Source: Corynebacterium epidermidicanis (GTDB lineage Bacteria > Actinomycetota > Actinomycetes > Mycobacteriales > Mycobacteriaceae). From it: DNA of 64,000 nt. A program made the position numbers and the translations under genes. Position 1 is the first letter of the stretch. Each line of letters starts with the position of its first letter. Shown in pieces: positions 1 to 64,000 of the stretch. The notes under the pieces were generated by a model, which worked only from the letters and a program-made list of their open reading frames with translations, made no database searches and was not told the DNA's origin. Location: contig NZ_CP011541.1 of NCBI RefSeq assembly GCF_001021025.1, positions 620,001-684,000 of the forward strand, written 5' to 3'.

Positions 1-312
1 CTCCAGGACTTCCTGCACCCGCCGCTTGTCGACGCCATAAAGGTGCGCCATCGCTTGGAGATGCCTGCGTCCAGTGAGAGTTGGGACGAGGCCACCGTCG
101 TCAAGGAGGAGACCGATGCGACCATTGATCTCTTTGGTGCCGGTCGATTTCACCAGGCCGAGCGTGGCACGCAATGTGGTCGACTTGCCTGCACCATTGG
201 GGCCGAGCAGGGCAGTGATTCGGCCAGGAGCTGCAGTGAGATTCGCCCCGTGTACAACCTCATGTCCGTTAAAGGAGACCGTGATGTCTCGTGCTGTGAA
301 TGTGGTGTTCAT
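1..312 (-). CDS. ABC transporter ATP-binding protein, N-terminal part (cut by window edge)
   Basis: Read on the minus strand from an ATG at 312, this gives 104 residues before the sequence ends. It opens with a typical ABC nucleotide-binding fold: the Walker A motif GPNGAGKST lies near residues 37-45, followed by the 'TTLRATLGL' helix. The segment after it (GRIGLLLDDGGLVPTLTGRRH) resembles ATPases of drug or peptide efflux systems of the bacitracin or multidrug type. The Q-loop, signature and Walker B motifs lie outside the window, so substrate and direction cannot be judged. The upstream gene on the same strand beyond the toxin-antitoxin pair is a broken membrane sensor-like gene. Confidence 0.85.
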   Translation of the reverse strand, partial: MNTTFTARDITVSFNGHEVVHGANLTAAPGRITALLGPNGAGKSTTLRATLGLVKSTGTKEINGRIGLLLDDGGLVPTLTGRRHLQAMAHLYGVDKRRVQEVLE

Positions 313-411
313 GCCTTTTACGCTATTGAGCAATGGCATGAAAAACATCGGCTAAGCAGGCAGTCTTTGGTTTCCGCCATCTGGGGGAGGTTTACTTCGC
401 CGAGGATGGGA

Positions 412-429
412 TGTACTGTTTTTTGTACA
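412..429 (+). promoter_or_regulatory. Probable YefM-YoeB autoregulatory operator (two TGTAC(A/T) half-sites)
   Basis: TGTACT at 412-417 and TGTACA at 424-429 sit 12 bp apart, centre to centre, just before the ribosome binding site of the antitoxin gene. Known family fact: YefM-YoeB of E. coli binds paired palindromes with a TGTACA core spaced 12 bp. The match in core, spacing and position makes autorepression likely here. This is inferred from sequence only. Confidence 0.6.
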
Positions 430-442
430 GGAGGTGTTTGCT

Positions 443-697
443 ATGAAGACGATCAGTTACACCGAGTCGCGTGCGAATTATGCGCGGGTACTGGATGAAG
501 TTGTCAATGATCGCGAACCTGTCACCATTACGCGGGCGGGCCACGAATCTGTCGTGATGATGTCCCTAGATGATTACTCGTCATTGCAGGAAACCGCTTA
601 CCTTATGCGTTCTCCGGCAAATGCCCGACGGCTTTTCGACGCGCTGGAGCGTGTGAAAGCTGGGGATGTAACAGAGCACGAGCTCATTGAGGACTAA
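443..697 (+). CDS. yefM: Antitoxin of the YefM/Phd family
   Basis: An 84-residue protein beginning MKTISYTESRANYARVLDEV, the usual start of YefM: the N-terminal DNA-binding fold, then the 'PVTITRAGHESVVMMSLDDY' strand-helix. The C-terminal acidic tail would neutralise the toxin. The ATG at 443 is preferred because AGGAGGT lies 7 bases upstream; an in-frame GTG at 434 has no such site. The toxin gene starts 5 bases after its stop, so the two are co-transcribed. YefM binds YoeB and, as a complex, represses its own promoter; the candidate operator is at 412-429. Confidence 0.93.
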   Translation: MKTISYTESRANYARVLDEVVNDREPVTITRAGHESVVMMSLDDYSSLQETAYLMRSPANARRLFDALERVKAGDVTEHELIED

Positions 698-702
698 GGT
701 TC

Positions 703-957
703 ATGCTCCTCACTTGGGATGAGAATGTCTGGGAAGATTATCTGTGGTGGCAAGCGCACGACCGGAAAGTCTTGAAGCGGATCAATACTCTGATCAAGGA
801 CATTGCCAGGAATGGCAACGAGGGAATCGGTAAGCCCGAGCCACTGAAACATGAATTTGCCGGATTCTGGTCTCGACGAATCACTGAAGAGCATCGCCTC
901 GTCTACCGAGCGAGCGAAAACGAAATCACTGTGCTGGCTTGTCGTTACCATTACTAG
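703..957 (+). CDS. yoeB: mRNA interferase toxin, YoeB/Txe family
   Basis: 84 residues, the normal YoeB length, with the RelE-like fold. It begins MLLTWDENVWEDYLWWQ and ends in the family pattern 'RRITEEHRLVYRASENEITVLACRYHY'. The conserved Glu of the HEFAGFWSRR region, the Arg pair and the terminal HYY-like residues that form the ribonuclease site are present, so the toxin looks intact. YoeB cleaves mRNA in the ribosomal A site. It is translationally close to the antitoxin (5-base gap). Its last 32 bases overlap the 3' end of the broken gene on the other strand, which suggests the pair arrived next to, or into, that gene. Confidence 0.93.
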   Translation: MLLTWDENVWEDYLWWQAHDRKVLKRINTLIKDIARNGNEGIGKPEPLKHEFAGFWSRRITEEHRLVYRASENEITVLACRYHY

Positions 958-1540
958 TTTTAGTCAGACGGGCTCGAGGCCGCCACGCGAAAGCAATCGC
1001 AGGGCAGATGAGTACGGCCATTCCGATGGGTTGAATGGTGTTGGGGCCTTCCTCCTGGAAGACGTATCCAATGAGCGGGAACGCGATGGCAAACCAGAGC
1101 GCGCACAATACTGCGAATGCCAGCAAAACCCATCGCCAAGAAGATCGCTCATCAACAGGTTCCTGGGGGACCAGCAATGCGCCCAAGCGGCGAAGAGCTG
1201 CAGAAACCGCTGCAACAACTCCTCCGTACGGTGCGACGAGTCCAAGGACCGCAGTCACGCTCAGAATTGGTTCGCCGCGCAGCGGGATTGAATACTTGTA
1301 GATGACTGCTATCGATGCGACGGCTAATAGCGCATCAACCCAAAAGGAGCGGATGCTGACTCGCTGCAGCAAGGGGAAGAAGAACACCGAGGAAATCGAT
1401 CCCAGTAAAGCGAGGCCGGCCTACGGGCTCAGATCGAGAGGGAGGAAGTGGGCAACTACTGCCACCAACAGAAGCGCAATCTCGAGCAGCGGGTATCGCC
1501 ACGTCGGGATGCTCGCTAGTGGGGCAGCAGATTTCCGCAC
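926..1540 (-). pseudogene. Membrane sensor-like protein, interrupted by an in-frame TAG
   Basis: Starting at GTG 1540 (AACGAGG upstream), the frame runs open for 39 codons, meets TAG at 1421-1423, then continues in the same frame to a stop at 926. Sense continues across the TAG: the sequence reads as unbroken hydrophobic helices (EIALLLVAVVAHFLPL before; AGLALLGSISSVFFFPLL after), about 204 codons in all with roughly five membrane segments. This resembles the membrane input part of a histidine kinase, but no kinase domain follows. A single base change therefore probably inactivated it, and the 3' end abuts the toxin-antitoxin genes. A short 5' product or readthrough cannot be excluded. It begins 17 bases after hypD on the same strand. 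Confidence 0.6.
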
Positions 1541-1557
1541 TCTCTACCTCGTTGTTG

Positions 1558-2691
1558 CTAGTTCTGCGCCAGCTGCGCCGTCTCCTGTCGATCCAATCGA
1601 CCGAAGTTGTAGTACGCCGCGCAGGCGCCTTCAGGGGAGACCATGCAGGTGCCAATCGGGGTTTGCGGAGTGCAGGCGGTGCCGAATACCTTGCACTGCC
1701 ATGGCTTGATGCGTCCGGTGAGGACGGAGCCGCATTCGCAGGCGGCGGGGTCTTCGACGCGTCGGCCCGGTACGTTGAACTTCTTTTCGGCATCCCACTT
1801 CGCATATTCAGGGGCGATGCCCATGCCGGAGTTGTCGAGCCAACCGAGGCCGCGCCATTCGAAGGTGTCGCGCAGGGTGAATACGCGGTCGAGCAGCGCC
1901 TTAGCAGCCGGGTTGCCCTCTGCACGAACGACGCGGGCGTACTGGTTGTCCACGCGCTTTGGCTCGTCGTGTGCGAACTGGGAAACGAGCATGGCTACGG
2001 CCTGCAGTACGTCGAGAGGCTCGAAGCCTGCTACGGCGCAGGGCATGCCAAACTCCTCGACGAGGAAATCGAAGGCGTGGGTGCCGATGATGGTGGATAC
2101 GTGACCTGGGCCGATGAAGCCGTCCACCTTCGTCTCGCCCCCGTTGACGATCGCGCGCAGCGGTGGCTCGATGGTGACGTGGTTGGAGAAGATGGAGAAA
2201 TTATCGATGTCCTTCTTGCACGCAGTCTCCAAGGTCACGGCAGTGGAAGGCGTGGTGGTTTCGAATCCGACGGCGAAGAACACCACTTCTTTAGAGGGGT
2301 TGTCCTCGGCGAGCTTCAACGCATCGAGCGGGGAGTAGACGAAGCGGACATCGCAGCCTTTGGCACGGGCTTGCATCAAGGATTCGTTTGAACCCGGCAC
2401 GCGCATCATGTCACCAAAGGTGGTGAGGATGACGTTCGGCTGGTTGGCGAGCCAAATGGCGTCGTCAATGCGTCCCATGGGGATCACGCACACGGGGCAA
2501 CCCGGGCCGTGGACGAGCTCCACGTTTTCCGGCAGCAGGTTCTCCAGCCCGTAGCGGTAGATCGTGTGGGTGTGGCCACCGCAGACTTCCATCAGACGGA
2601 TTGGCTCGTCAAGCAAGGCAGCGTCATGTTCGATGCGTTTCAACAGGGCTTTTGCGGCATCTGGGTCGCGGAATTCGTCGACGAATTTCAA
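1558..2691 (-). CDS. hypD: Hydrogenase maturation factor HypD
   Basis: 377 residues, matching the usual ~370. The diagnostic motifs are present: 'MEVCGGHTHTIYRYGLENLLPENVELVHGPGCPVC' (split here by its Cys and His residues: CGGHTH and GPGCPVC), the 'GFETTTPSTA' block, and the C-terminal [4Fe-4S] cysteines in the region of 'CECGSVLTG', 'CKVFGTACTP' and 'PEGACAAYYNFGR'. HypD forms with HypC the scaffold on which the Fe(CN)2CO group is built, with cyanide delivered by HypE. The start overlaps the hypC stop by 4 bases (ATGA type), so hypC and hypD are translationally coupled. Confidence 0.97.
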   Translation of the reverse strand: MKFVDEFRDPDAAKALLKRIEHDAALLDEPIRLMEVCGGHTHTIYRYGLENLLPENVELVHGPGCPVCVIPMGRIDDAIWLANQPNVILTTFGDMMRVPGSNESLMQARAKGCDVRFVYSPLDALKLAEDNPSKEVVFFAVGFETTTPSTAVTLETACKKDIDNFSIFSNHVTIEPPLRAIVNGGETKVDGFIGPGHVSTIIGTHAFDFLVEEFGMPCAVAGFEPLDVLQAVAMLVSQFAHDEPKRVDNQYARVVRAEGNPAAKALLDRVFTLRDTFEWRGLGWLDNSGMGIAPEYAKWDAEKKFNVPGRRVEDPAACECGSVLTGRIKPWQCKVFGTACTPQTPIGTCMVSPEGACAAYYNFGRLDRQETAQLAQN

Positions 2692-2951
2692 ATCGAACTC
2701 TCCTTAAACGCATCCAACTCGTCCTCGAAAGTGTTCGCGCCGAGCTGTTTGATCTGTTGCAGCGTCAGCTGTGCTTCGTCTTCGTCGATCTTGCTGAGCG
2801 CGAAACCTACGTGGACGAGCACCCACTCGCCGATCGCAAGAGGTTCGGTCATGAGGTCGGTGGAGATCATGCGGGTCACGCCACTGATCGAGACTTTCGC
2901 GCGCGCGGGCTCGGGAATTTCCACGATTTGCGCTGGCACACCAAGGCACAT
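2688..2951 (-). CDS. hypC: Hydrogenase assembly chaperone HypC
   Basis: 87 residues of the HypC/HupF family. It begins MCLGVPAQI, so the essential Cys2 that binds the iron precursor is in place, and continues with the beta-barrel segment 'GEWVLVHVGFALSKIDEDEAQ'. AGGAGGAC lies directly before the ATG at 2951. It is first in a hypC-hypD operon and is divergent from hypE, with a 72-base shared upstream region. A second, diverged HypC is encoded at 14177-14428; having two suggests one serves HypD and the other a different large-subunit-like client. Confidence 0.96.
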   Translation of the reverse strand: MCLGVPAQIVEIPEPARAKVSISGVTRMISTDLMTEPLAIGEWVLVHVGFALSKIDEDEAQLTLQQIKQLGANTFEDELDAFKESSI

Positions 2952-3023
2952 AAGTCCTCCTTTGAATATGGTTCAAGCTTAGCAGCGCTACCATGGGATC
3001 AGCCTAGGAGCGAAGGAGTAGTC

Positions 3024-4127
3024 GTGGACCCGAAGAACCGGCTTAACGAGGACGAATCCCGCGTCAACCTCAACATTTCCAAGGTGCGCTCGCGCCCATT
3101 CCGACTGCTGGAAGATCGCGTAACTCTCGCCCACGGCGCAGGCGGAAAGTCCTCAGCAGCGCTCGTTGAACAGGTCTTTTTCGACGCTTACGGCAACGAC
3201 CTGCTTGCCCAAGGCGGAGATAGTTCCGTGGTCACTGCTGCCTCGCTTATCGACGCCCATGGCTCCTCCATCGCCATGTCCACCGACTCTTATGTGGTCA
3301 ACCCCATCGAATTCCCGGGTGGCAACATCGGCGAATTGGCGATCAACGGCACAGTCAATGACCTGTCCGTGGCCGGTGCTGTGCCAAAGCTCATATCGGT
3401 GGCGTTCATCCTGGAGGAGGGACTGGAGTTCTCCGAGCTGCGTCGCATCGTGTTGTCGATGAAGGAGGCCGCCGATAAGGCGGGTGTTGTTATTGCCACC
3501 GGTGACACGAAGGTTGTGCCGAAGGGGGCGGGCGACAAAGTGTACATCACCACTGCTGGAATCGGCGTGATTCCGCCGTCTCGTATCCTGGGCTTTGATC
3601 AGATTCAGGTGGGGGATCGCATTATTGTTTCCGGCCCTATAGCCGACCATGGCATGGCCGTGATGATGGCGCGTGGTGACCTCGCTATTGAAGCGCCGAT
3701 CGAGTCCGATACCCAGGCGGTTAACGGCCTGGTCGAGGCCCTGATTGAGGCCGCCGACGTGCGCTGGATGCGCGATGCCACCCGCGGGGGCCTCGCGACC
3801 TCCATGAACGAGATGGCTCGGGCTACGGGACTGGCTGCGGTGTTGGAGGACTCCAAGATTCCAGTTCGGGACATGACCCGCGGTGCCTGTGACATGCTGG
3901 GCATCGATCCGCTGTACGTGGCGAATGAAGGAACTTTTGCAGCTGTGGTATCTGAAGAGACTGCGGACGCTGCTGTTGCTGCGCTGCGGGAGGCCGGCGC
4001 AGAGGGCGCGTGCATTATTGGTCGGGTGGAGGCCCAACCGGCGGCTTCGGTCGTGTTGGTCACCGGGTTTGGCGGGACGCGAATGGTGGACATGCTGGTT
4101 GGGGACCCGCTGCCTCGGATTTGTTAA
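3024..4127 (+). CDS. hypE: Hydrogenase maturation protein HypE
   Basis: 367 residues of the PurM/ThiL-like fold. HypE dehydrates a thiocarbamate on its C-terminal cysteine to make the cyanide ligand. The C-terminal tail is 'LPRIC', the required Pro-Arg-Ile-Cys ending, and the ATP-binding glycine region 'LAHGAGGKSS' is near residues 34-43. I place the start at GTG 3024, 5 bases after CGAAGGAG; the reading frame stays open far upstream, but only because hypC and hypD lie on the other strand. It is divergent from hypC-hypD and followed by the His-rich gene. Confidence 0.95.
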   Translation: MDPKNRLNEDESRVNLNISKVRSRPFRLLEDRVTLAHGAGGKSSAALVEQVFFDAYGNDLLAQGGDSSVVTAASLIDAHGSSIAMSTDSYVVNPIEFPGGNIGELAINGTVNDLSVAGAVPKLISVAFILEEGLEFSELRRIVLSMKEAADKAGVVIATGDTKVVPKGAGDKVYITTAGIGVIPPSRILGFDQIQVGDRIIVSGPIADHGMAVMMARGDLAIEAPIESDTQAVNGLVEALIEAADVRWMRDATRGGLATSMNEMARATGLAAVLEDSKIPVRDMTRGACDMLGIDPLYVANEGTFAAVVSEETADAAVAALREAGAEGACIIGRVEAQPAASVVLVTGFGGTRMVDMLVGDPLPRIC

Positions 4128-4146
4128 GGAGGCTTCCCTTCAGCGC

Positions 4147-4175
4147 GTTTTCAATATAAGCTTGTAATTGAAAAC
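4147..4175. promoter_or_regulatory. Inverted repeat upstream of the His-rich gene, possible metal-regulator operator
   Basis: Perfect 9-bp arms, GTTTTCAAT at 4147-4155 and ATTGAAAAC at 4167-4175, with 11 bases between them. It lies 20 bases after hypE and 26 bases before the His-rich protein start, where an operator would be expected. The AT-rich TTGAAAA arms are loosely like Zur/Fur-family or ArsR-family sites, but I cannot assign a regulator. Confidence 0.45.
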
Positions 4176-4201
4176 ATGCTGCTAGTTGAAAGGCGACAAT
4201 C

Positions 4202-4504
4202 ATGTCCCACACCATTCACGAAAACCATGACCACCAGCACGGCCCAGACTGCGGCCATACTGCCGTAAAGCACGGCGACCATGTCGACTACGCCCACGAC
4301 GGTCACCTCCACCGCGAGCATGAGGGACACTGGGACGAGTGCGTGCCAGCTGACGTGCACGAAGTCCACGCAGACCACGACCACGAGCATGGTCCAGACT
4401 GTGGCCACGAGGCTGTGCAACACGGCGACCACGTTGACTACATTCATGACGGCCATCTGCACCACAAGCACGAAGACCACTGGGATGAGTGCGTCTCTGC
4501 TTAA
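4202..4504 (+). CDS. Small His-rich metal-binding protein made of two repeats
   Basis: 100 residues with about a quarter histidine. It consists of two tandem copies of a ~46-residue unit containing DHxHGPDCGHxAVxHGDHVDY and then 'HDGHLHxxHExHWDECV'. Single-unit members of this family occur in actinobacteria and are sometimes labelled zinc-transport proteins; their function is not established to my knowledge. There is no signal peptide or membrane segment, so it should be cytosolic. Lying between hypE and hypF, it could store or hand on nickel (or buffer zinc) for hydrogenase assembly. That role is inferred from composition and location. A palindrome precedes it and a strong stem-loop follows it. 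Confidence 0.85.
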   Translation: MSHTIHENHDHQHGPDCGHTAVKHGDHVDYAHDGHLHREHEGHWDECVPADVHEVHADHDHEHGPDCGHEAVQHGDHVDYIHDGHLHHKHEDHWDECVSA

Positions 4505-4518
4505 GCGGTAGCCGTAAT

Positions 4519-4579
4519 TAAAATTCGACATTCTGGCCCGGAAGACTCCGGTTTGAACGGCCACAATGTCGAATTTTTA
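4519..4579. terminator. Bidirectional stem-loop terminator between the His-rich gene and hypF
   Basis: AAAATTCGACATT (4520-4532) pairs with AATGTCGAATTTT (from 4565), and inside it TGGCC pairs with GGCCA. T-rich ends on both strands make it suitable for stopping both converging transcripts. Its right edge touches the hypF stop codon at 4577-4579. Confidence 0.8.
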
Positions 4580-6709
4580 TGCCTCGAAAAGCCTTCCCGC
4601 CAGCGCCTGACCTAATGACAATCCACCGTCATTGGCAGGCGCTGTGTGATGTTCTAAGACCTCGAGTCCGGCTAGCTCAGCGCGTAAGAATTGCATGAGC
4701 AGGCGATTTAATGCACATCCTCCTGTGACTCCAACTAACGGAACTTCAGTTGCGCGTAGAGATCGAGCTAATAGCACTGCGCAGCCGTGGTGGAACCGCA
4801 TCGCCCGATCGGGAACGGGCACAGCGTCATCGAGGATTTCCAGCAGTAGTGATCGCCAATCAGTGGCAGTAGACCGCAAGCTGCCCGTTGCCACTCGCTC
4901 CAATTCCATGGCCGCCTGGGCTTCGTAGGTTTGCTCGACACAGACGCCAAGCATCGCGGAAACGGCATCAAACAAGCGCCCCAATGAGGAAGTCTGTACC
5001 AGGCCAATTTCGCGCGAGAGCTGCAGCTTGACCTGGGCCGATTCGGCATGGTCGTAGTCGAACGGCAGATCCCAGGCGTGAGCCAGCCCGAGAGCGAGTC
5101 GCCAAGGCTGACGCACGGCGCGGTCGCCGCCCACGATCGGAAATACGGGTAGGTGCCACGCACGGTCAAAGGTCCGCAAATCTCCAGATAGCACCAGCAC
5201 CTCGCCGCCCCAGACGGTTCCGTCGGTGCCATAGCCCGTGCCGTCGATGGTGAGGCACGCGAAGGGGCCTTCGAATCGGCCATGCGAGGCCAAGAGTGAT
5301 AGCGCATGCGCGTAGTGGTGCTGAACTGGGAAAACTGGGTAGCCGGAGCGCTCTGCCCAGGCAGTGGTGGCGTAGTTCGGGTGCAGGTCGCACACCACGA
5401 GGTCAGGGGTGCAGCGCTGCATCGTCAGCATCTGGGATACCGAGCGGTCGAAGGCTTTTTGGCTCGCAAGCGATCCCATGTCGCCGATGTGGGCCGAAAC
5501 GTGCGCGACATCGTCGTGAGCGAGGCAAAACGTGTTTTTCAGCTCGCCGCCCACCGCCAGGACCGTACCCGAGCCCGGCATAGGGAAGGGGAGCGGGGCG
5601 TAGCCGCGGGAACGGCGCACCGGCATGGATTCGAGGAAGACCGAGTCTTCCACTGGGACGTGGATGTCGCGGTCGTGCAGCAGGAAGTAGTCAGCGAATT
5701 TGCTGAGTCGAGAAAGCGCTTCCTCATTCGTGTAGCACAGCGGCTCGCCGGAAAGGTTTCCCGAGGTCGCAACCAGTGGCCGGTCCACCAGCAAGGTGTG
5801 CAGCGGGGTGTAGGGGAGCATGATGCCCACATCCGACAATCCCGGGGCGACCGACGGCGCCAAATCATAAGTAGCTGACATCGGCGCGATCACGATCGGG
5901 TGCGCCGGCGATTTGAGTAGCTCAACCTGTTGTGGGGTGAACGAAGCCAACGACAAATCAGGGGTCATCACAGCGAATGGCTTTCCGGGGCGCGCCTTGC
6001 GACGTCGCAGCTCAGCCACCGCTTCCTCGTTCCAGGCATCGCACAGCAGATGGAATCCGCCAAGGCCTTTGACTGCCAGAATATGCCCCGCGGACAGTAA
6101 GGACTGTGCCTCAAGAATCGGATCCTCGCAGTCCACGCCCTCAATCCACAAGGTTGGCCCGCAGTTTGGGCAGGAAATCGGCTGCGCGTGATACCTGCGA
6201 TCAGCGGGGTTGGTGTACTCAGCCTCGCACTCCGGGCACATCGGAAACTTCTTCATCGTGGTCAGTGGCCGGTCATACGGCAGATCCGCAATGATAGTCA
6301 GCCGCGGACCGCAGTTGGTGCAGGTGGTGAAGGGGTAGCGATACCTTCGGTTGTCAGGCGAGGCCATGTCCGCCAGGCAATCCGGGCAGGTCGCAACGTC
6401 AGGTGGGATGAGAGTGCGCTCGCCAGCAACGCGTCTGGAGGCGACGATGGTGAAGCGAGTCTCCGAAATAATCGGCAGGTCGGTCGTCGTCACGGAAAGA
6501 ACGTGAGCCAGGGGAGGTAATCCCTCAAGCACGGCGGTGCGGAAGCGTTCGACGTCGACAAGCTTGCCCTGGGCTTCGATGAACACTTCGCGGTCGTCGT
6601 TGCCGCAAAGACCCGTGATGGGGAAGCGGGCGGCGACCTGGGCGACATGTGGTCGGAAACCGACGCCCTGGACCACGCCGCGGAGACGGAATTCGCGACG
6701 AACTAACAT
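4577..6709 (-). CDS. hypF: Carbamoyltransferase HypF
   Basis: 710 residues, slightly short of the usual ~750. Domains in order: acylphosphatase-like (residues ~1-90, 'RGVVQGVGFRPHV'), two Cys4 zinc fingers (~107-185, CPDC, CTNC, CPEC and CPNC pairs), a YrdC/Sua5-like domain ('KARPGKPFAVM', 'SGNLSGEPLC'), and a Kae1-like carbamoyltransferase domain with 'HHYAHA' and 'DGTGYGTDG'. HypF turns carbamoyl phosphate and ATP into a carbamoyl adenylate and transfers the group to the HypE cysteine. It is divergent from hypA, and the ATG at 6709 has only a weak GGA site. Confidence 0.96.
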   Translation of the reverse strand: MLVRREFRLRGVVQGVGFRPHVAQVAARFPITGLCGNDDREVFIEAQGKLVDVERFRTAVLEGLPPLAHVLSVTTTDLPIISETRFTIVASRRVAGERTLIPPDVATCPDCLADMASPDNRRYRYPFTTCTNCGPRLTIIADLPYDRPLTTMKKFPMCPECEAEYTNPADRRYHAQPISCPNCGPTLWIEGVDCEDPILEAQSLLSAGHILAVKGLGGFHLLCDAWNEEAVAELRRRKARPGKPFAVMTPDLSLASFTPQQVELLKSPAHPIVIAPMSATYDLAPSVAPGLSDVGIMLPYTPLHTLLVDRPLVATSGNLSGEPLCYTNEEALSRLSKFADYFLLHDRDIHVPVEDSVFLESMPVRRSRGYAPLPFPMPGSGTVLAVGGELKNTFCLAHDDVAHVSAHIGDMGSLASQKAFDRSVSQMLTMQRCTPDLVVCDLHPNYATTAWAERSGYPVFPVQHHYAHALSLLASHGRFEGPFACLTIDGTGYGTDGTVWGGEVLVLSGDLRTFDRAWHLPVFPIVGGDRAVRQPWRLALGLAHAWDLPFDYDHAESAQVKLQLSREIGLVQTSSLGRLFDAVSAMLGVCVEQTYEAQAAMELERVATGSLRSTATDWRSLLLEILDDAVPVPDRAMRFHHGCAVLLARSLRATEVPLVGVTGGCALNRLLMQFLRAELAGLEVLEHHTAPANDGGLSLGQALAGRLFEA

Positions 6710-6741
6710 AAATTCCAGCCTAGACTGCTACGTTCAAAGAT

Positions 6742-7074
6742 ATGCATGAAGTTGCACTGGCCACGCAGCTCGCGCGGGCCGTAACCCGGGCAGCCGGCGA
6801 CGCAACCGTCCACACAGTTCGGCTGAGAATCGGAGCCTTGCGCCAAGTTGTCCCCGAAACCCTGGTGTATGCCTGGGGGTTTGTGAGCAAAGGATCCCCG
6901 CTCGAAGGGGCCGAGCTCGACATAGACTGGGTGCCATTGCGGGTCACCTGCCCAAACGGACACGAAACAACGCTCAGCGACATCGATTTCAGCTGTCCGT
7001 CCTGTGGCCAGCCAGCGGAAATCAGCGCCGGCAACGAGTTCACCATCATCGATATCGACATCACAAGGAGCTAA
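6742..7074 (+). CDS. hypA: Nickel metallochaperone HypA (copy 1)
   Basis: 110 residues. The N-terminus MHEVALA keeps the nickel-binding Met1-His2-Glu3. The zinc domain is unusual: it reads 'CPNGHETTLSDIDFSCPSC', so the first pair is Cys-x3-His rather than Cys-x2-Cys, while the second CxxC is intact. HypA brings nickel to the large-subunit precursor with HypB. The stop is 3 bases before the hypB ATG, so the two form one unit. There is no clear ribosome site before the ATG, so the message may be leaderless or nearly so. A second HypA with canonical cysteines lies at 12690-13034. Confidence 0.92.
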   Translation: MHEVALATQLARAVTRAAGDATVHTVRLRIGALRQVVPETLVYAWGFVSKGSPLEGAELDIDWVPLRVTCPNGHETTLSDIDFSCPSCGQPAEISAGNEFTIIDIDITRS

Positions 7075-7077
7075 ACC

Positions 7078-7884
7078 ATGGGTCGCTTCCACCGCCACGA
7101 CGACGGAACCGTACACAGCCACGACCACGACCATGACGGCCACGAACACGTCCACCTCGACCACATTGACCCCGCCACCAGCGAGCACGGTGACCATTCC
7201 GGCTACGAAACCGGCCGCGAACGCATCGTCGTGCTTGAGGACATCTTCGCCGAAAATGACCACCTAGCAGCCCACAACCGCGAGGCCTTCGACGCGCATG
7301 GTGTGCAATGCGTCAATCTGATGAGCGCGCCGGGCTCCGGTAAGACCTCCATCCTGCAAAAGACCCTGGACGCGCTGCAAGGAGAGACGCGGGTGGGCAT
7401 CGTGGAAGGCGATATCGAAACGGCTATCGACGCCGATCGGCTCGAGGGCTACGGCGCGCAAATCTCCCTGCTCAACACCGGTAACGGCTTCGGTGGCGAG
7501 TGCCACCTCGACGCCCCCATGGTCGCCCGAGCCCTCAAAGGCCTGGATCTGTCCACGCTGGACCTCGTGCTGATCGAAAACGTGGGAAACCTGGTGTGTC
7601 CAGCGGAATTTGAAGTGGGCGAGCACGCCAAAGCCATGGTGTACTCCGTCACTGAAGGCGAAGACAAACCACTCAAATACCCGGTGATGTTCCGCTCGGT
7701 CGCTGCGGTTGTGGTGAACAAGATCGACCTTTTGCCCTACCTGGACTTTGACATGGAGCTGTTCAAGGCCAACTTGGCTAAAGTTAACCCAGACGCGGTG
7801 ATTTTCGAAGTTTCCGCGAAAACCGGCGAGGGGATCGAGCAGTGGATTGACTGGCTCCGTTCCCACGCGAAGCCACAGAGTTAG
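7078..7884 (+). CDS. hypB: Nickel-inserting GTPase HypB
   Basis: 268 residues. It has a His-rich N-terminal stretch (residues ~4-43, many HDH and DHDHD motifs) of the nickel-storing kind. The SIMIBI GTPase domain follows: P-loop 'SAPGSGKTS', switch region 'EGDIETAIDADR', the metal-site motif 'GGECHLDA', and the base-specificity motif 'VVNKIDLL'. HypB hydrolyses GTP to drive nickel transfer to the large subunit with HypA. AAGGAG precedes the ATG by 7 bases. It lacks the N-terminal CxxCGC high-affinity site of E. coli HypB, leaving the His tract as the nickel reservoir. Confidence 0.96.
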   Translation: MGRFHRHDDGTVHSHDHDHDGHEHVHLDHIDPATSEHGDHSGYETGRERIVVLEDIFAENDHLAAHNREAFDAHGVQCVNLMSAPGSGKTSILQKTLDALQGETRVGIVEGDIETAIDADRLEGYGAQISLLNTGNGFGGECHLDAPMVARALKGLDLSTLDLVLIENVGNLVCPAEFEVGEHAKAMVYSVTEGEDKPLKYPVMFRSVAAVVVNKIDLLPYLDFDMELFKANLAKVNPDAVIFEVSAKTGEGIEQWIDWLRSHAKPQS

Positions 7885-8020
7885 CGGGGGCGAGCCGGGC
7901 AGTGAATCCGGGATTGGTGGTGCCAATCGTGCTAGCCGCCAGATCAACCCACCCAGGGAGGCGCCACCCCCGGGCCTGCCCTTCATTTTACGGGCTTAAA
8001 AGTGTGACAAGTCTTTCATT

Positions 8021-8041
8021 TCATCGCATTTCGGGGGTAGA
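8021..8041 (+). promoter_or_regulatory. 21-bp motif shared with 17781-17801
   Basis: The 21 bases ending in ATTTCGGGGGTAGA match 17781-17801 at 18 of 21 positions, including the last 14 exactly. This copy sits 119 bases before the hydrogenase small-subunit start. The other lies 80 bases before the sugar-binding lipoprotein gene, but on the opposite strand relative to that gene. The rest of the 276-base hypB to hydrogenase gap shows no clear terminator. A TATAGAAT stretch at 8142-8149 could be a -10 element. Function is unknown. Confidence 0.3.
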
Positions 8042-8160
8042 CCAGCACGTTTTCACCTCCACAAAAATGATGCCGGTTGGTAGCGTGAGTCATAGTGATG
8101 CTTTTGACCTAGCGCTGCATTGGGTGGCGTGGGTCACTCAATATAGAATGGGGCTCGCCA

Positions 8161-9324
8161 ATGAACATCGGATCATTGTGGCAGGGTGATACCCTGGCGG
8201 AGAATCTCGAACAACAAGGAATCGCCCGCCGTGATTTCATGAAACTTTGTGGCGGACTCGCCGCTATCTTCGCGGTCGGTGCACCAACCGCCAACCCGCC
8301 AGAAGTTCTGGCAGCTGAGATTGCCCGGAAATTGGGCGGAGTGAAGAAGCCTAATGTGGCTTGGCTACAGCTACAAGAATGCACCGGCTGCATGGAATCC
8401 GTGCTCCGCTCCGGCGGGACCACTGTCGAAGATGCCGTGCTGGACTTGTTGTCGATCAACTACAACGAACTCGTCATGGCGGCCTCTGGGCATGCGGCCG
8501 AGAAGGCCCTCGATGACCTCAATAAGGAACCCCACATCCTCGTGGTCAACGGCTCAGTGCCCATGAAAGAAGACGGTATCTATTGCACCATCGGTGGGAA
8601 ATCCGCCGAGGTCATCCTGCGGGAAGCCGCCGAGAATGCTGTCGCCGTCTTGGCCGTAGGAGCCTGCGCCGTCTATGGATCCGTCCAAGCCGCAAAGCCG
8701 AACCCCACGGGCGCGGTGGGTGTTGACGAAATCATCACGGATAAGCCCGTCATCAACGTCTCCGGATGTCCACCGATCGGCGAGGTCATCACCGCAACCC
8801 TTGCGTACGTGCTCACCCACGGCAAAACCCCGGAAGTCGACGCCGAAGGTCGCCCGCTATTCGCCTACGACCAGCGCATTCACGATTCCTGCCCGCGTCG
8901 CGCGCATTTCGACGCTGGGCAGTTCGTTCGGCGTTTCGACGACGACGGCGCCCGAAACGGCTGGTGCCTGTATGAGGTGGGTTGCAAGGGGCCTTCCACC
9001 TTCAGTCCCTGCCCGATCGTGCAGTGGAACCTCAAGTCCGGCTGGCCAATCGGTGCTGGTCACCCATGCATCGGGTGCACCGAAAAGGACTTCTTCGACA
9101 AATTCACCCCGTTTTATTCCGAACTACCCGATGTCAAGGGATTCGGTATCGAAGAACCAGTGGCAAAGGTGGGGCTCGGTCTCATCGGCGCAGCGGCCGT
9201 CGGCACCGCAATTCACGGTGGTTTGACTTTGTTTAAGACCATTCCCGTCCGGGACTCCCAAAGCAATGACGAAGTATTGGCTGCGTTCGGCGATGAGCCT
9301 GTCGCAGGAAAGAAGGACAACTAA
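8161..9324 (+). CDS. hyaA: [NiFe]-hydrogenase small subunit, Tat-exported
   Basis: 387 residues of the membrane-bound uptake (group 1) type. The N-terminus carries a Tat signal, 'RRDFMKLCGG', near residues 24-33. Iron-sulfur ligands are in the standard order: CTGC, GAC and SGCPP for the proximal [4Fe-4S]; HDSC and the two cysteines around CLYEVGC for the distal; FSPC and HPCIGC for the medial [3Fe-4S]. The proximal motif has Gly, not an additional Cys, so the six-cysteine oxygen-tolerant cluster is not expected. A C-terminal membrane helix (GLGLIGAAAVGTAIHGGL) anchors the enzyme outside the membrane. The stop overlaps the next start (TAATG). Confidence 0.96.
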   Translation: MNIGSLWQGDTLAENLEQQGIARRDFMKLCGGLAAIFAVGAPTANPPEVLAAEIARKLGGVKKPNVAWLQLQECTGCMESVLRSGGTTVEDAVLDLLSINYNELVMAASGHAAEKALDDLNKEPHILVVNGSVPMKEDGIYCTIGGKSAEVILREAAENAVAVLAVGACAVYGSVQAAKPNPTGAVGVDEIITDKPVINVSGCPPIGEVITATLAYVLTHGKTPEVDAEGRPLFAYDQRIHDSCPRRAHFDAGQFVRRFDDDGARNGWCLYEVGCKGPSTFSPCPIVQWNLKSGWPIGAGHPCIGCTEKDFFDKFTPFYSELPDVKGFGIEEPVAKVGLGLIGAAAVGTAIHGGLTLFKTIPVRDSQSNDEVLAAFGDEPVAGKKDN

Positions 9325-11075
9325 TGGCTACCGAACGTGTTGTCATCGACCCACTCACCCGCATCGAAGGGCATCTGCGGATTGAACTCGAGCGCGAGGG
9401 CGACAAGATTACCAAGGCGTGGAGTGAAACGACCCAATTCCGCGGCATCGAAACCATCGTGAAGGGGCGCGATCCGCGCGATGTCTGGGCATTCGTCGGC
9501 AGAATCTGTGGTGTATGCACCGGTGTGCACTCGGTGGCCTCGGTTACGGCCGTCGAAAATGCCATTGGCGCCCATGTGCCCAAGCAGGGCCAGCTCATTA
9601 GGCAGTTGGTTCTGGCATCGCATGGAATTCATGACCACGTGGTGCATTTTTACCATCTGCACGCTTTGGACTGGGTCAATGTGGTGTCAGCTGCTGAAGC
9701 AGATCCGGCGAAGGCTGTCGAGTTTGCGAAGTCGATCGGTTCGACGTGGAAGCTGAACTCGGAGGCGCAGTTCGCCAAGGTTAAGAAGACCTTGCAGGAC
9801 GTCCTCGCTTCCGGGCAACTGTCTATCTTCACTGGTGGCTACTGGGATCACCCTGACTACCGACTCCCGCCAGAAGCGAATTTGATGGCAGTTTCGCACT
9901 ACCTCGATGCGCTGGCGTTCCAGCGCTCCATCATCCGCATCTCCACCGTTTTCGGTGGCAAGAACCCGCACCCGAACTTCCTGGTGGGCGGTATGGCATG
10001 TTCCATCGACCCGAACAAGTCCGAAACCGTCAACCAAGTGGTGCTGGATCAGGTGGGGGATTGGACGCGCGAAATCCACGAGTTCGTCAACGAATGCTAC
10101 TACCCGGACGTGCGTGCGTTGATGAGCGTCTACAAAGACTATTTCGATATCGGCGCTTCCTCGCCCAACATGATGGCGGTGGGCATGCAGGGCACCACCT
10201 ACGGAGGCTCCCTCAAAGGCCGCCCGGTATCCACGCCGAATGCGGACGTCAAGCCCGGCGTGCTTCTCGACGGCGACTTCCGAACCGTACATCCGATCGA
10301 CGAAAACAAGATCAAAGAGTTCATCTCCTCCGCCTGGTATCAGTATGAAGACGGCGACGCCGCTGGTCTGCACCCGGCCGAGGGGGAAACGGAAGTCAAC
10401 TACACCGGCCCGAAGCCACCATATAAGTGGCTTGCTGACCAGGATAAATACACCTGGTCCAAGGCGCCTCGCTATGACGGCCGACCCATGCAGATGGGCC
10501 CACACGCCCGAGTGCTCTTAGCGTACGCGCAGGGCGAACCAACAACGGTGCGGATCCTGGATGAAGCAATGCTCAAAATCGGCTTCCCTCTGGAGAAGAT
10601 GAACTCCACCGCTGGGCGGACCCTCGGGCGCGCCATCGAAGCCGTCACCAACGCGGAAGCGATGCTCAACCGGGTGCTTCCCGAATTCATCGAAGGCATC
10701 GTCGCAGGCGACTATGACGTGTTCGACGGCACCAAGTGGGAACCCAGCTCGTGGCCGAAGGACGAAGTTTCTGGCTATGCCTTCGTCGAGGTGGCGCGTG
10801 GCTGCCTGTCTCACTGGGTGTCTATCAAGGACGAAAAAGTCAGTCGCTACCAGGCGGTTGTGCCTACCACGTGGCTGGCCGGTGGCCGGGACCCGCAAGG
10901 AAACCTGGGGCCCTATGAGCATTCGCTGTCCGGGGATGGCAAGCATCCACTGGTAGACCCGGAGCAGCCACTCGAGCCATTGCGTACCATCCACTCCTTT
11001 GACCCATGCATGTCCTGCGCGGTGCATGTGCTTGACCCGGACGGGAAACCACTGTTTCAGGTGATGACACAATGA
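9324..11075 (+). CDS. hyaB: [NiFe]-hydrogenase large subunit
   Basis: 583 residues. It carries the nickel-iron site. The N-terminal motif is 'RICGVCTGVHS' and the C-terminal motif 'DPCMSCAVH', giving the four cysteine ligands. After the final His come 15 residues (from VLDPDGK), the peptide that the maturation protease removes after nickel insertion. The start overlaps the small-subunit stop by one base and its stop overlaps the cytochrome start by 4 bases, so the structural genes are tightly coupled. It has no export signal and would travel with the small subunit through Tat. Confidence 0.97.
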   Translation: MATERVVIDPLTRIEGHLRIELEREGDKITKAWSETTQFRGIETIVKGRDPRDVWAFVGRICGVCTGVHSVASVTAVENAIGAHVPKQGQLIRQLVLASHGIHDHVVHFYHLHALDWVNVVSAAEADPAKAVEFAKSIGSTWKLNSEAQFAKVKKTLQDVLASGQLSIFTGGYWDHPDYRLPPEANLMAVSHYLDALAFQRSIIRISTVFGGKNPHPNFLVGGMACSIDPNKSETVNQVVLDQVGDWTREIHEFVNECYYPDVRALMSVYKDYFDIGASSPNMMAVGMQGTTYGGSLKGRPVSTPNADVKPGVLLDGDFRTVHPIDENKIKEFISSAWYQYEDGDAAGLHPAEGETEVNYTGPKPPYKWLADQDKYTWSKAPRYDGRPMQMGPHARVLLAYAQGEPTTVRILDEAMLKIGFPLEKMNSTAGRTLGRAIEAVTNAEAMLNRVLPEFIEGIVAGDYDVFDGTKWEPSSWPKDEVSGYAFVEVARGCLSHWVSIKDEKVSRYQAVVPTTWLAGGRDPQGNLGPYEHSLSGDGKHPLVDPEQPLEPLRTIHSFDPCMSCAVHVLDPDGKPLFQVMTQ

Positions 11076-12250
11076 CGTCGACAATCGCCCCGGCCGACAT
11101 TAGGGTCGCACAGGTCTATTCAGTGGGGAAATACACCCCGGATGAAGTACTGGCGTTTGCTGGCGCAGTGCCGAAGATGGCAACAGACCCCGTCGATAAG
11201 GCCCTGCGGAAGCATTCCGCCTACGAGGTGGATCAGTTCAACCCGGCGACTCCAGAGCGGAAGTACTCGCTCGCCGAGCTGCCACAAGGCCACGTCAAAC
11301 AATTGGTGATGCGTGGCGATGCCAACGCCGTGCTAGCTGACGCGGGCCTGCCGAAGGCCGACAAGCGGAAGTTTACGGACGCGTACGAAGCAGCCCGCAT
11401 CCTTGGCCATCGCATTATGGCTGTTGCCGTGGCGGACGTGGACCACATTGGGCAGAAGTCGGGATACTTTATGGCCGGTTTCGTGGCGCTCGGTATCGAT
11501 CGTCCCGGGGCGCACCATGGTCCCGGAGCTCCCGGAAATGAGTGGGTGCGTGTAGAGCTGTGGACGCGCTCGCTACGCTTCCAGCACTGGGCAAACGTCG
11601 CCCTCATCATCTTGATGAGCCTGACGGGCTACTACATCATGGACCCATTCTTCGGTGGACAACCAGGCGTGCCCGGCGACACCGGATACCTCATGGGTTA
11701 CATCCGGTTTGCGCACTTCCTGGCCGGTTTCGCGTGGATCGCGATGGGCGTGTGGCGGCTCAGCCTCTGGCTATTTTCTAGCCAGCGACAGCTGCGCTGG
11801 CGGGCACTATGGCCGTTGGATTCGCAACGCGACATACGTGGCCTGTGGGACACCGTCTTGTACTACCTGTTCCTCAAGAAGGATCACGCACCATATCTCG
11901 CGCACAACCCATTGCAGCAGTTCGCGTACACAGCGATCTATGCCCTGTGCATCATCCAGCTGCTCACGGGCCTGGCGCTGTTCGGACTGTATGACCAAAG
12001 CTCCTGGATCTGGGTCGTGCTGAGCTACCCGGTGCACTGGATTGGCGTGCCATATACCCGATTGATCCACGCGGCACTGATGTTCATCTTGTGGGCGTTT
12101 GTAGTGATCCACGTCTATCTGGCCGTGCGTGCCGACACTCAGGAAACCCACGGTGGCGTCTCCGCCATGATCAACGGCGGGGTCTGGGTCAAACGCGACT
12201 CACAGCCTCTCGACGCACACCGCATCGGCACCCGGGGACTGCGACTGTGA
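11072..12250 (+). CDS. hyaC: Hydrogenase b-type cytochrome with an N-terminal P-type-ATPase-like domain
   Basis: 392 residues, compared with ~210-240 for normal HyaC. Residues ~158-392 are the cytochrome: four membrane helices with heme/quinone-site histidines (RFQHWANVAL, RFAHFLAGF, IHAALMF, VVIHVYLAV), passing electrons from the small subunit to menaquinone. Residues ~11-145 look like the nucleotide-binding domain of P-type ATPases: 'DEVLAFAGAVPKMATDPVDKAL', split by its sense into helix and DPVD motif; 'FNPATPERK'; 'VMRGDANAVL' in place of KGAPE; and 'GYFMAGFVALGIDRP' like the segment before the hinge. The DKTGT phosphorylation site is absent. The fold assignment is my inference by pattern; the cytochrome call is secure. 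Confidence 0.88.
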   Translation: MTSTIAPADIRVAQVYSVGKYTPDEVLAFAGAVPKMATDPVDKALRKHSAYEVDQFNPATPERKYSLAELPQGHVKQLVMRGDANAVLADAGLPKADKRKFTDAYEAARILGHRIMAVAVADVDHIGQKSGYFMAGFVALGIDRPGAHHGPGAPGNEWVRVELWTRSLRFQHWANVALIILMSLTGYYIMDPFFGGQPGVPGDTGYLMGYIRFAHFLAGFAWIAMGVWRLSLWLFSSQRQLRWRALWPLDSQRDIRGLWDTVLYYLFLKKDHAPYLAHNPLQQFAYTAIYALCIIQLLTGLALFGLYDQSSWIWVVLSYPVHWIGVPYTRLIHAALMFILWAFVVIHVYLAVRADTQETHGGVSAMINGGVWVKRDSQPLDAHRIGTRGLRL

Positions 12251-12717
12251 AAGTTACCGTCCTAGGCGTAGGTAACCCAATCATGGGCGACGATGCCGTC
12301 GGCTTGGAACTACTAGCCCGGGTACACAAAGAGTTCGGGGCCGCCGAAGGCATTAAATTTGTCGACGGTGGCACCGCCGGACTCGAAAACCTCACCGTGG
12401 TTCAGGACGCCGAAGGCCTGTTGCTTCTCGACGCCCTAGCGGGTCCCGGAGCACCCGGTTCCGTGGTGACACTCGAAGGAGACCAAATCCCGAGGCTGTT
12501 GCAATCGAAACTATCGCCCCACCAAGTGGGGTTGTTGGATTTGCTTTCCGCGGCACGCTTACTCGGCACGGAACCTGCCCGAGTCGGGGTTGTGGGCGTT
12601 GTGGTCGCAGACACGCAGCTTCACGTTGGTATGACAGAGGTAGTCACTAATGCGCTGCCCGCGGCCACCGCTGCAGCTGTTACGCTTATTCAGTCTTGGG
12701 TGTCCACGTCCACATAA
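12247..12717 (+). CDS. hyaD: Hydrogenase maturation protease (HyaD/HupD family)
   Basis: 156 residues. It begins with the family motif 'VLGVGNPIMGDDAVG', whose Asp contacts nickel, followed by 'LLLLDALAGPG' and 'LSPHQVGLLDLL', which supply the second acid and the His. It cuts the C-terminal peptide from the large subunit once nickel is in place. The start is GTG at 12247, overlapping the cytochrome stop by 4 bases (GTGA). The frame is open further upstream, but inside the cytochrome gene. Its last 28 bases overlap the end of hypA2 on the other strand. Confidence 0.95.
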   Translation: MKVTVLGVGNPIMGDDAVGLELLARVHKEFGAAEGIKFVDGGTAGLENLTVVQDAEGLLLLDALAGPGAPGSVVTLEGDQIPRLLQSKLSPHQVGLLDLLSAARLLGTEPARVGVVGVVVADTQLHVGMTEVVTNALPAATAAAVTLIQSWVSTST

Positions 12718-13034
12718 GCAATCTCAAATTCTTTACCATGGCGCAAGTCCGCGGTCGGGGTGTCGCAGACCGGGCAGGTCAAGGCGAAGAACTCATCGAT
12801 GGGCTGCTCCTGTTCGCAAGACGGGCACCACACCGCTGCGGGGACTTCGGTGATCACGAGGTTGGCCTCCTGGCAGGCAGTCTCTGCCCGAGCGATCGGC
12901 CAGGAAGCCTCCAAAGCTTCCGCAACCACGCCAGACCGGGCGCCTACCCGCAACCCCACCTCTTTGATCTTTCTGCCGGCGGCCGCTGCTACTACGGTGG
13001 AAACTACAGAGGTCAACATCCCTAACTCATGCAC
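12690..13034 (-). CDS. hypA: Nickel metallochaperone HypA (copy 2)
   Basis: 114 residues. The N-terminus is MHELGML with a GTG start at 13034, retaining His2 and Glu3. Unlike copy 1 it has the canonical zinc site: CPSC and CPVC pairs 14 residues apart. It is the only gene on the minus strand between hypF and hypC2, tail-to-tail with hyaD (28-base overlap) and divergent from the large-subunit-like gene (30 bases between start codons). It probably serves either the same hydrogenase under different conditions or the large-subunit-like protein beside it; the sequence does not decide. Confidence 0.92.
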   Translation of the reverse strand: MHELGMLTSVVSTVVAAAAGRKIKEVGLRVGARSGVVAEALEASWPIARAETACQEANLVITEVPAAVWCPSCEQEQPIDEFFALTCPVCDTPTADLRHGKEFEIAYVDVDTQD

Positions 13035-13064
13035 AAACTCGATTATGGACCCGGAGCACCAACG

Positions 13065-14174
13065 ATGGCGAAAATCACCCTCAACCTAGACCAATTGGTG
13101 GAACCTTTCGAAGCCAGGGTGGTGGTGCGCAAGAACGCTTCCGGGGAGATCATCGACGCCCACTTTGACCTTTCAGGGCTGCCCAGGCTCGATCCAGTTC
13201 TCGTGGGCAAACCGGTGGCTGAGGTGCCGGACATCGTCAAACGGCTCTGTGGCCTTTGCCCGGTGGCCCATCACCTGGCGGGCATACGAGCGCTTGACTC
13301 CTACTATGGCATCGCCGAGATTCCCGAAACAGCCCAATTAGTGCGGGCCCTGCTGTTACATGGCGCGATCATCGAGCAAGTCGCTTGGAAGTTTGTGGAT
13401 ATCGATAGGGATACCGCCATCGCTACGCGTCGATACGGCAAGGCTGTATTAGCGATGGCCGGCTGCCCAGGGCACTTCCCCGATGTCGCCATCCCCGGCG
13501 GGGTTCGCAATGCGGCTGAGATGGCAGAGCTCGACGATGTCGCTAAGCGGGTGGCAGCATTGCCGGTACAGACCCACACCGAGGACGACTTCGCCGGGCT
13601 AGACGTGGCCGTCTGCACTAGAGACGGAAACCTCAACCCATTGGGGGACTTCATTCGTGCCGGGGAAAAGATCGTCCCTGCACAGGAGTTTTATGACCAC
13701 GTTATCGAGACCCGCCCCGGTGATCCCGCACCGCGCCCGACTTTCGACGGCCAAAAGTTCCGGGTCGGCCCCGTGGCACAGGCCCGCCTGTTGGGTGAAT
13801 CGACCTCGCCGTTGGCCGCGCAAAAGGCGCTTTTGCAGCGCAGCCTCACAGCAGTAGCGGAGATCCTCACCCAACAGGCTGTTCATGGGGGACTATTGCA
13901 TGCTGAGAAGCAATCGCCACGCACCGGTGGGGTAGGCGTGGTGGACGGGCCACGAGGCTTGCTCATCCACCGCTACGACAGCGATGGGGAAGGCAACCTG
14001 GTCAGCTGCAACATCCTCACGCCCACTGCCCAAAATGAGTGGTGGCTTTCAGACATGCTGGCGAGTTCCCTAGCCGCAGAGCGGATTGAAGCTGCCATCC
14101 GTGCCGCCGACCCCTGCTTGCCGATTAGTTCAGCACCAGCAGGAGCAGTCAATGTGAAAGTGGAGGAAGCCTAA
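13065..14174 (+). CDS. Hydrogenase large-subunit-like protein, HupK/HoxV-type scaffold candidate
   Basis: 369 residues from ATG 13065 (GGAG 8 bases upstream; an ATG at 13029 lacks one). It has the N-terminal motif 'RLCGLCPVAHH' of [NiFe] large subunits and a 'DPCLPISSAPAG' tail where an active enzyme would have DPCxxCxxH. With one C-terminal cysteine and no terminal His it cannot form the normal nickel site, and there is no cleavable tail. Known relatives of this kind, HupK and HoxV, act as scaffolds for the Fe(CN)2CO group. Its partner hypC2 follows 2 bases later. Alternative: a degenerate second hydrogenase that has lost its small subunit. Confidence 0.8.
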   Translation: MAKITLNLDQLVEPFEARVVVRKNASGEIIDAHFDLSGLPRLDPVLVGKPVAEVPDIVKRLCGLCPVAHHLAGIRALDSYYGIAEIPETAQLVRALLLHGAIIEQVAWKFVDIDRDTAIATRRYGKAVLAMAGCPGHFPDVAIPGGVRNAAEMAELDDVAKRVAALPVQTHTEDDFAGLDVAVCTRDGNLNPLGDFIRAGEKIVPAQEFYDHVIETRPGDPAPRPTFDGQKFRVGPVAQARLLGESTSPLAAQKALLQRSLTAVAEILTQQAVHGGLLHAEKQSPRTGGVGVVDGPRGLLIHRYDSDGEGNLVSCNILTPTAQNEWWLSDMLASSLAAERIEAAIRAADPCLPISSAPAGAVNVKVEEA

Positions 14175-14176
14175 AA

Positions 14177-14428
14177 ATGTGCATTGGAATTCCCGCGCGG
14201 ATCACCGACATCGTGCCCGGATTTTTGCCCATCGCCACCGTTGATGTGGCGGGACAGATCCGTCAGTGCAGCCTCGCCTACGTTCCCGACGCCACACTGG
14301 GGGACTATGTGCTGATCCAGAACGGGTACGCGATGGATGTGCTCAGCGAAGCAGACGCTCGGCAATCACTCGAAGTCATTGCCGAGCACAACATTATTTC
14401 CGAGGGGCTTTCCAGGCCAGGACAGTAG
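14177..14428 (+). CDS. hypC: Second HypC/HupF-family chaperone
   Basis: 83 residues starting MCIGIPARI, so the catalytic Cys2 is present, with the barrel segment 'LGDYVLIQNGYAMDVLSEADA'. It begins 2 bases after the large-subunit-like gene and is clearly co-transcribed. In systems that have HupK/HoxV, a dedicated HypC-like protein (HupF) often works with it, which fits this pairing. Its last 35 bases overlap the 3' end of a small membrane-protein gene on the other strand. Confidence 0.93.
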   Translation: MCIGIPARITDIVPGFLPIATVDVAGQIRQCSLAYVPDATLGDYVLIQNGYAMDVLSEADARQSLEVIAEHNIISEGLSRPGQ

Positions 14429-14573
14429 CCACTACCAGCACCAGCGCCAACACGGCCGGCCAGATTTCAGGCTCAGGCCGCATCACGTTGATTGCTGCTT
14501 GAATCACCGATAACGCTGCGAAGAATCCCAAGAACCCCACCAGCGAATCATTGCGCAGCTGCTTGCGGGACAT
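14394..14573 (-). CDS. Small membrane protein at the end of the sugar-importer operon
   Basis: 59 residues from ATG 14573, with GAAGG 9 bases upstream. It has two predicted membrane helices ('SLVGFLGFFAALSVIQAAI' and 'WPAVLALVLVVATVLAW') and a basic tail. It starts 13 bases after the stop of the MalG-type permease on the same strand, so it belongs to that operon. Small membrane proteins accompany some coryneform trehalose-uptake operons, but I cannot show homology. Its end overlaps hypC2. Confidence 0.7.
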   Translation of the reverse strand: MSRKQLRNDSLVGFLGFFAALSVIQAAINVMRPEPEIWPAVLALVLVVATVLAWKAPRK

Positions 14574-14586
14574 CTTTAGCCTTCGC

Positions 14587-15408
14587 TTAAGCCTTCACGC
14601 CGCCGGCGGTCAGGCCGGCAACAATACGACGCTGGAAAATCAGCACCATGATGACCAAAGGCACCGTCACGAGCGCGCCAGCGGCCATCACCGAGGCATA
14701 CGGATACTCGAAGGAGTTTGGCCCGGAAAACCGAGCGATAGCCACGGTCACAGGTTCGGTGGCGTTGGTGGAGAGCTGCTGCGCCAGCATGAATTCGTTC
14801 CAGGTAGCGATAAACGCCAAGATCGCGGTGGTAAACAGCGCCGGGGCGGCCAGCGGTAGAAGTACGAGGCGGAAGGCTTGGCCGCGGGTGGCGCCGTCGA
14901 TAAGCGCAGCTTCCTCGAGCTCCCACGGTAGCTGCCGGAAGAACGACACCAGGGTGTAGATGGTTAGCGGGAGTGCGAAGGAGATATTTGGGATGATCAA
15001 CGCTCGGTAGGTGCCGATCCACTCGAGGTCACCAAAGAGCTGGAACAGTGGCGTGACCAGCGCAATACCAGGGAACATCGATGCGGCGAGGATGATGCCG
15101 GTGACGATCCCTTTGCCGGGGAATTCGAGGCGCGCGAGCGCATAGGCTGTAAACACGCCCACGGTCACTGCCAGGATGGTAGTCACCGCGCCTACGAGTA
15201 GAGAATTGCCAATAGCCCCCAGGAAATCATTGCCTTTGTCGGTAGCAAGCGCCTCTCGGAAATTTTCGAGGGTTACATGTGTTGGCCACGGCGTGGTGTC
15301 AAAGGTATGCGACTTATCGCGAAAGGCGGTGACGAGCATCCAATAAAACGGGGCCAGACCCCAAATCAAAATGAGCACTACGCCCAGGTAGTTACGGAAA
15401 GCCTTCAC
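14587..15408 (-). CDS. Sugar ABC transporter permease, MalG type
   Basis: 273 residues with six membrane helices. The cytoplasmic EAA loop 'EEAALIDGATRGQAF' near residues 180-195 is where the ATPase docks, so this is an importer permease of the carbohydrate CUT1 family. The start overlaps the stop of the upstream permease by 4 bases. The operon order (binding protein, MalF-type, MalG-type, small membrane protein) and its place in the coryneform backbone resemble the trehalose importer TusEFG of C. glutamicum; the substrate is inferred from that alone. No ATPase gene is present, so a shared MsiK-like ATPase elsewhere is likely. Confidence 0.9.
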   Translation of the reverse strand: MKAFRNYLGVVLILIWGLAPFYWMLVTAFRDKSHTFDTTPWPTHVTLENFREALATDKGNDFLGAIGNSLLVGAVTTILAVTVGVFTAYALARLEFPGKGIVTGIILAASMFPGIALVTPLFQLFGDLEWIGTYRALIIPNISFALPLTIYTLVSFFRQLPWELEEAALIDGATRGQAFRLVLLPLAAPALFTTAILAFIATWNEFMLAQQLSTNATEPVTVAIARFSGPNSFEYPYASVMAAGALVTVPLVIMVLIFQRRIVAGLTAGGVKA

Positions 15409-16334
15409 TTTTTTCCCCTTCCAGAAATGTCAGCGCCGAGGAAGCGAATCATCACAAAAGCGACGAAGAAAATCAGCAAGAATACCAAGGTGGATAGCGC
15501 GGAGGCCGAATTGAAGTGCCCTTGGCGCATGTCTTCGACCACCAGTTGAGAAATGGTGGCGGTGGGAGAGTTGGAAGAGGAGCTGATCAAGATCACCGGC
15601 AGGTCGTACATACGCAAGGCATCAAGGGTGCGGAACAGTATCGCAACCATCAGTGCTGGTTTGACCAGCGGAAGGGTGATTTTGGTGAAGATCTGCCACT
15701 TCGACGCGCCGTCGACGCGCGCGGCTTCGTAGACATCCTGGGGGATCATCTGCAGGCCCGCGAGGATGAGCAGTGCCATGAATGGGGTGGTCTTCCAGAC
15801 GTCGGCGATGATCACGGCAGTGCGGGCAGCCCATGGGTCGGTGGTCCATCCGATGTTCGTGCCCAAAAGCGAGTTAATGATGCCATGGTCGGCGAAAATG
15901 AACTGCCAGAGCTTCGCTGTGACAGCTGTGGGAATCGCCCACGGCACGAGGACTGCGGCACGCAGTAGGCCACGTCCTTTGAAGTCGCGGTTCATCACCG
16001 TGGCCATCCACATGCCAAGAACCGTTTCAACCGCCACGGTGACCAAGGCGAAGAAGATGGTAATCCGCAGTGAGGGCCAAAAATCGGTGGCGATGACCCC
16101 GGGCGGGCAGGTCATGTCCCCACATTGCTGAGTCAACCAGTACAGGTAGTGCTGCACTCCGGCGAAGCCACCCTCAACGAACACGCCGGTGGCGGGATCT
16201 AAGTGTTTATCCGATTGAAACGACAACCAGATAGCCCGAACGATCGGGTAGCCGATGACCACCGCTAATACCGCAAGCGAAGGTGCAATAAGCACCAGCG
16301 CGCTTGTCGACGTCTTCCTCTTCCTCGCACTCAA
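15405..16334 (-). CDS. Sugar ABC transporter permease, MalF type
   Basis: 309 residues, six to seven membrane helices. The N-terminus is basic (MSARKRKTSTS) and leads into the first helix. A periplasm-facing loop at residues ~45-75 contains two cysteines ('QQCGDMTCPPG') that may form a disulfide. The EAA motif is 'YEAARVDGASKWQIF'. It forms the pore together with the MalG-type subunit encoded just downstream (4-base overlap). A stem-loop at 16398-16423 separates it from the binding-protein gene, a common way to make more binding protein than permease. Confidence 0.9.
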   Translation of the reverse strand: MSARKRKTSTSALVLIAPSLAVLAVVIGYPIVRAIWLSFQSDKHLDPATGVFVEGGFAGVQHYLYWLTQQCGDMTCPPGVIATDFWPSLRITIFFALVTVAVETVLGMWMATVMNRDFKGRGLLRAAVLVPWAIPTAVTAKLWQFIFADHGIINSLLGTNIGWTTDPWAARTAVIIADVWKTTPFMALLILAGLQMIPQDVYEAARVDGASKWQIFTKITLPLVKPALMVAILFRTLDALRMYDLPVILISSSSNSPTATISQLVVEDMRQGHFNSASALSTLVFLLIFFVAFVMIRFLGADISGRGKK

Positions 16335-16397
16335 GGTGGTGAGGTCCTTCCCACTTTTTAGCCAGCTTGTGACTTAGAGTATTGCAGAATAGCGAAA

Positions 16398-16423
16398 GAA
16401 GGGAAGCACAAAGGCTTCCCTTC
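16398..16423 (-). terminator. Stem-loop between binding-protein and permease genes
   Basis: Perfect 10-bp arms, GAAGGGAAGC and GCTTCCCTTC, around a 6-base loop, 18 bases after the binding-protein stop. The run after it on the minus strand is only TTTC, so it is more likely a partial terminator or an mRNA end-protector than a full stop. Confidence 0.7.
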
Positions 16424-16441
16424 CTGAGACAAATTCGCGAT

Positions 16442-17701
16442 TTACTTGGCGGCGTTTTGGATAGCAGCCTTCATGTCGCGCGTGGCGTCGTCAACGCTCT
16501 TGCCCGCAGTCAGAGCTGCGTAGGAGTTGTCCTGAACCGCCTTAGAGATGGCTGGGTAGAACGGCGAAACTGGGCGTGGGGATGCAGCCTCAAGTGACTT
16601 CTTCAAAGCTGGCAGGTAAGGGTATTTCTCCACCAATTGCTGGTCATCGTAGATGGATGCCAGCACTGGTGGGAAGGAGTTATCAGCGAAAGACTTTTGG
16701 TTCTCCTCGCTAATGATGAATTCGATGAAGTCGCGGGCCGTGGCCTTGTGCTTGGAGTTGATGTTGATGCCGTTGTTGTAGCCACCCAGGGTGGACACGC
16801 CGACACCGTCCTTACCGACGAGTGGCTGCACCTCGAACTTGCCCTTCAGCGCACCCTTTTCAGCATTGGAATACATGTATGGCCAGTTGATTGCATAGGC
16901 CGTCTTGCCTTCAGTGAAGGCCAGGTTGGTTTCTTCCTCAGTTGCGGAGATGGAGGACTTGGCAATCGTGCCGTCCTTGTAGGCATCTACCAGCGCCTGC
17001 AGACCGGCCTTAGATTGCTCGGAATCAACCTTTGGCGTCTTCCCGTCGGTGTCAACAACCTTGCCACCCCAGCCTTCCATGAAGCCAACAGTGTTCACCG
17101 TCAAGCCCTCGTACTGCTTGAGCTGCAGGGTGAGGCAGTCTTGGCCGGAGAGCTGGGCGCATGAGGCTTTGATGTCATCGAATTTTTGTGGGGCCTGTGT
17201 TGCGAGCTCGGTATTACGGTACAGCAGCTGGCCATTGGTGTTTTGTGGCACCGCGTAGAGCTTGCCGTTGTACGTTGCAGATTCGACGGTGGATTTGAGC
17301 AGCTTGGAGGTGTCAACCTTGAGGTCGCCTTCCAGTGGAGCTAGCCACTGGTGAGCTGCGAAGTCGGCGGTCCAGATGACATCGAGAGCCATCACATCGT
17401 AGTCGGACTTCTTGGCCTGGAGCGACTGAACAAGGGTGTCGCGCTGCGCGTCAGCCTCGCCGGCGAGTTCTTTTAGCTCGACCTTTTCGTTGGGATGCGC
17501 GGCGTTCCACTTCTCGATGATCGGCTTAACTTTGTCCGTATCATTCTTGCCCATGGCAAAAGTGATGTTGCCACGAGCGGAGTTGCTGGCCGAGTCAGTC
17601 TTGCTTTCGGATTTTCCAGAATCGGATGAGCAGCCAGTGAGGGCAGCAGCGATCAGGCCGGTGGCTGCCAGGACGCCTACTGAGCGACGTGCAAAATTCA
17701 T
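16442..17701 (-). CDS. Sugar-binding lipoprotein of the ABC importer
   Basis: 419 residues. The lipobox 'LIAAALTGCSSDS' puts the acylated Cys near residue 24. The mature part follows the MalE/CUT1 pattern ('NITFAMGKNDTDKVKPIIEKW', 'YAVPQNTNGQLLYRN', 'AFTEGKTAYAINWPYMYS'). It would be tethered to the outer face of the membrane and deliver sugar to the two permeases. It is first in its operon. By position the best guess is a TusE-like trehalose binder, but maltose or other glucosides are possible. Confidence 0.9.
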   Translation of the reverse strand: MNFARRSVGVLAATGLIAAALTGCSSDSGKSESKTDSASNSARGNITFAMGKNDTDKVKPIIEKWNAAHPNEKVELKELAGEADAQRDTLVQSLQAKKSDYDVMALDVIWTADFAAHQWLAPLEGDLKVDTSKLLKSTVESATYNGKLYAVPQNTNGQLLYRNTELATQAPQKFDDIKASCAQLSGQDCLTLQLKQYEGLTVNTVGFMEGWGGKVVDTDGKTPKVDSEQSKAGLQALVDAYKDGTIAKSSISATEEETNLAFTEGKTAYAINWPYMYSNAEKGALKGKFEVQPLVGKDGVGVSTLGGYNNGININSKHKATARDFIEFIISEENQKSFADNSFPPVLASIYDDQQLVEKYPYLPALKKSLEAASPRPVSPFYPAISKAVQDNSYAALTAGKSVDDATRDMKAAIQNAAK

Positions 17702-17780
17702 GAGTAAGTTACCTTCCGTTTCAGGGGACTACACCTGAACTTAGCGACGCAGAACGCATTCATGGGCGGTTTGTGATGTT

Positions 17781-17801
17781 TCGCCGTATTTCGGGGGTAG
17801 A
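17781..17801 (+). promoter_or_regulatory. Second copy of the 21-bp motif found at 8021-8041
   Basis: It differs from 8021-8041 at three positions and ends with the identical ATTTCGGGGGTAGA. It lies in the 5' region of the binding-protein gene, in reverse orientation to that gene. No known regulator site is recognised. Confidence 0.3.
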
Positions 17802-17873
17802 TGCGGGGGCGCTCTCAGTGTACGGACCGGAGCGTGGCGTTGGTGGGTGCTGTTGGTTATGGGCTATTTGAGG

Positions 17874-17966
17874 GGGGCATCGGGATGCTCCGGTGGCTGG
17901 AGGTATGGGGCATTGGGGTGCTCCGGTGGCTGGAGGTGTGGGGCATTGGGGTGCTCTGGTAGCTGC
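17874..17966. repeat. 33-bp tandem repeat, about 2.8 copies
   Basis: Three consecutive units start at 17874, 17907 and 17940, each reading GGGGCATTGGGGTGCTCCGG and then TGGCTGGAGGTGT with few changes; the third is cut short. On the minus strand it gives an 11-residue repeat (APQCPxPPATG), but the surrounding open frame is made almost wholly of repeats and has no ribosome site, so I do not call a gene. Confidence 0.75.
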
Positions 17967-17977
17967 AAGCAGATTAG

Positions 17978-18101
17978 GCTGCACACCTGCTATGTCGTCC
18001 CCTCGCGGTAGTCGGACTACGCAGATGTCCCATTTTTCGACGTTTTTGGCCGTTTTAGATAGTCTGACGACCACGAGGGGACGATGTAGCGCTTTTGAAG
18101 C
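17978..18101. repeat. Intergenic palindromic element, copy A (124 bp, GTAGTCGGACTAC subtype)
   Basis: Starts GCTGCACACCTGCTA and ends TAGCGCTTTTGAAGC, an imperfect terminal inverted repeat. The left arm contains GTAGTCGGACTAC and the arms CTATGTCGTCCCCTCG and CGAGGGGACGATGTAG pair. Its length equals copies B, C and D. It lies between the binding-protein gene and the TIGR03089-family gene. The flank CCTCCTGG after the core resembles the flank of copies B and C. Confidence 0.75.
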
Positions 18102-18108
18102 CTCCTGG

Positions 18109-18222
18109 CTAGCCACGCCAGCTAGCCACGCCAGCCGGCCGGCCCCTTCGTTAGCCACGCCAGCCGGCCACGCCAGCCGGCCGGCCCCTTCGCTAGCCAC
18201 GCCAGCCGGCCACGCCAGCTAG
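18109..18222. repeat. GC-rich tandem repeats of TAGCCACGCCAGC(CGGC)
   Basis: Short units TAGCCACGCCAGC, CGGCCACGCCAGC and CGGCCGGCCCCTTCG alternate: two larger blocks, each ending in GGCCGGCCCCTTCG, plus partial units. The last unit supplies the stop codon (TAG at 18219-18221) of the neighbouring gene, so array changes could alter that C-terminus. GCCGGC and GGCCGGCC palindromes recur. Confidence 0.75.
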
Positions 18223-18863
18223 AGGATAACGTCGACTTTTTCAACGTCCGCGATGTGACTCAGCCGGTTGACGTCGCTCATTCCCACGACGACGACTGCG
18301 GAGCCACCGGCAGCGAGCGGGCTGAGTACGGAGGAAACGAGTTTGGGCCAGGTCGAGATGGACGTCGACAGTACTCGGGCTGCGGTTTCTGCCGGGGGGA
18401 TAACCTCGGGGAGGGCAGGAGAGTCGCCGATGTATTGGTCGCCATAGAAGCGGACCGTTGGTCCGAAATCTACGGATCCAGCGGGAAGTTCAAGGCCGAG
18501 CTCGGCTACTCCGCGTCCGAAGGGATCGTCCGTGACCACTACAGTATCTGCCGGGGCGTCCTCGGCAATTGCGTCTACGCCGCAAAATAGGATGTCAACT
18601 GCGGTGGAATCCACATGGATGTTCATTCGGGCGGCGAGTGCTCCCAAGATGATGGCTACTGACTGCCAGGACGTCGGCAAGCTTACGCCGATGTCGGCAC
18701 CGGCCTGCAGGTCAAACTCCTGCTCAAGCATGTTGGCGACTTTCGCGGCCCAGTTGTCGAGGGTTGTAGCTGAAAAGTCCAACCGGGACCCAGTGCTTTC
18801 GTTGTAAAACGTCAACCGGGGTCGGGAGGGGTCTTCGTTAAGGAGATGGCGCAGCAGTTCCAT
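18219..18863 (-). CDS. TIGR03089-family protein (acyl-CoA-synthetase-like N-terminal domain)
   Basis: 214 residues. The N-terminal part resembles the start of ANL adenylating enzymes ('RPRLTFYNESTGSRLDFSATTLDNWAAKVANML' sense: substrate-free N-lobe), but it lacks the adenylate-forming signature and the C-terminal lobe, as usual in this actinobacterial family. Function unknown. It stands next to the LCP cell-wall gene on the same strand (13 bases apart), an arrangement seen in other corynebacteria. The stop codon lies inside a tandem repeat array. Confidence 0.8.
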   Translation of the reverse strand: MELLRHLLNEDPSRPRLTFYNESTGSRLDFSATTLDNWAAKVANMLEQEFDLQAGADIGVSLPTSWQSVAIILGALAARMNIHVDSTAVDILFCGVDAIAEDAPADTVVVTDDPFGRGVAELGLELPAGSVDFGPTVRFYGDQYIGDSPALPEVIPPAETAARVLSTSISTWPKLVSSVLSPLAAGGSAVVVVGMSDVNRLSHIADVEKVDVIL

Positions 18864-18876
18864 GCGAACCAGGGTA

Positions 18877-20454
18877 CTAGTTCACACAGCGCGGGCCGTC
18901 GCCACCGGCATCGAGCTTGGGGGAGACGTCGATTTGCTGGCCGAAGTCCCCGCCGGGCTGCCCCACTACCTTAGCTTCGGGAGCTTGGGTGGCTTGGGGC
19001 TCAGTGGAGCGTGGGCCGGCGTAGTCCTCCGCCACCACGACGACCAGCGAATCGCTATCCAAAGACTGTGAGGCGGTCACCGGCACGCCACCCAACTTCG
19101 TGGCGAGTTCAATAGCCTTAGGGTTGTTCGGGTCAGCGGCCACCACTTGGGACTGGGAATACAATCCCTGTGGCGCATTACCAACTTCCGCGACGCGGTA
19201 ACCTGCGTCCTTGAGTGGTGCGGCCACGGAAGCGCCGAAACCGGTGGTGGGAGTCGCGTTGAGGATGTGCAGGCTGACACCAGCAACGTTGCTCGGCGAG
19301 GCCGACGTTCCGGCTGACACCGTTGGGCTAGCCGATGCCGTGGATTTCGACCCCAGCAAAGTGTCAAAGAATGCTCGAACTTGGACCGGGTCCACGGTGA
19401 CAACCGATTCGCCGTAATCTCCTGTGCCATCGATCGAGGTCACCGGGATGGTGTCGAACTTGACGTTGCCACCAGCCAGGTTTTGCAATTGGGTAGCGAA
19501 ACCCATGACGTCCCAATCCTGGTCGATCACCACGGATCGTCGCACTGCATTGGCCAAGCTGTTGAGCTTCGCAGGATTCGTGAGCGTACCGGTTGCCAGG
19601 ACTCTATTGACTAGCGAAGCCATAAAGGCCTGCTGTCGCACGATGCGGTCCAGGTCTCCGCGTGGCAGCCCGTGACGTTGGCGCACGAAGGAAAGTGCAT
19701 CGGGGCCCTCGAGCGTTTGTCGACCCTTCTTGAAGTTCGCCCCGGAGTATTCATCCTGGGTGTCTTCGTTGAGACAGACTTCCACGCCACCAACTGCATT
19801 GGTAAATAGCACAAATCCCAGCAAACCGATTTCGGCGTAGTGGTCAACGGTGATCCCCGTGAGTTTGGCGACCGCATCAAGCAGAGCCTTTCGCCCGGCC
19901 TCGGTAGCCTGCTGATCCAATTTCTGGGTGTTGGTCAGCCCACCCTGAGAAAGCTCAGTTCGACGGGCATCCTTGTACGCGCGGTAGACACCGTTGATCT
20001 TCATGTTACCCATGGTGTCGTCGTGGATGTAAGTGTCTCGCGGGATGGAAATGGCGGTAGCTGAGGAACCGTCATTGGGGATGCGGATCACCATAATGGT
20101 GTCGGTATTGTCGTTTTCTTCGTCACCGGCACGAAGCATTCCGATTTCTTCTGGAGAGAGGGGGTTGCCCTGTGCATCGGAACGCGAATCCGAACCCACT
20201 AGCAATATGTCGGTGGCGCCATCTTTGGCATCTTTGGTGCCTTTGCTTCCTCCGCCCAATGACAGCCCGCCGGCAGATGCGACATCGTTACCCAATCGTC
20301 CAACCGAGGCGTAGCCTGCGCCGGAAATAATCAGGACGAGCGCAGACAGCAGTGCGAGGACGACCCGGGCCGGCGTAGATCCAGCTTGAGTAACCGTAGT
20401 GTTCAAGAGCGGGGCTGCCTGCAGTTTGCGGGCTTGTCGACGCTTATCAGTCAT
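18877..20454 (-). CDS. lcpA: LytR-CpsA-Psr (LCP) family cell-wall ligase
   Basis: About 525 residues. A cytoplasmic basic N-terminus is followed by one membrane helix ('VVLALLSALVLIISGAGYA'). The extracellular LCP domain has 'TDILLVGSDSR', the Arg-rich 'FVRQRHGLPRGDLDRI' lipid-phosphate site, and a C-terminal LytR_C domain ('VSLHILNATPTTGFGASVA'). LCP enzymes attach arabinogalactan to peptidoglycan in this group. Start: I use ATG 20454; a GTG at 20469 with a TATAAA element just before it is a possible leaderless start. Divergent from the rhamnosyltransferase gene across 190 bases. Confidence 0.92.
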   Translation of the reverse strand: MTDKRRQARKLQAAPLLNTTVTQAGSTPARVVLALLSALVLIISGAGYASVGRLGNDVASAGGLSLGGGSKGTKDAKDGATDILLVGSDSRSDAQGNPLSPEEIGMLRAGDEENDNTDTIMVIRIPNDGSSATAISIPRDTYIHDDTMGNMKINGVYRAYKDARRTELSQGGLTNTQKLDQQATEAGRKALLDAVAKLTGITVDHYAEIGLLGFVLFTNAVGGVEVCLNEDTQDEYSGANFKKGRQTLEGPDALSFVRQRHGLPRGDLDRIVRQQAFMASLVNRVLATGTLTNPAKLNSLANAVRRSVVIDQDWDVMGFATQLQNLAGGNVKFDTIPVTSIDGTGDYGESVVTVDPVQVRAFFDTLLGSKSTASASPTVSAGTSASPSNVAGVSLHILNATPTTGFGASVAAPLKDAGYRVAEVGNAPQGLYSQSQVVAADPNNPKAIELATKLGGVPVTASQSLDSDSLVVVVAEDYAGPRSTEPQATQAPEAKVVGQPGGDFGQQIDVSPKLDAGGDGPRCVN

Positions 20455-20644
20455 GGGGAACAACAGCACTTTTCTTTATAACGACTTTAAGGGAATGCAG
20501 CTTTACTTCTATTGACTTTAGGTTAGTGGTGAGTCAGATCAGTAACTATGGCAGCGGGTCTTGTGATTTTCGGAGCAAAATACCTACACATTAACGGTGG
20601 GGCAGCAAAACATTGTCACTTTGAGTCGGTAGACTCTGGCAGTT

Positions 20645-21529
20645 GTGAATGCCCCCATCGCAGTTGTTACCGTGACCTATTCTCCGGGTAAGTATCTCAC
20701 TGACTTTCTTGAGTCGGTGCAGGCTGCCACCGCGGATTCTGCCATCGTAATTATGGCCGATAATGGCTCAACCGATGGCGCCCCGGAGGCGGCGGCGGAG
20801 CGGTATCCATGGGCGGATTTTCTGCCTACCGGCGGCAATCTTGGCTATGGCACCGCGGTCAACGTGGCGGTTCGGGAGCTCATCGCGCGTCGAGAAGCGG
20901 GCGAAATCAACGATGAGTTCTTTGTGGTCTCCAACCCAGATGTCGTATTTGAGCCTGGGTCCATTGATGCGATGCTCGCTTGCGCACGTCGCTGGCCACG
21001 CGCGGGGGCGATTGGGCCTTTTATTCGGGAATCGGACGGTTCTCCTTACCCTTCGGCCCGGGCGGTTCCGACCTTGGCGAATGGTATCGGACATGCGATC
21101 TTTTCGGCCGTGTGGCCACAAAATCCGTGGTCCAAAGCCTATCGTCACAGTGCGGACATGGATGTGGAACGTCCCGCTGGTTGGCTGAGTGGATCGTGTA
21201 TTCTGCTTCGCTGGGATGCATTCTTGCAAGTTGACGGGTTTGACGAGAACTACTTCATGTACATGGAAGACGTTGACTTAGGCGACCGGCTGGGTAAAGC
21301 AGGTTGGCTGAATGTGTTTTGTCCTTCGTCAGTAATCACCCATGCCCAAGGGCACGTCGCTGGGGAAGTCCCGGAGCTGATGCTGCCGGTACATCATCAA
21401 AGCGCCTATCGATTCCAAGCTGATCGGCATGCCGACTGGTGGCAGGCCCCGATTAGAGCACTGCTGTGGTTGGGGTTGAAGGCTCGTTCCGAATTAGTGG
21501 TCGCCTGCGCTCGTCGTCGACGTCGGTAA
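20645..21529 (+). CDS. wbbL: Rhamnosyltransferase WbbL (GT2 family)
   Basis: 294 residues from GTG 20645. A GT-A fold glycosyltransferase: 'AVVTVTYSPGKYL' at the start, 'ADNGSTDGA' for nucleotide-sugar binding, 'SNPDVVF' as the DxD-type metal site, and 'YMYMEDVDLGDRLG'-like acceptor region (FMYMEDVDL). In mycolata, WbbL adds rhamnose to the GlcNAc-PP-lipid to form the arabinogalactan linker. It is directly followed by the sugar-1-phosphate nucleotidyltransferase, consistent with the conserved order in mycobacteria. Confidence 0.93.
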   Translation: MNAPIAVVTVTYSPGKYLTDFLESVQAATADSAIVIMADNGSTDGAPEAAAERYPWADFLPTGGNLGYGTAVNVAVRELIARREAGEINDEFFVVSNPDVVFEPGSIDAMLACARRWPRAGAIGPFIRESDGSPYPSARAVPTLANGIGHAIFSAVWPQNPWSKAYRHSADMDVERPAGWLSGSCILLRWDAFLQVDGFDENYFMYMEDVDLGDRLGKAGWLNVFCPSSVITHAQGHVAGEVPELMLPVHHQSAYRFQADRHADWWQAPIRALLWLGLKARSELVVACARRRRR

Positions 21530-21565
21530 ATGATTCAAGTTTTCGGGTGTCGTGAGCGGGGAAAC

Positions 21566-22684
21566 ATGTCGAACAACCGTAAATTTGGGACTATGACTGA
21601 AGAGAATTCCCTCGGGCAGCACACTGATGCTGTGATCCTCGTGGGCGGCAAGGGAACGCGCTTGCGGCCGTTGACGCTTGCTACTCCAAAGCCGATGTTG
21701 CCGACGGCCGGCGTGCCGTTCCTGCAACACCTCTTGGCCCGGATCAAGGCAGCTGGTATTACCCATGTGGTCATGGGAACGTCCTACAAGGCCGAAGTGT
21801 TCGAAGACTACTTTGGCAACGGTGCTGACCTCGGGCTGGAAATTGAGTATGTGGTGGAGGAAACCGCGCTGGGCACCGGTGGTGGGATCCGAAACGTGTA
21901 CGACAGACTCCGCAATGACACTGTGATGGTGTTTAACGGAGACGTATTGGGTGGCACTGACCTTTCTCAGGTACTGCATACGCATCATTCCAAAGATGCG
22001 GACCTCACCATGCACCTGGTTCGGGTGGCTGACCCGCGCGCTTTCGGCTGTGTGCCAACCGACGCTGATGGTCGTGTTCTCGAATTTTTGGAAAAGACGG
22101 AAGATCCTCCTACGGATCAGATCAACGCCGGCATTTACGTGTTCAAGCGTGAGTTGATTGAGACGATTCCTGCCGGGCGCCCAGTTTCCGTGGAGAGGGA
22201 GACGTTCCCGCGCTTGCTTGAAGATGGTCTGCGCGTCTTTGGTCACGTGGATCAATCGTATTGGCGCGATATGGGCACCCCGAATGATTTCGTGCGCGGT
22301 TCCTCAGACCTCGTTCGTGGCATCGCTCCGTCTCCGGTGATTGCTGGACGAACGGGCGAGAGCCTTGTTGACGAGTCTGCCGGCGTTCATGATGGTGCCT
22401 TGCTGCTCGGTGGCACGGTGATCGGTCGAGGCTCGGAGATTGGCGCCGGGGCGCGTCTGGATGCAACCGTGGTCTTTGACGGGGTGCGGATTGAGCCCGG
22501 AGTGATTATTGAAAACTCGATCATTGGCGCCGGTGTGACCATCGGTGCGAACGCGCGAATTAGCGACTGTGTCATTGGCGACGGTGCGCGAATCGGTGCG
22601 CGTTGTGAGCTTAAAGGTGGCATGCGCGTGTGGCCGGGTGTCGAGATCCCGGACAATGGCGTTCGTTTCTCGCCGGACGCTTAA
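21566..22684 (+). CDS. manC: Mannose-1-phosphate guanylyltransferase-type nucleotidyltransferase
   Basis: About 372 residues. The N-terminal nucleotidyltransferase domain has the 'GGKGTRLRPLT' signature and 'PKPMLP'; the C-terminal part is a left-handed beta-helix of hexapeptide repeats ('GVIIENSIIGAGVTIGANA'). In this neighbourhood (wbbL before it, phosphomannomutase and manA after it) the likely product is GDP-mannose. C. glutamicum annotation often calls the orthologue rmlA2. Start uncertain: ATG at 21530, 21566 or 21593; relatives begin close to 'TDAVILVGGKG', so a late start is likely. A hairpin with ACTACATGTAGT follows the stop. Confidence 0.9.
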   Translation: MSNNRKFGTMTEENSLGQHTDAVILVGGKGTRLRPLTLATPKPMLPTAGVPFLQHLLARIKAAGITHVVMGTSYKAEVFEDYFGNGADLGLEIEYVVEETALGTGGGIRNVYDRLRNDTVMVFNGDVLGGTDLSQVLHTHHSKDADLTMHLVRVADPRAFGCVPTDADGRVLEFLEKTEDPPTDQINAGIYVFKRELIETIPAGRPVSVERETFPRLLEDGLRVFGHVDQSYWRDMGTPNDFVRGSSDLVRGIAPSPVIAGRTGESLVDESAGVHDGALLLGGTVIGRGSEIGAGARLDATVVFDGVRIEPGVIIENSIIGAGVTIGANARISDCVIGDGARIGARCELKGGMRVWPGVEIPDNGVRFSPDA

Positions 22685-22888
22685 TTCCTTGTCTTGCTGC
22701 ACAGGTAGAGCCACTACATGTAGTACCCCTGCACGATACCCCCTCCCCGCGCCCGATGTTTCATATGTTACTGATGTGAAAACTGACGTGGGGAAAGGTG
22801 GGTTCGGCTGTAAAAACTTGGCGATCGGGTTGACGATATCTAGTGATGCGTGTGTAATCACAAATGTGTAAGTCAAGGCCCAACAGCC

Positions 22889-22894
22889 TATAAA
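22889..22894 (+). promoter_or_regulatory. Possible -10 element of the whiB2 promoter
   Basis: TATAAA in CCTATAAATTAG, 44 bases before the WhiB2 ATG. No convincing -35 sequence is seen, as is common in corynebacteria. The 253-base gap before the gene is long, which suggests further control sites that I cannot identify. Confidence 0.35.
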
Positions 22895-22937
22895 TTAGTT
22901 TTCTGTAACCACTACCGACGGTGAAGGAGGAGCGTCC

Positions 22938-23252
22938 ATGGAATTTGTTGCGAACGACGCTACTTCCCGTGGCGTGAGCACAGGCCTAGATTTAGGCGCG
23001 GATCTTCCCTTTGACGCTCTCTTTGGCGCGGTTGAACAAGAATGGCAAGATCAAGCGCTTTGCGCACAGACAGACCCGGAAGCTTTCTTCCCGGAAAAAG
23101 GTGGTTCCACTCGGGAAGCCAAGCGGATCTGTCAGGCGTGTTCTGTGCGCGATGAGTGCCTGGAATTTGCTCTTGAGCACGATGAACGATTCGGAATCTG
23201 GGGTGGACTTTCTGAACGTGAGCGCCGACGCCTAAAGAAGCAGATCGGCTAG
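22938..23252 (+). CDS. whcD: WhiB-family iron-sulfur regulator, WhiB2/WhcD
   Basis: 104 residues. The four [4Fe-4S] cysteines are in the pattern C-x29-C-x2-C-x5-C (ALC, ICQAC, DEC). The 'GIWGGLSERERRRLKKQ' segment is the beta-turn plus basic helix typical of WhiB proteins. GAAGGAGG precedes the ATG by 8 bases. WhiB2 works with WhiA to control septation and cell division genes. It is followed, on the opposite strand, by the PF06262-type gene, as in mycobacteria. Confidence 0.95.
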   Translation: MEFVANDATSRGVSTGLDLGADLPFDALFGAVEQEWQDQALCAQTDPEAFFPEKGGSTREAKRICQACSVRDECLEFALEHDERFGIWGGLSERERRRLKKQIG

Positions 23253-23261
23253 TTAGTTCAT

Positions 23262-23717
23262 TTACCACTGGAAATCTGGGTCGATGTCCAGTGGATCAAT
23301 ATTGAGGTGGTTAGCCACCAGCGCAGTGAGCACCGTTTTGAGGATCTCAGTACGCTCGCTCACGCTGACGTATCGCTGTTCGATGGGTTTGCGGAAAATC
23401 ACAATCCGTGGCCGCGTAGGGCGTCCGCGACGATCCACTCCAGCCGGGATTACTCTTCCCAGTGGAACTGGTCCGTCGGCGACAATCTCATCTGGAAGCA
23501 CCGTGGTGTCGGCGCTCAATCGCATGCGGGGAACGGTGTCTACCGCAACGTCTAAGTTGTGGAGCTGTTGCTGAAACCTCGCGGCGAGAGGGGCGTAGGC
23601 GTCGAGAACCGCCGCGTCAAATTTCTGGCTGCGAGTGCGGTACCGGGGAGTGGCTTGGGGTACAAAAGGTCCACGCATGCCTCTGCCATGACGATCCCGG
23701 GTTACGCTAAGTTCCAT
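23262..23717 (-). CDS. Zincin-like (PF06262-type) protein without the HExxH motif
   Basis: 151 residues. The opening 'RDRHGRGMRGPFVPQ' and 'RTRSQKFDAAVLDAY' segments are the hallmarks of the actinobacterial protein next to WhiB2. The middle carries 'RIVIFRKPIEQR'. Where metallopeptidases of this family have HExxH, this one reads 'LTALVANHLNIDP', so it is not expected to be a protease. Function unknown. Tail-to-tail with whcD (9 bases apart). Confidence 0.8.
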   Translation of the reverse strand: MELSVTRDRHGRGMRGPFVPQATPRYRTRSQKFDAAVLDAYAPLAARFQQQLHNLDVAVDTVPRMRLSADTTVLPDEIVADGPVPLGRVIPAGVDRRGRPTRPRIVIFRKPIEQRYVSVSERTEILKTVLTALVANHLNIDPLDIDPDFQW

Positions 23718-23815
23718 AGTTTCTTACCTTAAGCTGCGGGAAGAGCATTGCTTGGCAAGGCACGCCGAGGCGAGATCGCTTCCAAAGTTTCAATGTAAGG
23801 TCTAGACTTGTCCGG

Positions 23816-24247
23816 GTGAGCAATTTTCGACGATGCAGCCGCCCGGGTTGTGGCAAACCCGCTGTCGCTACCTTGACGTATGCCTACGCCGAGTCCACCG
23901 CAGTCATCGGCCCGCTTGCTCCAAATAGCGAACCGCACAGCTGGGATCTTTGTCTCGAGCACGCAGAGAAAATTACCGCCCCTTTGGGCTGGGAGCTAGT
24001 CCGCGTTGGGTCTGACCTGGACGACGCCGACTGGGACGACGATGACCTGACTGCGCTTGCAGAAGCGGTCCGCGAGGCGGGCACCAAGACTTCCGGACTG
24101 ATCATGGATCCGCCGCCGCCAGGGACCGCTCAACCTCATCACATCGATAATCGCAACCACCCCGTTAATCGGGTGCAACACAAAGCAGCCGAACGGGGAC
24201 GTCGGCGTGCGCACTTGTACGTGGTCACAGATGAGTCTAAAGACTAA
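23816..24247 (+). CDS. DUF3499 family protein
   Basis: 143 residues from GTG 23816. It begins 'RRCSRPGCGKPAVATLTY' and continues with 'DLCLEHAEKITAPLGWEL', giving a probable zinc-binding set of cysteines and a His near residues 7-50. The C-terminus is basic and low in order. This family is actinobacterial, of unknown function, and constantly sits between WhiB2 and phosphomannomutase. It is divergent from the zincin-like gene. Confidence 0.85.
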   Translation: MSNFRRCSRPGCGKPAVATLTYAYAESTAVIGPLAPNSEPHSWDLCLEHAEKITAPLGWELVRVGSDLDDADWDDDDLTALAEAVREAGTKTSGLIMDPPPPGTAQPHHIDNRNHPVNRVQHKAAERGRRRAHLYVVTDESKD

Positions 24248-24304
24248 CACCAGTACAATCGGACAGGTATTTTCTTCCACTCCCTAAGGAGAGCTAGCTA
24301 ACCC

Positions 24305-25696
24305 ATGCCCACAGCACAACCTCGTTCCCGTGAATCCGTCGAAGCGGTCATCAAAGCCTACGACGTGCGTGGCATCGTCGGAGACGGCATAGACGCCGAT
24401 TTCATGTACGACATTGGTGCAGCATTTGGACGTCTGATGCGCGAGGACGGCAGCACCGTCGTGGCCGTTGGTCACGACATGCGTGATTCGTCTCCCGAGC
24501 TTTCCACGGCGTTTGCCAAGGGCGTGAACTCCCAGGGGGTCAACGTTACCTACCTTGGCCTGACCTCCACGGATGAGCTTTACTATGCCTCTGGAGTCCT
24601 GGAATGCCCAGGAGCGATGTTTACGGCCTCGCACAATCCCGCGGCCTACAACGGCATCAAGCTATGTCGCTCGGGTGCTCGCCCGGTCGGCCAGGATTCA
24701 GGCTTGGCTCGCATTATCGACGAGCTCGTGGCCGGAATCGAGCCTTTCGACGGACCGGCTGGCACGATCGAGCAGAAAGATGTGCTCGAAGGCTACGGCC
24801 AGTACCTGCGCGAATTAGTGGATTTGCGTGGAATTCGACCGCTGAAGGTGGCCGTCGATGCCGCGAACGGCATGGGTGGACATACCGTTCCTGCGGTCCT
24901 TGCTGGCTTGCCGCTGGAGATCTTCCCACTCTATTTCGAGCTCGATGGTAGCTTCCCTAATCACGAGGCTAACCCGTTGGATCCCAAGAACTTGGTGGAT
25001 TTGCAGAAATTTGTCGTCGAAACCGGCGCCGATATCGGCCTGGCTTTCGATGGTGACGCAGACCGTTGTTTTGTGGTCGATGAGAAGGGCCAGCCGGTAA
25101 GCCCGTCGGCAATTTGCGCGATCGTCGCAGAGCGCTACCTGGCGCAGAAGCCGGGAGCCACCATCATTCATAACCTGATTACTTCGAAGTCTGTGCCCGA
25201 GATCATTGCGGAAAATGGTGGTCGTGCGGTGCGGACTCGAGTTGGACACTCGTTCATTAAGAAGACAATGGCCGATGAGGGAGCCGTGTTCGGCGGTGAG
25301 CATTCCGCGCATTACTACTTCACGGAGTTCTTTAATGCGGACTCGGGGATGCTGGCCGCGATGCATGTGCTGGCGGCCCTGGGCGGGCAAGAAAAGCCAC
25401 TCAGCGAGATGATGGCGGAATACAATCGCTACGAAGCCTCCGGCGAGATCAACTCGACGCTTGCTTCCAAACAGGCCCAAGAAGACCGAACTGAAGCAGT
25501 GCTGGCGCACTTCGCTGACCGTATTGAATCGGTGGATCGGCTGGATGGAGTCACCGTTGAGCTTCGGGGTACTAAGGCGTGGTTTAATGTTCGGGCCTCT
25601 AATACCGAGCCTCTGCTGCGCCTTAATGTCGAGGCGCCGACCGCAGCAGAAGTAGACGATCTGACAGCAGAAATTCTCGCCGTAATCCGAGCTTAG
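24305..25696 (+). CDS. manB: Phosphomannomutase (alpha-D-phosphohexomutase family)
   Basis: 463 residues. The phosphoserine loop is 'TASHNPAAYNG', the metal loop 'DGDADRC', the sugar-binding loop 'GGEHSAHYYF', and the C-terminal phosphate-binding segment 'RASNTEPLLRLN'. It interconverts mannose-6-phosphate and mannose-1-phosphate, feeding GDP-mannose for lipomannan and PIM synthesis. With the SIS-like gene (8 bases later) and manA it forms a mannose operon. AAGGAG precedes the ATG. Confidence 0.95.
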   Translation: MPTAQPRSRESVEAVIKAYDVRGIVGDGIDADFMYDIGAAFGRLMREDGSTVVAVGHDMRDSSPELSTAFAKGVNSQGVNVTYLGLTSTDELYYASGVLECPGAMFTASHNPAAYNGIKLCRSGARPVGQDSGLARIIDELVAGIEPFDGPAGTIEQKDVLEGYGQYLRELVDLRGIRPLKVAVDAANGMGGHTVPAVLAGLPLEIFPLYFELDGSFPNHEANPLDPKNLVDLQKFVVETGADIGLAFDGDADRCFVVDEKGQPVSPSAICAIVAERYLAQKPGATIIHNLITSKSVPEIIAENGGRAVRTRVGHSFIKKTMADEGAVFGGEHSAHYYFTEFFNADSGMLAAMHVLAALGGQEKPLSEMMAEYNRYEASGEINSTLASKQAQEDRTEAVLAHFADRIESVDRLDGVTVELRGTKAWFNVRASNTEPLLRLNVEAPTAAEVDDLTAEILAVIRA

Positions 25697-25704
25697 GAGC
25701 AGCG

Positions 25705-26640
25705 ATGTATGATCCAGCCGCAGTTCAGTTCTATGACATCGCACATTCTGGGGCGCATCTGCGCAGCATCGCTAACTTTCTGCGCTCTGCTGACTGTGCT
25801 GAGCTGGAACATTTTCAACTAAGAAGCTTCGTTGTTCTTGCCCCCGATGACGAAGCGCGCAGCGCGGCTGAGCTGGCGCTGGCTGAGCTCGGGGTTCTCG
25901 ATTTCCCGATTGTGGTGGCGACACAGCTGCCGACCTACGTGGGTCCGCTCGACGTCGTCCTCGTCGTGTCGCAGCGGGGTACAGACTTAGAACTTGAGCA
26001 CGCCTTGTCGTCGGCAAGCGGGCGGGGCGCGACGACTTTGCTCATCGCGCCTTCTGGCGCCCCGCTCATCGATGATGCCTCAGACCGGGTAACAATCATC
26101 CCTGGTCTGCCGAACTCGCCGGAGGTCGCAATCTCGCAGGTGTGTGCGGCGGTGCTTGGGGTGAGCTGGCTGGTCCAGCTGGGGGTGCGGTGCGCTAGTG
26201 AGCAGCTCGACGAGCTTGCCGACGCGGTCGATGACGAACTTACTCGAGTAGCTCCCGACCGTGATCCTTCAGTGAATCTGGCCCAGCAACTGCGGGAGTC
26301 ACTCGACGGGCACCGAATCCTCCACACCGGACACGGTGCTTTAGCGCGGCTCTTGGCTACGTATTGGACCGCGCATGGTTTGTTGAGCGCGGCACTGTCT
26401 ATCTCGGATTTGCCCCAGGCCCTACCGCGCCTGCAGCAGGCTGCGCCAGACGTTTTCTATGACCCGTTCGAGGACGGACCAGCAGAAGTGTTACCCTTGA
26501 GAGTCGTTGTTTGGGGAGCGCATGCCCAAGCCTCGTCTCAGGCTATTGTGCAGGAATGCACCCCACCGGCAGCTAGCCGCCACGAAGAAGTGTTTCGACT
26601 CTTGGTCCGAGGCCTGGCGGTCACTGCTTTGACTGATTGA
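25705..26640 (+). CDS. SIS/phosphosugar-isomerase-like protein
   Basis: 311 residues. It has weak resemblance to the phosphoglucose/phosphomannose isomerase SIS fold ('DVVLVVSQRGTDLELEHAL', 'ATTLLIAPSGAPL'), and it occupies the same place as the Rv3256c-type gene between phosphomannomutase and manA in mycobacteria. Catalytic residues cannot be recognised. An accessory role in mannose-6-phosphate supply is a guess from context. GGAGCAG precedes the ATG. Confidence 0.8.
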   Translation: MYDPAAVQFYDIAHSGAHLRSIANFLRSADCAELEHFQLRSFVVLAPDDEARSAAELALAELGVLDFPIVVATQLPTYVGPLDVVLVVSQRGTDLELEHALSSASGRGATTLLIAPSGAPLIDDASDRVTIIPGLPNSPEVAISQVCAAVLGVSWLVQLGVRCASEQLDELADAVDDELTRVAPDRDPSVNLAQQLRESLDGHRILHTGHGALARLLATYWTAHGLLSAALSISDLPQALPRLQQAAPDVFYDPFEDGPAEVLPLRVVVWGAHAQASSQAIVQECTPPAASRHEEVFRLLVRGLAVTALTD

Positions 26641-26655
26641 CCAGAAAGGTACGAC

Positions 26656-27852
26656 ATGGAGCTGCTTACGGGTAGCGTTCGTCATTACTCTTGGGGTTCA
26701 AGGGAACTGATTGCGACGCTTCGAGGTGAAGCAGTCCCGACACAACGCCCTGAAGCTGAGGTGTGGTTCGGGGCGCACCCTGCCGGTTCTGCTCTGATTG
26801 GGGAGCAGCCGTTGGTGGATATCATCGCAGCTGACCCTGAAAGCCAGCTCGGTGCGGATGTCCGCGCCCGTTTCGGTGATCGACTGCCATTCCTGCTGAA
26901 ACTACTTGCCGCGGCGGAACCGCTCTCACTCCAAGCCCATCCCTCACTTGAGCAGGCCCGCGAAGGATTCGCCCGGGAAGATGCCGAAGGCATTGCTATC
27001 GGCGCTGATCAACGCAACTACAAGGACGACAACCACAAGCCCGAACTGATCGTCGCTTTGACTGAGTTCGAAGCGATGGCGGGCTTTCGGCCACTTGCCA
27101 AGACGTTGGAACTGCTGCACCTGCTGAACTGTGCTGAGCTGGAACGCTACTTGTCCATGCTCGGTGGCGAAGGCAGCCGAGAAGAAGATGACCTCCGGGC
27201 GCTTTTTACCACCTGGATCACCATCCCTACGATGGCTCGTGAGCAGCTCATTTCCGAAATTTTGGTAGCAATCAATGCTGCACTTTCTCGGAAATTGGAG
27301 CCCTGGCAAACGGAAGCCCTCGAAAATATCGTTCAGCTTCACGAGCGTTACCCCTTTGACGTTGGCGTTCTCGGCGCGCTGTTGTTGAACAAATTCACCC
27401 TGCAGCCTGGTGAGGCCATATTCTTGGATGCGGGGCAGTTGCATGCGTATGTGAATGGACTCGGTGTGGAAATCATGGCCAATTCTGACAATGTCCTTCG
27501 TGGCGGTTTGACCCCGAAGCATGTCGACGTACCAGAACTAGTGCGCATCCTGAAATTTAGTTCCCTGGAATCTCCCCAGGTCGAAGCAGATAAAGTCGCG
27601 GGTTGGTCACGGTATGCCACCCCGGTGGACGAGTTTCAGCTAAGGTCCGCGACGAACACTGAATCTTTCCTCGTCGACGCGCACGGCCCAGCAATCCTCT
27701 TGGTGGTTGCCGGGAAAGTGGAGGCCAAATGTGGCGACGCCACGGTTGTGCTGTCGCCTGGGGATGCAGCGTGGATTGCAGCCCAAGATCCGGAGGTCAC
27801 GGCCACTCCGCTTGGCGGACAAGCCACCGTTTTCCTCGCTGAAGTGGGGTAA
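26656..27852 (+). CDS. manA: Mannose-6-phosphate isomerase, class I
   Basis: 398 residues. The start 'HYSWGS' and the zinc-site motifs are typical: 'LSLQAHPS', 'YKDDNHKPEL' and 'LDAGQLHAYVNGLGVEIMANSDN', split by its His residue. It interconverts fructose-6-phosphate and mannose-6-phosphate, the entry to the mannose branch encoded just upstream. AGAAAGG lies 9 bases before the ATG. It ends 9 bases before a converging secreted-protein gene. Confidence 0.95.
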   Translation: MELLTGSVRHYSWGSRELIATLRGEAVPTQRPEAEVWFGAHPAGSALIGEQPLVDIIAADPESQLGADVRARFGDRLPFLLKLLAAAEPLSLQAHPSLEQAREGFAREDAEGIAIGADQRNYKDDNHKPELIVALTEFEAMAGFRPLAKTLELLHLLNCAELERYLSMLGGEGSREEDDLRALFTTWITIPTMAREQLISEILVAINAALSRKLEPWQTEALENIVQLHERYPFDVGVLGALLLNKFTLQPGEAIFLDAGQLHAYVNGLGVEIMANSDNVLRGGLTPKHVDVPELVRILKFSSLESPQVEADKVAGWSRYATPVDEFQLRSATNTESFLVDAHGPAILLVVAGKVEAKCGDATVVLSPGDAAWIAAQDPEVTATPLGGQATVFLAEVG

Positions 27853-27861
27853 GAAAGCGCG

Positions 27862-28626
27862 TTAAGAAAGCGGAGTAGGTTCAGCGGGCACTCTCGCCGC
27901 GGTGGTTGGTGTGGTCGTAGCAACGCTGGTCGATGGTGTGGCAGGCATCGGCTCTTGGACAGTTGTTGGAACTTCTGCGCTGGTTTGCGGTTGCGCCAAC
28001 GTAGGAGCCAGAACTGTTGGAGTTGGTGCTATCGGGCTTGGCTCAACTGAGGTAACCACTGTAGTTGGATCATTGTTGTCAGTGGTGCTGCCTGGGAGCG
28101 CTGAGGTCGTCTCCGTCGGCGGTTCCAAGCTTGGTGGCTGCGGTTGAGTCGACGGGCGCGATGTGTTCGGCTCGGTGAGCGCTTCTGGCGCGGTGGCGAA
28201 CGGAGACGTAGTAGTCGTTGGCCGTGGTGAAGTGCTGGCAGGCACGCTAGTGGTCGGGGATTGTGATGGTACCGCTCCCGCTGTCGTCGACGTGCGCGGG
28301 GTGAACACACGGGTTGGAGTGGCACGCTGAGAAAGCCCCGAAGGCGGCAGGTATGCGTTGGGGGCGAGCAGGGGATCATTAGCTATGAGATCCAAGCTCT
28401 GGGATCCCGGCTCCGAAGGTTCTGAAGGCGTGGTAGTTGTGGACTGGTCGACTGCGCTGGTTGCATCAGCTTGTCTGATGCTTGAGCTCTGGTTCGATGT
28501 AGCGGTGCTCGCAGATGGTTCGATGTGCTCGGGTGCGGAGGCTTTCCACACTCCCCACCCGATTGCGCCCGCGGCGAGGCAGCCAGTAGCAACAAAGGCT
28601 ACGAAACTGCGGGCGTTAGTGCTCAC
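27862..28626 (-). CDS. Secreted or membrane-anchored Thr/Pro/Ser-rich protein
   Basis: 254 residues from GTG 28626. An N-terminal hydrophobic segment ('FVAFVATGCLAAGAIGWGVW') acts as signal or anchor. The rest is low-complexity sequence dominated by Thr, Pro, Ser and Ala (for example TTTTSPFATAPEA), like a mucin-type stalk. No catalytic or sorting motif is visible. Such proteins span or coat the corynebacterial envelope and may be O-mannosylated, which would suit its position beside mannose genes. That is inference. Confidence 0.7.
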   Translation of the reverse strand: MSTNARSFVAFVATGCLAAGAIGWGVWKASAPEHIEPSASTATSNQSSSIRQADATSAVDQSTTTTPSEPSEPGSQSLDLIANDPLLAPNAYLPPSGLSQRATPTRVFTPRTSTTAGAVPSQSPTTSVPASTSPRPTTTTSPFATAPEALTEPNTSRPSTQPQPPSLEPPTETTSALPGSTTDNNDPTTVVTSVEPSPIAPTPTVLAPTLAQPQTSAEVPTTVQEPMPATPSTSVATTTPTTAARVPAEPTPLS

Positions 28627-28964
28627 TGATGAGGCTCCTCAAGTGATTTATTCGACAAATAATTGTTACATCGTCTGCGGGTTCAATGAAGTTACTAGCA
28701 CATTTGCGCTCATTGGGTAACAACTCTATAACGAACTCGACGATAGCACGGCCCCAACAATTAGAAAAGACATGTTTCAAAGGTTTTTGCAAATTTTTTG
28801 ATTGCTTTCTGCTAAGCATTGCAATCAGTGCCGAGGTGGGATTGCACACTGTAATCTGATGTCCCTCGCAACGTCGTGGGAAAACACGCTAATATCGCGG
28901 GCGAAGGAATAGCGCGCTAAGAAATCTCTAGTGGGCGCACAACTCAAGTTGAGGCAGGAGAACA
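28627..28964. other. Intergenic region between divergent genes
   Basis: 338 bases between the Thr/Pro-rich gene (minus) and the DUF4259 gene (plus). It is more AT-rich than its surroundings and must hold both promoters. GGCAGGAG at the right end is the ribosome site of the DUF4259 gene. I see no terminator, repeat or RNA gene. Confidence 0.5.
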
Positions 28965-29318
28965 ATGGGAGCCTGGGACGTCGCCATTTTTACCGACGAA
29001 CTTAATTCCGATTTCTTGGACGATCTCACCGCGCTGGATGCGGAGGATATCGTCGAGGCAGTTGAAGACGCGGTTAACCTCGTCGCCAAGCAAGATCATG
29101 TGAGCGACGAAGAAAAGGCCAATGGCCTCTTGGCTGCGACGATCGCAGCGATTTGGGCGGGGGCTCCGTTTACGGCTGGGGAGATTGCGGAAAATTATCC
29201 TTTTGTTCGCGAACTCATCGGGGAGGGCTCCGCGGGGCTGCGGGAGACCGCTGCTACTGTGCTTGAGGATGCCGATACCGAAGAAGACCTTGAGGTTTAC
29301 CTCGAAGCGTTGGCATAG
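28965..29318 (+). CDS. DUF4259 family protein
   Basis: 117 residues, acidic and probably all-helical. The opening 'MGAWDVAIFTDELNSDF' and the 'AAIAAIWAG'-like helix are characteristic of DUF4259. No catalytic motif or signal peptide. It starts after AGGCAGGAG and ends 3 bases before tmk, so the two are co-transcribed. Function unknown. Confidence 0.85.
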   Translation: MGAWDVAIFTDELNSDFLDDLTALDAEDIVEAVEDAVNLVAKQDHVSDEEKANGLLAATIAAIWAGAPFTAGEIAENYPFVRELIGEGSAGLRETAATVLEDADTEEDLEVYLEALA

Positions 29319-29321
29319 TCG

Positions 29322-29951
29322 ATGATCATCGCTATTGAAGGGATCGACGGAGCCGGAAAGAACACCTTGACCACCGCCGTCGTCGAGGTGCTGCGAAAAT
29401 CTGGCCAAGAGGTGCAAACCCTTGCCTTTCCGCAGTATGAATCGTCGATTCCTGCGCAGCTAGCCTCCCGAGCGCTTTACGGTCAGATGGGGGATCTCAC
29501 TGACAGTGCGTATGCCATGGCCACACTGTTCGCTTTAGATCGCCACGCTGCGTTGGAGAAATTGCAGCGCGCTGCCACGAGCTCCGAGGTGTTGCTCCTC
29601 GACCGCTATGTGGCATCCAATGCTGCGTACTCGGTAGCCCGTACCCAGGAACCGGACATGGCCGATTGGATCGCCGAGCTGGAATTTTCCTTGCTTGGCC
29701 TGCCACGGCCGGATTTGCAGGTCCTATTAGATACTCCCGTGGAGGTAGCTGCTGACCGGGCCCAGCGTCGAGAAGCGCTAGATAGTAGCCGCACCCGGGA
29801 TGTCTACGAAAGTGACGCTGACTTGCAGGCGCGCACGGCTGAGGCTTATCGACGCCTGGCGCAATCCCACTGGCAGGGGCGATGGTTCTCCGTGGTGCCG
29901 GGACAACAACCCGACGCCGTAGCCGCTGATATCTTGCGTGTGCTGAGTTAA
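29322..29951 (+). CDS. tmk: Thymidylate kinase
   Basis: 209 residues. The P-loop is 'EGIDGAGKNT', the DR motif 'LLLDRYVASNAAYS', and the LID region lies around 'AADRAQRREA'. It phosphorylates dTMP to dTDP. Position before mtrA is conserved in corynebacteria and mycobacteria. It starts 3 bases after the DUF4259 stop. Confidence 0.95.
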   Translation: MIIAIEGIDGAGKNTLTTAVVEVLRKSGQEVQTLAFPQYESSIPAQLASRALYGQMGDLTDSAYAMATLFALDRHAALEKLQRAATSSEVLLLDRYVASNAAYSVARTQEPDMADWIAELEFSLLGLPRPDLQVLLDTPVEVAADRAQRREALDSSRTRDVYESDADLQARTAEAYRRLAQSHWQGRWFSVVPGQQPDAVAADILRVLS

Positions 29952-30061
29952 AAGAGTTATCAAGTCTGAAACGCAAGACACTCGTGCCTTTATACGGCAT
30001 AGTGAAAATGTAGAACGAGTTTTAGTTAGCTTTCCACTTATTTAGGAATTGGTTGATCAGC

Positions 30062-30745
30062 ATGACGAACGCGAAGATTTTGGTGGTTGATGACGACCCG
30101 GCTATCTCAGAGATGCTCACCATCGTCTTGCAAGCAGAGGGATTTGACACTGTTGCGGTGATGGACGGTGGCGAGGCGGTCGCTACGTTTGAACGCGAAC
30201 AGCCTGATCTTGTACTGCTTGACTTGATGCTGCCGGGGATGAACGGCGTGGACATTTGCAAAGCTATCCGCCAGGAATCAATGGTGCCGATAGTGATGTT
30301 GACTGCCAAGACCGACACAGTGGATGTGGTCCTTGGCCTGGAATCTGGCGCAGATGATTACGTCAACAAGCCTTTTAAGCCTAAGGAGCTCGTCGCGCGG
30401 ATCCGGGCCCGCCTGCGCCGTACCGACGACGAACCGAGCGAGTACTTGGAAGTGGGCGACCTTTCTATCGACGTCCCTGGTCATCTGGTGCGTCGCAATG
30501 GCGAAGAGATCCCATTGACGCCACTGGAGTTTGATCTGCTGTTGGAGATGGCGCGCAAGCCACGCCAGGTCTTTTCTCGTGAAGAGTTGCTAGAAAAGGT
30601 CTGGGGCTACCGGCATGCCTCGGATACTCGCCTGGTGAACGTGCACGTGCAGCGGCTGCGCGCCAAGATCGAGAAGGATCCCGAAAATCCGCAGATCGTG
30701 CTGACGGTCCGTGGTGTCGGCTACAAAACTGGCTTTGGAGAATAA
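30062..30745 (+). CDS. mtrA: Response regulator MtrA
   Basis: 227 residues: receiver domain ('ILVVDDDPAISEM', phosphoacceptor Asp in 'LVLLDLMLPG', Lys in 'YVNKPFKPKEL') and a C-terminal OmpR-type winged helix ('YRHASDTRLVNVHVQRLR'). MtrA controls cell-wall hydrolases, division and osmoprotectant genes. The ATG at 30062 fits homologues, but AGGA at 30044-30047 is ideally spaced for a TTG at 30053, which would add three residues. mtrB follows 12 bases later. Confidence 0.96.
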   Translation: MTNAKILVVDDDPAISEMLTIVLQAEGFDTVAVMDGGEAVATFEREQPDLVLLDLMLPGMNGVDICKAIRQESMVPIVMLTAKTDTVDVVLGLESGADDYVNKPFKPKELVARIRARLRRTDDEPSEYLEVGDLSIDVPGHLVRRNGEEIPLTPLEFDLLLEMARKPRQVFSREELLEKVWGYRHASDTRLVNVHVQRLRAKIEKDPENPQIVLTVRGVGYKTGFGE

Positions 30746-30757
30746 GCCTCCATAGAT

Positions 30758-32386
30758 ATGGATTTCGTCCAGAAGACAGCCCAACAACTAGCCGAAAAAT
30801 GGCGGACTTCGCTGCAGGTCCGCGTGATCGGCTCTATCTTGGTGTCTTCCACACTTGTGGTGCTTATCCTCGGGTTGACACTCATCAGTATCGTGGCTCA
30901 GCGGCTGGTGGACAGCAAGCTGGAAACCGCGAGCAATGAGATTGATCGGGCGCGGGCGGTCGTCGAGAGGCAAATCGCGACCTCCGCGCCGTCGAACTCC
31001 CTGCAGTCGCGACTGAACTCTGCGCGAGCCTCGTTGACGAATTACACCACCTCGGGAAATACTGAGACGATTTACGAACCGGTGCTCGTGGTGGAGAACC
31101 CAGATGGGCAAGTCACCAGTTCACCCGAAGGGTACGAGATCCCAGCGCGGCTCCGATTCTTCGTTTCCCAAGGGCAAGTTTCTTATCAGTTTGCCACGTT
31201 TAATAAGCCAGACGGTGGGGCGTACAAAGCGCTGGTCATTGGTAGTCCCACCAACGCTGACATCTCCGGGCTGCAAATCTATCTGGTGATGCCCCTGGTG
31301 AGCGAAGAATCCACCCTAGCGCTGATCCGAGGACTTTTCGCCGCTGGTGGCGTGGTGTTGTTGGTCCTCATCGTAGGCATTGCTTGGTTGTTGACTCAGC
31401 AGGTCACGGCCCCTGTGCGTTCCGCGAGCCGCATTGCAGAGCGGTTTGCTGCTGGACACCGGCGCGAACGAATGGTGGTGGAAGGCTCAGACGAAATGGC
31501 GCGTCTGGCCTTAAGTTTTAACGCCATGGCGGAATCGCTCTCCAAGCAGATTGATCAACTTGAGGAATACGGCGACCTGCAGCGCCAGTTCACCTCGGAT
31601 GTCTCGCATGAGCTGCGCACCCCACTGACCACGGTCCGGATGGCTGCAGATATGATCGCCGACAATGCGGACGAACTCGACCCTTACACCAAGCGTGCTT
31701 CCGAATTGATGGTGCGCGAGCTCGATCGATTCGAGGCTCTCTTGGCGGACTTGCTGGAAATCTCGCGCCACGATGCCGGGGTGGCCGACCTTTCCGAAGA
31801 GCAAGTCGACATTCGAGCGTGTATCACCGCTGCGTGGCAGCAAGTCCAGCACCTCGCCGAAAAACTCAATGTGGACGTCAAGTTCGAGCTGCCAGAGCAG
31901 CCGGTCAACGTGGTTATTGATTCCCGCAGGATCGAGCGCATTCTGCGTAACCTCATTGCCAACGCCATTGACCACTCTGAGGGAAAGCCAATTAACGTGC
32001 AGCTGGCAACTAGTGATGATGCCGTCGCGATTGCCGTCACCGACCATGGTGTTGGATTGAAGCCTGGTCAGGAAGAATTGGTGTTCAACCGCTTCTGGCG
32101 CGCCGATCCTTCCCGCAAGCGCCATTCGGGCGGTACAGGGCTTGGGTTGGCAATTAGTTCCGAGGACGCAAGCTTGCACGGTGGCGCACTAGAAGCCTCA
32201 GGTGAGCTGGGAATTGGGTCTCGATTCCGGCTAACTTTGCCAGTTCGTCCAGGTCAGCCATATCAGGAAAGCCCAATTCCGTTGATTCATCCCGATGTGG
32301 TCGCCATCGAAACCGCGGAGGACGAAGGCATGATCCTCATCCCGGTTTCGCACCATCACGACGTCGATAAGGCGAAGGAGGACTAA
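30758..32386 (+). CDS. mtrB: Sensor histidine kinase MtrB
   Basis: 542 residues. Two membrane helices (residues ~26-50 and ~188-211) enclose an extracytoplasmic sensor loop, followed by a HAMP domain. The phosphorylated His is in 'VSHELRTPLTTVRM', and the ATPase domain has N, G1 ('VTDHGVGL') and G2 ('GTGLGLAIS') boxes. It phosphorylates MtrA. The C-terminal tail 'HHHDVDKAKED' is hydrophilic. Its stop abuts the lpqB GTG with no gap. Confidence 0.96.
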   Translation: MDFVQKTAQQLAEKWRTSLQVRVIGSILVSSTLVVLILGLTLISIVAQRLVDSKLETASNEIDRARAVVERQIATSAPSNSLQSRLNSARASLTNYTTSGNTETIYEPVLVVENPDGQVTSSPEGYEIPARLRFFVSQGQVSYQFATFNKPDGGAYKALVIGSPTNADISGLQIYLVMPLVSEESTLALIRGLFAAGGVVLLVLIVGIAWLLTQQVTAPVRSASRIAERFAAGHRRERMVVEGSDEMARLALSFNAMAESLSKQIDQLEEYGDLQRQFTSDVSHELRTPLTTVRMAADMIADNADELDPYTKRASELMVRELDRFEALLADLLEISRHDAGVADLSEEQVDIRACITAAWQQVQHLAEKLNVDVKFELPEQPVNVVIDSRRIERILRNLIANAIDHSEGKPINVQLATSDDAVAIAVTDHGVGLKPGQEELVFNRFWRADPSRKRHSGGTGLGLAISSEDASLHGGALEASGELGIGSRFRLTLPVRPGQPYQESPIPLIHPDVVAIETAEDEGMILIPVSHHHDVDKAKED

Positions 32387-34111
32387 GTGGCACCCCGAAT
32401 TTGGCAACGGCTTTGTGCGCCTGCATGTGTGGCCAGCCTCGTGCTCGCAAGTTGCACCTCCTTGCCGTCCGACTCCGCGCCACAGGCATTGCGAACCTAT
32501 GTGCCCGCGAGCCCGACAGAAGACAACATCAAGCCAGCAGCGGGCCAGGAACCAGATCTGTTGCTGCGAGACTTCTTCACCGCGTCGGTAAAACCCACCC
32601 AACGACACCAACAAGCACGAACCTTTCTCACGGCTGAGATGGCCAAAAATTGGGATTCGCAGGCCAACACGCTGATTCTGGATCGCATCGACATCAATTC
32701 TGCCGGGGTTGCCGAAAAGGACAAACGCAGCTTTAATGTGCGCGGAACCGTGGTGGGCTCCCTTGGTCCCGGTGGGGTGTACTCGCCGGAAAATGGAGCC
32801 TACGAAGCGACAATAACCATGGAGCGTATCGACGGCGAGTGGCGCATCAGCGGCCTTCCCCCGGGAGTAGCGATTGAGCGTTCCGAGCTGCGCAACAACT
32901 ACCAGCCGTACAACCTCTATTTCCTCGATAGTCTGGACAAGACCCTAGTAGGGGACCGCCGATGGGTATACAACGGCAACGTCTCCGTCGATACTGCGCT
33001 GCTGTCGTTGTTGCTCGAAGGACCGCAAAAGCAACTCGCTGGCGGTGTCAAGACCTACCTGCCCGCCGGGGCAACGTTCTCCGGAGTCCGTCAAGGGGTC
33101 TATAGCTTTTCAGGATTCGGTGACCTTGGTGAGGAAGGTCGTTACCGCTTCGCTGCCCAAGTGGCGTGGACCTTGGCCCGCGCGGGCGTTCCTGGTCCTT
33201 ACAACGTTCAGGTGGATGGCACTCCCATTCTTGAAAATACGCGGCGCCTAGACCTTGAAGATGTGGCAGAGTTCAACCCCGGGGCTTCCGCGGGCGCCGG
33301 TTCGCCACTGCATGGCCTGGGCAATGGTGCGATGGTCAAAGTGGACGCGAGTGGCACAGTTCCCGTCGCCGGTGAACTGGGGCTCGCCCGTGACATCGAA
33401 TCCGCGGATCTGGAAGCCCGTTCGAATTTGGTTGCTGCAGTGCGCACTACGGGGGAAAACGACGAAAAGCGCTCAAAGTTGCTCGTTGGCGAGTTGGGCG
33501 GAGCGATGAAGGAGTCAGTAGAAGCGAAAACGCTCAGCCGCCCATCCTTCGAGCCAGCCGGGGCTGGTGTCTGGACAGTACTGGATGGTCGAAAAATTGC
33601 CCGCATTGCGAGGTCTTCCTCGACCGGTGAGTTGTCGCAGACTGAGGTGGATTCCAACGGATTCGCAGGGATCGAAGGACTGATCTCCGTTTTGCGACTG
33701 TCCTACACCGGCGTTCGCGTGGCGGTGATCATCAACGGTCGCGTGTATCTGGGTGTCGTCGAGCATCCGTCACCCGGCCAATACAAGGTGGCTAATGTTC
33801 GTGAGCTCGCACCGACGATTGGCGGCACCGCCCTCACCTTGGACTGGCAGATCGATGGGTCCTTGGTTGTCGGGACCTCGGATCGCGAGACTCCGGTCTG
33901 GCACCTACAGTCCGACGGCTCTGCACTCACGGCCCTCCCATCAAGCAATATCGCAGCTCCGGTCGTTGCAATCTCCGCTAGCTCTACGGCGATATATGCC
34001 ACCGACTCTCGATCGGTGCTGCAACTTCCCGTCAATGCCACGAGCAATGCTTTCTGGCGAGAAGTCCCTGGCCTGCAAGGGCAACGACTAGCCCCCGTGG
34101 TAGCCAAGTGA
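32387..34111 (+). CDS. lpqB: Lipoprotein LpqB
   Basis: 574 residues from GTG 32387. The lipobox 'ASLVLASC' puts the lipidated Cys near residue 23. A GerMN domain ('LLSLLLEGPQKQL') precedes a C-terminal beta-propeller-like half. LpqB interacts with the MtrB sensor domain outside the membrane and tunes MtrAB signalling. It overlaps the next gene by 4 bases. Confidence 0.95.
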   Translation: MAPRIWQRLCAPACVASLVLASCTSLPSDSAPQALRTYVPASPTEDNIKPAAGQEPDLLLRDFFTASVKPTQRHQQARTFLTAEMAKNWDSQANTLILDRIDINSAGVAEKDKRSFNVRGTVVGSLGPGGVYSPENGAYEATITMERIDGEWRISGLPPGVAIERSELRNNYQPYNLYFLDSLDKTLVGDRRWVYNGNVSVDTALLSLLLEGPQKQLAGGVKTYLPAGATFSGVRQGVYSFSGFGDLGEEGRYRFAAQVAWTLARAGVPGPYNVQVDGTPILENTRRLDLEDVAEFNPGASAGAGSPLHGLGNGAMVKVDASGTVPVAGELGLARDIESADLEARSNLVAAVRTTGENDEKRSKLLVGELGGAMKESVEAKTLSRPSFEPAGAGVWTVLDGRKIARIARSSSTGELSQTEVDSNGFAGIEGLISVLRLSYTGVRVAVIINGRVYLGVVEHPSPGQYKVANVRELAPTIGGTALTLDWQIDGSLVVGTSDRETPVWHLQSDGSALTALPSSNIAAPVVAISASSTAIYATDSRSVLQLPVNATSNAFWREVPGLQGQRLAPVVAK

Positions 34112-34719
34112 TCGAGCTGCTTCTGCCCAAGCATTGCGCCGGCTGCCGCGCGCCGGGCGAAGCATTATGCCCCGCTTGTCGACGCCACCTGGCAAGGCCC
34201 CCGCAACGTATTTTCACCCGCGTGGACCCACACATTCCAGTGTGGTCATTTGGCCCCTATGCCGGTGTTCATCGAGCGCTGGTATTGGGAATGAAAGAGC
34301 GGGGACGTCGCGACGTACCAGCTTTCCTCGGCCCTGTGTTGGCGGCAGGGGTGGAATTCTTAGCGGCCCGGGGAGAGTTGCCAGAGCCAGCAGAATTAGA
34401 TCTGGTGCCGGCGCCGACGCGACGTCGATCGGCGCGCCTGCGGGGCGGAGACCCGGTGACTTTAGTGGCGAGGGCATCGGGCCTTGCTGTGTGTGCCGCG
34501 GTAGTGCACGGAAGTCAGGTTCGCGATTCGGTCGGATTGGATGCGACGGCTCGTCGAAAAAACTTGAGTGGTGGGGTCAAGTTGGAGCGGATCCCGGTGC
34601 GAAAGGTGCTCATCGTGGATGATGTTGTGACCACTGGCGCCACCATTGCTGCGACGGCCGCGGTGCTTATGGCGGCGAATGTGCAGGTGGTTGGTGCTTT
34701 AGCGATTTCGCATGCTTAG
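34108..34719 (+). CDS. ComF-like phosphoribosyltransferase-family protein
   Basis: 203 residues. An N-terminal Cys4 zinc finger ('CAGCRAPGEALCPACRR') precedes a type I PRTase fold with the PRPP motif 'VLIVDDVVTTGATI'. ComF proteins take part in DNA uptake or, in non-competent actinobacteria, have unknown roles. Its place after lpqB is conserved. Overlap with lpqB is 4 bases (ATGA type). Confidence 0.9.
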   Translation: MIELLLPKHCAGCRAPGEALCPACRRHLARPPQRIFTRVDPHIPVWSFGPYAGVHRALVLGMKERGRRDVPAFLGPVLAAGVEFLAARGELPEPAELDLVPAPTRRRSARLRGGDPVTLVARASGLAVCAAVVHGSQVRDSVGLDATARRKNLSGGVKLERIPVRKVLIVDDVVTTGATIAATAAVLMAANVQVVGALAISHA

Positions 34720-34864
34720 CGTGCCTAACGGATAAGCGGGGGCTTATGGCGCAAAGGTTATGACCAGGAGTATTCTTAGAGATGTAGTTGATGAACGTCA
34801 TCGTGGACGCTGTGAGTAATCCCGCTCACAATGTGCGATGACTCAATACCCCGGGAGGTACACC

Positions 34865-35530
34865 GTGACTACCCCTGCTGACAACAACATCCTGAGCCCT
34901 GACGCCCAGGTCAGCATCACCGGACGTAACGTCGAAGTGCCGGAGCATTTTGCTGAGCGAGTAAAGTCCAAGCTGGCAAAGATCGAGCGCCTCGACCCAA
35001 CTCTCACGTTCTTCCACGTCGAACTGCAGCATGAGCCAAACCCTCGTCGAGAAGCTCATGCAGATCGTATCCAGATCACTGCCACCGGTAAGGGCCACAT
35101 TGCCCGCGCCGAGGCGAAGGAAGATAGCTTCTACGCTGCGCTGGAAACCGCTTTGGGCAAGATGGAGCGTTCCCTGCGCAAGGTGAAGGAACGTCGCAGC
35201 ATTTCCCGCTCCGGCCACCGTGCACCGCTGGGCGCTGGTGAGGTAGCAGCGGAAATGGTCGCGGAAGCCAACAAGGCGCAGGATCAGGTTGGCGAATTTG
35301 ATGTGGATCCATACGAGAACCTCGTTAAGGATGTCACCCCTGGTCAGATCGTCCGCACTAAGGAGCACGCTGCTGTTCCAATGACTGTTGACGATGCGTT
35401 GTCTGAGATGGAGCTGGTCGGACACGATTTCTACCTCTTTATTAATGAGGAGAATGGACGACCATCCGTGGTGTACCGCCGTCACGCTTTCGACTACGGT
35501 CTGATCTCCTTGACTGAAGAAAAGAAGTAG
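34865..35530 (+). CDS. hpf: Ribosome hibernation promoting factor, long form
   Basis: 221 residues from GTG 34865, chosen because GGGAGG lies 6 bases upstream; an ATG at 34838 has none. The N-terminal S30AE domain ('VSITGRNVEVPEHFAERVKSK', shortened here to its start) binds the 30S subunit, and the C-terminal domain ('MTVDDALSEMELVGHDFYLF', 'SVVYRRHAFDYGLI') makes the dimer that pairs two ribosomes into 100S particles. A strong terminator follows at 35551-35582. Confidence 0.95.
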   Translation: MTTPADNNILSPDAQVSITGRNVEVPEHFAERVKSKLAKIERLDPTLTFFHVELQHEPNPRREAHADRIQITATGKGHIARAEAKEDSFYAALETALGKMERSLRKVKERRSISRSGHRAPLGAGEVAAEMVAEANKAQDQVGEFDVDPYENLVKDVTPGQIVRTKEHAAVPMTVDDALSEMELVGHDFYLFINEENGRPSVVYRRHAFDYGLISLTEEKK

Positions 35531-35550
35531 CCCCTAACAGGTGAAAACCG

Positions 35551-35582
35551 AAGCCACTGTCGTTGACGACGGTGGCTTTTTC
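35551..35582 (+). terminator. Rho-independent terminator of hpf
   Basis: GCCACTGTCGT (35553-35563) pairs with ACGACGGTGGC (35566 onward, one G-T pair), followed by TTTTT. It is immediately followed by the inverted-repeat element copy B. Confidence 0.88.
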
Positions 35583-35583
35583 G

Positions 35584-35843
35584 GGGTTAAGTAAAGAAAT
35601 GAGTGTCTCGGTTGGTGTGTCGTCGGCTGTCGGGATCTGCTGCACGAATGTTATGGAGTACTTCCGTGATAGTACTCCTAAGTAGATGAGCGTTTTTTGA
35701 TGAATAAGAGCCGACAGAGGTAGTACTCCTACTTCGGAGGCACTAGCTATCACCTGTGTAGCTCCAGGAAGATCCATCCGCAAGAACCTAAAAGGCCCGG
35801 CCCGCGACACATCGACCGAGAGACGGTTTTCTCTAGTTAACCC
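35584..35843. repeat. Intergenic palindromic element, copy B (full 260-bp form)
   Basis: Outer ends GGGTTAAGTAAAG and TTAACCC form terminal inverted repeats; the left arm is 55 bp and the right 81 bp around a 124-bp core at 35639-35762 that begins GCTGCACG and ends TGTAGC. Both core arms contain GTAGTACTCCTA(C) or a one-base variant. It directly follows the hpf terminator. The remaining 190 bases to secA show CGTAGAATAG (a possible -10 element near 35981-35990). Confidence 0.8.
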
Positions 35844-36035
35844 TTCTTCCCATGACGGGACGAGTGGAGCCCGTGTGGCTCAATCGAGATGGTTGGTTGC
35901 AAGCGGTGCGTTTGTAGTCGCAAAAATCCCAGGAGAACCCCGGTTGAGTTGATCAATTGACTCGCCCCGGTAGCCGTGCGCGTAGAATAGGCAGAGATTA
36001 ACTGTAAGTCACCCCAAAGTACCTGTAAGGACTAC

Positions 36036-38674
<2,639 letters not shown>

Positions 38675-38678
<4 letters not shown>

Positions 38679-39118
38679 AAAACTCGTAGGCTGACCAACA
38701 CCCACTGACGTTTGCCCTCCGACATCTCGAGTCGGCCGGCAAACGTCTTTTGGTTTTTCTCGCCCACGATAGCGGCACCGTGCACTTCCATTGCCGCAAT
38801 CACGCGGATAGCGAGCGGATCGGCGAACCGGGGCTTGGGGCACTGCGCACCTTGGTGGGCGATCCGCTGCAGCCGAACCGGGCCGCGCGGGGCGCCCGAG
38901 CGCAGGAAGGCGGTGATTTGGGTACGCAATCTCTGTGCGAAACGGTTCTTGGGCAAACTAGTGACATCTCGCATCCCAAAGGCAGCCTCGAGTGCCACCT
39001 GGACGATTCCTAGGATAGTTCGGGTCAGTTCGGGGGGCGCCTCCGGGGCGAGTGGTGGCTCCGGGGGCGGGGTTAAGGTCATTAATAGGGTGTAGCCCGG
39101 AATTGGTGAATAAGACAT
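38675..39118 (-). CDS. Rv3235/DUF6459-family protein
   Basis: 147 residues. A Pro-rich N-terminus ([14 protein letters not shown]) leads to a small alpha/beta domain: '[20 protein letters not shown]', 'RRFADPLA'-like '[20 protein letters not shown]', and a '[11 protein letters not shown]' end. This is the short actinobacterial family found near secA; function unknown. It is tail-to-tail with secA with overlapping stop codons, and the secA terminator lies within its coding sequence. ATG 39079 is another possible start. Confidence 0.8.
38707..38758 (+). terminator. secA terminator embedded in the converging gene
   Basis: GACGTTTGCC (38707-38716) and GGCAAACGTC (38738-38747) are perfect arms, with an inner CCGA/TCGG pair, followed by TTTTGGTTTTT. 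It lies 28 bases past the secA stop and entirely within the coding region of the minus-strand gene. Confidence 0.85.
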
Positions 39119-39295
39119 TTGCTACATTCTTGGTTCACAAGCCATACCTAACGAGCAATTTGTCTGTCTGTCACACCCGCCCCAAGGAAGAATTGTGGAA
39201 GAATGTGGAAGCGAGTATGCATGCAGCGCAGTTAATTGTGTCATGGATGTGAGAAGAATGCCTGAGAAAATGTGCAAAAGTGGGAGTTTAAGAGC

Positions 39296-39706
39296 GTGCG
39301 TGGATTAATCGTTGATTATGTCGGAGTTCTGGACGGCACCGATGAGGACCGGCGCAGGTGGCGCAACCTTTTGGCGGCCGCCAAAAGCAATGGGGTAGCA
39401 ACTGCCGTCCTCTCCAATGATCCGGGTGGTCCCGGAGCTGAGCACATCCGTGAACTGGAATACCGGGGCATTGTCGACGCCGTCTTGCTGTCGGGCGAGA
39501 TTGGCGCAGAAAAGCCTGCTGAGGCCGCGTTTCAGGCAGCGGCTGACGCGATCGAGTTGCCGATGCGCGACTGTGTCATGGTCGATGATTCAATCTTGAA
39601 TGTTCGTGGCGCAGTGGAGGCTGGACTCGTCGGAGTGTTCTACCAGCAGTTCGATCGTGCAGTGGTGGAAATTACCGGGCTATTCGGGATTGAAGGCGAG
39701 TTCTAG
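39296..39706 (+). CDS. HAD-family hydrolase-like protein
   Basis: 136 residues from GTG 39296 (GGGAG upstream). Motif I is degenerate: 'LIVDYVGVLDG' has Asp then Val-Gly-Val-Leu-Asp, lacking the normal DxDGT geometry. Motif II is 'VLSNDPGG', motif III 'GAEKPAEAAF' and motif IV 'VMVDDSILNVRGA'. It is shorter than most HAD phosphatases and lacks a cap. Substrate unknown. The next gene starts 1 base after its stop. Confidence 0.8.
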   Translation: MRGLIVDYVGVLDGTDEDRRRWRNLLAAAKSNGVATAVLSNDPGGPGAEHIRELEYRGIVDAVLLSGEIGAEKPAEAAFQAAADAIELPMRDCVMVDDSILNVRGAVEAGLVGVFYQQFDRAVVEITGLFGIEGEF

Positions 39707-40210
39707 ATGCGCGTCTATGTGCCGGCAACCTTTGAGATCTTGAGAGAGCTCAATGAAAATGGGGTCTTTACTGCGCGTTCCGGGTGGGGTTTTGCGGTAA
39801 CTCCTACGTTGATCGAGTCTTTCGAATCAGGAGACGAAGAAGAAATCGCCCACTTTGCCTTTATTGATGCAGCCCGGGCGTCTTTGAGATTGCTGGGAAT
39901 GGGAGTGTCACAGCATCCGCATCGACGCGTGGTAATTACTGCCGATCTTCCCGATGAGCAGGTCACTCTTGCTGATGACCAGGGGGATACCGTGGTGAAG
40001 ATCCAGCCTGCCCACATCGCTCTTTCTGAAGTTGCGGCGCTCCACGTGGATATTGAGTCCTCGGAAGAGGCCACTGCGAAGGCTATTGACGCGATCCATG
40101 CTGCGGATCTGGGGGACGAAGACGCGGAACTGGCAGTTGGAGACGCCGATGACAACTTCATGGCCTGGTATGACCCAGTTGAGCTGCCATTCTTGATTGA
40201 ACTGAGCTAA
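39707..40210 (+). CDS. DUF6912 family protein
   Basis: 167 residues, soluble. It starts 'MRVYVPATFEILRELNENG' and contains 'EIAHFAFIDAARASLRLLG', the features of a conserved mycobacterial and corynebacterial family next to the HAD gene. Function unknown. Directly abuts the HAD gene and is followed by a terminator. Confidence 0.82.
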   Translation: MRVYVPATFEILRELNENGVFTARSGWGFAVTPTLIESFESGDEEEIAHFAFIDAARASLRLLGMGVSQHPHRRVVITADLPDEQVTLADDQGDTVVKIQPAHIALSEVAALHVDIESSEEATAKAIDAIHAADLGDEDAELAVGDADDNFMAWYDPVELPFLIELS

Positions 40211-40235
40211 ATCTTTAGGTTCTCTATGAGTGAAG

Positions 40236-40262
40236 CGACCCGCGTTGGTGGGTCGTTTTTTT
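40236..40262 (+). terminator. Rho-independent terminator after the DUF6912 gene
   Basis: CGACCC (40236-40241) and GGGTCG (40250-40255) form the stem, followed by seven T. Element copy C starts 2 bases later, repeating the arrangement seen after hpf. Confidence 0.88.
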
Positions 40263-40264
40263 CG

Positions 40265-40440
40265 GGGTTGAGTGAAGAGGTATATCCGGTCGGCGCATCG
40301 CCGGCGGCGCGATTTTGCTGCACGAGTGCTAGGTTGTACCTCCGCGGTAGTACTCCTACCTAGATCAACGATTTTTAACGAAAAAACGCCCACCGGGGTA
40401 GTACTCCTACTTCGGAAGTACTGACTAGCACTTGTGCAGC
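40265..40440. repeat. Intergenic palindromic element, copy C (right outer arm decayed)
   Basis: The left end GGGTTGAGTGAAG and a 52-bp outer arm lead to a 124-bp core at 40317-40440 (GCTGCACGAGTGCTA to TAGCACTTGTGCAGC, a 15-bp inverted repeat with one mismatch). Each core arm contains GTAGTACTCCTAC. The CTCCAGGAAGA just after the core matches copy B, but no TTAACCC end follows at the expected distance. Confidence 0.8.
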
Positions 40441-40911
40441 CTCCAGGAAGAGTCAGGAAAATCTGTAAGAATCATCCGGAACCTGGGATACCTAAAGAAA
40501 CCTGCGCCTGGTCGGAAGAGTGCAGCTACAAGCGAGCTGGTCGGCCAGTATCTTGGCCGGACCTGTTTCCTGCGGTTGAGTTAAACGGCTTCTTATGTGA
40601 GTGCGTCGCGGACACAGCCTTTGACTGGTGACGTTTGTACTTGCTTCAATCGACGCGAGTCTCATTGCTACGCCGCACTTCTTCCAGTGTCTGCCCAGCG
40701 CGTACTGGGCAAGAGGGACGGTTTTCTGCACCGACCCACCCCGCCACGAGCAGCGACCGCAAAACACGCGATAGTACATTTGTCGGGGTCGGTTAGAGCA
40801 CTAGAGGAACGGTAGAACCCGGATTTAGTGTGCTTGAACTGGGGGGAATCACGACACCGGTACACACTTTTCTATATCAAACCTCTTTTTCGGCGCCCTT
40901 GCAATCTAACC
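40441..40911. other. Intergenic region before the desaturase operon
   Basis: About 470 bases with no credible gene. The first part continues the decayed arm of element copy C. A GGCCAGTATCTTGGCC hairpin lies near 40542-40557. Short open frames here have no ribosome site or recognisable product. Confidence 0.5.
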
Positions 40912-40938
40912 TACGCTACCGTAAGCTACGGAAGCGTA
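40912..40938. promoter_or_regulatory. 27-bp palindrome upstream of the desaturase-reductase operon
   Basis: TACGCTACCGTA (40912-40923) and TACGGAAGCGTA (40927-40938) form 12-bp arms with one mismatch around AGC. It lies 32 bases before the reductase ATG. Length and symmetry are typical of TetR-family operators, and fatty-acid desaturase genes are often controlled by such repressors. The regulator is not encoded in this window. Confidence 0.6.
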
Positions 40939-40970
40939 CCAATTTTGATAGCAAAAGGATCGAAGGTGTG

Positions 40971-42047
40971 ATGGTGGTAAGAACCACGAGCGACAGCCTC
41001 AAACACGTGCGAAGAATTCTCAAGAATTGGACCACGCCACTACTGCCCGATGATTATTCGGCGCTGATCAACCCATTGTGGAGCACCCGGGAACTGCGTG
41101 GAGTCATCCGTCAGATCACTCCGGCGGCCGAAGGAAGCATCCTGATCGACATCGAACCAGGCTGGGGAGTGCCGGTCCACTTTGAAGCCGGTCAGTACAT
41201 CGGCATTGGGGTCTCAGTGGAGGGGCGCTATGTGTGGCGGAGCTATTCGATAGTCACAGCACCCACCCGAAGGGCGAAGAACTTTCAGATTTGCGTCCGC
41301 GCCGTCGCAGATGGGCAACTTTCCAACCACCTGCAAGACAACGCTCGCCCAGGGGAAGCAATCCGGCTTGCCGCGCCCGCCGGTGACTTTTACCTCACTG
41401 ATCCGATTCCCCACAAACTGCTGTTTGTTACTGCCGGTTCTGGATTGACCCCAGTGATCTCGATGCTGCGCATGCTCGACGATCGCCGCCAGCTTAGCGA
41501 CGCCGTCCTGATCCACTCCGTGCGCGCGAAGGAAGAACTGATTTTCGCGGAAGAACTTGACCGCCTACAAGAAGCCAATCCTGGGCTACGGGTGGACATC
41601 CGTGTCACCTCGGTGGACGGTCGGATAACGATCCCTCAGCTGGAGGAGATGGTTCCAGACTTCGCCGATCGGGCACCATATGCCTGCGGTCCTGCGCAGC
41701 TACTTAATGAGCTCAGCGCATGGTGGGCGACGGGCGTCGATAAGCCTTATGCGCTGCGTACGGAACACTTCACCCTGGATCGAGCAAGTGATGCGCGGGG
41801 TGGCACGGTGACTTTTGGCAACCGAGGCAGCGTTATCGCGGATGGCGCTACCACGATTCTGGAGGCAGCCGAGTCGGCCGGAATTCGTTTGCCGAGCGGA
41901 TGCCGGATGGGTATCTGCCAGACCTGCGTGCAGTCTCTCAAAGAAGGCCACGCGCACAACCTTCGCACCGGGGAAACCCATGAACCAGGCAGTCGCGTTC
42001 GCGTGTGCTGCACCGTTGCCAACGGCGACGTGACCCTCGACATTTAG
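40971..42047 (+). CDS. Ferredoxin reductase partner of the acyl-CoA desaturase
   Basis: 358 residues. An FNR-type domain with FAD motif 'WRSYSIVTAP' and NAD(P) motif 'VTAGSGLTPVISM' is followed by a C-terminal [2Fe-2S] ferredoxin domain ('CRMGICQTC', then a distant Cys in 'RVRVCCTV'). It carries electrons from NADPH to the desaturase encoded 10 bases downstream, as Rv3230c does for DesA3. Start: ATG 40971 with AAGGATCGAAGG upstream; GTG codons at 40968 and 40974 are alternatives. Confidence 0.92.
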   Translation: MVVRTTSDSLKHVRRILKNWTTPLLPDDYSALINPLWSTRELRGVIRQITPAAEGSILIDIEPGWGVPVHFEAGQYIGIGVSVEGRYVWRSYSIVTAPTRRAKNFQICVRAVADGQLSNHLQDNARPGEAIRLAAPAGDFYLTDPIPHKLLFVTAGSGLTPVISMLRMLDDRRQLSDAVLIHSVRAKEELIFAEELDRLQEANPGLRVDIRVTSVDGRITIPQLEEMVPDFADRAPYACGPAQLLNELSAWWATGVDKPYALRTEHFTLDRASDARGGTVTFGNRGSVIADGATTILEAAESAGIRLPSGCRMGICQTCVQSLKEGHAHNLRTGETHEPGSRVRVCCTVANGDVTLDI

Positions 42048-42057
42048 GAGCATCGAC

Positions 42058-43374
42058 ATGGCAATCGCAAACATCAAGGCTTATTCGCACCTCACGGACG
42101 CAGATATTGAAGAAATTGGGCGTCGGCTGGACGCCATCAAAGCCGACGTGGAAAGCACCCTCGGCGAACGCGACGTTCGTTATATCAAATCGATGATTCG
42201 CACGCAACGAATCCTGGAACTCAGCGGCCGGGCCACATTGCTGCTCTCGCACCGCAAGCCAGCATTCTGGGCGGGAACTGGCATGCTGGCATTGGCGAAA
42301 ATCCTAGAGAATATGGAGATCGGCCACAACGTCATCCACGGCCAGTGGGACTGGATGAACGACCCGACGATCCACTCCACCACCTGGGAATGGGACATGA
42401 ACTGCCCATCTAAGCAGTGGATGCACACCCACAATCACGTCCACCACACGTACACCAACATCCTCGGGATGGATCACGACGTCGGATACGGCGTCCTGAG
42501 GGTAACCCGCGATAGGAAATGGGCGCCTCAGCACGCATTCCAGCCGGTGACCAACGCAGTGTTGGCATCCTTCTTTCAATGGGCCATCGCGTTTTACGAC
42601 GTTGAGCTGGGGCGACTGTTCGCAGGAAAACAGACCTGGGAGGAAACCGCACCGAAGTTCTGGGAAACTGTGGCGAAGGTTCGCAACCAGGTGCTCAAGG
42701 ACTACCTGCTCTACCCACTGCTCACCGGCCCCAACTTCAAGCACACCGTCCGGGCCAACCTGATTGCCAACCTGGTGCGTAACTGGTGGTCGTACGCAGT
42801 GATCTTCTGTGGGCACTTCCCGGACGAGGCGGAAACCTTCACCAAAGAACAATGGGAAAACGAAACCAAGGGTGAGTGGTACCTGCGCCAGATGCTGGGT
42901 AGCGCGAACTTCAAGGGCGGCGCAGCGTTGACCATCTTGTCCGGAAATCTCAATTATCAGATCGAACATCACCTGTTCCCGGACATGCCGTCTAATCGGT
43001 TGGCGGCCGTCGGTAAGCAAGTGCAGGCTTTGGCTGAAGAGTTTGATCTGCCGTACCACACCGGGTCTTTCCCGGCGCAGTTCGGCAAGGTGCAGCGCAC
43101 CCTGCTCAAGCTTTCTTTGCCGAATAGCTTCCTGGCTGCCTCCCCGGACAATGCCCCGGAAGTACGCTCGAACCAGGCGTTTACCCCAGACATCGAAGCA
43201 AACCTGCAGGTTGGTGCCGATGAAGCTGGCCGACGTCGTGGCCTCAAGCCAGGATTGCAGCTGCTAGCTAAGGCTCGCCCGAGTGCTAAAGAAGCTCTGC
43301 GTTACGCCCTGATGCGGCCGGTACGACGTCAGTCGCGAGTCCACAAGGCCGAAGTAAATGGCACCATCGGCTGA
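42058..43374 (+). CDS. Acyl-CoA delta-9 desaturase (DesA3-like)
   Basis: 438 residues, an integral membrane di-iron desaturase. Its three His boxes are 'HNVIHGQWD', 'HNHVHHTYTN' and 'NYQIEHHLFPD'. It introduces a double bond into stearoyl- or palmitoyl-CoA to make oleic-type acids, needed for mycolate precursors and membrane fluidity. It shares an operon with the reductase and the upstream palindrome. Its final 46 bases overlap the end of the ClC gene on the other strand. Confidence 0.94.
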   Translation: MAIANIKAYSHLTDADIEEIGRRLDAIKADVESTLGERDVRYIKSMIRTQRILELSGRATLLLSHRKPAFWAGTGMLALAKILENMEIGHNVIHGQWDWMNDPTIHSTTWEWDMNCPSKQWMHTHNHVHHTYTNILGMDHDVGYGVLRVTRDRKWAPQHAFQPVTNAVLASFFQWAIAFYDVELGRLFAGKQTWEETAPKFWETVAKVRNQVLKDYLLYPLLTGPNFKHTVRANLIANLVRNWWSYAVIFCGHFPDEAETFTKEQWENETKGEWYLRQMLGSANFKGGAALTILSGNLNYQIEHHLFPDMPSNRLAAVGKQVQALAEEFDLPYHTGSFPAQFGKVQRTLLKLSLPNSFLAASPDNAPEVRSNQAFTPDIEANLQVGADEAGRRRGLKPGLQLLAKARPSAKEALRYALMRPVRRQSRVHKAEVNGTIG

Positions 43375-44630
43375 TCCCGATGGACAGCCACCGACCACAG
43401 GCGCACACCGATCGCAGCGCTAGCTACTGCGACAAAGACGGGTAGGTAACCCTCCGCTGCGAGATCGGTAAATTCTACCGCTGCGATCAGTCCGAAAAGC
43501 GGGGCTGCCATCGCAGTGGATAGAAAAGCGGCCGCCCCAAGCAGAGCGAAAACGCCTACCGGTACCCCGGGGAATAGTGGTGCTAAGGCCACGCCGAGCA
43601 AAGCCCCTACGATTGCTCCCAAACCAAACGCCGGGGTCAAGGTGCCTCCCACCACACCAACGCGTAGGCACAACAGGGTCGCGCCGAAGCGCAGCAACGC
43701 AACCGCGAGCAAGGCAGCCGCGGGCATGCCGTTGGTGAGCATCGTATCGGCCATAGAACGGGCGTTGGAGCTGGTGCCAGGAACAAAGTAAGCCACAGCA
43801 CCGATCACCACGAACGCAGCCGGCAATTGCCACAAAATGCGCCCATCTTGCGGGCTGGCAGCAACAGCCTTGCGGGCCAGCACTCCGAACCAGTGGCCGA
43901 TCACACCAGCTACCAGCCCCACGAGGATGGCGACACCAAGGGTGGGCCAATCCTCGCTGGCAGGCACCGAGGAATAGACCGGGTGCGGCTTCACGAAGAC
44001 CCCAGTGACGGCTACTGCTGTGGCTGAGGCGAGCATAGTGACCACCACCGAGCGCGTGCTCATTTCCACCAGCAGCAGCTCCAGGGCAAACAGGGCGCCG
44101 GCCAGGGGGAGATGAAAGGTGGCACCCAAGCCAGCACCCGCGGCCGCTGCCACCAAGAGCCGGCGGGCATGAATATCGAGGCCGAGCTTGGTGGAAATCC
44201 ACGAGCCAGCGAGTCCACCGGCGAGACGCGGGGCGTTTTCCCGGCCCACCGGGGCACCCGCGGCGACCGAAGCGACCTGCAGGAACGCGGAAAGGAGCGT
44301 TTCAAGCACCGGCATCGGACGGCCGTTCATGGCGTTTGGCACGCCCACCTGTTTGCGTCCGAGCCGTCGTAAGCCGTACCACGCCCAACTCAGCACCACG
44401 CCCAAGCAAACGAGAGTGAGACTGACTCGTAACCTACTAACCTGCGAAGTGGGATCCGGGTTGTGGAGATGATCCACGTCATAGACCAGCCGCTCCACGC
44501 CGATGACCGTCCAGTTGAGCCCGGCCACCAGCAAGCCGGTCACCGCGCCCGTGAGGACAGCCAAGCCTGCCAGCCGGTTGAGCGGAGTGGCATCGATTGG
44601 GGTGCGCTCGATGGGGGAGGGCAGCTGCAC
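43329..44630 (-). CDS. ClC-family chloride channel/transporter
   Basis: 433 residues from GTG 44630, with AAAGGGA 8 bases upstream; the frame is open beyond but overlaps rsgA. Ten or more membrane helices. The gating-Glu motif is 'GAPVGRENAPRLAGG' (Glu kept, Gly to Asn after it), and the anion-site motif is 'GGTLTPAFGLG'. It probably exchanges Cl- for H+. No CBS domains. The start is 2 bases after the rsgA stop. Confidence 0.9.
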   Translation of the reverse strand: MQLPSPIERTPIDATPLNRLAGLAVLTGAVTGLLVAGLNWTVIGVERLVYDVDHLHNPDPTSQVSRLRVSLTLVCLGVVLSWAWYGLRRLGRKQVGVPNAMNGRPMPVLETLLSAFLQVASVAAGAPVGRENAPRLAGGLAGSWISTKLGLDIHARRLLVAAAAGAGLGATFHLPLAGALFALELLLVEMSTRSVVVTMLASATAVAVTGVFVKPHPVYSSVPASEDWPTLGVAILVGLVAGVIGHWFGVLARKAVAASPQDGRILWQLPAAFVVIGAVAYFVPGTSSNARSMADTMLTNGMPAAALLAVALLRFGATLLCLRVGVVGGTLTPAFGLGAIVGALLGVALAPLFPGVPVGVFALLGAAAFLSTAMAAPLFGLIAAVEFTDLAAEGYLPVFVAVASAAIGVRLWSVAVHRDQPMVPFTSALWTRD

Positions 44631-44632
44631 GG

Positions 44633-45640
44633 TTAGTCCCTTTCGATGCCGAGTTCCCAGTCTTCGTTGCTGCGTAGAGCAACCAACAGCTTGCGCACGG
44701 CCAGCGCCCGTCGCAAAGAGCTTCCGGTGAGCTGATCGAGGGCGCATTCTGGGTCGGCAGGTGGGCCCATATGAGTACACCCACGCGGGCAGTTTTCCGC
44801 TGCTAACGCGAGATCTTCGAAGACGCCCACGACTGTGTCCGCGTCCACATGCGCAAGCCCGAACGAGCGAATTCCCGGGGTATCTATAATCCACCCGCCG
44901 TCCGGCAGCCGCAGCGCAACCGATTGCGTGGAAGTGTGCCGTCCTTTACCGACGCCCGATACCGCACCTGTGGCGCGATCAGCTTCCGGAACTAAGCGGT
45001 TGACCAGCGTGGACTTACCGACGCCCGAATGGCCGATCAGCGCGGTGACGTGATCGGTCACGATGTGTTGCACCTCGGCGAGGTCGTCGTTAATGCCTGC
45101 GGTGACCACGGGAACGTTGAGATCTGCGAACTGGGAGGCGAACTCTTCTGGGTCAGCAAGATCCGATTTAGTCAGGCAGAGAATAGGTGAGAGATTACCC
45201 ACGAACGCGGCCACCAGGGCGCGCTCGACGAAACCGGCCCGGGGAGGTGGGTCGGCTACCGCGGAGACGATAAGCAGTTGGTCGGCGTTACCCACCACGA
45301 TCCGTTCGTAGGGGTCGGTGTCATCGGCGGTGCGACGCAGCACCGAGGTGCGATCTTCAAGTCGGACGATGCGGGCGAGTGTGCCGGGTTGGCCGCTGGT
45401 GTCGCCCACCACGGCCACGCGATCACCCACGACGATGTTGGTTCGGCCGAGCTCTCGGGCGCGCATGCAGGCGACGGCCTGGTCGCTGCCGTCGAGAACT
45501 ACGCCCCAACGGCCACGATCTTTCGACACCACCATGCCGAATTGCGCATCGTCGTGCTTGGGGCGATCTTTGGTGCGGGGTCGTGAACCGCGGCCGGGAC
45601 GGATACGGACGTCAGACTCGTCGAATTGTCTTCTAGCCAC
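44633..45640 (-). CDS. rsgA: Ribosome small-subunit-dependent GTPase RsgA
   Basis: 335 residues. An OB-fold N-terminal part is followed by a circularly permuted GTPase: G4 'LTKSDL', G1 'GHSGVGKSTL', G3 'DTPGIRSFG'. A zinc knuckle follows (cysteines and His in 'CPRGCTHMG...EC'). It helps mature the 30S subunit. The gene overlaps aroA by 8 bases, an aroA-rsgA order conserved in this group. Confidence 0.95.
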   Translation of the reverse strand: MARRQFDESDVRIRPGRGSRPRTKDRPKHDDAQFGMVVSKDRGRWGVVLDGSDQAVACMRARELGRTNIVVGDRVAVVGDTSGQPGTLARIVRLEDRTSVLRRTADDTDPYERIVVGNADQLLIVSAVADPPPRAGFVERALVAAFVGNLSPILCLTKSDLADPEEFASQFADLNVPVVTAGINDDLAEVQHIVTDHVTALIGHSGVGKSTLVNRLVPEADRATGAVSGVGKGRHTSTQSVALRLPDGGWIIDTPGIRSFGLAHVDADTVVGVFEDLALAAENCPRGCTHMGPPADPECALDQLTGSSLRRALAVRKLLVALRSNEDWELGIERD

Positions 45641-46973
45641 TCGTTACACCCGATTCTGGTTCGGCGGCGTGGTGGACCATGTCTTCCCACATCGTCGCAA
45701 AGCCGGGCAGCGTCTTTGCGGTGGTGGCGATGTTTTCCACTTTGATGGGAGTGAGCAGACCAAGGATCGCTCCGGCGGTCGCCATGCGGTGGTCGGCGTA
45801 GCTGCGCCACTTTCCGGCTCGCAAGGGGCGGGGCCGGATGGCGAGCCCGTCGGGAAGTTCACGACAATCGACTCCGACATTGTTGAGTTCGGCCGTCAAT
45901 GCTGCCAGGCGGTCGGTTTCGTGGCCTCTAAGGTGCGCGATGCCGTGCAATTCGGATGGGGAGTTTGCCACGGCGGCTAGGGCCGCAAGGGTGGGCGTGA
46001 GTTCACCGATATCGGAGAGATCCAGATCGAGTCCGCGCAGCTCACCGGGGTGCGGGCCGTGAATTTCCAAGGCGTGACCATCGCCGACGGCGATGAATTC
46101 CACCTCGCACCCCATGTCCATAAGAATGTCGCGGATGGCATCACCCGGTTGGGCAGTTTTCATTGGCCAATCGTGAATGCGTACCCGGCCGCCCGTGACG
46201 GCGGCAGCAGCTAAGAACGGGGTGGCATTGGACAGGTCCGGTTCGATTCGCCAGATGCAGGCGCGGGGCACACCAGGTGCGACGTGCCATTGGTTGGGGG
46301 CCGTCCGAGTCACGCTGATTCCCGCATGCTGCAACATGTCCACGGTGAGTTCGATGTGGGGAAGGCTAGGCAGCTTGTTGCCGGTGTGCGTAATGGTCAG
46401 ACCGTCGCGGAACCGGCAACCGGCGAGCATCAGCCCGGAGACAAACTGGGAGGAGGCACTCGCGTCGATGCTGACTTCGCCTCCTGTGACTGCTCCGGTT
46501 CCGACGATCGTAAACGGCAAGCTGTCGCCGGTGACCGCCACGCCGAGATCGCGCAGAGCCTCCAGGGTGGTGCTCATCGGGCGTACGCGGGCTTCTGGGT
46601 CACCGTCGAAGAACACGGTGCCGTCGGCAAGCGCCGCCACAGGTGGGAGGAAGCGCATGATGGTGCCCGCAAGGCCCGTGTGGACCGATCCGCCCGTGAA
46701 CCGGCCCGGCTCAACCTTGATGGTGGTTGACGGGGTGCCATGGGAGGTGGCGGTTCGGGTGATTTTCGTGCCGAGCTGTTCCAGGGCTTGCATCATCAGT
46801 TCGGTGTCTCGGCTGATGAGGGCATCGTGGATGACCGATGGCCCGTCGGCCAGCGCTGCGAGTACGAGCGCCCGGTTCGTCATCGATTTCGAGCCCGGTA
46901 TCCGCAACTCCCAATCGATCGGACCCGCTGCCGGCGGGGCTTGCCACCATTGATCCTGCACTTTTTCTGCCAT
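45633..46973 (-). CDS. aroA: 3-phosphoshikimate 1-carboxyvinyltransferase (EPSP synthase)
   Basis: 446 residues. Substrate motifs are 'PGSKSMTNRALVLAALADG' and 'GLAGTIMRFLPPVA'; 'RGHETDRLAAL' and 'YADHRMATAGAIL' are the C-terminal ones. It makes EPSP for aromatic amino acid synthesis. ATG 46973 has GGAC 6 bases before it. The divergent SRAP gene starts only 19 bases away, so promoters must overlap coding sequence. Confidence 0.95.
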   Translation of the reverse strand: MAEKVQDQWWQAPPAAGPIDWELRIPGSKSMTNRALVLAALADGPSVIHDALISRDTELMMQALEQLGTKITRTATSHGTPSTTIKVEPGRFTGGSVHTGLAGTIMRFLPPVAALADGTVFFDGDPEARVRPMSTTLEALRDLGVAVTGDSLPFTIVGTGAVTGGEVSIDASASSQFVSGLMLAGCRFRDGLTITHTGNKLPSLPHIELTVDMLQHAGISVTRTAPNQWHVAPGVPRACIWRIEPDLSNATPFLAAAAVTGGRVRIHDWPMKTAQPGDAIRDILMDMGCEVEFIAVGDGHALEIHGPHPGELRGLDLDLSDIGELTPTLAALAAVANSPSELHGIAHLRGHETDRLAALTAELNNVGVDCRELPDGLAIRPRPLRAGKWRSYADHRMATAGAILGLLTPIKVENIATTAKTLPGFATMWEDMVHHAAEPESGVTSG

Positions 46974-46992
46974 GACGTCCATAATAGATGGC

Positions 46993-47655
46993 ATGTGCGG
47001 ACGCTTTGTGCTCTTTACCACCGAGGAGAAGCTGCTTGCAGCGGCCACCTCGCTTATCGACGCCCCCGAGGCCACCATTCAGGCACCCGAAGGCACACCC
47101 CCGCCGCGGTACAACGTCGCACCGACTCAGATGATCGCCATGATGCGACTAGCCTCCCCGAGCGAAGCTCTCCTCGAACCTGCGCGGTGGGGGCTGCTTC
47201 CGCATTGGAAGAAAGACATCAGTGGTCCGCCGTTGTTCAATGCGCGGGCGGAGACCGTGCAAGAAAAGCCATCTTTCCGTGACGCATTCAAGACCCAGCG
47301 CTGCGTCATCCCGCTAGATGGATACTACGAATGGAAAGACAAAAAGCCGTACTTCGTGCGTCGCGTAGATGGCGAACTGCTCTGGGCTGCTGGGCTGTGG
47401 TCGACCGGGCTAGGCCAGCTTTCCGCCACGATGATTACCACCGATGCCCCGGAACCGATGCAGGATCTTCACCACCGCCTACCTCGGTTCCTACAGGCCG
47501 AGGAGGCGCGACAATGGCTTATCGACGACACCACGACCGCAGCACAGCTGTTGCACCCATCTGGGCAAGAGTTGGTGGCGCAGTTGCGGATTTCCCCTGC
47601 CGACCCCGCGGTAGGGGCAGTGAAAAACGACTACCCCGAGTTAATCGGCCACTAA
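46993..47655 (+). CDS. SRAP (HMCES/YedK) abasic-site-processing protein
   Basis: 220 residues from ATG 46993, fixed by the catalytic Cys2 (MCGRF). Other family residues: 'YNVAPTQ', 'RWGLLPHW', 'FNARAET', 'RCVIPLDGYYEW' and 'HHRLP' with the conserved His. It forms a thiazolidine link to abasic sites in single-stranded DNA. A TAATAG element just before suggests a leaderless message. Its end overlaps the converging YbaK gene by 15 bases. Confidence 0.94.
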   Translation: MCGRFVLFTTEEKLLAAATSLIDAPEATIQAPEGTPPPRYNVAPTQMIAMMRLASPSEALLEPARWGLLPHWKKDISGPPLFNARAETVQEKPSFRDAFKTQRCVIPLDGYYEWKDKKPYFVRRVDGELLWAAGLWSTGLGQLSATMITTDAPEPMQDLHHRLPRFLQAEEARQWLIDDTTTAAQLLHPSGQELVAQLRISPADPAVGAVKNDYPELIGH

Positions 47656-48153
47656 GTCAGCGAAGCTCGCCCCGGTTACCTCACGGAGAGTGTCCGGGGA
47701 TAATTCGATGTCCAGGCCCCGCTTCCCGCCGGAGACAAAGATAACGTCGAAGAGCTGGGCAGTTTCATCAATAACCGTAGGAAGCGGGTGCTTTTGGCCG
47801 ATGGGAGAGATCCCGCCGACGACGTAGCCCGAACTACGCTCGGCATCTTTGGGGTCCGCCATGGTAGCCTTGCTCGCGCCGTGAGCTGTGGCCGCCTTCT
47901 TCAAGCCGAGTTGCTCGGTAACGGGGATGCAGCAAACGGCCAGTTGGCGCTTGGGGCCTTTGCCTGCGCTTAAATCCACTAGGAGCGTTTTGAAGACCTG
48001 CTCGGCGGCGATTCCGAGCCGAGTGCTGAGCTCCGCCGCGGCTTCGGCGCCGTAGTGGTGGGACTGGGTGTCGAATTGGTGGACGGTGTGGGGGAGGGCG
48101 GCGTCGACAAGCGCTTGGAGTGCTGCAGTACCGGTGGAATTCTTCTTGGCCAT
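47641..48153 (-). CDS. ybaK: Cys-tRNA(Pro)/Cys-tRNA(Cys) deacylase, YbaK family
   Basis: 170 residues from ATG 48153. A YbaK/EbsC fold with 'VFKTLLVDL', the '[16 protein letters not shown]' loop and '[17 protein letters not shown]', which supplies the Lys and Gly of the editing site. It removes cysteine wrongly loaded on tRNA-Pro. It is divergent from sigH across a 67-base gap. Confidence 0.93.
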
Positions 48154-48220
48154 AACATCGCAGATTCTACGCCGTATGATGAAGGGATACGTCGAACAGA
48201 CGAGGATAGACAGGAGAGGC

Positions 48221-48787
48221 ATGGCCCCGACCGCGACACTTGCGCAACGCTTTGAGACTGAAGCGTTGCCATTGCTCGACCAACTTTATGGCGGTGCGCT
48301 GCGCATGACGCGCAACCCAGCCGATGCTGAAGACTTGGTGCAAGAAACGTATATGAAGGCGTTCCAGGCTTTCGAGAGCTTCAAGCCGGGAACGAACCTC
48401 AAGGCATGGCTGTATCGCATCATGACGAACCTGTACATCAACAGTTATCGCAAGGCGCAGCGGCAACCATCACAACTACCCACCGAAGAAATTACGGACT
48501 ATCAGATCTATTCCAGCGCCTCTCACCACTTCACCGGCTTGGAATCAGCGGAGGTGGAAGCACTGAAAACGATCCCTGATGACGAAGTGTCGGCAGCGTT
48601 GAATGGTTTGTCCGAGGAGTACCGAATGGTGGTGTACTACGCCGATGTGGAGGGCCTCGCGTACAAGGAAATCGCCGAAATCCTCGACATTCCGTTGGGA
48701 ACGGTGATGTCCAGGCTTCACCGGGGAAGAAAACAGCTCCGCGGTGCGTTAAAAGAAGTGGCAGCCGGATATGGGATCGGAACGTAA
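48221..48787 (+). CDS. sigH: ECF sigma factor SigH
   Basis: 188 residues from ATG 48221 (ACAGGAGAGG upstream). Region 2 is '[17 protein letters not shown]' with '[19 protein letters not shown]', and region 4 is '[19 protein letters not shown]'. SigH drives the heat and thiol-oxidative stress regulon (thioredoxin, Clp and others) in corynebacteria. Its anti-sigma factor gene follows after 17 bases. Confidence 0.95.
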
Positions 48788-48804
48788 AGGAAGCGAAAAG
48801 CATC

Positions 48805-49059
48805 ATGAGCAATAACAACTGCGAGTGCAACTGCACCGACGCCTATGACATGCTGCGTCGAATCCTCGACGACGACACCTGCTGCGAACGAACGCGAGCC
48901 CAACTTCGCCGACAAATCCAAAGCTGCCCAGAGTGCTTTGCTGCCCTCGGCGTCGAAGAAGAAGTGAGGGCACTCCTCAAGCGGTGCTGCGAAACTACCG
49001 CGCCGACGACTCTCTATGAACGCATCTCCATTTCGATCCAGGTGCAGCGAGGACGCTAG
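48805..49059 (+). CDS. rshA: Anti-sigma factor RshA, Cys-rich variant
   Basis: 84 residues. Position, size and the 'YDMLRRILDDDTCCERTRAQL' start identify it as RshA, which holds SigH inactive until oxidation breaks its zinc site. The ZAS motif here is 'RRQIQSCPEC': Gln occupies the place of the usual His of HxxxCxxC. The protein has nine cysteines, three at the N-terminus (CECNC), so another Cys may be the missing ligand. Confidence 0.88.
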   Translation: MSNNNCECNCTDAYDMLRRILDDDTCCERTRAQLRRQIQSCPECFAALGVEEEVRALLKRCCETTAPTTLYERISISIQVQRGR

Positions 49060-49148
49060 TCCGCACGGAGTAGGTTGTGCGACTAAAAAGGTAGTTGGAT
49101 CCAGTGTTTCCGGCGAAACTCCTAGATCTGATATACCCCGAAAACAAT

Positions 49149-49174
49149 GCCGACGACGCAACCTCGTCGGTGGC
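49149..49174 (+). terminator. Possible terminator hairpin after rshA
   Basis: GCCGACGA and TCGTCGGTGGC pair with one bulged T. The tail (TCTTATGAATTTT) is only moderately T-rich, so efficiency is uncertain. It lies 90 bases after the rshA stop and just before element copy D. Confidence 0.45.
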
Positions 49175-49197
49175 TCTTATGAATTTTCGGCATTCGG

Positions 49198-49377
49198 GCT
49201 TCACAGGTGCTAGTCAGTGCTCCCGAGGTAGTACTCCTACCTAGAAGGCGGAAAATTGGTCGAAAAACGAGCTGCTGCGTAGGAGTGCTACTTCGGAAGT
49301 ACGACCTAGCAGGTGTGCAGCCGCACTCCTAGTGAAAGAAAGCCAGCTGGCGAAACGTCGGCCAGACACACTTTTCA
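49198..49377. repeat. Intergenic palindromic element, copy D (reverse orientation)
   Basis: The core at 49198-49321 is again exactly 124 bp (GCTTCACAGGTGCTA to TAGCAGGTGTGCAGC). Its left arm has GTAGTACTCCTAC and the right GTAGGAGTGCTAC. The 56-bp right outer arm (GGCGAAACGTCGGCC and on) matches the short arm of copy E and runs straight into copy E. Confidence 0.78.
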
Positions 49378-49638
49378 GGTTTAGTAAAAGAGTGTTTCTC
49401 CGATTCGTGATTTCCGCAACGTTGTGGCCCTCAAGCCAGTATTTATTGTTGTCTGTGTGCTTTCGACCGCTCTATGTCGTCCCTTCGGTGTAGTCGGACT
49501 ACCGCTGTGGGATTTTATTCATTAAAAAAACGCTGTTCTACGTAGTCGGACTACGCCGAAGCGACGACATAGCACTTGTGCAGCAAGTCCGCACGGTTGG
49601 CGACACGTCGGCCCGATATACATTTCATTACTTAACCC
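49378..49638. repeat. Intergenic palindromic element, copy E (full 261-bp form, GTAGTCGGACTAC subtype)
   Basis: Left end GGTTTAGTAAAAG, right end TTACTTAACCC. The outer arms are 81 bp (left) and 54 bp (right), the mirror image of copy B. The core at about 49459-49584 has GTAGTCGGACTAC on both arms and ends TAGCACTTGTGCAGC. It abuts the bL37 terminator. Confidence 0.8.
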
Positions 49639-49639
49639 A

Positions 49640-49679
49640 GAAAAAGGTCGTCTTCCCCTCGGTGAGAGGAAGACGACCT
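49640..49679 (-). terminator. Rho-independent terminator of the bL37 gene
   Basis: AGGTCGTCTTCC (49645-49656) and GGAAGACGACCT (49668-49679) are perfect 12-bp arms; on the minus strand the stem is followed by TTTTTC. It serves the short ribosomal-protein gene 28 bases upstream. Confidence 0.9.
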
Positions 49680-49706
49680 AATTTATGATTGGCGCAGAAA
49701 CTCTTC

Positions 49707-49781
49707 TTAAGAGTTTGGACGACGGCCGTGGTTAGCCTTGTTCTTGCGACGGTCCTTGCGCTTGCGGCCACGCTTGCTCAT
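49707..49781 (-). CDS. Actinobacterial ribosomal protein bL37 (24 residues)
   Basis: 24 residues, very basic: it starts MSKRGRKRKDRRKNK and ends HGRRPNS. This matches the small 50S protein bL37 seen in mycobacterial ribosome structures, in which 'KRGRK' and 'KANHGKRP' are shared. AAGGAGG sits 6 bases before the ATG, and a strong terminator follows. Because of its size it is easily missed. It is followed at a distance by whiB1 on the same strand. Confidence 0.9.
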   Translation of the reverse strand: MSKRGRKRKDRRKNKANHGRRPNS

Positions 49782-49858
49782 GGCTGCCTCCTTGAGATTG
49801 TAATTAGGCGATTGATAGACGCACTTATGTTAAACGAGTGTGCTGTCGAATGGTTAAT

Positions 49859-50119
49859 TTAGACGGTTGCGCGGGTACGGCCGCGACCACGGTTCTTGCG
49901 ACGCTTCAGGGCGCGACGCTCGTCTTCGCTCATGCCGCCCCAGACGCCGGCATCCTGGCCGGATTCCAATGCCCAAGCGAGGCATTGGGAGGTGACTGGG
50001 CAGCGGTTGCAAACAACCTTTGCTGCAGCGATCTGTGCGAGGGCAGGTCCGGAATTGCCGACTGGGAAGAAGAGCTCTGGGTCTTCGTCGCGGCAAACAG
50101 CTTCGTGGCGCCAATCCAT
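49859..50119 (-). CDS. whcE: WhiB-family regulator, WhiB1/WhcE type
   Basis: 86 residues from ATG 50119 (GGAG 9 bases upstream), beginning MDWRHEAVCRDEDPELFFPVG-type sense (Cys at residue 9). Further cluster ligands are in 'VVCNRC' and 'SQC', and 'GVWGGMSEDERRALKRR' is the WhiB turn and basic tail. In C. glutamicum the whiB1 orthologue next to sigH-rshA is whcE, linked to oxidative and heat stress. In mycobacteria WhiB1 is essential and senses NO. Confidence 0.93.
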   Translation of the reverse strand: MDWRHEAVCRDEDPELFFPVGNSGPALAQIAAAKVVCNRCPVTSQCLAWALESGQDAGVWGGMSEDERRALKRRKNRGRGRTRATV

Positions 50120-50432
50120 GATGGAATCTCCTAGTAATTCAAAGTGTGTGTGGTGGCTAGGTTCCTTCCGTCGGCACAAGGCCAGTGGCACCTTAAGTTA
50201 TCGAACTGGTTGGGATATCAGATGGACGGCATGCGAAATGCAGCCGGATATCTAAACCGGTTGGCGATAATGGTGAGGTTTTGGGTGAGTAGTTAACCCG
50301 TACTTAACCTGAAGTACTGCTAGTGTTCGACTTTGGTTTTACAACCTGTCGTTTTCGCTACCGGAGAATCATGACACGTCAGCACAATTTTGGCTAGGGA
50401 TAACGGGCAAAAAGTAACGAAGCTCACAAAAA
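50120..50432. other. Upstream region of whiB1, with a long inverted repeat
   Basis: 313 bases. ACTGGTTGGGATATC (50205-50219) and GATATCTAAACCGGT (50247-50261) pair at 11 of 15 positions around a GCATGCGAAATGC loop. It lies ~86 bases before the whiB1 start and could be a regulatory site or hairpin. No gene is seen here. Confidence 0.4.
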
Positions 50433-51428
50433 TCAGGCGGTTTTGGGGCTGATAACGTCGATGGCTTGCGGGGAAAAGGAGATGCTCACTTCGGTGTTTT
50501 CGCCGACGTATTCCCCGTCTACCTGCCACTTTAGTGGATGTGGGTTGGTGAGTGTGATCTGTTCGATGCCGTCAATTCGCGTTTCACGAAAATCAATCAA
50601 GTCACGCGCCACATTGCGGACGGGCAAACCCAACATTCGAGAAAGCGTCAAGAAGCCCACCGGGCCCGTCATGTCGTTGACTGCGTACAAGGCTAGGCCG
50701 TTGTCAAAGTCATGATCTGGGTTGGGCGCAAGCGGGATTGGGCCGGCATAACTCCACGGATTGGTATTGGACACGATCACGAAGGCTGCGGTGCCACGAT
50801 AGTTTTCGCCGTCGGTGCATCGCGCGTGAAATCGGATCTCCAGTGTGGCTTTGCGCAGCTTGCGCCACACATTGAGTGCGACCACAGAGTATCGCCACGG
50901 GGTGGCCAAGCCTCCGCTGGCACGAATCTTTTCCATTCGGCCAATCACTTCGGCATCCAGGCCGAACCCGGCGTTGACGCAAAACCACCGGCCATTGATG
51001 AGGCCGACCGGAAGGCGTCGATAAGCCTGCGCATGCAGTAGTTCCGCCAACACGACGGCTGTCCGACCTGGATCATTGGGGAAACCCAGCGCACGGGCGA
51101 AAACATTCGCCGAACCAGTCGGAATGATGCCCAAGGCGGGCAACTCCGCGGCCGAGGGACGTACGGCCGGGTCATCGCCCAATAGTCCGGCCAGCACTTC
51201 GTTCACGGTGCCGTCGCCACCAATAGCAATAATGGCGTCGTAATCTGTACGGCGCAGCCCGGCACAGAGCTCGCGCGCGTGCCCGGGATACTCGGTGTAG
51301 ACCGCTCGCAGCTCAGACACCTGAGCCAGGGGCGGAATAATCGCCTGGAATAGCTCATGAGTGTGACTGGTCGAGTTCGGATTCGAAAGCACGAGGCATC
51401 GCATAGAAGACGAGACTACGTTGATCAT
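50433..51428 (-). CDS. Diacylglycerol kinase catalytic-domain protein
   Basis: 331 residues from ATG 51428 (AGGG 5 bases upstream). The nucleotide-binding motif is 'IAIGGDGTVNEVLAGLL', with 'GIIPTGSANVFARALG' following, as in the DgkB/YegS lipid-kinase family. The substrate is likely diacylglycerol or a related lipid; actinobacterial homologues take part in phospholipid and PIM metabolism. Location after whiB1 is conserved. Confidence 0.9.
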   Translation of the reverse strand: MINVVSSSMRCLVLSNPNSTSHTHELFQAIIPPLAQVSELRAVYTEYPGHARELCAGLRRTDYDAIIAIGGDGTVNEVLAGLLGDDPAVRPSAAELPALGIIPTGSANVFARALGFPNDPGRTAVVLAELLHAQAYRRLPVGLINGRWFCVNAGFGLDAEVIGRMEKIRASGGLATPWRYSVVALNVWRKLRKATLEIRFHARCTDGENYRGTAAFVIVSNTNPWSYAGPIPLAPNPDHDFDNGLALYAVNDMTGPVGFLTLSRMLGLPVRNVARDLIDFRETRIDGIEQITLTNPHPLKWQVDGEYVGENTEVSISFSPQAIDVISPKTA

Positions 51429-51476
51429 GTACACCCTGCACAATGAAAACGCCTGGCTCTAGTAGGCTAATAAGCC

Positions 51477-51917
51477 GTGACTGCAACCTCGAAAGACCCA
51501 ACTCTCAAAGTCCCCGCAACGGTTCGCTACGCTGGCTGGCTGGCGATGGCTCAATCGGCCCTGGGGTTGGGGTATGCCGCGTTGCTGATCTACCGCGAAT
51601 TCACGGGCCACGGTGCCGACGGCGTAGTGAAGGCCGATGGTGGTTCCGTGGGACTCGTGGGGATGGGAACAGCGGTGTATTTCATCATTATTTTCGGCGT
51701 TGTCTTGGCGGCTGCGATCAGCATGAACAAGGGGCACCGATGGGGACGAGGGCCAGTTGCCATGCTGGAAATGTTCCTGCTGGCAATGGCCTACTACATG
51801 TGGTCCGCTGACCAAATGGTGTGGGCCGCGCTCGCAGCAGCCTCTGGCGTGCTTGGCCTAGGTCTGCTGTTCAACTCGGCTGCACTGAGCTGGGCAACCG
51901 CGCGCCACAATTCCTAA
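51477..51917 (+). CDS. Conserved four-helix membrane protein
   Basis: 146 residues from GTG 51477. Four predicted membrane helices ('LAMAQSALGLGYAALLIY', 'AVYFIIIFGVVLAAAI', 'MLEMFLLAMAYYMW', 'ALAAASGVLGLGLLF'). It corresponds to the integral membrane protein found near whiB1 in mycobacteria. Function unknown. Divergent from the lipid-kinase gene across 48 bases. Confidence 0.82.
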   Translation: MTATSKDPTLKVPATVRYAGWLAMAQSALGLGYAALLIYREFTGHGADGVVKADGGSVGLVGMGTAVYFIIIFGVVLAAAISMNKGHRWGRGPVAMLEMFLLAMAYYMWSADQMVWAALAAASGVLGLGLLFNSAALSWATARHNS

Positions 51918-51990
51918 GTTGCGCTGCTTGGCGGAGCCCAGCTGCGCTCAAAACTGCGCCGAGGAATTTGGGGGCCGTTAGCCAGCTAAC

Positions 51991-53259
51991 CTAGCCCCGC
52001 AGCGCGACGATGCTGTCACCGCGCTTTTCCACCAATGCGGAGCCCGCGACTGCTACCGACACAGGGCCGGTGTATCCGCCCCGGTCGACGGGGACAGTTC
52101 GCTCAATCTGTCCGGTTTCCCAGTTGCCAACAGCAAGCCCGCCGACCACGGGGAACACCACGCGTTGCCCGACGGCAACACCAGTGCCGAGTGCGCCTTC
52201 AAAAATTGCTTCAGCCGCCAAGTTTGCGGGGTTGAGGAGGTACAAACGCTCGCCGTCGAACCACGACATGTGGTGTGGCAGATCGGCGGTCTGCGGGTAG
52301 AAAGCCTTGTTCGTTTCCGTCATGGCCCGGTCGATTTCTGAGCTGGGCTTGACGTCATTGCGGGCGACTTCTTTGCCCTTGTCGTCATAGGCGATCAGCC
52401 GTGGCACTGCGCCGGGAACATAGACAGATGCCGTGGTTTGCCCGATTGCCACCAGCTGCGCGCCTGTCCCTGGGACGGCGACATCGGCCTTTATCTTGGG
52501 CTTTCGGGAGTCCTCGGGGGTGGCTGCTTGAAGTCGAAGCATGGTGTTGTTCGGCTGGTCGGGGCACGTTTCGGCGACAGCGAACAGCTCTTTTCGGGTC
52601 AGTGCAGAATTGATAGTGCAGTCTTCATGTGGCTGTTGATCCGGTTCCTGCCGGGCATCTTTATCGCCGTATTCGACGGTCCGCACCAGGTCGCTGCGCC
52701 ACAGCTCCGCGCGTTCCGGGGACACCGTGCCTACCCGGTCGTTGGAGGAAATCGGTACTACATCGTCAGGGGCGGTGGCGCTGCGGGTCGCGCGGTAGGT
52801 GCCGGTCTTGGTGGCGATCTGCGTGACATCGCCACAGCCTGCCGACGTCCGATAGGTGGCCACCACACTGCTAAAACCAACGCTCAGTGAGCACAGTTGT
52901 TTATCGCGCTCATATTTCCACACTGTCTGTCCGTTGTCGGGGTTGAGTGCGGTGACGGTGGTGTCGTTACCGGTGATGACCAAGCCATCTGCCACGAGGG
53001 GTTTGGTCATACTTGGCGTGGACTTGGAGGTGCTTTCCCAGGCTGGTTTAAGCGTGGCCGGCAGGTCGGCCAAGTTTGCCGTGCTTGCAAATTCTGCCGC
53101 AGCTGGGGTTAAGTCGGAGTGGCGGACTGGAGCGTTGGCGTAGACAACGCCGATGGCCAGCGCGCTTACAGCAGTGATGGTTCCCACCGCGATGAAGTCC
53201 TTCTTCGTGCGTCGCAGAACCGCTGCACCGCGCTTGGGGGACTGTGATGGTGAATTCAC
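51991..53259 (-). CDS. Secreted/anchored PQQ-like beta-propeller protein (Rv3212-type)
   Basis: 422 residues from GTG 53259. A basic N-terminus (RRTKKDF) precedes one membrane helix ('AVGTITAVSALAIGVVYA'). The outer part contains propeller-like repeats ('TVTALNPDNGQTVWKYERD', 'VFPVVGGLAVGNWETGQ'). The start shares one base with the stop of the helicase gene (TAGTG), so they are coupled. Function unknown; the mycobacterial neighbour has the same order. Confidence 0.85.
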   Translation of the reverse strand: MNSPSQSPKRGAAVLRRTKKDFIAVGTITAVSALAIGVVYANAPVRHSDLTPAAAEFASTANLADLPATLKPAWESTSKSTPSMTKPLVADGLVITGNDTTVTALNPDNGQTVWKYERDKQLCSLSVGFSSVVATYRTSAGCGDVTQIATKTGTYRATRSATAPDDVVPISSNDRVGTVSPERAELWRSDLVRTVEYGDKDARQEPDQQPHEDCTINSALTRKELFAVAETCPDQPNNTMLRLQAATPEDSRKPKIKADVAVPGTGAQLVAIGQTTASVYVPGAVPRLIAYDDKGKEVARNDVKPSSEIDRAMTETNKAFYPQTADLPHHMSWFDGERLYLLNPANLAAEAIFEGALGTGVAVGQRVVFPVVGGLAVGNWETGQIERTVPVDRGGYTGPVSVAVAGSALVEKRGDSIVALRG

Positions 53260-54584
53260 TAGCTGTTGGCCTTTCGGGACGGACGTGTGGTGGCACCTTT
53301 GTGGCCACGGAGACGCTCGGTAGAGCTGAATCCGCCGAAGACTCGCTTTGCAGGGCCAACGCTGTCTTGGGCGTCTGGTGGGATATTCAACGCCGTGAAC
53401 AGCTCTGGTGAGGTTGAGAACCACCGGGGAGGTTCTGGGGTAGCGAGGCCGAGTTCGGAATTGATGCTCTGCCATTTGTGTAGTTCATCGTATCCTACGA
53501 GCGTGATGGCTACTCCAGTATTGCCGGCTCGCCCGGTGCGGCCGATGCGGTGCACGTACGTCATCGGGTCTTCTGGGGTTTGGAAGTTGATGACGTGGGT
53601 GACGTCGTCGATGTCGATACCGCGGGCGGCTACGTCGGTGGCTACCAAAATGTCGATGGTGCCGTTGCGGAATGCGGTGAGGGATTTCTCGCGTGCATCC
53701 TGGTTGAGGTTGCCATGCACTGCGCCGACGGTAAAGCCAGCCTGGGCTAGATCCTGTGCGGTTTCTGCGGCTGAGCGTTTGGTGCGGGTGAAGATGATCG
53801 TTCGCCCACGTCCGTGAGCTTGTAGCGCTCGGACCATGATCGCGACCTTGTCCATCCGGTGTGCCTGGAGCACGACTTGTTTCGTGGTGGCATGCGTCTG
53901 GGACTCAGTTTCCGTCTCGGCCCGGATATGGATGGGTTTGTGTAGGAATGAACGCGCCATCGTGATGATCGGGCCGGGCATAGTGGCTGAAAACAGCATG
54001 GTTTGGTGCTTGTGCGTTAACGCCTGGAGAATCTTCTCGATAGCTGGGAGGAACCCGAGGTCAAGCATTTCGTCGGCTTCGTCGAGGACGAGGATGGCTA
54101 CTTGATCAAGTTGAAGGGCGTGTTTTTGGTAAAGATCCAAGATTCGTCCCGGCGTCCCGACGACGACATCCACGCCGTCGCTAAGCGTGGCTATTTGCTC
54201 TTCGTAGGGGCGTCCGCCATAGACCGTCGTCACTCGCACGGGGGTGTGCTTGGCTGCCTGAGTGAGGTCCGCGGATACCTGAACTGCCAACTCGCGGGTC
54301 GGCGTGATCACGAGTGCGCGGGGTGTGCCGTCGAGTTCTGCGACGTCCGCGGAATCAAAAACCCGGTCGATCAGGGGCACCCCGAAACCCAGGGTTTTCC
54401 CCATGCCGGTGCGCGCTTGACCGATGATGTCGGAACCGTCGAGTGCGATCGGAAGGGTGAGCTCCTGGATAGCGAAGGTATTGACGATTCCCCGTTCCGC
54501 AAGCGCGGTACAGATTTCGTGGGCAACGCCCAATTTGGCAAACGTGGGGCTGGGGGCAGGACCTGTGGAAGACACGCCTAACAT
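53259..54584 (-). CDS. DEAD-box RNA helicase (RhlE-like)
   Basis: 441 residues from ATG 54584 (GGAAGGAAC upstream). Q-motif and motif I 'ARTGMGKTLGFG', DEAD box 'VLDEADEMLDLGF', 'SATMPGP', and motif VI 'HRIGRTGRAG' are present. The C-terminal tail is short and basic. It would unwind RNA during ribosome assembly or decay. It is coupled to the propeller gene downstream. Confidence 0.93.
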   Translation of the reverse strand: MLGVSSTGPAPSPTFAKLGVAHEICTALAERGIVNTFAIQELTLPIALDGSDIIGQARTGMGKTLGFGVPLIDRVFDSADVAELDGTPRALVITPTRELAVQVSADLTQAAKHTPVRVTTVYGGRPYEEQIATLSDGVDVVVGTPGRILDLYQKHALQLDQVAILVLDEADEMLDLGFLPAIEKILQALTHKHQTMLFSATMPGPIITMARSFLHKPIHIRAETETESQTHATTKQVVLQAHRMDKVAIMVRALQAHGRGRTIIFTRTKRSAAETAQDLAQAGFTVGAVHGNLNQDAREKSLTAFRNGTIDILVATDVAARGIDIDDVTHVINFQTPEDPMTYVHRIGRTGRAGNTGVAITLVGYDELHKWQSINSELGLATPEPPRWFSTSPELFTALNIPPDAQDSVGPAKRVFGGFSSTERLRGHKGATTRPSRKANS

Positions 54585-54749
54585 ATTAACGTTCCTTCCG
54601 GCTGGTTGGATAAGTCTAAACGTAATTTCGGGGTGGGGCAGCGCTATGCTAGATGACACGCCGCGGGCTCGTCCTGCGCGTAAATTGTTATGGTCAAATC
54701 AGGGCTTTGCAAGTTCCTGTCCCGAATATGAGCGCAAAGGAAGTTTTTG

Positions 54750-54974
54750 ATGGACATCAAGATTGGCTTTACTGACAGCCCCCGAGAGTTGACCATCGCC
54801 ACCGACGCCTCCCAGGATGAGGTGCGGGCAAAGGTTGCTGCCGCACTCGAGGCCGAATCCGGCGTGCTGGAGCTTTCCGACGACCGTGGCCGCCAGTACC
54901 TAGTGCGCAACAGCCGGATCGCTTACGTAGAAATCGGCGCAGCCAACGCACGTACTGTTGGCTTCATTGGTTAG
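54750..54974 (+). CDS. DUF3107 family protein
   Basis: 74 residues from ATG 54750 (GGAAG upstream). 'MDIKIGFTDSPRELTIAT' and 'VEIGAANARTVGFIG' are the family hallmarks. A small, acidic actinobacterial protein of unknown function, always near the RhlE-like helicase. Confidence 0.88.
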   Translation: MDIKIGFTDSPRELTIATDASQDEVRAKVAAALEAESGVLELSDDRGRQYLVRNSRIAYVEIGAANARTVGFIG

Positions 54975-55013
54975 CAGACTCGCTATCGTTTTATCTGCGG
55001 TTTTAAGGCAAGC

Positions 55014-55901
55014 ATGAAGAAATCATCTGATCCAATGCTGGTGCGCTTCGCACGGGAATACGGCTGGCGCGCATACGCCATCCCAGTCCTAGCAGTGATA
55101 ACTGTCTGGATCCTGGTCGATGTTTTCTTCGGCGGCCCAGTTACCCATAATTCCGATCCTGCAGGGCAGGCAAACTCTACTGCGGGCCAAACAGCAGAGC
55201 AGGGTGCTCGCTCCGCTGGTCCGCAACCTGCTGCTCAAGAGCAGCTGCGGTTGCCGACGGGCGAATTGCCACCTGGTGGAGCTTTCACCGCCAAAGGCGA
55301 TGGGACCTTCCGGGTGGTTGGTTCCCCAGGGCCCAAGGTTGGGCAAGGACAAGAAAAGGTGTTTAACTACGTCATTGAGATTGAAAATGGCGTCAATACC
55401 GCGCTTTACGGTGGCGATGATGCCGTGGCTGCGATGGTAGATGCGACGTTAAACAACCCCAAGGGCTGGACAGTGGACCCAAAGTTCGCTTTTCAGCATG
55501 TCGCGCCCGATCAGAACCCGGAATACCGCATTCAACTCACCTCGCTGGATACCACCCACGAACACTGTGGCCATGACCTGGCTATGGAGACAAGCTGTTT
55601 CACCCCGGTGGGTAACCGCGTCATTCTTAACGAGTCCAGGTGGGTCCGGGGCGCCACTACCGCGCAGGGGGACCTCGGGCTGTATCGCCAATATCTGATT
55701 AACCATGAGGTTGGCCATGGCCTGGGATTTGCCGCGCATCAAGCGTGTGGCGAGGGCGGTGCGCTGGCGCCGATCATGATGCAGCAAACACTCAGCCTGA
55801 ATAACTCGGAGCTGTTTCGGATCGACCCGAACGAGGTGTATCAAGACGATAACAAGACGTGCTCTTTTAACCCCTGGCCTTACCCGTATGGCCGACTGTA
55901 G
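55014..55901 (+). CDS. DUF3152 membrane-anchored zinc metalloprotease-like protein
   Basis: 295 residues. One N-terminal membrane helix ('AIPVLAVITVWILVDVFF'), a Gln/Ala-rich linker, then the DUF3152 domain with 'NHEVGHGLGFAAH', an HExxHxxGxxH zinc site. Two cysteines ('EHCGHDL', 'ETSCFTP') are likely disulfide-bonded outside the cell. Substrate unknown. It precedes the TIGR02569 gene by 14 bases. Confidence 0.9.
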   Translation: MKKSSDPMLVRFAREYGWRAYAIPVLAVITVWILVDVFFGGPVTHNSDPAGQANSTAGQTAEQGARSAGPQPAAQEQLRLPTGELPPGGAFTAKGDGTFRVVGSPGPKVGQGQEKVFNYVIEIENGVNTALYGGDDAVAAMVDATLNNPKGWTVDPKFAFQHVAPDQNPEYRIQLTSLDTTHEHCGHDLAMETSCFTPVGNRVILNESRWVRGATTAQGDLGLYRQYLINHEVGHGLGFAAHQACGEGGALAPIMMQQTLSLNNSELFRIDPNEVYQDDNKTCSFNPWPYPYGRL

Positions 55902-55915
55902 CAGGGGGGAGGCAA

Positions 55916-56767
55916 ATGGATACCCTTCCTGATCATGTTCGGGCCGCTTTCCATGTCCCGACAGGTGAAGTGGTAAATCTCGGGCGGGCCTGGGACAACG
56001 GCTGGCGCGTGGGCAATACTGTTTTGATGCCTGCTCAGCAGCCGGACGTCGCTAGCTTTGCTGCCAAGTTGCGGGAGCAGCTTAAACCTTCCCATGTCCG
56101 TTTGGCGCGCCCGGTCCGCGCAACAGACGGTCGCTACGTGGTTTCAGGCTGGCGCGCGAGCATCTTCGAGCCCGGCCAGCTGCAAGCTGGGCGTGTCGAC
56201 GAAACCGTAGTGGCAGCCCTCCGTCTGGCAGATGCTTTGGCGGGGGAGAAGATCCCTTCTTTTGTACAGTCGGCAATTTCAAAAGCCTGGGAGGAACATC
56301 AGGTTTTCGCCGTGGCCGACCGCGCAGCCTGGTCGAATGACCCGGAGCAGATCCTTTCTCTGGGACTAGACGGAACCCAGGTGGCGTCGCCCGCGGTGGA
56401 AAGCGCGTTGAAACTGGCTGCGCGCTTGTTGCCTTTGGTTCCCCCGATTTCGGCGCCGGATCAATTAAGTCATGCGGACATGTTGGCGACGACGATCTAT
56501 GTTGGCTCGCAAGATCCGGTAGTTACGGAATTGGCGCCAGTCGCTCATCCGCATGGTTATACGGCCGCGTTAACGATGGTGGACGGGTTGCTTGCCGACG
56601 CCGTAGATGGTGGAATCATCAATCGATTTGGACACATCCCAGACTTGATGGGATTGCTGCTCCGCGCCCTGCTTTATCGAACATTTGTTCACTGCTTGCT
56701 TAAGGAAGCAAACCCGGAAATGAGCTCTCGCTTACAGTCTGTTTCCGATTTGATCATCCGCGGTTAG
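55916..56767 (+). CDS. TIGR02569 family protein
   Basis: 283 residues. 'VVNLGRAWDNGWRVGN' at the start and 'VSGWRASIFEPGQ' are typical of this family, which has a remote kinase-like (aminoglycoside phosphotransferase) fold. A catalytic HxD is not evident. It stands just before adnA, as in mycobacteria. Function unknown. Confidence 0.88.
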   Translation: MDTLPDHVRAAFHVPTGEVVNLGRAWDNGWRVGNTVLMPAQQPDVASFAAKLREQLKPSHVRLARPVRATDGRYVVSGWRASIFEPGQLQAGRVDETVVAALRLADALAGEKIPSFVQSAISKAWEEHQVFAVADRAAWSNDPEQILSLGLDGTQVASPAVESALKLAARLLPLVPPISAPDQLSHADMLATTIYVGSQDPVVTELAPVAHPHGYTAALTMVDGLLADAVDGGIINRFGHIPDLMGLLLRALLYRTFVHCLLKEANPEMSSRLQSVSDLIIRG

Positions 56768-56828
56768 CATTGGATTATTTGTTCGAAAATGGAGGCGATA
56801 GGCCTAGGTGTCGCCAGGAGATGTCACA

Positions 56829-59800
56829 ATGGTTGACATGACTGACTTGGATCCCCAACGCGATACCGGTTTTGCGCCGCATGCTCGGTTCGCTCCGAAA
56901 GAAAAACTCCAAGTTTCTTTGGTTTCCACCGATTCCCGGTGGCGGCCGCGCAACTGGAGCGGTGTGGCTGCTGAGTTCTTGGACCAGCTAGCCGACCCTT
57001 CGCGCAAACCAGGTAAGTTTCGCATCATTGGCAGCGCTGGGACGGGGGTGTCCTCTCTGGTAGTGGATGCAGTTCTCGCACGTTTGCGAGCGGGGGTAGA
57101 TCCTGCTTCCATCGTTGTGCTTGCCGCGTCCAAAGAATCCGGATCCCTATTACGCCGGGAGATCACCGCAGCGCTGCCCAGCTTGGGATACGTCTCGGAT
57201 GGACCCATGGTGCGCTCAGTGCATTCTTTTGCCTTCGCACTCGTTCGGCTAGCTGAATTGCAGGATAGCGCTCCGAGGCTTATTACTGGCGCCGAACATG
57301 ACTTGGTGGTGCGCGAGCTGCTGCACATCCACAGTGAAATTGGTGCCCCGATCTGGCCGGATAATGTTAAAGCCGCCTTGCCAATGGTAGGGTTTGCCCG
57401 CCAGCTCCGCGACTTCATTTTGCGCGCACAGGAGCGCGGACTCGGTTCGACGGACCTCATCAAGCTTGGCACTGAGCATGGTCGACCAATGTGGGTGGCT
57501 GCGGGGGAATTCCTTGCGGAATACCAAGAACTCCAAGCCCTTTCGGGGGCACAGCTATACAACGCCTCGGAATTGGTCACATCCGCACTCAAAATATTGG
57601 GCACGGATACCGATTTTCTCGTTAGCCAGCAACGCCGTATTAATACCATTGTGGTCGACGATGCACAGCACCTGGATCCGCAGGCTGCACGGCTAGTCGA
57701 GTTGTTTGCAGACAGCGCGGAGTGTGCCGTGGTCGCAGGAAACCCGCACCAGTCTGTCTTTCATTTCCGTGGCGCCACTCCAGCTTCGCTGCTCAATTTC
57801 GCGGCGACAACCACTTTGGAGCTACGGGAACGGCTACGGGCCAACCCCCAGATTGATGTCGTCTGTTGTGATACGCCGGCCGTCGAGATGCTGCAGGTAG
57901 CAGATGTTTTGCGTCGCAAGAATCTCCTGGAGGGGATTCCGTGGAAGGACATGGCCGTCATCGTGAGATCTAGCGCTGCCGTGGCACATGTGCGTCGCTC
58001 GATGTTGAGCGCAGGGGTCCCGGTGCGCATCCAGCCTACGGATGTGGTGCTCTCGCAACAGCGTCTGGTGGCGAATATCTTGTTGGCTTGTCGGGCTATT
58101 ACTGAACCGCTGGCCAGCTACGAGTTTGAGGACCTGATCCTCGGTCCCGTCGGTGGAGCTGACACCGTCACCTTGCGACGACTGCTGCGTGGGCTGCGAC
58201 GAGCCGAACTTCAGCGGGGTGGCTCTCGACGCGCGATGGAGGCCTTCCGGGAACTTGCGTGCGCCGAGCAAGCGCCGACAGAGTCAGACCTGGAGTTTCT
58301 GACTGAACGTGAGCGTGACATCCTCACCAGGATTCGCACTGTACTCAGGGCAGGAATTGACTCCTACCGGGCCGGTAATTCCGTGGAACTGATTTTGTGG
58401 GATATTTGGCATGCCACCGGGCTTTCGGATCGGCTGATGAACGCCTCTTTGCGCGGAGGGGCGCTGGGGTCCAGCGCAGACCTTGACTTGGATGCCATGA
58501 TGACGCTTTTCGACGCCGCCGGCGACTTCGTCGAACGCCAACCCACCGCAAACATTGCCCGTTTTGTCGACCACATCATTCAGCAAGAATTGCCGTCGGG
58601 GGCCCGCGATCGGCGCGGGGTTACTCGTGATGCTGTCAGCATTCTCACCGCCCACGCCACCGCTGGTCAAGAGTGGAAGGTAGTCGCCGTCGCTGGGGTA
58701 CAAGAAGGACAGTGGCCTTCCCTTGGCATTACCGGCAGCCTGTTCGGGCAAGAGGAGCTGGTTGACCTCATTGATCACGGCATCGACCCAAACATCATTA
58801 TCGCGCGCACGGGTGAGCGGGTGGCGGAAGAACGCCGACTTTTTAATCTGGCCGTTAGTCGGGCGAGTCAGTATTTGCACGTCAGCGCGGTTTTTGATGC
58901 CGAATCGGATGAGGTTGATGAGCCGTCGCGTTTTCTGAAAGACTTCGCCCAGGAGCAGCACTGCCAGATCAGGATCGTGGGGCAGGATGAAATGGCACAG
59001 GATTCCGCCTTGTCCGCGGAATCACTTGGATATGCTCCGCAACAGGAGGAATACCCACGCCTTCTGTCCGCACCGAGCATCATTGCCGAATTGCGACGCG
59101 TGGTGGAAAACCCTAATGCGGTATCAAAGCAGAAAGAACTAGCTGCCTTTGAACTCGGCCGACTTAGCGACGCCGGGATCTATGGGGCCCACCCCGATCA
59201 GTGGTGGGGATTGCAGTCGCCATCAACCATGTCGCCCGTGGTTTCCGCCGAGGCGTCAGGAAGGGTCTCGCCGTCGAAAATTGAAGCTGGGCTCGCCTGC
59301 CCGCTGCGTGCCGTGCTGGCTGGGGTGGCGGAAAAAGATGAGACTCAGATTCACCTCGTGAAGGGGACGTTGGTGCATGCGGCTGCGGAAGCTCGGGCGC
59401 ATAAAGTGCCTCGCGCTACCATCGAGAAGCTGGTCGGGGAGGCGTTTGCGGCGGTGTCGGACGTGCCTAAGTGGCGTCAGGAGTCTTACCTCGCTGAGTG
59501 GGACGAATTGATCGCTCGCACCCTTAACTACGTTGAAGCTCATGATGCCGTCGGGGTAGAAGTTCCAGTGCGAGTGCAGGTGGGTGCGCGGGCAGATGGC
59601 ACCCCCATCGTCATTGCCGGCCGAATGGATCGCTTGGAGAAGAACGCCGACGGCGAGTATGTGATCGTCGATCTAAAGACAGGTTCCTCAGCTGCTACCG
59701 TCAAGGAGACTCAGGATCATCCGCAGCTGCTGGCCTACCAACTCGCACTTCATCACGGCACCTTGCACGAAGGTCACGTGAATACAGCGCACCCGAACGA

Positions 59801-60050
59801 AGAAACTCTAGCCGTGGGCAGTGCCCACCTGGTGTATCCCGGGGTAAAAACCACCAAGCTCACGATCCGCCAACAGGCACCCAAAACAGCGGAGCAGCTT
59901 GAAGAATTTGCCGCGAAACTACCTCCGCTACTCGACGCGCTCGCGGGCCCCATTCTAGAAGCGCGCGTAAACGAAAGCTGTGATTCCTGCCCGCTGCTGA
60001 CCATGTGCCCTGCCCATCAGGAAGGACGGCCGCTAACCGATGTTCAATGA
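56829..60050 (+). CDS. adnA: AdnA-type helicase-nuclease subunit, Walker A degenerate
   Basis: 1073 residues from ATG 56829 (AGGAG 8 bases upstream; an earlier GTG at 56808 is less likely). UvrD-like helicase with motif II 'VVDDAQHLDPQAA', 'GNPHQSVFHFRGA', and a C-terminal RecB-type nuclease domain ('YVIVDLKTGSSA' and a four-Cys iron-sulfur signature ending 'CDSCPLLTMC'). Walker A reads 'GSAGTGVSSL': Val74 replaces the ATP-binding Lys, so this motor is probably inactive. It would pair with AdnB to resect double-strand breaks. Overlaps adnB by 11 bases. Confidence 0.92.
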   Translation: MVDMTDLDPQRDTGFAPHARFAPKEKLQVSLVSTDSRWRPRNWSGVAAEFLDQLADPSRKPGKFRIIGSAGTGVSSLVVDAVLARLRAGVDPASIVVLAASKESGSLLRREITAALPSLGYVSDGPMVRSVHSFAFALVRLAELQDSAPRLITGAEHDLVVRELLHIHSEIGAPIWPDNVKAALPMVGFARQLRDFILRAQERGLGSTDLIKLGTEHGRPMWVAAGEFLAEYQELQALSGAQLYNASELVTSALKILGTDTDFLVSQQRRINTIVVDDAQHLDPQAARLVELFADSAECAVVAGNPHQSVFHFRGATPASLLNFAATTTLELRERLRANPQIDVVCCDTPAVEMLQVADVLRRKNLLEGIPWKDMAVIVRSSAAVAHVRRSMLSAGVPVRIQPTDVVLSQQRLVANILLACRAITEPLASYEFEDLILGPVGGADTVTLRRLLRGLRRAELQRGGSRRAMEAFRELACAEQAPTESDLEFLTERERDILTRIRTVLRAGIDSYRAGNSVELILWDIWHATGLSDRLMNASLRGGALGSSADLDLDAMMTLFDAAGDFVERQPTANIARFVDHIIQQELPSGARDRRGVTRDAVSILTAHATAGQEWKVVAVAGVQEGQWPSLGITGSLFGQEELVDLIDHGIDPNIIIARTGERVAEERRLFNLAVSRASQYLHVSAVFDAESDEVDEPSRFLKDFAQEQHCQIRIVGQDEMAQDSALSAESLGYAPQQEEYPRLLSAPSIIAELRRVVENPNAVSKQKELAAFELGRLSDAGIYGAHPDQWWGLQSPSTMSPVVSAEASGRVSPSKIEAGLACPLRAVLAGVAEKDETQIHLVKGTLVHAAAEARAHKVPRATIEKLVGEAFAAVSDVPKWRQESYLAEWDELIARTLNYVEAHDAVGVEVPVRVQVGARADGTPIVIAGRMDRLEKNADGEYVIVDLKTGSSAATVKETQDHPQLLAYQLALHHGTLHEGHVNTAHPNEETLAVGSAHLVYPGVKTTKLTIRQQAPKTAEQLEEFAAKLPPLLDALAGPILEARVNESCDSCPLLTMCPAHQEGRPLTDVQ

Positions 60051-63000
60051 GATCATTAGTCCCACAAAGCTCTCGGCAATCTTGGGACAAAAACACGCTC
60101 CTACCTCCCAACAAGCTGAGGTTATCGGCGCGGCACCTGGTCCGTTGTTGGTGGTTGCTGGGGCAGGGGCGGGGAAAACCGAAACCATGGCCAATCGCGT
60201 TGTGTGGCTTGTGGCCAATGGATATGCCGCCCCCGACCAAGTACTAGGGCTGACTTTTACTCGTAAGGCCGCTCAGCAGCTAGCGCAGCGGATCCGAGCC
60301 CGCCTATCGACGTTTGCTGCTACCCCGGTAGCGCGCCGGCAGGATCCCAGCGGTGAGCTGGAAAAACAATTAGAGTCGATAAACCCCACGGTGTCCACGT
60401 ATGACTCTTATGCCGGTCGCCTTGTGCAGGAGTATGGGCTGCTGCTTCCGGTGGAACCCACGGCCAGGCTGATTACTGATACTGAGTTGTTTCATATTGC
60501 TCGGCAGGTCGTGGCGGAGTACCCACACAAACTTAGCGCCACGCAATCTGTAGCAACAGTGGTGAAAAACCTGCTTGCGCTATCTGCCGAACTGGATAAC
60601 CATATGGTTAGCCACGATGACGTGCTGGGAGAAAGCACGTCGTTTGTGCAGCGTTTCGAAGAAATTGATCGGGGCAGGAGCTCCGAGAATTTCAACACAA
60701 CGATCTCCGGTTGGATCGACACCCAGCAACTACGGCTGGAATATCTGCCGTTGGTGACAGCGCTCAAGGCGGAACTCAGCAAGCGTCAAGTGATCACGTT
60801 CGGGGAACAAATGACGCTGGCGGCACGCCTCGCTGAGAGCTTTCCGGAAGTAGGGGAGAAAGAGCGCCGAAAGTTCCGCGTTGTCATGCTGGACGAATAC
60901 CAAGACACCTCCCACTCACAACGGGTCCTGTTGCGCTCTCTGTTCGGTAGCAAGGACCCCGACCTAACAGTGACCGCGGTCGGGGACCCGATGCAATCCA
61001 TCTATGGTTGGCGCGGTGCAACGGCCGCGAATCTCGAACGCTTCACCACTGATTTCGCCACAGCTAGCGGACCCGACGGAGAGCGCACACCTGCCGAAAA
61101 GAAGCAGCTGACGGTCTCTTTCCGAAACCCCAGCCAGGTACTTTCCGGTGCCAATGCCGTATCTGGAGCCGTGTTTGACCGCTACAACCAAGGAAAAAGA
61201 ACGGTAGAAGCTCTCACCGCCCTACCGGGCAAAGACAACGGTGCCGTACAACTCGGCTGGTTTCAGACCCCGGAGCAAGAACAAAACTGGGTGGCTGACT
61301 ATTTCACGCAGACCTATCATAGCCTCGAACCGGGGGAACCATTCACTGCTGCCATTTTGGTGCGCAAGAAGTCTCATATTGAGGGCTATGCCTCCGCATT
61401 AGCCGAGCGAGGTGTGCCGTACGAGGTGGTTGGACTCTCCGGCCTGCTCCTCATCCCGGAAGTAGCTGACCTCGTCGCCATTGCTACCATGCTCATTGAC
61501 CCCACCGATAACGCAGCAGCCTTAAGGGTCCTCACCGGACCCTTGGTGCAGCTGGGAGCTAGTGACCTGCTTGGTCTCCAGCAACGAGCAGCTAACCTGG
61601 CAGGTAGAGCACGCCGAAAGCCCACTCAGCCTGCTGACGAAGACTCTCCCAATCCGCTGGAAAAACTGGAAGTCATTATCGCGGAGAATGTCGCTACCGA
61701 TGAAGACACTTCCATCGGGCTGGTCGATGCCGTAGCTGACCTTGGGGAACCGGATTTCTACACTGAGGTTGGCTACTACCGTTTGCGCGAACTCGCAGCG
61801 ATGTTGAGGCACCTGCGCACCTACAGTCTCGGGCGAAACCTTACCGATCTGTTCGCTGATATCGAGGAGGTCTTCGGCATCCGCACCGAAGTACTTTCCC
61901 GGCAAGACCCGCATGCCGATGGTGCCTCCGGCACAATCCACCTGGATAGCTTCGCCGCGGAGGTAGCGTCGTTCGAAGCTATCCCAGGGGCAAGTTTGCG
62001 CAGCTTGTTGGACTACTTTGCCCTTGCTTTGGAACATGAAGACGGGCTGGAGCCAGGAGAAGTGAAAGTACGGAGCAACCGCGTGCAGATCCTTACCGTA
62101 CATAAATCCAAAGGTTTGGAATGGCAGCATGTCGCCGTTGTACGAGCGGATAACAGTACCTATCTGGACGAACATTCCAACCTCCAGGGCCAGAAATTAA
62201 GCACCTGGGTCACCGACGTCACCAAAGTACCCTCCACGCTGCGGGGAGACGTTGCCGAAGGAGAGGAGCTAAGTGGTATTCCAGAATTTGAAGCCGCCGA
62301 AGCAGAGGTCCGCAGCGATCTAGAAAAGGCAGTGAAGGCGCATATCGAGGAGTTCCGCGACACCTTTCGCCAAGAAGCCGCTCGATTGTTCTACGTGGCA
62401 ATTACTCGGAGCGAGCACAATGTGCTGGTCACCGGTTCTGCGAACACCGGCGGCTCCAAAGTTCGAAAACCCTACGTCTATTTCGACCTGTTGCGAAGTA
62501 CTCAGCCCGAAAATGTCGTGCACTGGGAAGACGGCGCCTCCGCAGAAGAGGAAAACCCTGCACAGACAGAAACACTTAGCGCAGTGTTCCCGACCGACCC
62601 GTTAGGAAAGCGTCGTCCCCACGTGGAGGCCGCGGCCGAAAGGGTACGCCACATGTTAGCAAACGTGCTGCACACCGACGAAGAACCAGAGCTCACCCAA
62701 CTTGGCGAGCAGGGGCAACAATGGCACCGCGATGTCACTGCCCTCATCGAGGAACATCGCCGACTCTCATCGACAAAAATTGAAGTACCTCTTGGCCAAG
62801 AACTCACCGCTACCGACCTCGTCGCCCTCGAACGAGATCCCGTCTTCTTTGCCCAACGCACCTTACGGCCGGTTCCATTCAAACCGAACGCATATGCCAA
62901 ACGTGGCACAGCATTCCACGAATGGCTGGAACGTCGCTTTGGGTCTGCTACCTTGCTCGACGACGAAGAACTGATGCTCGACGCTCAAGACACAACTGAA

Positions 63001-63420
63001 GTCATGGACAACGCGGATCAACTCGCTGAGCTGCAGGAGAAGTTCCTGGCCTCGGAATGGGCGGAGCGACAGCCCGCTCAGGTCGAAGCGCCATTCGAAG
63101 TGGCTATTGGCAATACGATTGTTCGCGGTCGGATCGATGCCATTTTCCACGAAGGCGAAGATCCCGCCAACGGCTGGCTCGTGGTTGACTGGAAGACCGG
63201 CCGCAAACCACGGGGGTCGGAACTTGCGGCCGCTGCCATCCAGCTCGCGGTTTATCGATATGCCTGGGCGCAGCTTGTGAGCAAACAACATGGCATCGAA
63301 GTTGACCCCGAGAGCATTAAGGCTGCCTTCTACTACGTTGCCGAGGGAGAGACTTATGCGCCGGGTAAACTACCAACCGCAGCTAACTTGGCAAAACTAG
63401 TCGGAAGCGACGAGGCCTAG
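60040..63420 (+). CDS. adnB: AdnB-type helicase-nuclease subunit
   Basis: 1126 residues. Intact Walker A ('VVAGAGAGKTETM', residues ~37-49), motif II 'LDEYQDTSHSQ', 'GDPMQSIYGWRGA', and 'ILTVHKSKGLEW'. The C-terminal nuclease domain has 'GWLVVDWKTGRKP'. As the lead motor of AdnAB it would translocate on DNA and digest both strands. Start overlaps adnA. Order and size match mycobacterial adnB. Confidence 0.95.
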   Translation: MFNEIISPTKLSAILGQKHAPTSQQAEVIGAAPGPLLVVAGAGAGKTETMANRVVWLVANGYAAPDQVLGLTFTRKAAQQLAQRIRARLSTFAATPVARRQDPSGELEKQLESINPTVSTYDSYAGRLVQEYGLLLPVEPTARLITDTELFHIARQVVAEYPHKLSATQSVATVVKNLLALSAELDNHMVSHDDVLGESTSFVQRFEEIDRGRSSENFNTTISGWIDTQQLRLEYLPLVTALKAELSKRQVITFGEQMTLAARLAESFPEVGEKERRKFRVVMLDEYQDTSHSQRVLLRSLFGSKDPDLTVTAVGDPMQSIYGWRGATAANLERFTTDFATASGPDGERTPAEKKQLTVSFRNPSQVLSGANAVSGAVFDRYNQGKRTVEALTALPGKDNGAVQLGWFQTPEQEQNWVADYFTQTYHSLEPGEPFTAAILVRKKSHIEGYASALAERGVPYEVVGLSGLLLIPEVADLVAIATMLIDPTDNAAALRVLTGPLVQLGASDLLGLQQRAANLAGRARRKPTQPADEDSPNPLEKLEVIIAENVATDEDTSIGLVDAVADLGEPDFYTEVGYYRLRELAAMLRHLRTYSLGRNLTDLFADIEEVFGIRTEVLSRQDPHADGASGTIHLDSFAAEVASFEAIPGASLRSLLDYFALALEHEDGLEPGEVKVRSNRVQILTVHKSKGLEWQHVAVVRADNSTYLDEHSNLQGQKLSTWVTDVTKVPSTLRGDVAEGEELSGIPEFEAAEAEVRSDLEKAVKAHIEEFRDTFRQEAARLFYVAITRSEHNVLVTGSANTGGSKVRKPYVYFDLLRSTQPENVVHWEDGASAEEENPAQTETLSAVFPTDPLGKRRPHVEAAAERVRHMLANVLHTDEEPELTQLGEQGQQWHRDVTALIEEHRRLSSTKIEVPLGQELTATDLVALERDPVFFAQRTLRPVPFKPNAYAKRGTAFHEWLERRFGSATLLDDEELMLDAQDTTEVMDNADQLAELQEKFLASEWAERQPAQVEAPFEVAIGNTIVRGRIDAIFHEGEDPANGWLVVDWKTGRKPRGSELAAAAIQLAVYRYAWAQLVSKQHGIEVDPESIKAAFYYVAEGETYAPGKLPTAANLAKLVGSDEA

Positions 63421-63464
63421 GCCACACAATCAGTGGTCGCGACCTTGAGGAGAATGAACAGCGA

Positions 63465-64000
63465 ATGCGAAATCGGATCGGAGACCGCCTCCGTGGCGAT
63501 ACCGAACTCAATGACTTGCCGGCACATGCCCTGCTCAATATCATCAACGTGCCAGGTAAGGCATTTGCATCGCCATGGCAGCTGATTCTCCGTCGTTTCT
63601 TGTACGCGATGATCCTGCTGGCCATCGTGTCCGTGCTGGCGTACGTCGATAAGGACGGATACACCGAGCATCTGACCTTTATCGACGCCGTCTACTACGC
63701 CGCGGTGTCGATGTCGACAACCGGTTACGGCGATATCACCCCGGTCACGCAGCAAGCCCGGCTAATTAATATCATTATCATCACACCGCTGCGAATCGCC
63801 TTCCTGATCCTTCTGGTCGGCACCACTTTGTCCGTTCTCACCGAAGAATCCCGCCGAACCCTTCAAATCCAACGATGGAGGAAGTCCTTGCGTAACCACA
63901 CTGTTGTCATCGGATATGGCACCAAGGGACGCTCCGCCGTCGCGGCGCTGCTTGCCGACGGCACCCCGGCCAGCCAAATCGTCGTCGTAGACTCGGACCC
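63465..64000 (+). CDS. Potassium channel with RCK domain (cut by window edge)
   Basis: 178 residues before the end. Two membrane helices ('FLYAMILLAIVSVLAYV' and 'IIIITPLRIAFLILLVGT') flank the selectivity filter 'STTGYGDIT'. A TrkA-N nucleotide-binding start ('HTVVIGYGTKGRSAVAAL') follows. It belongs to the MthK/Rv3200c-type family. ATG 63465 follows TTGAGGAG by 13 bases. 44 bases after adnB. Confidence 0.9.
   Translation, partial: MRNRIGDRLRGDTELNDLPAHALLNIINVPGKAFASPWQLILRRFLYAMILLAIVSVLAYVDKDGYTEHLTFIDAVYYAAVSMSTTGYGDITPVTQQARLINIIIITPLRIAFLILLVGTTLSVLTEESRRTLQIQRWRKSLRNHTVVIGYGTKGRSAVAALLADGTPASQIVVVDSD

Follow-up and report, generated by a model that had tools for sequence, protein, structure and literature searches.

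In Corynebacterium epidermidicanis, the b-type cytochrome subunit of an [NiFe] hydrogenase, HyaC, begins with an extension that is almost certainly the N domain of a P-type ATPase. The domain is complete and of the P3A (ATPase-IIIA_H) type, which is its best match among the pump classes. The gene lies in a 64,000-nucleotide stretch (the window) of a 2.69-Mb genome that forms a single contig; C. hindlerae is the nearest named species among the database relatives. A first-pass annotation of the window had described the extension as a module resembling this domain, and profiles built from relatives, a predicted structure and profile–profile alignment now bear that identity out. Separated from its pump, the domain has been retained by selection within a hydrogenase. 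Should it bind nucleotide, it would provide a direct, allosteric link between the ATP state of the cell and the electrons that H2 delivers to the quinone pool in several actinobacterial families.

The hydrogenase operon and the two parts of HyaC

The 392-codon reading frame of hyaC (11072-12250, plus strand) is open throughout and, because its ATG overlaps the hyaB stop codon as ATGA, its start is well fixed (Table 1). About 157 residues precede the cytochrome part, as initially reported. Pfam family PF01292 matches residues 164-369 and TIGR02125 matches residues 164-371 with 126.1 bits, above the curated cut-off of 121.5, and by these family matches residues 164-371 qualify as a real hydrogenase cytochrome b. 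The genes for the hydrogenase small and large subunits precede hyaC, as expected for this class, and where databases name such proteins they call them "Ni/Fe-hydrogenase b-type cytochrome subunit". The predicted model contains four transmembrane helices (166-190, 205-235, 280-305 and 326-356), and His172, His215, His278, His333 and His347 are invariant in 52 of 52 aligned rows. The linker to the N domain is modeled with low confidence, with pLDDT below 50 over residues 148-157 in one model and 145-154 in another. With loops delimited by the helix limits of the predicted model, the mean number of Lys and Arg residues is high in loop 2 (7.88) and the C terminus (3.71) and low in loops 1 (0.29) and 3 (0.35). 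By the positive-inside rule, this pattern leads us to infer strongly that the N terminus and the extension face the cytoplasm, the compartment that contains ATP, in keeping with the original proposal.

Table 1. Coordinates of hyaC, its parts and neighboring genes in the window
Feature	Position	Strand	Remarks
hyaA, [NiFe] hydrogenase small subunit	8161..9324	+	
hyaB, [NiFe] hydrogenase large subunit	9324..11075	+	
hyaC, fused: N-terminal P-type ATPase N domain + hydrogenase b-type cytochrome	11072..12250	+	392 aa
ATGA overlap, hyaB stop / hyaC start	11072..11075	+	
P-type ATPase N domain, P3A-like	11096..11500	+	residues about 9-143
Asp42, position of SERCA Glu442	11195..11197	+	D 61, E 3, G 2 of 66
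Arg63, candidate SERCA Lys492 position, register uncertain by one residue	11258..11260	+	R 61/66
Arg81, position of KGAPE lysine (SERCA Lys515)	11312..11314	+	R 65/66, S 1
Arg114, position of SERCA Arg560	11411..11413	+	R 65/66, K 1
Low-confidence linker, N domain to cytochrome	11501..11542	+	residues 144-157
Four-helix cytochrome b (HyaC/CybH proper)	11543..12250	+	
Hydrogenase maturation protease (HycI/HyaD family)	12247..12717	+	
hypA	12690-13034	minus	
Second large-subunit-like gene	13029-14174		operon member between hypA and hypC
hypC	14177-14428		operon member

Among solved large subunits, the closest to HyaB by sequence is 3MYR, followed by that of Escherichia coli Hyd-1. The hyaA product carries RRDFMK, which we take to be a Tat-like signal, and has ECTGCMES near its first cysteines. 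In oxygen-tolerant hydrogenases this motif takes the form CTCC, and ECTGC is the ordinary form. Since the small subunit has the ordinary form and lacks CTCC, the enzyme may be an oxygen-sensitive uptake hydrogenase. The genes further upstream are presumably those for HypB, HypF, HypE and HypD. The second large-subunit-like product matches PF00374 only over residues 56-115 and resembles, we presume, a HupK-type assembly factor; tblastn places a homologue near the hydrogenase genes in many relatives' loci.

Identity of the extension as a P3A-type N domain

The extension contains, in the order found in P-type N domains, DPVDKAL (39-45), FNPATPERK (56-64), RGDAN (81-85), GHRIMAVA (112-119) and GYFMAGFVALGIDRP (131-145). 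This reading of the motifs stands as first made, and DKTGT, then noted as missing, is absent from the 392-residue sequence, which also has no match to any P-type family in Pfam or NCBIfam scans. The window sequence alone could not settle the identity of the domain, since single-sequence searches were weak or empty: the extension matched nothing in Pfam or NCBIfam, and phmmer against the PDB returned a weak best match to the N domain of a plant copper pump (E 0.018), with five reverse transcriptases next in line, none of them better than E 0.87.

Families of relatives give a clearer signal. TIGR01647, the NCBIfam model for proton pumps, hits 18 of the 34 Corynebacterium extensions (best E 2.2e-8) and, in a wider set that overlaps the first, 25 of 49 (best E 5.2e-7). 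Its scores fall well short of the 615.5-bit cut-off for whole proteins, which is what a single domain should give. The runner-up, the P1B model TIGR01525, matches 5/34 and 10/49. Matches to mft_etfB (1.8e-4; 2/34 and 1/49 members) and to a GlmU model (1.1e-3; 1/34) were treated as noise. The domain is missed by Pfam: scans of the same 34 extensions gave no P-type family (0/34) and only five unrelated ones, each in at most two of the extensions and at E 0.021 or worse. Against all PDB sequences, by comparison, every match of the extension profile is a P-type ATPase (15/15, best E 0.014), as is every match of a wider profile (14/14); the best match of the latter (E 0.0017) owes part of its score to a stretch of the pump's other domain, and the weight lies on the set rather than on the figure. 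In 298 genomes of the order, the extension profile finds 14 places besides HyaC, of which the 13 read are all DKTGT pumps and the last lies within a pump reading frame. When 121 genomes of the order were surveyed, two proteins exceeded the P3A cut-off; the best of these non-HyaC matches and one in a second genome fall within these two proteins. The profile matches to P-type ATPases stand well above the scattered others, as the first-pass reading would predict.

Direct comparison of the extension family with three P3A pumps by hhalign gave 97.3% over 136 columns, and 96.8% both with columns limited to the window sequence and again without duplicate rows. The score was 65.0, whereas 100 column shuffles did not exceed 19.1; as percentages, the controls reached at most 1.9% when shuffled and 0.2% with a reversed profile. 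The shuffles used the 81-row set including duplicates, and the real comparison was also run duplicate-free. The three pumps were picked by the extension's own HMM and so carry a selection bias, of which the NCBIfam scans of the 34 and 49 extensions and both structure rankings are independent. The extension is confidently predicted to adopt the P-type N-domain fold, and Pma1 and AHA2 stand at the top of both rankings. Of the two results that would have spoken against the first-pass annotation, a confident but different fold and profile matches no better than noise, neither occurred. P2-type N domains were rejected as the closest class: they reached only 80.5% and 76.7%, and P3A therefore fits better. 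The hhalign alignment with the P3A pumps runs from the Leu of DKTGTLT to DPPR, so that the extension comprises an entire N domain, severed at its two hinges.

Distribution and evolution of the fusion

Among 201 Corynebacterium genomes, 42 have a HyaC match. Two weak ones were set aside, one a copper-type pump and the other a match to part of the cytochrome (E 1.1e-4); of the remaining 40, 34 carry the domain and six do not. Cytochrome patterns, which favor this clade, found 56 loci in 84,980 species genomes: 52 with the domain, three without and one cut by the contig start. The three without it (C. xerosis, C. halotolerans and a near relative) are all among the six from Corynebacterium. By the labels in their records, the 56 loci belong to Corynebacterium, to bins assigned to Propionibacteriaceae, Bifidobacteriaceae, Micrococcales and similar groups, and to Cellulomonas and Nocardioides, so that the same extension recurs across several actinobacterial families, a survey result in line with the first-pass proposal. 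Forty-eight of these loci entered the alignments A3 and A4; left out were the three without the domain (L137, L138 and L146), two cut by a contig start (L145, which is undecidable, and L139), one partly extracted (L148), and L107 and L136, both domain-bearing by tblastn.

Of 396 genomes sampled across the phylum, 65 gave a match. Judged by coordinates, the window's own genome is the only one of these in which both parts are covered; in the others, few of which were read, the match is either to the cytochrome or to a pump-like segment. On 78 plasmid records, mostly from Proteobacteria, no relative covers 80% of the query, and among the 20 records listed the matches start at residue 156 or later. 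In a protein database, at least 359 of 7999 scored candidates match at E ≤ 1e-30; the 120 listed among these are 391-419 residues long, and the organisms named among them are Corynebacterium durum, Propionibacteriaceae, Propionibacteriales and Bifidobacteriaceae. Scoring 7999 candidates with the extension alignment revealed no free-standing N domain; at least two proteins reached E ≤ 0.01, both with a cytochrome domain.

A cytochrome-only tree of 63 rows needs three changes of state, and none of 500 shuffles is as low; the tree is a quick one with long outgroup branches (five readable rows out of 17), and a single change is all that its starred branches by themselves require. The three changes could be accounted for by one gain followed by two losses within Corynebacterium, a history that fits the tree. 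The six HyaCs without the domain have other N termini, unrelated to it, before the cytochrome: four are short charged or Pro/Ala-rich sequences, and two have a different charged stretch. Matches to the extension at E 1e-4 to 0.29 occur in five of these six genomes, in reading frames of 749-1047 residues, and the sixth has none. Because the neighboring operon genes that were checked are present in all six, the domain is evidently dispensable there; among eleven other operon genes checked, none is lost together with it. Across 12 pairs of relatives, dN/dS in the N domain ranges from 0.02 to 0.36 and exceeds that of the cytochrome in 9 pairs, by up to about fivefold; in five of the 12 the dS of the extension is above 1, which makes the ratio unreliable there.

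The nucleotide pocket and possible roles of the domain

Pocket conservation was counted on 66 unique extensions (54 at 90% identity). The correspondence of the HyaC motifs to P3A pumps comes from the sequences read together with the hhalign alignment, and that to SERCA is our assumption; the nucleotide site of SERCA is said to comprise Thr441, Glu442, Lys515, Arg560 and Leu562. At the Glu442 position, where HyaC has Asp42, the three P3A pumps read also have Asp. Gly82 is invariant, position 116 (equivalent to Leu562) is Leu or Met in 64/66, and position 65 is aromatic or His in all 66, where the three P3A pumps read differ. Ordered by entropy over 54 clustered sequences, Arg81 and Arg114 take sixth and seventh place among 157 columns. 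Phe487, the aromatic clamp that stacks on adenine, is not securely retained: its likeliest equivalent, column 56, is aromatic in only 39/66 (F 35, Y 4), and Ala59 takes its place when the alignment is made without gaps. The register between Phe56 and Arg63 is uncertain. The most conserved columns of the extension could reflect the fold as much as a ligand.

In SERCA, Arg560 matters for nucleotide binding, according to two papers (PMC11977196, PMC3203174), and a review (PMC10654040) describes the KGAPE lysine as conserved in the ATP site of all but the P1B and P6 pumps. This lysine is absent from the HyaC family; the first-pass annotation was right that it is missing, but it has not simply been lost, being Arg in 65 of 66 unique sequences. 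Because of this substitution, and because the equivalents of Glu442, Arg560 and Leu562 are conserved, nucleotide binding appears more plausible, from the residues present, than that annotation implied. Two other proteins of the same genome depart from the canonical motifs. A P-type ATPase (L003, G000:C1:759115-762651) has IGAPE in place of KGAPE, showing that this lysine is also lost in a pump head that keeps DKTGT. An 878-residue P-type-ATPase-like protein (L005, G000:C1:2336405-2339950, ORF 484..3120, minus strand) has NRVGT in place of DKTGT and is likely a pseudo-pump whose phosphorylated Asp has become Asn.

On balance, we lean modestly toward a reading in which a complete P3A N domain, fused to the cytochrome, binds ATP or ADP and tunes H2 oxidation. 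The N domain of a P3A-type proton pump, with one cut directly behind DKTGT and the other at the DPPR hinge, is joined to the HyaC N terminus, giving a presumably cytoplasmic, noncatalytic domain that a flexible linker connects to the cytochrome. The cytochrome of this enzyme class passes electrons from H2 to menaquinone. ATP or ADP would occupy the old pocket, with Arg replacing the KGAPE lysine, and occupancy would alter either electron transfer from haem to menaquinone or the contact between cytochrome and hydrogenase, so that H2 oxidation would be tuned to the energy charge of the cell. Pump-type ATP hydrolysis can, on strong inference, be considered impossible because the phosphorylation domain is absent, and the earlier suggestion of a noncatalytic domain follows from the same absence. 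The family-wide retention of a charged pocket, with a conservative Lys-to-Arg exchange, likewise argues for a ligand-binding, noncatalytic domain. Against nucleotide binding count, at the level of residues, the arginine itself and the insecure Phe487, and no route coupling the N domain to haem or quinone is visible in the sequence. More tentatively, and with somewhat less confidence than even odds would warrant, the domain may equip a membrane-bound respiratory [NiFe] hydrogenase with a built-in adenine-nucleotide sensor, captured a single time by the ancestor of these actinobacterial hydrogenases, that gates H2 oxidation by ATP/ADP; if so, energy charge would feed back directly on electron entry to the respiratory chain.

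The main rival, which we consider rather unlikely, is that the N domain has given up nucleotide binding and works in the cytoplasm as a module for docking or assembly, which would bind a maturation factor, another enzyme or the tail of the small subunit, or stabilize the cytochrome. The exchange of the KGAPE lysine and the insecure Phe487 would suit such a module, and a modular accessory role is suggested by the six Corynebacterium HyaCs that lack the domain in operons where the genes checked are present; the high conservation of Arg81 and Arg114, both in the pocket, speaks against it, as does the fact that none of the eleven other operon genes compared disappears with the domain. Still less probable is a pocket retuned to another anionic ligand, such as NAD(H), GTP, ppGpp, a cyclic nucleotide or a flavin, sensed instead of ATP. 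The near-uniform arginine and the aromatic or His residue at position 65 do look like a specialized site, but there is no independent sign of such a ligand, and the rest of the pocket has the same residues as P3A domains. That the resemblance is due to chance or to faulty gene prediction we regard as refuted, with a negligible probability: the empty scans of the window's extension and the failure of all 34 relatives' extensions to match a P-type Pfam family would fit chance, yet the profile, shuffle and structural evidence points to a P-type N domain, and the ATGA-fixed start and the conservation with low dN/dS argue against an artefact.

To our knowledge, P-type ATPase N domains on their own are known only inside pumps. 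A full-text literature search, judged by titles and the beginnings of abstracts and with most subscription journals outside its reach, yielded no description of an N-domain/hydrogenase fusion or an extended HyaC, and in the searched text of a review on P-type ATPases (PMC10654040) the words "fused" and "fusion" do not occur and "hydrogenase" comes up once, in connection with methanogenesis. E. coli hydrogenase-1 HyaC (PDB 4GD3, chain A) resembles the protein described here in that its residues 16-220 align to residues 166-369 (phmmer E 4.4e-20), but it has 235 residues and no N domain. Unlike the P3A pumps Pma1 (9UGB, 9UGC and 7VH5) and AHA2 (5KSD), HyaC has the domain in isolation, without P, A and M domains and without DKTGT, and with arginine for the KGAPE lysine. 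The isolated N domains of KdpB (1SVJ), MgtA (3GWI) and HMA8 (5LBK) are, we presume, fragments of whole pumps made for structural work, whereas that of HyaC left its pump in the course of evolution and is now joined to a respiratory subunit. A precedent for joining a P-type-ATPase-like part to another enzyme is the guanylate cyclase of Toxoplasma, which is reported to carry a P4-ATPase domain (PMC6592433); that protein combines P-type ATPase motifs with a nucleotide cyclase, whereas HyaC combines the N domain alone with an electron-transfer subunit.
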